From a virus, in IMG/VR virus record IMGVR_UViG_3300044988_000708, positions 1 through 20,084 of that record: 20,084 nt of DNA, one strand, 5' to 3'. The notes beneath the pieces were generated by a model. It searched no databases. It had not been told where the DNA came from and was given only the letters and a program-made list of their open reading frames with translations. Position numbers and translations under genes: made by a program. Below, one piece after another: positions 1-20,084 of this stretch (within the stretch, counting starts at the first letter, position 1; each line of letters starts with the position of its first letter).

Positions 1-20
1 ATGGGTGATGTGTCGTACAT
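1..20 (-). CDS. Start of a leftward gene running off the left edge
   Basis: Only the first residues (MYDTSP) are inside the window, so no function can be given. The start is nevertheless well supported. The ATG at 20-18 is preceded by a consensus AGGAGG (33-28) at a 7-base spacing, and further upstream by an extended -10 promoter. It is transcribed away from the integrase and the attachment-site region, in the same direction as the structural operon but separated from it by the integrase gene. In temperate phages, genes in this position are often regulatory or early genes. That is inference from position only. Confidence 0.6.
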
Positions 21-73
21 CCGCTCACCTCCTTTCCGCCTTCTATTATACCAGAAAGAGCGGAAAAGTTGTA
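21..73 (-). promoter_or_regulatory. Extended -10 promoter with bracketing operator-like inverted repeat and strong RBS
   Basis: Reading the - strand, TGGTATAAT (53-45) is a perfect extended -10 element. The hexamer 17 bases upstream (TACAAC, 73-68) is a poor -35, which an extended -10 can compensate for. AAAGGAGGTG (35-26) is a near-ideal ribosome binding site for the ATG at 20. A perfect 7-bp inverted repeat, TTTCCGC (33-39) and GCGGAAA (60-66), brackets the -10. A dimeric repressor bound there would block RNA polymerase. The promoter and RBS are seen directly; the operator role is inferred. Confidence 0.65.
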
Positions 74-93
74 GTTACAATGCTGACACACTA

Positions 94-111
94 TCCGGCA
101 CGACAGCCGGA
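94..111. repeat. Small perfect hairpin between promoter and att region
   Basis: TCCGGC-ACGACA-GCCGGA forms a perfect 6-bp stem with a 6-base loop. No T-tract follows on either strand, so it is a poor intrinsic terminator. It could be a protein-binding dyad or part of the left arm of the attachment site. Nothing further can be said from sequence. Confidence 0.4.
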
Positions 112-126
112 AACCCGCATAGCGAC

Positions 127-167
127 AGGGGTAGAGCAAAGATTAGAAATCCGCTGCTCTATCCCCT
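127..167. other. Probable phage attachment-site core (attP-like palindrome)
   Basis: Left arm AGGGGTAGAGCA (127-138) and right arm TGCTCTATCCCCT (155-167) form an inverted repeat interrupted by a single base. They surround a 16-base centre containing the anticodon loop of a tRNA-Arg. The right arm is the D arm of the tRNA half; the left arm is an inverted copy of it outside any tRNA. Anticodon loops are a known crossover point for tyrosine recombinases, because the anticodon stem gives a symmetric site with a 7-base overlap. With the integrase gene and phased repeats alongside, an attachment site is the best reading. Whether it is attP or a hybrid site cannot be proved here, but an intact tRNA is absent from the junction. 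Confidence 0.55.
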
Positions 168-180
168 GAGCTACGGGAGC
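141..180 (-). tRNA. 5' half of tRNA-Arg (anticodon UCU), fragment only
   Basis: On the - strand from 180, the sequence has a tRNA acceptor strand (GCTCCCG), the T8-A9 linker, a D stem and loop (GCTC, AGGGGATA, GAGC), then the 5' anticodon stem GCGGA and loop TTTCTAA. The anticodon is TCT, so the match is tRNA-Arg for AGA codons. The expected 3' anticodon strand TCCGC is replaced by TCTTT. No variable loop, T arm (GTTCRANNC) or 3' acceptor strand (CGGGAGC) is found in the remaining 140 bases. It therefore cannot make a tRNA as it stands. It is most likely the part of an attachment site identical to a host tRNA gene. Confidence 0.65.
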
Positions 181-208
181 TTAAGTCGTTTTACACTGTT
201 TGTATGGC

Positions 209-279
209 GCCAACAGATGCCAACAGATGCTGACCGTGCTGCCACAGTCTGCCACATCGGCTGCCACACTCCTGCCACA
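209..279. repeat. Phased direct repeats, probable integrase arm-binding sites
   Basis: A tandem pair of the 10-mer GCCAACAGAT lies at 209-228. It is followed by four exact copies of CTGCCACA starting at 239, 249, 261 and 272. All share the TGCCA core. Start-to-start spacings of 10, 12 and 11 bases are about one helical turn each, placing the sites on one face of the DNA. Directly repeated short sites between the crossover core and the int gene are the normal form of arm-type sites bound by the N-terminal domain of tyrosine integrases. The repeats end about 40 bases before the int start codon, so bound integrase could also repress its own gene. That last point is inference. Confidence 0.65.
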
Positions 280-300
280 GTGCTCTTGACTATGGCACGC

Positions 301-319
301 GCGGATGCGATCTGTCCGC
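301..319. repeat. Inverted repeat directly before the integrase start
   Basis: GCGGA (301-305) and TCCGC (315-319) form a 5-bp dyad separated by 9 bases, ending one base before the ATG at 321. No recognisable Shine-Dalgarno lies in this stretch. In RNA the hairpin would sit over the ribosome-binding region and could reduce translation. The arms equal the anticodon-stem strands of the tRNA-Arg half nearby, which may be chance in GC-rich DNA. Confidence 0.3.
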
Positions 320-320
320 C

Positions 321-1436
321 ATGGATATCAAGATCACCACACGCGGACTCACCGGAACTATTCATCTCATCCCCGAGTCGCCGTATTACCGGCTGAGGTT
401 TTATCACCCGGAGAAACGGCGCCGCCAGCGCATCAGCCTCGCCACCTCCGACCTGCCGACCGCCAAGGCCAAGGCCAAAGCCATCCTCGAGCGCACCGCG
501 GACAAGGGCATCGCCGCGCTGCGGGACTTCTCCCGGCGCGACACCAGCTCCACGGTTGGCAAGGCTTGTGACCATTACTTGGCGACCAGCACAGTGGCTT
601 TTCGCAGGGACAATGTGAATTGCCTCTACCGCGTGATCAAGGCTGCCTTGCAGACCGATGACGGCCAGAAGGTCCGCGACCTTGCGCTCTCCCGCCTCAA
701 CCGCGCCCTGGTCGCCGCCTACTTGAAGAACGCCAAGGTCAAGACCAGCACGCAAAAGTCCTGCCTCGCCAGCGCCCGGGCGATCTTCGCGCGGCAGAAC
801 GACTGGGAGGGCTTCGATGGCCTGCCAGACATGAGCGAGTTTCGCGATGCCTGCACCCGCACCGGACTGCGCGTTCACCTAGACGCCTTCCAGCCTTTGC
901 CCGCGGAGACATTGGAGGAGATCGACAAGGCGACCAAGGTCACCGGCGGCGGTATCCGGCGCGCGTGGATCTTGGCGCGCTATCTTGGGCTGCGTCCGAG
1001 CGAGATCGCCGGCTTCCGCAAGGGCTGGATCGAAGGGCGAGGGGAGCAGCACTTCCTGTGCGTCCGTCAGCGTCCATCGGAAGACTTTGCGCTGAAGACC
1101 GGCAGCCGCGGCGAGCGCGACATCGGCATCCCGCCAGACATGGCCGCCGAGCTGCTGGCCTGCGATGACTACGGCATCCCGGGCGGCACGCCATACACGC
1201 GATACAATTGGCTCATGCGAGTCTTTAATGCATTCCTCCGCGGCTACCTGCCAGACCGCGACCAGCTCCTCTACACGCTGCGCAAGCAGGCGGGCAGCGA
1301 CTGGTTGGTGGCGACTGGGAAGATTAGCTTGGTGAGCAAGCTGCTCGGGCATACCTCGGCGGCCGTCACGCTGCGGCACTATGCGACTTACGAGTCGAGC
1401 GTGACGCTGCCAGAGGGGATCTTTGGGACAAAATGA
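321..1436 (+). CDS. int: Tyrosine recombinase (phage integrase)
   Basis: Site-specific recombinase that would integrate and excise the phage at the adjacent attachment site. The 371 residues match a typical phage integrase: an N-terminal arm- and core-binding region (about 1-190), then a catalytic domain. Visible active-site residues are R225 in GLRPSE, likely K259 (the beta-hairpin lysine), R321 in YTLRKQAGS, H344 in LGHTS and the nucleophile Y354 in RHYAT. The first His of the usual HxxR box is Tyr318, which is a variant. The start is taken at MDIK because it opens the N-terminal domain without shortening it; upstream sequence is arm-site DNA with no clear RBS. It converges on the structural operon across a shared hairpin. 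No excisionase gene is visible beside it. Confidence 0.93.
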   Translation: MDIKITTRGLTGTIHLIPESPYYRLRFYHPEKRRRQRISLATSDLPTAKAKAKAILERTADKGIAALRDFSRRDTSSTVGKACDHYLATSTVAFRRDNVNCLYRVIKAALQTDDGQKVRDLALSRLNRALVAAYLKNAKVKTSTQKSCLASARAIFARQNDWEGFDGLPDMSEFRDACTRTGLRVHLDAFQPLPAETLEEIDKATKVTGGGIRRAWILARYLGLRPSEIAGFRKGWIEGRGEQHFLCVRQRPSEDFALKTGSRGERDIGIPPDMAAELLACDDYGIPGGTPYTRYNWLMRVFNAFLRGYLPDRDQLLYTLRKQAGSDWLVATGKISLVSKLLGHTSAAVTLRHYATYESSVTLPEGIFGTK

Positions 1437-1460
1437 AAGGGCCAGCCGTAGCTGACCCTT
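1437..1460. terminator. Bidirectional hairpin between convergent int and structural operon
   Basis: AAGGGCCAGC-CGTA-GCTGACCCTT is a 10-bp stem with one C-A mismatch on the + strand and a 4-base loop. It begins right after the int stop codon and lies 33 bases beyond the stop of the leftward 1893-aa gene. The - strand copy is followed by TTTCATTTTG, a modest T-rich tail. The + strand tail (AGTCTCCTTCC) is poor. It probably ends the long structural transcript and may also limit int read-through. Confidence 0.55.
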
Positions 1461-1493
1461 AGTCTCCTTCCGGGCGTGCCGGATGAGCTGAAA

Positions 1494-4400
1494 TTATCCG
1501 CCCTGCATCATCTGCAAAACTCCCGGCGGCGGCTGCTCGGCGACTTGCCGGAACGGCGCTATTTGCTGCGCGGGGTTGGCCGCGACGGCTTCTGGGGCGT
1601 GACGCTGGATGGCGTCTTGGAGGATTTCGGCGAACCGCCTACGAAAACGAAGGACGTCCCGTACTCTCGAAGAGCCTCCTCGTTCGATAAGTCCCGAAAT
1701 GTAACTCTCCCCACCTTTCTGATTTTGCCAATTGTTTCCATAGCTTTTGATTTGAGCGGGCGTTGTGTCTACTTGCAAATCTACACCGTTGCGCCCTGCC
1801 CAGTCAACGATGTTTTTTTCAAATTGTGCGGCCCTTTTCTCTGTAAATCCCTTGGGCCGGAAGTCCGCGGCTGAATCGACGACGAATCCAATGTCGCCAC
1901 CAGGCAACTGCTGCACCGTGTAGCCCGACAGCCCAGCATCATCAATCAGCGATTGCATTTCCACGTCGCTGAACTTGCTGCCGTCCGCTTTTCTAAAAGT
2001 CATCGCCTTCGAGTTTTTGCCGCCGACACCCAGCGTGGCCGACATCGTCGCCGCTTGCTCGGATACCGTAGCCAAGCCCAGGCCCAACATGTCCGCCGCT
2101 TCCGGGCTGCCCAGCACCTCAATGACCGTTGTCGGCGCGCGGCTCTTGCCCCACACGCCGGTGCCCGCGGAGACGCGCTGCACGCGCAGCGACCCGCCGA
2201 TGATTTGCGACAGCTCGTTGACCGACTGCGTGATCACGTCCGTGGTGATGGCCGCTTGCGCCTCCGGCCGCAAAGTATCGAAGCCCGGAAAGTTCGCTGG
2301 CAACAGATCGCCGCTTGAATAATTGACTTCGGCAAAAATGCGCGACGAATTTTGCTGCAGCGCGCTATCCACCGTTGATTCCGGCAGCCCGTATTGACGC
2401 AGCGTGCGCATCCAGCCGACCGCTTGCACTTCCGCGGGCGTCCAGTTGCCGCCCTGCCATTGCGTCTCGTTGAGAAAGTCCGTCATCGAATTTCCCCACA
2501 CCGAGATGCCCTCGTATTGCGTGCTGCCAGGGCTGCCGCGCATATCCACATCGACGAAGAACGACTTGCCATTGGCCGGCGTCACGCGAATCCGCTCTGG
2601 CACCACCGCGGTCTTGTCGCCGCGCTTCACCGTCTTGGTTTTGGTCACCTTCACTGTAGCCGGTGCCCCGTCGATAAACAGATTGCCCTCGTCCGAAAGA
2701 TCCTTGAGCCGCGACAACGTCTGCTGGTCAACGTGCCCGCTGTCGCGTCCCGTATGAACGTCGGCGACAAACGGCCGGCCACCCTCGGGCCTGCCAGCCA
2801 TGTAAGTCCGCGCATCGCGCTGGAACCCGCTGTCCACAAAATCCGACAGCTTCGGTCCAAATCCGCCCTCCGGCACCACATCGCGCAACACGCCCTCGAT
2901 CTTCGCGTCGGCCAAGCCGCCCTTCTTGCCGGTGCCGATCCCGGCGATACGGTCCTCGACGCGGAACACATTTTTCAACGCGCCGCCCGGCGAAACATTC
3001 TGCTGCGCGGCCAGCCAAGCCATCATCATCTCGCCGGCGCGGTTGCCAAAGATGTTGGTGAAGTGACCGTAAAGCTCTTTGTACCATTGGCGGAATTGCT
3101 GTGTCTGCGCCGGCGTCAGCCACGATTCCGTCTCCTCGATCCATCCCTTAAAAGATTTGCCCCCATCCTTTTTGACTGCGCCGATATAAATCGGTTTGCC
3201 CTCGCCGGTGTGGAATCGCACCAAGTTATTCTTCGCCACGCCCGTGCCGGGTCGCCGCGCCTGGCGCTTCCGCAAATTCTCCATGCCATCGCCCACCGCG
3301 CTTTCAAGGAACCGCGCAGACTTTAGCCCAATGGCGTCTAGGTCCGGCGTTGCTTTCGGCTTATTCATCGGCGTCACATTAACCGCGCCGGTCGTATCGC
3401 TGAAGCGGCTGGCTTGGTAGGCGTTGACCACGCGCTTGAATGCCTCCTGTAGCAGCGGCTTGATGCGCTCTCCAAATTCCTTGATCATGTTGGCCGTCCA
3501 CACGGCGGCGTCCATGCCGGCGCGGTAGAGGCTGCGGCCGTAGTCAACGATGTCGGCGAGGATGGACACGTCGAGGGCGCCAGACTGCGAGCCGAGGTTG
3601 CGCTTGATGCGGTCGCGCGCGGCAGCGGCTGGTGCGTCAGGCGCCGCGGGAGCCACATCGCTCCCCATATCCGGCATCGGCTTCGGCGGCGGCTGGGTCA
3701 TGGTGCCGTCCGCGTTATTGCCGACCATGTTGTGGCCGCGGCGGCCGGTGGGCGTCACGCTTTCGATCAGTTCAAGGCGTGGGGTGCGCCAGATGCCGTC
3801 CTTGTCGATGAGTCCGCCGAAGACGTTGTCGGGGCCGTATTCAATCAGCCCCTTGGCCACGCGCAGGCGCTCAGGCGTGAGTCCGGTGCCGGGGTCGGCG
3901 TTGCGTCCCCTGTTGGCGATGTAGGTCTCGGCGTCGGCCATGATGGCGGCGAGGCTGTATCCGGGTCCGCCGCGGGACGTGTCAAGGGTCGGGTGCTTGG
4001 CCTCCATCACGGTGATGGCGCGGTTGCGCAGCGTGGTCATGTCGGCCAGCAGGACGTTCAGCTCACCGCCGCCCTTGTAGTTCTCGCGCTTGCGCCCAGT
4101 CGTGGCCTGCCAGCGCACCAGCACGCCCTCGCGGGTGGTTGCGCCGTATTGCGGGCCAGGGCGCTTGGTCACATCGGCGCTCGGGCCAAGGGCGTCGAAG
4201 CGCACAGCGACCGGCGTGCCGTCATTGATGGCGGCTTGCACCGTGTCGATCATTTCAAGGTGCGGCTTCCAGTGGTTGGCGTAGCGCACGCGATCCGGCA
4301 GGCTGCGGCCGGCGAGGATGCGGCGGTTGCCCTCTTGGCGCCAACCGAAGCTCAAGTTGTCCGGCGTCAATGTCGGCCCGTCCGGCCCGCCGGCGAGGTC

Positions 4401-7175
4401 CATGATCTGCCGCGACCGCATCGGCGCGTCGGTCATGCTCAACTCAATCGCCGCCGCCCGCTCCGGCGACACCGGCTCGGTGGTCGGCGTCTCGTTGGCC
4501 GGGTCGCGGCGCATCTTGTTGTAGCCTTCGGTGTAATTCTTCAGCCCCTGCGCCACGGCGGGGTCATCGGCGGCGGCGGGGTTGGTGCGCTTGATCGAGT
4601 CCGGTGTGTCCAGCGGTCGGCCCGTCTCCGGGTCGATGCGCACGCCGCTGATCATCAGGCCGCGGGCCTGGGCGCCGAGCACGTTCTCGAGGTGGGTGAT
4701 CGGGTTGTTGCCCTTGGGCAGACCGCGGCGCATGCGGTTCCAGTCCACGATGCCGCTGCTCAAATCCTCCGCGGCGATGGCCTGGCGGCTCCAGATGTTG
4801 GCGTCACCAAATTCCGTCTGCGACTGCGAGCGCAGCATGGCGAGGCGCAGGTCAATCTCTGCGTCCGTTGCGCCGCCCTTCACGCCCTGCTTGGCATACT
4901 TAGCATCGATCTCAGCCTTGGCAATGGCCCGCTCGCGCGCGGCGATCTGCTCCGGCGTGTAAAGCGTTTCGACCGAATTGATCATCGCCGCCACCTGCCG
5001 GTCGGGCAGGCTCTCGCTCTGCAGGAATGCGCGCCCAAGGTCGCCGGCTTTGATTGACCCGGCATCCTCCACATTGACAAAGACCCGCGGGCGCTCGCCG
5101 TCTGGGGCGTGCAGAAAGATAGGGCCGGAATTGTTTGGGTTGAGCGCCTTGCGGTTGGCCTCAAAGTCCGCAGCGTTGAGCGGCACGAAGTCCGTTGTGT
5201 CGCGGAAGTATCCCTGCACGGCGGCAAATTCGTTGAGGCGGTCGGGCGAAAGATTGTTCACCATGGCCGACACATCGCCACCGGACAGCTCGACCTCGGT
5301 CAGCGTGCGCATCACCTCGCCATCGGGATCGGCCTGCGGAGCGCGCTTGCGCGGCACCGTCTCGCCCATGCCCTGCACCTCGGCCAGCATCCGGCCCACG
5401 TCGCTGTCGGCCGCCATGGCGCGACGCCCGGCAGTGCCAGACACGCGGCCCGCCACGCCCATCGGGGCGCCGATCACCGCGCCCAGCCCGAGCATAAGGT
5501 TGGCTGCGTCCTCCTCGCCGGCCGCCCGCAGCGGCTCGCTGAACGGCACATTGGCGAGCGCTCCCTTGACCGCGCCGCTCGCCGCCGCACTGGTTCCGCG
5601 CACCGCTTGCACCGCGCGCCAATCGGCAAGGTTGCCAAAAAGTTTCCGCGCCCGCGGCGACAGGCTCATGTCTTTCGACAAGCGCGCCGGCGTTGATTCC
5701 ATCGCCGTATACACGCTCGGACGCACCAGCGGGTCTTTGTAGCGCAGCGGCACGTCCGGGTTCACCGCCACCGCCGCCCGCGCGCCCTTATCGATAGCGT
5801 TGCCCGGGCCGATGCTTTCGCGCAGCAGATACGAAGCCTTGCCGGCATAGTTGCCGTAGCCGCGAAGCACAACGCCACCGCCAACCAAGGTCGCATACGC
5901 GCCTAGCCCGTAGTTAAGGAATCGCACCGCCTCGTCAGCCGCCTCGCTGTCCATGTTTTGGCCCATGACGTTGGCCACGGCACCGACACCGCCCGCGCCA
6001 AGAAGACGCTTTGCGCGCTGCGCTACCCGCGCGCCCTTGGCCCCTTTGTCGCCCAAGTTTGCCACCGCGGTCGCCGCCTTGCCGGTCAGCTCTAGCGTGC
6101 GCGCCGTGGCTCCCTTGGCCGCCGCGGTAATACCGAAGCGCACTGGAGACAGCACGCCAGCGCCAACCGCCCCTGGATCAACCAGCATCGACCCAATCAT
6201 TGACTGCGACTGAATCGGCTTTTGCGGCTCATTCCACGGCAGGTCCGCCGTGCGGTATCCCGCCGGCGCCAAGCCCGAGGCCCGCGCTGCGATGTCAATC
6301 GTCTCATTGAGCCGTCCAATAAAATCTCCTCCCGCGCTGACCACTTGATCCGGCACGCCGACCGACCTAGCAATGGTTCCAGTGCCAGACGCCGTGCCCT
6401 GCTCCATCAAAGTCTCGAGCTGCTGCGTGGAATCCAGCTTCTGTAGGAACTGCTCGTATTCCAAATCCTTGAGGTCTTCCTCGCCCACTGGCCGCAGCGT
6501 TTTGCCCTGCTGCTTGTACATCTGCACCAAGTCAAACGTCGTGTCGCCCATACCGGCGTCCGGCATCATCGTGCCCGGATAAACAAACTCGCCCGTCTCC
6601 TCGACCCGATACTTCGGCGAGCTGGCCAGCCCGCGCGACAGGCTTTTGTAGAAGTCCAAGTTGAACTCGTTGGCGCCGGCCAAGGTCGCGCCCGCGCGCC
6701 GTCCTGTCTCAATCATCGCCGCGCCGGGATTAAAGGTGCTCGGCTTGCCCTGCAAGTTGCTATACATGCCGCGCGTCACGAAATCCGCGGCGTTGCGCAG
6801 CGTGATCGACCCCTCGTTGGCTGGATCGTATTTCCACACCGCCGAGCTGATGGCGTCCGCGCCCGAGACAAACAGATCGCCGATCATCGCGCCCACGCCG
6901 GGGCCATCGGCCTCCACGCCCTGCTTTTTCAGATCGGCCAGCAGCGCCTTGTTGCCGAAGTACTCTTCTCGAGACGGCCGCGGATTGCGCCAGTCGTACA
7001 TTGCCGTGGCGCCCCGGGCCATAACCTCTACGGCATCCCTTCCCTCTGGCTTTGGATTGGCTGCATCCATGGCCAAGATTTCCTCTGCCGTTCGCGCCGG
7101 GACCGCAGTTTCCGCGGGCGCGGCCTGCTGCGCCTGCATGATTTCCTGTGCAGTTCTGCCTTGAGAAGCGACCAT
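1494..7175 (-). CDS. Giant virion/polyvalent protein (1893 aa), last gene of the structural operon
   Basis: Its size and its place after three helical virion proteins match the largest DNA-ejection protein of podoviruses (T7 gp16 position), but no direct similarity to gp16 and no clear transglycosylase motif is seen. Small-residue-rich hydrophobic stretches lie near residues 422-438 and 557-576, flanked by Ala/Gly/Lys-rich segments (330-400), compatible with membrane or channel insertion. Residues 1201-1253 (ILADIVDYGRSL... MIKEFGERIKPLLQEAF) resemble a segment often found in large polyvalent proteins of phages and conjugative elements. Residues 1350-1490 (WYKELYG, AWLAAQQNVSPGGAL) resemble another domain of such proteins. 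The N terminus repeats a TA(Q/E)EI(M/L) motif (8-13, 29-34). The start codon lies 4 bases after the upstream stop, with only a weak RBS (GGCGGG). Confidence 0.6.
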   Translation of the reverse strand: MVASQGRTAQEIMQAQQAAPAETAVPARTAEEILAMDAANPKPEGRDAVEVMARGATAMYDWRNPRPSREEYFGNKALLADLKKQGVEADGPGVGAMIGDLFVSGADAISSAVWKYDPANEGSITLRNAADFVTRGMYSNLQGKPSTFNPGAAMIETGRRAGATLAGANEFNLDFYKSLSRGLASSPKYRVEETGEFVYPGTMMPDAGMGDTTFDLVQMYKQQGKTLRPVGEEDLKDLEYEQFLQKLDSTQQLETLMEQGTASGTGTIARSVGVPDQVVSAGGDFIGRLNETIDIAARASGLAPAGYRTADLPWNEPQKPIQSQSMIGSMLVDPGAVGAGVLSPVRFGITAAAKGATARTLELTGKAATAVANLGDKGAKGARVAQRAKRLLGAGGVGAVANVMGQNMDSEAADEAVRFLNYGLGAYATLVGGGVVLRGYGNYAGKASYLLRESIGPGNAIDKGARAAVAVNPDVPLRYKDPLVRPSVYTAMESTPARLSKDMSLSPRARKLFGNLADWRAVQAVRGTSAAASGAVKGALANVPFSEPLRAAGEEDAANLMLGLGAVIGAPMGVAGRVSGTAGRRAMAADSDVGRMLAEVQGMGETVPRKRAPQADPDGEVMRTLTEVELSGGDVSAMVNNLSPDRLNEFAAVQGYFRDTTDFVPLNAADFEANRKALNPNNSGPIFLHAPDGERPRVFVNVEDAGSIKAGDLGRAFLQSESLPDRQVAAMINSVETLYTPEQIAARERAIAKAEIDAKYAKQGVKGGATDAEIDLRLAMLRSQSQTEFGDANIWSRQAIAAEDLSSGIVDWNRMRRGLPKGNNPITHLENVLGAQARGLMISGVRIDPETGRPLDTPDSIKRTNPAAADDPAVAQGLKNYTEGYNKMRRDPANETPTTEPVSPERAAAIELSMTDAPMRSRQIMDLAGGPDGPTLTPDNLSFGWRQEGNRRILAGRSLPDRVRYANHWKPHLEMIDTVQAAINDGTPVAVRFDALGPSADVTKRPGPQYGATTREGVLVRWQATTGRKRENYKGGGELNVLLADMTTLRNRAITVMEAKHPTLDTSRGGPGYSLAAIMADAETYIANRGRNADPGTGLTPERLRVAKGLIEYGPDNVFGGLIDKDGIWRTPRLELIESVTPTGRRGHNMVGNNADGTMTQPPPKPMPDMGSDVAPAAPDAPAAAARDRIKRNLGSQSGALDVSILADIVDYGRSLYRAGMDAAVWTANMIKEFGERIKPLLQEAFKRVVNAYQASRFSDTTGAVNVTPMNKPKATPDLDAIGLKSARFLESAVGDGMENLRKRQARRPGTGVAKNNLVRFHTGEGKPIYIGAVKKDGGKSFKGWIEETESWLTPAQTQQFRQWYKELYGHFTNIFGNRAGEMMMAWLAAQQNVSPGGALKNVFRVEDRIAGIGTGKKGGLADAKIEGVLRDVVPEGGFGPKLSDFVDSGFQRDARTYMAGRPEGGRPFVADVHTGRDSGHVDQQTLSRLKDLSDEGNLFIDGAPATVKVTKTKTVKRGDKTAVVPERIRVTPANGKSFFVDVDMRGSPGSTQYEGISVWGNSMTDFLNETQWQGGNWTPAEVQAVGWMRTLRQYGLPESTVDSALQQNSSRIFAEVNYSSGDLLPANFPGFDTLRPEAQAAITTDVITQSVNELSQIIGGSLRVQRVSAGTGVWGKSRAPTTVIEVLGSPEAADMLGLGLATVSEQAATMSATLGVGGKNSKAMTFRKADGSKFSDVEMQSLIDDAGLSGYTVQQLPGGDIGFVVDSAADFRPKGFTEKRAAQFEKNIVDWAGRNGVDLQVDTTPAQIKSYGNNWQNQKGGESYISGLIERGGSSRVRDVLRFRRRFAEILQDAIQRHAPEAVAANPAQQIAPFRQVAEQPPPGVLQMMQGG

Positions 7176-7179
7176 GGTA

Positions 7180-8178
7180 TTATTGCCCGCCGGTCAACTC
7201 AGTTATTTCTTTTTCCGTCAGCGTGTAGAATTTGCCGTCCGTGCCGAGGCGCTCGTAGACCTCCTTGCCTCCTTCAGCAGTGCGAATGACCGGCGCCCCA
7301 CGGAAAGTAATAGGCGTTCCGTCTTCGCGCTTCATGCCGAATTGCTTCACCACAATCTGGTTGGGTTCCGGTGGCGGCGGAGCGCCCTTAAACTCTGGCA
7401 CCGGCACGCCCGCCGCTTCCATCTGCTGACGGATTGCTCCAATGCGGTTCTCCGAGCCGCGGCGCATCACGTCAACTTGCGGCGTGTAATCGGCGTTCCA
7501 GTTGGCGCCCAGGGCGTTTGCTGCCATATTAATCGGATTGTATTCTCGCTTCCAATCAATAAACCCAACCGCCTTTTTCCCGGCCTGCATAGCGTCCCTT
7601 GAGCCGGCGCCCGCGCCCATAGTACGCTTGCCGATAGCCGTCGCCAGCCCATCGATGGCCGAAATTGCCGCCTGCCGCTCGGCGCGGCTTGCGCCTGAGT
7701 TCATCACGGTATTGAGATGACTTTGATATTCCATCTCCTGCAGGTAAGCATCCTGCAGACCGAGCTGTTTTGATGCCGCATCCGCCTGCTTGGCGGCCAA
7801 GTCCGCGCGCGCCGCCGGATCGCTGGCGGCAAGCTCACGCTCGCGCTGGGCCTTCATTTGCTCATCCTGCATTGTCGCAGCGCGCTTTCTTTCCGCCTCC
7901 ATGTCGGCCAGCGTTCTTTGCGCAGCCGCCGCAGGCGTTGTCGCCACCTCCCCGAAATTATACTCCTCCCAGCGGTTCTTCTTCGGCTCGGGCCAGCTCG
8001 GGTCGTAGGGTTCGTTTAAGAAGTCAAGCGGCTGCTGCTCTCCGGTCGGCACAATGGCCATGCTTTCAAAATCGCGCCACACCGGCGCGTTGGTAAAGCC
8101 AGTGTCAGAAGCAAACTCTGGCGCGGCCAAAGAATTGCCGATACTAACCTGGCTCGGTGCATTGAGTTGTTCGCTCAT
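7180..8178 (-). CDS. Helical virion protein, probable ejection/internal protein (332 aa)
   Basis: No family is recognised with certainty. The first 80 residues are Pro/Trp-rich (DPSWPEPKKNRW) and probably extended. Residues about 82-160 are strongly helical, rich in Ala, Gln, Arg and Glu, and look like a coiled coil. The C terminus (about 275-332) has a compact beta-like stretch ending TLTEKEITELTGGQ. It sits between a 224-aa helical protein and the 1893-aa giant, the place where podoviruses encode internal virion proteins. The start is 5 bases after the upstream stop, with no good Shine-Dalgarno, so translation is probably coupled. A virion role is inferred from position and composition. Confidence 0.5.
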   Translation of the reverse strand: MSEQLNAPSQVSIGNSLAAPEFASDTGFTNAPVWRDFESMAIVPTGEQQPLDFLNEPYDPSWPEPKKNRWEEYNFGEVATTPAAAAQRTLADMEAERKRAATMQDEQMKAQRERELAASDPAARADLAAKQADAASKQLGLQDAYLQEMEYQSHLNTVMNSGASRAERQAAISAIDGLATAIGKRTMGAGAGSRDAMQAGKKAVGFIDWKREYNPINMAANALGANWNADYTPQVDVMRRGSENRIGAIRQQMEAAGVPVPEFKGAPPPPEPNQIVVKQFGMKREDGTPITFRGAPVIRTAEGGKEVYERLGTDGKFYTLTEKEITELTGGQ

Positions 8179-8183
8179 TGGTT

Positions 8184-8858
8184 TTAGTAGGGATAGGGTC
8201 CGCGGCTTTGGCGCCCGCGCCGAATAAGGTCAGCGTTCATTGCGTCCCACTGCGCAGGAGTCATCCGTTGTGCGCCGGGAATTGGCGTTGCGGACGGCGC
8301 GACCTTAGGAGCGCCTGCGTTGGGAGGCAGCGGAGCATTTTCGTCAGGAGGTGTTGCGCCGTCCATAGTAACCGGCGGCTCAATGGGTTTCATGCCGCTG
8401 CGGTCAATGTTTCCGCTACCACCGCCTCCAGTAAATGTTTTGTTGCCCGCCGCAATGTCAGCCGCATTGTCCAGTCCAACATTCACAAACGGCTGGTTCT
8501 GCTGAATGCCCATCCGGCCGCTTGCCAGCGTCGAATTGATCCAAGCCGGGATGATCGGCATAAGCGTGTCGCTCAGATTAGCGTAATCGAAGTCGCTCTT
8601 AACGTCACCAAAGGCAGCTTTCAATTTGTCGGTCGTCATACCGAGCGCTGGACCCATGACCTCAAGCGTCTTTTTGAACGAGCGGCCCTTCGCTTTGCGC
8701 TCCTCAACGGCGCCATACATTTGGCCAACGCTGGCCAGCGCCCCGCCAATATCCTGCCCAAGCTGGCCCATCATCTGCGCGTTAGTTTGAGCCGCCTGCA
8801 TCTGTCCCGCTCCGAGGATCTCTCCCGAGCGGTCTGGTGTTGGATTATAAGCAAACAT
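8184..8858 (-). CDS. Small virion protein, probable internal/ejection protein (224 aa)
   Basis: Not matched to a named family. Residues about 15-55 are Ala/Gln/Gly-rich and helical (AGQMQAAQTNAQMMGQLG), a composition common in podovirus internal virion proteins. Residues 125-205 are a Gly-, Pro- and Ala-rich linker that is probably disordered, followed by a short Arg-rich tail. The start is one of only two - strand operon starts with a consensus Shine-Dalgarno (AAGGAG, 8873-8868, 9 bases from the ATG). That suggests high or independent translation. The role is inferred from its neighbours. Confidence 0.5.
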   Translation of the reverse strand: MFAYNPTPDRSGEILGAGQMQAAQTNAQMMGQLGQDIGGALASVGQMYGAVEERKAKGRSFKKTLEVMGPALGMTTDKLKAAFGDVKSDFDYANLSDTLMPIIPAWINSTLASGRMGIQQNQPFVNVGLDNAADIAAGNKTFTGGGGSGNIDRSGMKPIEPPVTMDGATPPDENAPLPPNAGAPKVAPSATPIPGAQRMTPAQWDAMNADLIRRGRQSRGPYPY

Positions 8859-8878
8859 AGTTTTGATCTCCTTCTTAA

Positions 8879-9997
8879 TTAAGCCGCCTTGGCGGTCATC
8901 AGTTCTTCAGCGAGGGCAGCGCCAATGACAGCCGGCTTGATGGCCAGCCGTTTCTTGCCCTTGTAATCGACTTCAGTTACCGCCTCTGGCAGCACCTTCT
9001 GCACGTCTTGAGCCATGAAGCCCTTGTGCTTTTTGTCCTCGCCCTTGTATTTGTATTCGTAGGCGGTGAGGCCAAGCACGCTGCCAGCCTTGCCGAGCGG
9101 CTTGATGTCTTTCTTCTCGCGCTTGTCAGAGAGGGCAAAGCCCGCGCCGCCGAGCAGACCGCCGCCGATGCTCCCGATCATGCCCATGGTCGCCGCGTTG
9201 TTCATCGCCCCAGCATTCATCTGCGCGCCGCGCATCGCCGCCCAGTTGTTCATCGCCGAGTTGGCGCGGGAATCGATGGCATTCATATTGAAGCTCGCCA
9301 CATCCCCCGCCATGCCGGTCGCATTGCCAAACGCACTAGTCATCTGCTGCATCTGGTTGCCCAGAGTGCCGCCGCTGTAGTTGAGCGCGGGTCCAAGCGC
9401 GCGAGCATACGGGTCGGCATGAATAAGGTTTCCGGCTCCGGCGAAGTTGAGGTTGGCGATAGCCTGTCGGCGGGCGCCCACGTTTTGCGTCAGCATGTTA
9501 TTGGCCGCTGAGGCGAAGTTGCGCCGCTCGGCTTCGCGCTGGTCCGCCATGCTCTGGCGCCCCAGAACTTCGGCCGCTGCGCTGCCCAGCGAGGTGCCAA
9601 GCCCGCGCGCTGCAAAGGCGCCACGGGCCGCCTGCTGCGACATGCGTTCATCTTCTGCCGACAGCGACCGGCCCAAGGCCAAGTCGCGCTCGGCGTCGTC
9701 GTAGAGGCGGCGCTCAATGCTGGTCGGGTCGCGGTCCTCCGGTGCATACAGCGACATGCCATCGCGGATGGCGCGCAGTGCGTCAGTCGTCTCCGGTGTG
9801 CGCAGGTTGGCGGCGATCTTGTCCGCCGTGCCGAGGCTTAGGGCTTCCAGCTTCGGGTAGTTGCGGATCATCGCGCGATACTGCGCATTGACCTGCTCTG
9901 TTGCGGCCTGCGAAGCCGAGCGCATCAGCGCTTCATAGTTGATCGGCTCGGCGTATTGCACGTCCGGCCTTGTCATTCCTCCTCCAGATGAACCCAT
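8879..9997 (-). CDS. Virion protein with C-terminal S74 intramolecular chaperone domain
   Basis: The first 250 residues are Ala/Met/Asn/Gln-rich and helical, followed by a Gly-rich hydrophobic segment (MGMIGSIGGGLLGGAGF, 271-287). This fits a gp14-like ejection protein that enters the membrane. From residue 290 a Peptidase_S74-type chaperone domain begins: SDKREKKDI gives the expected Ser290 and Lys295 cleavage pair, with GFMAQDV at 326-332. In known members this domain helps trimerise spikes or fibres and then cuts itself off before the serine. The start has a consensus AAGGAG (10011-10006). An in-frame ATG at 9976 also has a GGAGG just upstream, so two starts are possible. The S74 domain call is confident; the ejection role is inferred. 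Confidence 0.75.
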   Translation of the reverse strand: MGSSGGGMTRPDVQYAEPINYEALMRSASQAATEQVNAQYRAMIRNYPKLEALSLGTADKIAANLRTPETTDALRAIRDGMSLYAPEDRDPTSIERRLYDDAERDLALGRSLSAEDERMSQQAARGAFAARGLGTSLGSAAAEVLGRQSMADQREAERRNFASAANNMLTQNVGARRQAIANLNFAGAGNLIHADPYARALGPALNYSGGTLGNQMQQMTSAFGNATGMAGDVASFNMNAIDSRANSAMNNWAAMRGAQMNAGAMNNAATMGMIGSIGGGLLGGAGFALSDKREKKDIKPLGKAGSVLGLTAYEYKYKGEDKKHKGFMAQDVQKVLPEAVTEVDYKGKKRLAIKPAVIGAALAEELMTAKAA

Positions 9998-10001
9998 AGT
10001 A

Positions 10002-10337
10002 TTATCTCCTTGTTCTTTTGCTTAATTGTTCCCAGCGAAATGCTCTGAGGCGTGACTCGCCGCGCCGGCTCCACAGCACCCATGGCTGCGGGTGAGGCGC
10101 AACGCGCATGAACCGGCCAAAGGCGTCGGCGTTGCCCGCAGCCAGCTCGACCAGCCAAGCGTTCGGTTCGCCCTCATCGACAGCCTCCCCGTTCCAATGC
10201 ACCTCCCGCGCCAGCATAAAGGCGTCCGGTGTCGAATACACCACGCCCGCCGACAGGTGCCAGCCGAGCAGCTCCTCGAACGCCTCGGTGCTGTTGTGGT
10301 CTTCGTGCCATTCTTTTGCCTTTTGCCATGGCGTCAT
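10002..10337 (-). CDS. Small phage protein of unknown function (111 aa)
   Basis: The function is not recognised. The protein is Trp-rich and compact (EWHEDH, YSTPDAFMLAREVHW, PWVLWSRRGESRLRAFRW), with no signal peptide or membrane segment. Its start overlaps the stop of the upstream fibre gene as ATGA, so it is probably translated together with that gene. It lies between a tail fibre and the ejection-type proteins. It could be a fibre assembly factor or a minor virion protein; a small acyltransferase-like protein occurs in a similar place in T7-like phages, but no acetyl-CoA motif is visible. Confidence 0.6.
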   Translation of the reverse strand: MTPWQKAKEWHEDHNSTEAFEELLGWHLSAGVVYSTPDAFMLAREVHWNGEAVDEGEPNAWLVELAAGNADAFGRFMRVAPHPQPWVLWSRRGESRLRAFRWEQLSKRTRR

Positions 10338-10996
10338 CGGATGACCATGAAGCTGGCTTCTGCCGGATTCACCGCGCTGCCAGCCGTATTAAGAAACTCA
10401 ATACGAAACGTCGTTGTTGTTTCGGTAAATGTCGTAATGCGCGCATCGCCGCTCATGCCCGTCGCCAAGACTGCATAGTTTGCATCCGGAAGTGCTGTCG
10501 CCATAACGACCTCGTATTCGCCGCTGCTGATCCGCGTCACGCTGGTGACGTTGCCGCTGGCATTGACCACGCAAGCGCCGTTGCTGCCTCGGCCCGCAAA
10601 CTTTGCCCATGCCCGCACGCCGAAGACCGGCGCCGCACCTGTCTGCGCACCTGATAGCTTTGCCGCCGTCACCGCCGCATCGGCGATGCCCGCCGTGGCC
10701 ACCGTGCCGAAGCCCACCGCCGTGCCGCTGCGGCGCAGCACCTCGCCGTCATTGGCCGCCGCGATGTCGGCCGGTGCTCCGCTGGTGTTGGCGGTGCGGC
10801 CAACCACCGAGAGGGCTGCCGAGTGGCGCAGCTTGGCGTTGGTCACGCCGGTCGTGGTTGAAGAGGCGTCGGCGATCTTGGCCGTGGTGACCTCGCTGTC
10901 GGCGACCACCACGGTCGGCGTGGCAGCCGAGTTCATCTTGGCGGGCGTTACAACTTCCCCGCTCGTCCAGTTATATCCTGCTGTTACATTTGCCAT
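10334..10996 (-). CDS. Short tail fibre protein (220 aa)
   Basis: The N-terminal half is a fibre-shaft type sequence with repeated VTTAKIAD, VTNAKL and VTAAKL units (about 36-114) and SVVGRTANTSGAPADI (63-78), patterns common in phage tail fibres. From about residue 128 it has a typical fibre C-terminal domain: AWAKFAGRG, then ASGNVTSVTR, SGEYEVVMATALPDANYAV. This is a receptor-binding or fibre-tip domain found across many tailed phages. It follows the nozzle-like gene by 2 bases and overlaps the next gene. No Shine-Dalgarno is seen (AGCATAATT precedes the ATG). Confidence 0.78.
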   Translation of the reverse strand: MANVTAGYNWTSGEVVTPAKMNSAATPTVVVADSEVTTAKIADASSTTTGVTNAKLRHSAALSVVGRTANTSGAPADIAAANDGEVLRRSGTAVGFGTVATAGIADAAVTAAKLSGAQTGAAPVFGVRAWAKFAGRGSNGACVVNASGNVTSVTRISSGEYEVVMATALPDANYAVLATGMSGDARITTFTETTTTFRIEFLNTAGSAVNPAEASFMVIR

Positions 10997-10998
10997 AA

Positions 10999-12996
10999 TT
11001 ATGCTGCGTTTCTTGTCTCGGTCTGCGGCAAGCCATGAACGGTTGCCTCAATGGAGACGTTGCGGATTTCCGGCCGGTTGGCCGTGGTTAGAAATTCTAG
11101 TTCGGCGTAGTGTGCCTTTTGTCGGATGGGCTGTTTGAGCGTGTAGTCTTCGGCGAGACCGGACGTGTTGGTCTGTCCTGGCACCAGCGTGATCTCGCTG
11201 TCGGGATTGACCATGTAGGCTTTCACGCTGATCGAGCCGGTATCCGGCAGCACCACATCGGCGAGGCTGCGGACGAAGCGCTTGGTGTGCATAGAGCCGA
11301 AGCCATAGCGGCGCGTGCGGATCTTGCCTTGCACCGGCGCCTCAAAGCCCGCGCCCACCGTGCTGCTGAGAGGGTCGTCGCCAGCCTCTTGCTCCTCAAG
11401 CAGCAGGAGGCGGCCGGCGCGGTTGACTGCGTAGATTCGGCGTCGGGCCTCGTAGGCGCTCACGATGAGACTGTCCAGCGAGGCGCCGTAAATGTCCTTC
11501 GTCTCCCACTGCTGGTTGAGCGCCGAGTAAATAAAGAGCGTGTTGTTGCCTTCCGCCTCTTGGCCTTCGGCCAGCGCACCATCGATGGGCACCGAGAGGT
11601 AATAGCGGTTGTCGAAGTAAAGACCGACAGCGTCCTCTGCCAGCTCGTAGTTGAGGCTGTCGAGCTGGTCGCTGATCGGGTCCGAGAGCGGCAGCGTGTT
11701 GCCTTGCAGCTTCAAGTCGAGCTGCGTGTCGAGGCGGTGGACGCCATTGTCGGCGAGGAAGTAGACGAAGTTGCCCGCTGTCTGGATGGTGCGGCGGCCA
11801 ACGCAGCCGACCTCTTGCGTCAGCAGAGTCAACTGCGTGACAGGTGTGTCGATAGCGAAGGAGGTGCCATCGGTGCTTGGGGTCTGGTTGATCTCGGCCA
11901 GCCAGATCGAGTGCCGCATGAAGATCAGCACCGCACCCTCACGCCACGGATGGATGGCGACGATGTAATCGTTAGATCCTTGGTTGGCGCGGAAAGACTG
12001 CCAAAAAGGGTCATAGGTGTTGGCGTCCAGATAGTCCGACACGGCCACCGTGTCGCGTCCGTCCGGTATCCACATGCGGTTTTGAATGTAGGCGCCAAAG
12101 CCAACGCTGCGCATCGTGCGGTAGGTCGGGCCGAGACCGGCGGGAATGCCGCCAATTGTTTTGACAAAACCGCTAGAGACGCCATCCCAGAACAAAGGCG
12201 CTTTGACCCGTCGCACCGTGCGGCCGGTGAAGGAGGTGTCGCTTGGCGTTCCGCTAGGCACCGTCACGGTGAAGCTGTTGGTTGAGGCCGAGGCGATTTC
12301 GTATTCCACGCCATCAAAGGCAGGCACTGTGCTGCCAGACAGCCGCACGCGCATGCCCATCAGCAGGCCGTGGGCTGGGCTGGTTACGGTTGCTGTGGTG
12401 CCAGAAACTGTGATGTTTGCCGTGACCGGCTTCTCCTCGTAGCCCTGCTCGCCGATCCATGCTTCGCGCAGCAGGTAAAGTCGGTCCAGCGCTTGGAGCA
12501 GGCTTACGGTGTCCGTCTCGCTGATCGTCTCGCCAGACGGGTAGGTGAGCGTGGCGGGGAAGTTGGCCGACTGGATCGGGTTGCCGAGATGGTCGGTTAT
12601 GATGTTGCCCGCACTGTCCCGCAGGTAGGCTGCGTAGGGATCTTGGTAGACATACGCCTCGCTGGCGCCCGCCAACACAATCGCCTCACCGCCATTGTCC
12701 GGCGAAGGCGAGCGATACGAGGCACCGGCAAAGATACCGCCCTCGTAGCTGTCGCGCACCACCGGCTCGTTGGGGGCGGGCGACAGCGTGAATGGCACAG
12801 TCAGCGGGGTGTTGGCCGGCAGAATGCCGTCCGCCATCCGCTTGAAACCCTTCCGCGTCTTGGCCGCGCCGCGATCCAAGCGCATGTTCTCCGAAAGCTG
12901 CAACACGCCCGCCGGCAACGCCACCGGATTCAACCGGCTGGCAAAGCCGATGAATCCTGCGTCTCCGTCGCGGACTGTTTGGTTTTCGAGTGGCAT
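10999..12996 (-). CDS. Tail nozzle/hub protein, T7 gp12 or P22 gp10 type (665 aa)
   Basis: This is probably the beta-propeller protein at the tip of the short tail, which closes the DNA channel. Supporting sequence includes an N-terminal region with NMRLDRGAAKTRKGFKR (start of a propeller), YIQNRMWIPDGRDTVAVSDYL, DPFWQSFR, DYIVAIHPWREGAVLIFMRHSI and GCVGRRTIQTAGNFVYFLAD followed by NGVHRLD. The last three are typical blade motifs of podovirus tail nozzle or stabilisation proteins. A small Ig-like insertion (about 190-270, TVSGTTATVTSPAH) is likely. Length is close to T7 gp12 (about 790) and P22 gp10 (about 470). Its position between spike and fibre genes supports a tail role. Similarity is judged by eye. 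Confidence 0.7.
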   Translation of the reverse strand: MPLENQTVRDGDAGFIGFASRLNPVALPAGVLQLSENMRLDRGAAKTRKGFKRMADGILPANTPLTVPFTLSPAPNEPVVRDSYEGGIFAGASYRSPSPDNGGEAIVLAGASEAYVYQDPYAAYLRDSAGNIITDHLGNPIQSANFPATLTYPSGETISETDTVSLLQALDRLYLLREAWIGEQGYEEKPVTANITVSGTTATVTSPAHGLLMGMRVRLSGSTVPAFDGVEYEIASASTNSFTVTVPSGTPSDTSFTGRTVRRVKAPLFWDGVSSGFVKTIGGIPAGLGPTYRTMRSVGFGAYIQNRMWIPDGRDTVAVSDYLDANTYDPFWQSFRANQGSNDYIVAIHPWREGAVLIFMRHSIWLAEINQTPSTDGTSFAIDTPVTQLTLLTQEVGCVGRRTIQTAGNFVYFLADNGVHRLDTQLDLKLQGNTLPLSDPISDQLDSLNYELAEDAVGLYFDNRYYLSVPIDGALAEGQEAEGNNTLFIYSALNQQWETKDIYGASLDSLIVSAYEARRRIYAVNRAGRLLLLEEQEAGDDPLSSTVGAGFEAPVQGKIRTRRYGFGSMHTKRFVRSLADVVLPDTGSISVKAYMVNPDSEITLVPGQTNTSGLAEDYTLKQPIRQKAHYAELEFLTTANRPEIRNVSIEATVHGLPQTETRNAA

Positions 12997-12999
12997 GGG

Positions 13000-14907
13000 T
13001 TAGACGCGGTAGGCGCCGGTCACTATAATGTTAGTTGCATTTTCAAAATCCGCCTCCGTCATGTTTGTGCGCGAGCCTCCAGACTGTTTATAGAGGCGGA
13101 TCTCGTTATAGTCAGAAGAGTTTACGCCAGCGTCTATGTTGGCATCGCCGAGTCCTGACGCCATTGTTTGCACGCTGACAGAATATGTGAATGGATATGC
13201 GTTGCTCTGAGTAAATGGCAATCCACTTATTGTTGCCGCTCCTGTTGCCGATCCTTTGTTTGACAGCAAAAAGTAACAGTCAAAATAAACGCGGTTGCCA
13301 ATGCGTGTGTATGATGCGGTGCGCGCCGTATATGTTATACCAGTCGCGGCGCCATCAAATTCCAAAGACGGAGTCCATGTTCCTTCTTGATACCAATCAA
13401 GCGTGTTGGTGTTAGAATTTATCGAATTGCCGAAACGCCCCCCCATAACAGTGTTCAAAGAATTATTAGAAGCGTTGCCAGAAACGACCAAACTTGTAAC
13501 CGAGGCTCCGCCATCAACGAAGTCCAATATGTTCGCATGATTGCTGGTAAACGTGTTTCCTGTAATAGAAATTGCCGTTGCCGAGCAAGATGCGCCCAAT
13601 AGAACAATGTATGTGTTGGCCTTGTATGAAATTGGATTTCCACTACTGTCGTTGGTCGGAAAGTAAAACACATTTCCGCTGATAACAGCAGAACTTGCAT
13701 CAACAAGTCTGATGCATGATCTGTCGGCAACTTCTTGAATGCAGTCGCGGAACGTGCATCCGACCACGCGCAGGTCAACGTCGTTTGACGCGCAAGAAAT
13801 ACCGTCCTCAAAGCAGTAACGGAAGCGGCATCCTACAATTCCAATTTCTGTTGCAGCTTCTTCGTCGATATACATGGCATTGTCCATCTGCCCGAAGGTG
13901 CAATCCGTAAAGTTGTGGATGGCGTTCCGAGTAGCCGTGGGAGAGTTTTCGCGGATGTGAACGCCAAGCGGCGTTGGAGAATCTGCCGCCGTTACTATAC
14001 CATCGGCGTTTTGGTCGGTGGCGTTGTTGTATGCCAGCGCCCCATCGAAATAGCATTGGTCAAACCAACAGTCATAAGTGTGATCTCCAGCGCCAACGAT
14101 ATTTACCATTTCGGACGTCGCTCCAGAAATGTAGCAGTTGGAAAAAGCTGCGTAGTCATTTCCGCTTACAGTTACTGCTCGACCGGACGTAAAGGTTGCT
14201 CCAATCATACAGTTGTCGTAGACAATCGTAAATCCAGTGATGCCGCCGCTGGTCGTCGAGTTTCTTATTGTGACCACAGACGCAGAGCCAATAGGGGTAT
14301 TAGAAACAAAGTTGCGTGCGTTGAGCGATAAGTTGGAAAAATAGCAATTACGGCAACCTGATGTAATAATTGCGGATGGAAACCCGCTCACATAACAGTT
14401 GGTCATCGAGCAGCTAAGGCCGCGATCAAACTCAATGCAGATGCTGTTCTGTGTTGTGGCTGAGAGTTTATTGAAACCAAGGTTGGCGACCACAACTCCA
14501 GATATGTCTGGATGACTTGCGTTTCCGCTCTCTGACTGAATTAGCACGGCCGGCTGGTCAGTGTTGGCAAAATACCAAAGCTGGCACGCATTGCGGGCAT
14601 CGCCTATGAGACAAGTGTTGTTGCGCTTAATACGAAGTTGCTGGCTAAATTTGTAAATTCCGCTTGGGAAATAAATGGCTTTTCCAGCGTTTGCATCGAT
14701 AGCGGCTTGTATCGCCGCCGTGTCATCCGCCACACCATCGCCCACTGCGCCAAAGTCTTTGACATTGACCGTCCCGTTGATCGTGTTCAGCCCCTTGGCC
14801 AGCTCAGCGCCGGTGGCTCGCTTGGTGATGCCACCCTGCTGGATGATAAGTTCGTCAGCGGCGTTGACGGTTGTGGCGTCGGTGAGTTGTGGAATTGTTC
14901 TTGGCAT
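13000..14907 (-). CDS. Tailspike with right-handed beta-helix (pectate lyase-like) domain (635 aa)
   Basis: The first ~40 residues (TDATTVNAADELIIQQGGITK) are a short virion-attachment segment of the type found at the start of phage spikes and fibres. Residues 49-66 (VKDFGAVGDGVADDTAAI) are the hallmark opening of the pectate-lyase superfamily beta-helix, which then runs to about residue 480 with many Asn/Cys/Gly-rich coils. From residue 504 (DWYQEGTWTPSLEF) there is a C-terminal domain shared by many phage spikes, including YTRIGNRVYFD and ISGLPF. It probably binds and cuts a surface polysaccharide; the substrate cannot be told. DNA coding for residues after about 70 is visibly more AT-rich than the neighbours, suggesting that the receptor-binding part was exchanged. 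Confidence 0.88.
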   Translation of the reverse strand: MPRTIPQLTDATTVNAADELIIQQGGITKRATGAELAKGLNTINGTVNVKDFGAVGDGVADDTAAIQAAIDANAGKAIYFPSGIYKFSQQLRIKRNNTCLIGDARNACQLWYFANTDQPAVLIQSESGNASHPDISGVVVANLGFNKLSATTQNSICIEFDRGLSCSMTNCYVSGFPSAIITSGCRNCYFSNLSLNARNFVSNTPIGSASVVTIRNSTTSGGITGFTIVYDNCMIGATFTSGRAVTVSGNDYAAFSNCYISGATSEMVNIVGAGDHTYDCWFDQCYFDGALAYNNATDQNADGIVTAADSPTPLGVHIRENSPTATRNAIHNFTDCTFGQMDNAMYIDEEAATEIGIVGCRFRYCFEDGISCASNDVDLRVVGCTFRDCIQEVADRSCIRLVDASSAVISGNVFYFPTNDSSGNPISYKANTYIVLLGASCSATAISITGNTFTSNHANILDFVDGGASVTSLVVSGNASNNSLNTVMGGRFGNSINSNTNTLDWYQEGTWTPSLEFDGAATGITYTARTASYTRIGNRVYFDCYFLLSNKGSATGAATISGLPFTQSNAYPFTYSVSVQTMASGLGDANIDAGVNSSDYNEIRLYKQSGGSRTNMTEADFENATNIIVTGAYRV

Positions 14908-14911
14908 AATG

Positions 14912-15484
14912 TTAGGCGGTATCTTTTCTGGGTTGGGTCAAGACGTAGCTGACGGTTTTGGCGTTGTTGCGTTTCATTTCGGCTTCAACCAAAGCGATGA
15001 AGGCGTTCCATTGGGTGCCCGGCGGGACAACAGTGCAGCCTTCGCTGCCTGGCCCTCTGGTGGCGGGGCCACCGCGATGCACGTTGATGCCAAACCAGCC
15101 GGTCTCTTCCTTGTCGTCGCGGAGGACGGTGACCGGAGCTGCTTGGACCAAGGCGCGGTAAGGGTTGCCGCGCCGAATGCCATGCAGTCCGAGTTTGTAT
15201 TTCCAGACTCCGGGCTTGAGGACGGCATAGGGCTTGTTGATCTTGGGATTCTTTCCGTAGCGGTCGGGATCGACCGAGGCATTGAACGTGGCGTGCACGT
15301 CGCCGCCGCTGCTGATGAGGATGAGGGCGTCGTCGTAGATGCCGCGCGAGTTGCCGGGCTTCTTGTCGAGCTTGCTGTAGTAGCCGCGCACGCCGACCAG
15401 CACGACAGGATCGCTGACCTTGTGCTGCTTGAGCAGCGCAGCGGTCGCTTCCTTCTTTTGCTTGGGGCGGGCGCTCGGGATCAT
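14912..15484 (-). CDS. L,D-transpeptidase-like peptidoglycan enzyme, candidate endolysin (190 aa)
   Basis: The key motif is NVHRGG at 134-139 followed by SEGCT at 147-151, giving His136, Ser147, Gly149 and Cys150. This is the His...S-x-G-C arrangement of YkuD-type L,D-transpeptidase cysteine enzymes. GIYDDALILISSGG (48-61) and WKYKLGLHG (94-102) precede it. No signal peptide is seen, so release would need a holin. The gene ends a run of small membrane proteins and overlaps the upstream one as ATGA, the usual place for an endolysin. No other muralytic gene is visible in the window. The fold call is from the motif; the role as lysin rather than virion enzyme is inferred. Confidence 0.68.
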   Translation of the reverse strand: MIPSARPKQKKEATAALLKQHKVSDPVVLVGVRGYYSKLDKKPGNSRGIYDDALILISSGGDVHATFNASVDPDRYGKNPKINKPYAVLKPGVWKYKLGLHGIRRGNPYRALVQAAPVTVLRDDKEETGWFGINVHRGGPATRGPGSEGCTVVPPGTQWNAFIALVEAEMKRNNAKTVSYVLTQPRKDTA

Positions 15485-15831
15485 CGCGGGTTGGCTAGTT
15501 CAGCGGCGGCGGCTTCGACGGTGACGGGTCCGACGTAGCCGTCTTCTTTGAGCAAGACGCCGCGACCGTGGGCGTTTAGAAGCGCTTGGATTTGCTTGCC
15601 GTAGTCTTTGAGGATGTTCGCGGGGAGGCGCGTGACGGCGATGTCGAGGATGCCCCAGATGATGCCGGCGATGACCGCTTCGTTCACGCCCAGGGCGCGG
15701 ATGTCGAGGCCGCTCTTGGTGGCAATGTAAGTCAGCGCAGCAGCAGCGGCGGCCGTGACCAGCTTTTGGAGCAGGGGACCGCCGCGCGAAAGCAGCAGGC
15801 GGACGAGTTGGCGCTCTAGGAAGTTTTTCAT
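15481..15831 (-). CDS. Holin-like membrane protein with peptidoglycan-binding-like tail (116 aa)
   Basis: The start is taken at MKNFLERQ (15831), which gives an ATGA overlap with the upstream lipoprotein gene. Two hydrophobic segments are visible, about residues 23-38 (KLVTAAAAAALTYIAT) and 51-68 (EAVIAGIIWGILDIAV). The last 20 residues (DGYVGPVTVEAAAAEL, 97-112) resemble the core of a peptidoglycan-binding repeat (DGxxGxxTxxA). It sits directly before the L,D-transpeptidase-like gene. It could be a holin, or a membrane partner that places the lysis enzyme at the wall. The membrane prediction is good; the function is inferred. Confidence 0.6.
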   Translation of the reverse strand: MKNFLERQLVRLLLSRGGPLLQKLVTAAAAAALTYIATKSGLDIRALGVNEAVIAGIIWGILDIAVTRLPANILKDYGKQIQALLNAHGRGVLLKEDGYVGPVTVEAAAAELANPR

Positions 15832-16028
15832 TGTTCGGGCTTTTTCCACTCCTTGTAGGAGTTGTAGAGGTTCGTGATATTGGGAACGTAGGTAATCATC
15901 ACCTTGATCGACCCCCAGTCGCCCGCCTGCGTCTTCTCGCCGTCCATCGGCGGAAGAGGAATGGTCACGCATCCACCAAGGATGAGTGCGATGGCCATTG
16001 CTGCGGCGAACTGCGGGCGGCATTTCAT
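15828..16028 (-). CDS. Small lipoprotein, possible outer-membrane spanin subunit (66 aa)
   Basis: A type II signal peptide is clear: MKCRPQF, a hydrophobic core AAAMAIALI, then lipobox LGGC with Cys20 as the lipidated residue. The mature part is 47 residues, starts Pro-rich (CVTIPLPPMDG) and ends in a charged tail. Size, lipobox, prolines and position in a lysis cassette match outer-membrane spanin (Rz1-type) proteins. The gene overlaps its upstream neighbour as TAATG and its downstream neighbour as ATGA. No obvious inner-membrane Rz partner is present, so the spanin role is uncertain, but a phage lipoprotein is a safe call. Confidence 0.68.
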   Translation of the reverse strand: MKCRPQFAAAMAIALILGGCVTIPLPPMDGEKTQAGDWGSIKVMITYVPNITNLYNSYKEWKKPEQ

Positions 16029-16201
16029 TACAGTCGGGCGTTGTTGTCCTTGGCCTGCACCAAGCCCCAGCCAGCGAGGATCGAGGTGACGATGAGTCCG
16101 AGGTCGGGCAGCGCGTCCGTGGCGAGGTATTCCTTGGCTCCGGTCGCCAAGGCGATGATGATGGTGAGGATGCCGATGGTCGTTGTTTTCCAGTTTCTCA
16201 T
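16028..16201 (-). CDS. Holin-like membrane protein (57 aa)
   Basis: The start is taken at MRNWKTT (16201), which overlaps the previous stop as ATGA; the open frame extends further upstream, but that part has no sensible start. Two hydrophobic segments, residues about 7-21 (TTIGILTIIIALATG) and 34-49 (LGLIVTSILAGWGLVQ), are linked by a short acidic loop, with a polar KDNN tail. Small proteins opening (M)xNWKTTxxGI and ending in KD are common in phage lysis regions and are usually called holins. Function is inferred from topology and location. Confidence 0.62.
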   Translation of the reverse strand: MRNWKTTTIGILTIIIALATGAKEYLATDALPDLGLIVTSILAGWGLVQAKDNNARL

Positions 16202-16404
16202 TTGTTCTCTTTTTGTTTTCTGCGCAGGTCGTGAAGGACCGAAATTAAAGTGACCACACCGACTGCCAGACCGACGCAAAGGCCGGCGACTCGGAGGTAG
16301 ACTTCAAGCTGCGAAACCAGCGAGACAGCCGCCGAGCCGATGCTGGCAAACGTCCCCAGCGCCCCGCGCTCGACCGTGCTCATATGGCTATGCAGCAGAC
16401 TCAT
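16198..16404 (-). CDS. Small membrane protein with charged C-tail, holin or lysis accessory (68 aa)
   Basis: One clear transmembrane segment lies at residues 37-56 (LRVAGLCVGLAVGVVTLISV). It is preceded by a weaker amphipathic stretch (15-34) and followed by a strongly basic tail (RRKQKENK), suggesting the C terminus faces the cytoplasm. It is the first membrane protein of the lysis cassette. The start at 16404 has a GGAAG about 8 bases upstream; an internal ATG at 16383 (MSTVERG) has no RBS. A two-start holin/antiholin pair is therefore possible but unproven. Confidence 0.58.
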   Translation of the reverse strand: MSLLHSHMSTVERGALGTFASIGSAAVSLVSQLEVYLRVAGLCVGLAVGVVTLISVLHDLRRKQKENK

Positions 16405-16406
16405 GG

Positions 16407-16661
16407 CTACTTCCGGTAAGCGATGACGGTCCCGCTGTGCAGCTTGATCGCGCTGAAGAAGCCGTCGAGGGTCGTGCCCGCCTTGATGAGCGCGGCGCTG
16501 GCCTCGGTGGCGTTCGCGGCGCCGGTCAGGTTGCCGGTCAGCGTGTGGAACTTGGTGTCGGTCATCACGTCGATGGAGACGATGTCAGCGGTGACGGTGT
16601 TGGTGTCGCCGATGAATTGGCTGCCGGACGTGCGGTTCGTGATGCGGGTATTCGGGTGCAT
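16407..16661 (-). CDS. Small beta-rich phage structural protein (84 aa)
   Basis: No named family is certain. The C-terminal part, GTTLDGFFSAIKLHSGTVIAYRK, follows a pattern seen in many ~80-aa phage proteins that end with a sugar-fibre-like beta strand (xxG...I.L.SG.VIAY). It starts MHPN, as does the 69-aa protein at 19029-19238, and both are Thr/Asn/Ser-rich without helices. It lies 2 bases upstream of the lysis cassette and 3 bases after the tail adaptor. It is probably a minor virion or decoration protein. No Shine-Dalgarno is visible (AATACTAAATT precedes the ATG). Confidence 0.58.
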   Translation of the reverse strand: MHPNTRITNRTSGSQFIGDTNTVTADIVSIDVMTDTKFHTLTGNLTGAANATEASAALIKAGTTLDGFFSAIKLHSGTVIAYRK

Positions 16662-16664
16662 AAT

Positions 16665-17282
16665 TTAGTATTGGTTGACGCGGGCGGTCCACATGGAGGG
16701 TTGGCCCTGCTGAAAGTAATATTTGTCGCGCTGGCTGATCAGCTCGGACTCGGCGAGCTGTTCCATGGCGAGTGCCTTGTCGAGCTGGCCGTCTTCGGTG
16801 AGGAGATCAGAGGTCAGCATGAGGGCGACTGCTTTGGCGATGACGGCGGGAACTGTCGCGGAGAGGTTGCTTGCGCTGTATTCGGTCGGACGCACGCGGT
16901 AGTTGACCCAGACGCTAGTTGGCAGGTCGGTGTCTTCGGGGAAGCGAATGGCATCTCCGAGGAGCGTAAAGCCAATGGCGCGGGGAGCGGCGTGGGTTGC
17001 AGGGTTGTCTCTTAGGACGCCAAAGACCTCTCCCATGGCGGTCTGGCCGCTCTGCTCGTAGTCGATGTAATAGCCGTTCGTAGCATCGCCCTGCACGGTG
17101 CGGCTTTCGACGCGCATGAGTTCTGGCCAATCGGCCCATTCCCAGCAGTCGGCTATGCGTTCGTTGGCGGCGGCGACCATCATGGTGCGGGCGCCGGATG
17201 GGATGTTAGCGATGTCGCTGCCATCGTTTCCGGCGCGTTGCCAAGCGCGGAGGAGGATAGACTGTAAGGTGACAGTCCTCAT
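16665..17282 (-). CDS. Head-to-tail adaptor, T7 gp11-like tail tubular protein A (205 aa)
   Basis: Probably the ring between portal and nozzle. Its length (205) is close to T7 gp11 (196). The N terminus is helical (LQSILLRAWQRAG, residues 5-17), followed by a beta-rich middle (YYIDYEQSG, IGFTLLGDAIRFP, VWVNYRVRPTEY). It ends in a helical bundle (VPAVIAKAVALMLTSDLL to QRDKYYFQQGQ, about 144-195), the usual order in adaptor proteins. The start overlaps the preceding stop as TAATG. Similarity is judged by pattern and gene order (after portal, before nozzle), so the name is moderately secure. Confidence 0.62.
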   Translation of the reverse strand: MRTVTLQSILLRAWQRAGNDGSDIANIPSGARTMMVAAANERIADCWEWADWPELMRVESRTVQGDATNGYYIDYEQSGQTAMGEVFGVLRDNPATHAAPRAIGFTLLGDAIRFPEDTDLPTSVWVNYRVRPTEYSASNLSATVPAVIAKAVALMLTSDLLTEDGQLDKALAMEQLAESELISQRDKYYFQQGQPSMWTARVNQY

Positions 17283-17440
17283 TATTCAGCAGCGGGTGCT
17301 TCCTCCGTGAGCTGCTTCTCGATGCTCGTAGCCAGCGGCAGGATCTGCGCGGCGGCATTCAGCCCGCCGGTTTTGACGGCGAGATCAAGACACTGCATGA
17401 CGAGGCGGGCTTGTTCGGCGGTTAGGGTGACGGTGTTCAT
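17282..17440 (-). CDS. Small helical phage protein (52 aa)
   Basis: The start is at MNTVTLTAEQ (17440), where ATG overlaps the upstream TGA as ATGA. The open frame extends upstream, but that part is Arg/Pro-rich out-of-frame noise opposite the 113-aa gene. The protein is mostly one or two helices (LTAEQARLVMQCLDLAV) with an acidic Glu/Ala tail. It could be a small assembly factor. Function is unknown; the coding call rests on overlap spacing and sensible composition. Confidence 0.6.
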   Translation of the reverse strand: MNTVTLTAEQARLVMQCLDLAVKTGGLNAAAQILPLATSIEKQLTEEAPAAE

Positions 17441-17778
17441 TGCAGGGTGACGGTGCCGTCTGGGTTGGCGGTCATGGGGCGGAGGCCGTTGATTTCTTCG
17501 GGTTCGAGGAAGTCGGCGGCGGTTTTGCCGGCGAGCTGGGCGACGGCGTCGATGTGGCGGACGCTTTCGACGGCGCTGCCGAGCATCAAGTGGGCGTTGG
17601 TTCCCATCGCGGCGAGGATTTCCTCCGGTGTCGCGGCGTTGTTTTGCCAGAAGTCGCTCCACATGCCTTTGTGGGCTTGGACGCGGCTGTCGATCTGGGC
17701 GTTGATCTTGCCGAGCAGCTCAAGCGCGATGCGCTGGGCGGCGGGCGGTTCGTTGGTTGGGATGGTAATGAGGCTCAT
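17437..17778 (-). CDS. Small phage protein of unknown function (113 aa)
   Basis: The function is not recognised. It is largely helical (RIALELLGKINAQIDSRVQAH; ATPEEILAAMGTNAHLMLGSAVESVRHIDAVAQL), then ends in a short beta stretch (MTANPDGTVTLQ). There is no membrane segment or signal peptide. It lies between the fibre-like 414-aa gene (6-base gap) and a 52-aa protein (ATGA overlap). Position suggests a head or tail assembly role, but nothing in the sequence shows it. Confidence 0.6.
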   Translation of the reverse strand: MSLITIPTNEPPAAQRIALELLGKINAQIDSRVQAHKGMWSDFWQNNAATPEEILAAMGTNAHLMLGSAVESVRHIDAVAQLAGKTAADFLEPEEINGLRPMTANPDGTVTLQ

Positions 17779-17784
17779 AAAGTG

Positions 17785-19029
17785 CTAGTCGGCTTCTCCG
17801 GCGAGGTAGAAGACGGAGATTTCGATGGCACCGGCGGTGAAGTTGCTGGTCTTGGCGGTAAGCGTGATGTTGCCGCCGGCGGTGAAGCATTCGATGGTGC
17901 CAGCGGTCCAGTCGCGGTTGTCGCTGGTGGTGCCGACAGCGGTGCTGGTGATGTCGCCCCAGCGGTCGGCATCCGTGCCGTCGCCAATGGTGTAGCCGGT
18001 GGCGCCGGTGAGGAGCGTGCTGACGCGGGTGGTGACGCCGACGACAACGGCGCCGTCAGGGATGAAGGTGCCGGTGGTGGTGGCGGAGGCGCCGGAGAGC
18101 GCGGAGAGGGTTTGTTTGACGGATTTGACCGTCATTCGCTGGTAGTTCGTGCTCGACGTGAAGGTCGAATAGAGGCGGGATTCTTGGCTATTCGCCGCAT
18201 TTCTCTGGGCGAGGACGTTGGCGGCGTCTCGGAATAGGCGGAGGTCGCCGCCGGTGTCGTTGGCAAACGAATTAGTGCAAAAACCAATATACGATGCGTT
18301 GCCGACTGCAACGCCTTGCGGCAATAAGGCCGATTCCAGCCCAGCGCTTCCATAGACGTTTCCAGTGCCAACAATGCGGCCATCGCGGCGGATGTATGCG
18401 ACTAGCGACCCACCGACATTGCACGCCAGATGATAGCTTTCGGTTTGGCTTTGCGTGTTTGTTATGTTGGTCTCTATGACGCGGAAGAATGTTGCGGAGT
18501 TGTTCCACGTTTGCGTCACGGCCAGCGGCGTGCTTGCGGTGATCGTGCCCGTATTGCTTGATAGCGTGGTAAAACTCCCTGCGGCGGGCGTGGTGTTGCC
18601 GATGGCTGGCGGGGCGGCGAAGGTTTCGGTGCGGGCGATGGTTCCCGAAGCATCCGGCACGGTCAGCGTGCGGGTGCTGCCGGTGGTGATGCCGGAGAGT
18701 TGGAAGGCTAGATTCTTGGAGCTGTCGCCGTTGTCGTAGAGGAGGAAATTCGCGTCACTGAAGACATCCGGCAGAATGCCTGCGTAGGTCCAGTCCGTTG
18801 CGCGTGTTCCGGTGGTGGCAACGCGAATGTAGATGCCAGCGGGCTTGCGGTTGATGAGCCAAGTGCCTTCGGGTTCGCGGACGAGGTAGGCGCTGTCTAC
18901 GGCTGGCGGGTTGGCGGTGGGTAGTGCGCTGAAGTTTTGCACCTCGCCGTCGATATACGACGATCCGCCGCCGCCACCGGAGCCGGTGAAGTCGAAGTTG
19001 CCTGTCAGCGGATTGAACTTAATGGCCAT
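17785..19029 (-). CDS. Tail-fibre/appendage-like virion protein (414 aa)
   Basis: The N terminus MAIKFNPLTGNFDFTG is followed by a Gly/Ser linker (GSGGGGGSS, 16-24). This is a common opening for phage fibre proteins and may be the virion anchor. LTVPDASGTIART near residues 121-133 is a frequent fibre-shaft motif (TRTLTxPDxSGTI). The middle is Asn/Thr/Ser-rich. The C-terminal ~110 residues (TFIPDGAVVVGVTTRVSTLLTG, GYTIGDGTDADRWGD, TAGGNITLTA) form a beta domain found at the ends of phage fibre proteins. DNA for the middle (about 18240-18480) is more AT-rich than the ends. The start overlaps the 69-aa gene stop as TAATG. Attachment to host or head decoration cannot be told apart here. Confidence 0.68.
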   Translation of the reverse strand: MAIKFNPLTGNFDFTGSGGGGGSSYIDGEVQNFSALPTANPPAVDSAYLVREPEGTWLINRKPAGIYIRVATTGTRATDWTYAGILPDVFSDANFLLYDNGDSSKNLAFQLSGITTGSTRTLTVPDASGTIARTETFAAPPAIGNTTPAAGSFTTLSSNTGTITASTPLAVTQTWNNSATFFRVIETNITNTQSQTESYHLACNVGGSLVAYIRRDGRIVGTGNVYGSAGLESALLPQGVAVGNASYIGFCTNSFANDTGGDLRLFRDAANVLAQRNAANSQESRLYSTFTSSTNYQRMTVKSVKQTLSALSGASATTTGTFIPDGAVVVGVTTRVSTLLTGATGYTIGDGTDADRWGDITSTAVGTTSDNRDWTAGTIECFTAGGNITLTAKTSNFTAGAIEISVFYLAGEAD

Positions 19030-19238
19030 TAGCTTCGGGTGACAGTGGCGATGTTGGCGTCATCCGAGGACGGCGTGCCGCCGACATAGGTGAAGGTGAG
19101 CGTGGCGACAGTCTGGCTGCCTTCCTTGTAGACCACCGTGGAAAGGTTGTTTGTCGTGGAGACGTAGTTCAGCTCAACCGCGTTATGCTGCGGTATGTTG
19201 AGACCGGCGATGTTTCTGACTGAGACGTTGGGGTGCAT
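19029..19238 (-). CDS. Small beta-rich phage protein (69 aa)
   Basis: It begins MHPN, like the 84-aa protein at 16407-16661, and has alternating hydrophobic strands (VELNYVS, STVVYKEG, VATLTFTYVGG) with no helix, suggesting a small beta-sandwich or fibre-tip fold. The gene starts 4 bases after the portal stop, without a Shine-Dalgarno, and overlaps the next gene, so coupling to portal translation is likely. Function is unknown; a decoration or minor tail role is inferred. Confidence 0.6.
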   Translation of the reverse strand: MHPNVSVRNIAGLNIPQHNAVELNYVSTTNNLSTVVYKEGSQTVATLTFTYVGGTPSSDDANIATVTRS

Positions 19239-19242
19239 ACGG

Positions 19243-20084
19243 TTAGGCGGCGGGTGCGGCGGTCATGCCGAGTTGCTGGTCTTGCGCCATCTTTTGGAGC
19301 GCGGGCTGGGCGCCGGTGCGGCCGATGACTGCGTTTTGCTGCTGTTGCAGTTGGAACTGGAAAGCCTGTGCGCGGGCGTCGATCATGCTGCGGAAGATTT
19401 CGTCTTGCTGATAGCGCTGCTGGACGGCGGGATTCGACTGAATGATCGTCTGCAGGGTTTGCAGGCGGACTTGGGCGTTTTGGCCGCCTTCCTTGAGCGG
19501 GGGTTCGGTGCCTGCGGCGATTTTTGCGAAGGCGGTTTGTTCGTCTTCTTGCTCGGCGGCGGTGGCGGCGCCGATGTCTTGCACCAAGAGGCCAGCAAGA
19601 TTCGGGTCAACGGCTTGGAACATGTATTTCACAAGGCCAGCCCGGTCGATGACGCCGAAGCTGTCCAAGGGGACGAGCACTTTGGCGAGGTAGTCGAGCT
19701 TTGCTCCAAGGGCTTCGTTGTCGAGGAGGCGCGCGTCAAACTCAGCGGTAATGTCGAAGCGGCCCCGGATGTCTTGGGGCGATGCGTTGAATTGGAGCTG
19801 CTCGTTGCCGGTGATGCGGGCGACCTCCTCGGGGGTCATGTATTGCTGGCTGAGGGCCATGACCTGGGCCATCACGAGCTTCATGTCGATGAGCCAGCTA
19901 TCGACCAGCTCCTGCATGTGCAGCATCGCCATGTTGGGGTTGACGGCTTCGGTCATCCGGCCGAAGTAGCGGTCGATGTCGGCGCGGGTGGCGGCTTCGA
20001 CTTCGATGCTGCCTTGGTCGAACGGCGGCGGGGCCATCCACGACACTTCTCCGGGGCGGCGCTCGGGGATCTGCATGGCGGGGC
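19243..20084 (-). CDS. Probable portal protein, C-terminal part (runs off the right edge)
   Basis: The frame is open to the window edge, and the ATG at 20076 is probably internal (Pro-Ala codons precede it), so the true start is outside. The visible part is mainly helical: AATRADIDRYFGRM, ELVDSWLIDMKLVMAQVMALSQQYM, then the beta-containing GRFDITAEFDARLLDNEALGAKL, and a Gln-rich C terminus (FQLQQQQNAV). The DITAEFD block with downstream helices resembles the stem, wing and crown regions of portal proteins. Next in line are small proteins and the tail adaptor, which fits. No catalytic motif is seen. An alternative is another head protein; portal is the best reading. Confidence 0.55.
   Translation of the reverse strand, partial: PAMQIPERRPGEVSWMAPPPFDQGSIEVEAATRADIDRYFGRMTEAVNPNMAMLHMQELVDSWLIDMKLVMAQVMALSQQYMTPEEVARITGNEQLQFNASPQDIRGRFDITAEFDARLLDNEALGAKLDYLAKVLVPLDSFGVIDRAGLVKYMFQAVDPNLAGLLVQDIGAATAAEQEDEQTAFAKIAAGTEPPLKEGGQNAQVRLQTLQTIIQSNPAVQQRYQQDEIFRSMIDARAQAFQFQLQQQQNAVIGRTGAQPALQKMAQDQQLGMTAAPAA

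Follow-up and report, generated by a model that had tools for sequence, protein, structure and literature searches.

Why does a phage carry the 5' half of a host tRNA gene beside its integrase gene, and from which DNA would the host read this tRNA after integration? The question is raised by an entire linear IMG/VR record of 20,084 bases (the window), in which the tRNA half lies near one end (Table 1). An initial annotation had taken this region for an attachment site with crossover in the anticodon loop, and had suggested that integration would put the host tRNA under phage control. Our analyses make it very probable that the region is the attP of a temperate phage, that the crossover takes place in the anticodon loop, and that the tRNA gene is rebuilt from phage upstream DNA and the phage 5' half together with the host 3' half.

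Table 1 Features at and around the attachment site of the window
Feature	Position	Strand	Remarks
tRNA-Arg(TCT) 5' half, attP core region	141..180	-	identical to the front of complete Chthoniobacterales tRNA-Arg(TCT) genes
Anticodon loop TTTCTAA, 7 nt	143..149	-	predicted crossover (overlap) region; L013/L017 breakpoint and ends of displaced halves
140-bp spacer, tRNA 5' end to integrase	181..320	.	L013 equivalent is phage DNA common with free L017
ACAGTG, version of the ACAGAG-like motif; possible Int arm site	194..199	-	position -19 from the tRNA start
Non-integrase arm of attP	60..140	.	unrelated to tRNA; varies among clades
Phage left arm sequence			TCTTTGCTCT...
Tyrosine integrase, 371 aa	321..1436	+	PHROG 1 integrase, E=2e-19; divergent from the tRNA half

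The tRNA half and the integrase gene of the window

Read from 180 to 141, the sequence GCTCCCGTAGCTCAGGGGATAGAGCAGCGGATTTCTAATC equals positions 1–40 of tRNA-Arg(TCT). That is, it begins with position 1, includes the whole anticodon loop TTTCTAA (149→143, with positions 1–38 ending at 143), and ends two bases beyond it. Since the integrase gene starts 140 bp away on the opposite strand, the 5' end of the half faces this gene, and the annotated location of a tRNA-Arg 5' half on the integrase side is correct. According to ARAGORN, the window has no complete tRNA, and the sole Rfam RF00005 match there is partial and weak (102–180, 12.6 bits, under the cut-off).

A search of ~85,000 species genomes for the exact 40-mer gives 2, both of them Chthoniobacterales MAGs (L066 and L067), and both times it is the front of a complete tRNA-Arg(TCT) gene, so that the matching host genes which the annotation had proposed to search for do exist. 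These two loci are empty sites. With at most one mismatch, the 40-mer is present in 11 of 213 Chthoniobacterales genomes. On sequence grounds, the half is not a chance occurrence, and judging from the 40-nt match only, the host of the window's phage is probably a member of Chthoniobacterales (Verrucomicrobiota). The candidate host genome G002 has 42 tRNA genes, of which a single one is tRNA-Arg(TCT).

The window integrase has no Pfam match and its relatives match PF00589, which together with the PHROG 1 assignment places it in the tyrosine recombinase family. Its AlphaFold model, with a pLDDT of 50, is too poor to contribute further.

Attachment sites of related phages and an integrated relative

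The integrase has 28 viral relatives, or 35 when the alignment is used as the query, and relatives are absent from the 50,697 deposited phage records searched. Every relative with readable DNA upstream of the integrase gene carries a divergent tRNA 5' half, ~140–230 bp from this gene. The half belongs to tRNA-Arg(TCT) in the window's clade and the L012–L018/L024 lineages, to tRNA-Met(CAT) in L011, L020–L023, L026, L027, L060, and L065, and to tRNA-Thr(TGT) in L040–L043 and L062. The phage Met half is identical to the start of the tRNA-Met gene of G002. Pattern scans of IMG/VR give the same picture from the side of the tRNA: all 18 contigs with the Arg half (small variants included) fall in the window's integrase family, 9 of 9 contigs with the Met half also carry a family integrase, and the Thr half is found in 6 contigs, one of which (L095) ends at the contig edge before the integrase gene. 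Across the family, identity to the tRNA extends from position 1 to 38–40 and ends at either side. As the annotation had it, the 3' half is missing: except for the integrated L013, there is none in the window or in 34 related records (≤44 kb, many of them fragments), and 34 of the 35 records have no complete tRNA, the exception again being L013, whose 3' half is host-derived.

L013 contains an intact tRNA-Arg(TCT) with the integrase gene upstream and divergent, and past the tRNA 3' end there are host genes for KefB-like and MFS-like transporters. It is 89% identical to the free form L017 over 2364 bp, from its position 3566 onward. This position is tRNA position 38, the final base of the anticodon loop, and the homology breakpoint is therefore at 38/39. 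Past the loop, L013 continues into the host tRNA 3' half and L017 into the phage left arm. The spacer upstream of the L013 tRNA, at 3604–3752, is also found in L017, and it is therefore phage DNA. This is the kind of prophage junction at the anticodon loop that the annotation had suggested looking for, with the 5' half as the phage-borne one, and it is direct evidence for the claim that the phage gives both the 5' half and all upstream DNA of the rebuilt gene. The L013 integrase is ~41% identical to that of the window, and the far end of its prophage is not on its contig. Accordingly, what is seen is the integrase-side junction alone for L013, and attP alone for the window's own subclade, of which we found no two-ended integrated copy.

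The linear form of the record, with the tRNA half close to one end, could also mean that the window starts inside a prophage which had integrated in the ordinary way with a 3' half, the 5' half being a host remnant at the displaced junction. In L002 and L007, however, phage DNA flanks the half for kilobases on both sides, and in every relative the half is on the integrase side. The integrated L013 restores the intact gene at exactly this side, and its comparison with L017 contradicts a host remnant, which makes this explanation scarcely credible. It is slightly less improbable, yet still very unlikely, that the half is not used for integration, being a relic or a tRNA-like sequence arisen by chance, or that it acts as a regulatory RNA derived from the tRNA. 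In favour of this, the left arm CAGGGGTAGAGCA can pair with the tRNA D arm TGCTCTATCCCCTG in the window's clade (window 125–170), so that the attP of this clade can form a hairpin around the crossover and a transcript could fold into a long hairpin. This complementarity is, however, missing in the other clades. Moreover, the half is kept to position 1 while the flanks diverge between clades with integrases ~40% identical; the two acceptor variants of the phages, GCTCCCG and GCGCCCG, are both seen in hosts too, in most cases together with the matching 3' strand; and in L013 the half is part of a complete tRNA gene, with the recombination lying within it.

For the preferred attP reading, the integrase would recombine attP and the host tRNA-Arg(TCT) gene within the 7-bp anticodon loop that both contain. 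At the integrase side, the gene would be rebuilt from phage upstream DNA, the phage 5' half, and the host 3' half, and the integrase gene would end up divergent from and upstream of the rebuilt tRNA. The host promoter and the host 5' half would be moved to the far end of the prophage. It is because the half on the integrase side is the 5' one and not the 3' one that the rebuilt gene comes to lie behind phage upstream DNA. The window's own phage should integrate likewise, and its spacer at 181–320 would then lie upstream of the restored tRNA.

On the other arm of attP, a small ORF of 42–43 aa (MRYDTSPMGIVYGP...) with a strong RBS lies in the tRNA orientation ~120 bp beyond the half (left of attP in L002; window 1–25). 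We considered and rejected the idea that a host promoter is captured there to drive phage genes: the RBS-led left-arm ORF is found in L002, L003, L004, and L006, and not in other clades. L005 and L007 have unrelated DNA in place of the left arm.

Displaced tRNA halves and integrase remnants in bacterial genomes

A strict integrase search of 384 Verrucomicrobiae genomes gave zero matches, and the narrow family alignment likewise matched no integrase in the genome contigs; looser searches led to distant relatives. Two of them show both ends of an integrated element, with the intact tRNA on the integrase side and a 5' fragment at the far end. In G685, an intact tRNA-Arg(TCT) is located at 15401→15325 with the integrase gene upstream and divergent, and a displaced copy of positions 1–39, 100% identical and in the same orientation, is located 44.7 kb off (60060→60022). 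Upstream of this displaced half, TTGCCA is kept at the spacing which the native promoters have in sister genomes. What lies upstream of the intact tRNA is unrelated to those promoters. An uninterrupted empty site was sought in the family of G685, where sisters have the tRNA with flanks that are not alignable. In G319, whose integrase is 26% identical, an intact tRNA-Lys(CTT) is located at 43754 and positions 1–38 are displaced to 89137, 45.4 kb away. An integrase remnant (64 aa, 73% identical) is found upstream of this displaced half as well, which suggests a second, decayed element in tandem, by which the native upstream DNA is hidden. The displaced halves thus stop in the anticodon loop, at position 39 in G685 and 38 in G319, and together with the L013/L017 breakpoint they corroborate the annotated crossover there. 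The integrase gene is whole in the integrated L013, G319, and G685.

The opposite kind of integration is also met in this wider family, since G206 leaves a displaced 3' half (33–90) and L115 carries a tRNA-Lys 3' half. L125, L128, L205, and L216 are called 5'-type from orientation only, and their displaced half was not found on the sequence read. In the integrase tree, the phage sequences group in a clade with support of 100/99, of which every member is 5'-type. In the wider family, 5'- and 3'-types are intermixed with at least 3 changes on the tree; a single clade of 5'-type use is not rejected (AU p=0.16).

Several other arrangements were observed. In a third layout (G203:C1:1522470-1559926, L235–L237), a displaced tRNA-Leu(CAG) 3' half is on the integrase side and the intact gene is 37 kb off at the other end. 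At G574:C9:79148-83018 (L261), a 3.8-kb insert is flanked by a 93-nt, 95.7% identical copy of the promoter and the tRNA-Arg(TCT) 5' half; an integrase of the window's family is absent from this interval, and one ORF in it resembles, at a guess, a TIR-type or nucleotide-binding effector. It is either an element bringing a host-type promoter or a local duplication. G097 has two family integrases (L112 and L132) broken by an in-frame stop or frame change, and L132 is near tRNA-Thr(CGT).

In four genomes of one genus, G319 and its sisters G509–G511 (L155–L158, L118–L121), decayed integrase fragments constitute the upstream region of tRNA-Lys(CTT). The integrase-derived DNA directly upstream of this gene amounts to 149 aa with frame changes in G511 (E=7e-23; 521 nt at 71%), 58 nt at 84% in G510, and 49 nt at 86% in G509. 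In G510, the front half of this tRNA persists as a 38-nt copy on another contig. The integrase-derived DNA in these three sisters means that element DNA has outlived the integrase as the upstream region of the tRNA, and this remnant DNA should drive the transcription of tRNA-Lys.

Possible control of the restored tRNA and comparison with known systems

With the host promoter displaced to the far end, the restored tRNA would in principle have to be transcribed from phage-supplied DNA, and as the candidate host G002 has a single tRNA-Arg(TCT) gene, the host would need to read this tRNA from there. The window spacer would therefore be expected to hold a working promoter. TCGACA-17/18-TAAATT-like promoters precede three native Chthoniobacterales tRNA-Arg(TCT) genes (p=0.003 vs shuffles), and no sigma-70 consensus promoter above shuffled controls was found in the phage spacers. 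Of 14 clade representatives, 9 have ACAGAG (or ATAGAG, ACAGTG) at exactly -19 from the start of the tRNA, and 10 have CTCTGT or CCCTGT on the opposite arm; the rows are related, and the motif statistics come from mononucleotide shuffles. We read the two motifs as predicted Int arm sites; the -19 motif may also be a candidate promoter element. In addition, the window spacer has direct repeats, GCCAACAGAT twice at 209–228 and the GCTGCCACA type three times at 238–282, which are possible arm sites of the integrase.

The phage DNA upstream of the tRNA and the motif pair could be taken to mean that the prophage regulates the restored tRNA through the integrase region, for example, by Int binding at the -19 motif to tune the supply of tRNA-Arg(UCU). 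We consider such regulation unlikely, since no promoter is recognised and the motif pair is equally explained by arm sites serving recombination alone. The "phage control" of the annotation is thus structural only: the upstream DNA is supplied by the phage, while no spacer promoter stands out from shuffles and no regulation has been observed.

The classic arrangement, in which attP has the 3' half and the tRNA remains behind its host promoter, is not found here, as the phages carry the 5' half only and the upstream DNA in L013 is that of the phage. The 5'-half layout is rare but has precedents, and here it is typical of an entire group of phages related to one another. According to the Islander report (PMC4383910), 159 of 3919 islands have a displaced 5' fragment and 3760 a 3' fragment, and a review describes the use of the 5' half as seldom met in bacteria (PMC8371274). 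Like the displaced-5' islands of Islander, our elements carry the 5' half and displace the host 5' fragment; here, a supported phage integrase clade keeps the 5' half across three tRNA identities. The window family also resembles the temperate phages and islands with tyrosine integrases that cross over in the anticodon loop, a sublocation class of Williams 2002 as cited in PMC8371274, in its tRNA target, its loop crossover, and the intact gene at one junction with a fragment at the other. In these elements, it is usually the 3' half that is carried, and the host promoter stays with the gene; in the window family, it is the 5' half, and the gene is parted from the host promoter.

The archaeal pTN3-like integrases use the tRNA 5' half as well (PMC8371274, PMC5495485), and the restored tRNA is likewise parted from its original promoter. 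In pTN3, however, the att site belongs to the integrase gene itself, so that integration splits this gene, whereas the attP of the window is 140 bp upstream and the integrase gene stays intact. As in the tRNA-dependent lysogeny of phage Fionnbharth (PMC10865867), the host tRNA function of a lysogen would depend on phage sequence; Fionnbharth has a whole tRNA and the host gene is not restored, while the phages of the window family have no whole tRNA.

An element with the 5' half must also supply the transcription of the tRNA, which is presumably why carriage of this half is rare. It is conceivable, though we hold it rather less likely than its contrary, that some Verrucomicrobiota phages and islands form a lineage specialised in the 5' half, which seizes the upstream regions of essential tRNA genes and locks the host to element promoters. 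On this view, since the region upstream of tRNA-Lys(CTT) in the sisters of G319 is still an integrase fragment of a lost element, losing an element without retaining its promoter would be counter-selected. If true, the lineage would practise a tRNA-based addiction and offer a means of replacing tRNA promoters over evolutionary time. The promoter takeover is made testable by the clade across three tRNA identities, further 5'-type relatives at other tRNAs, the two-ended cases, and the remnants. In addition, attP/attB pairs have been gained for uncultured Verrucomicrobiota phages.

Elsewhere in the window, a minus-strand ORF of 1893 aa adjoins the integrase gene (1494–7175) with no PHROG or Pfam match, and a tail-fibre-like protein with a C-terminal Peptidase_S74 chaperone domain is encoded at 8879–9997.
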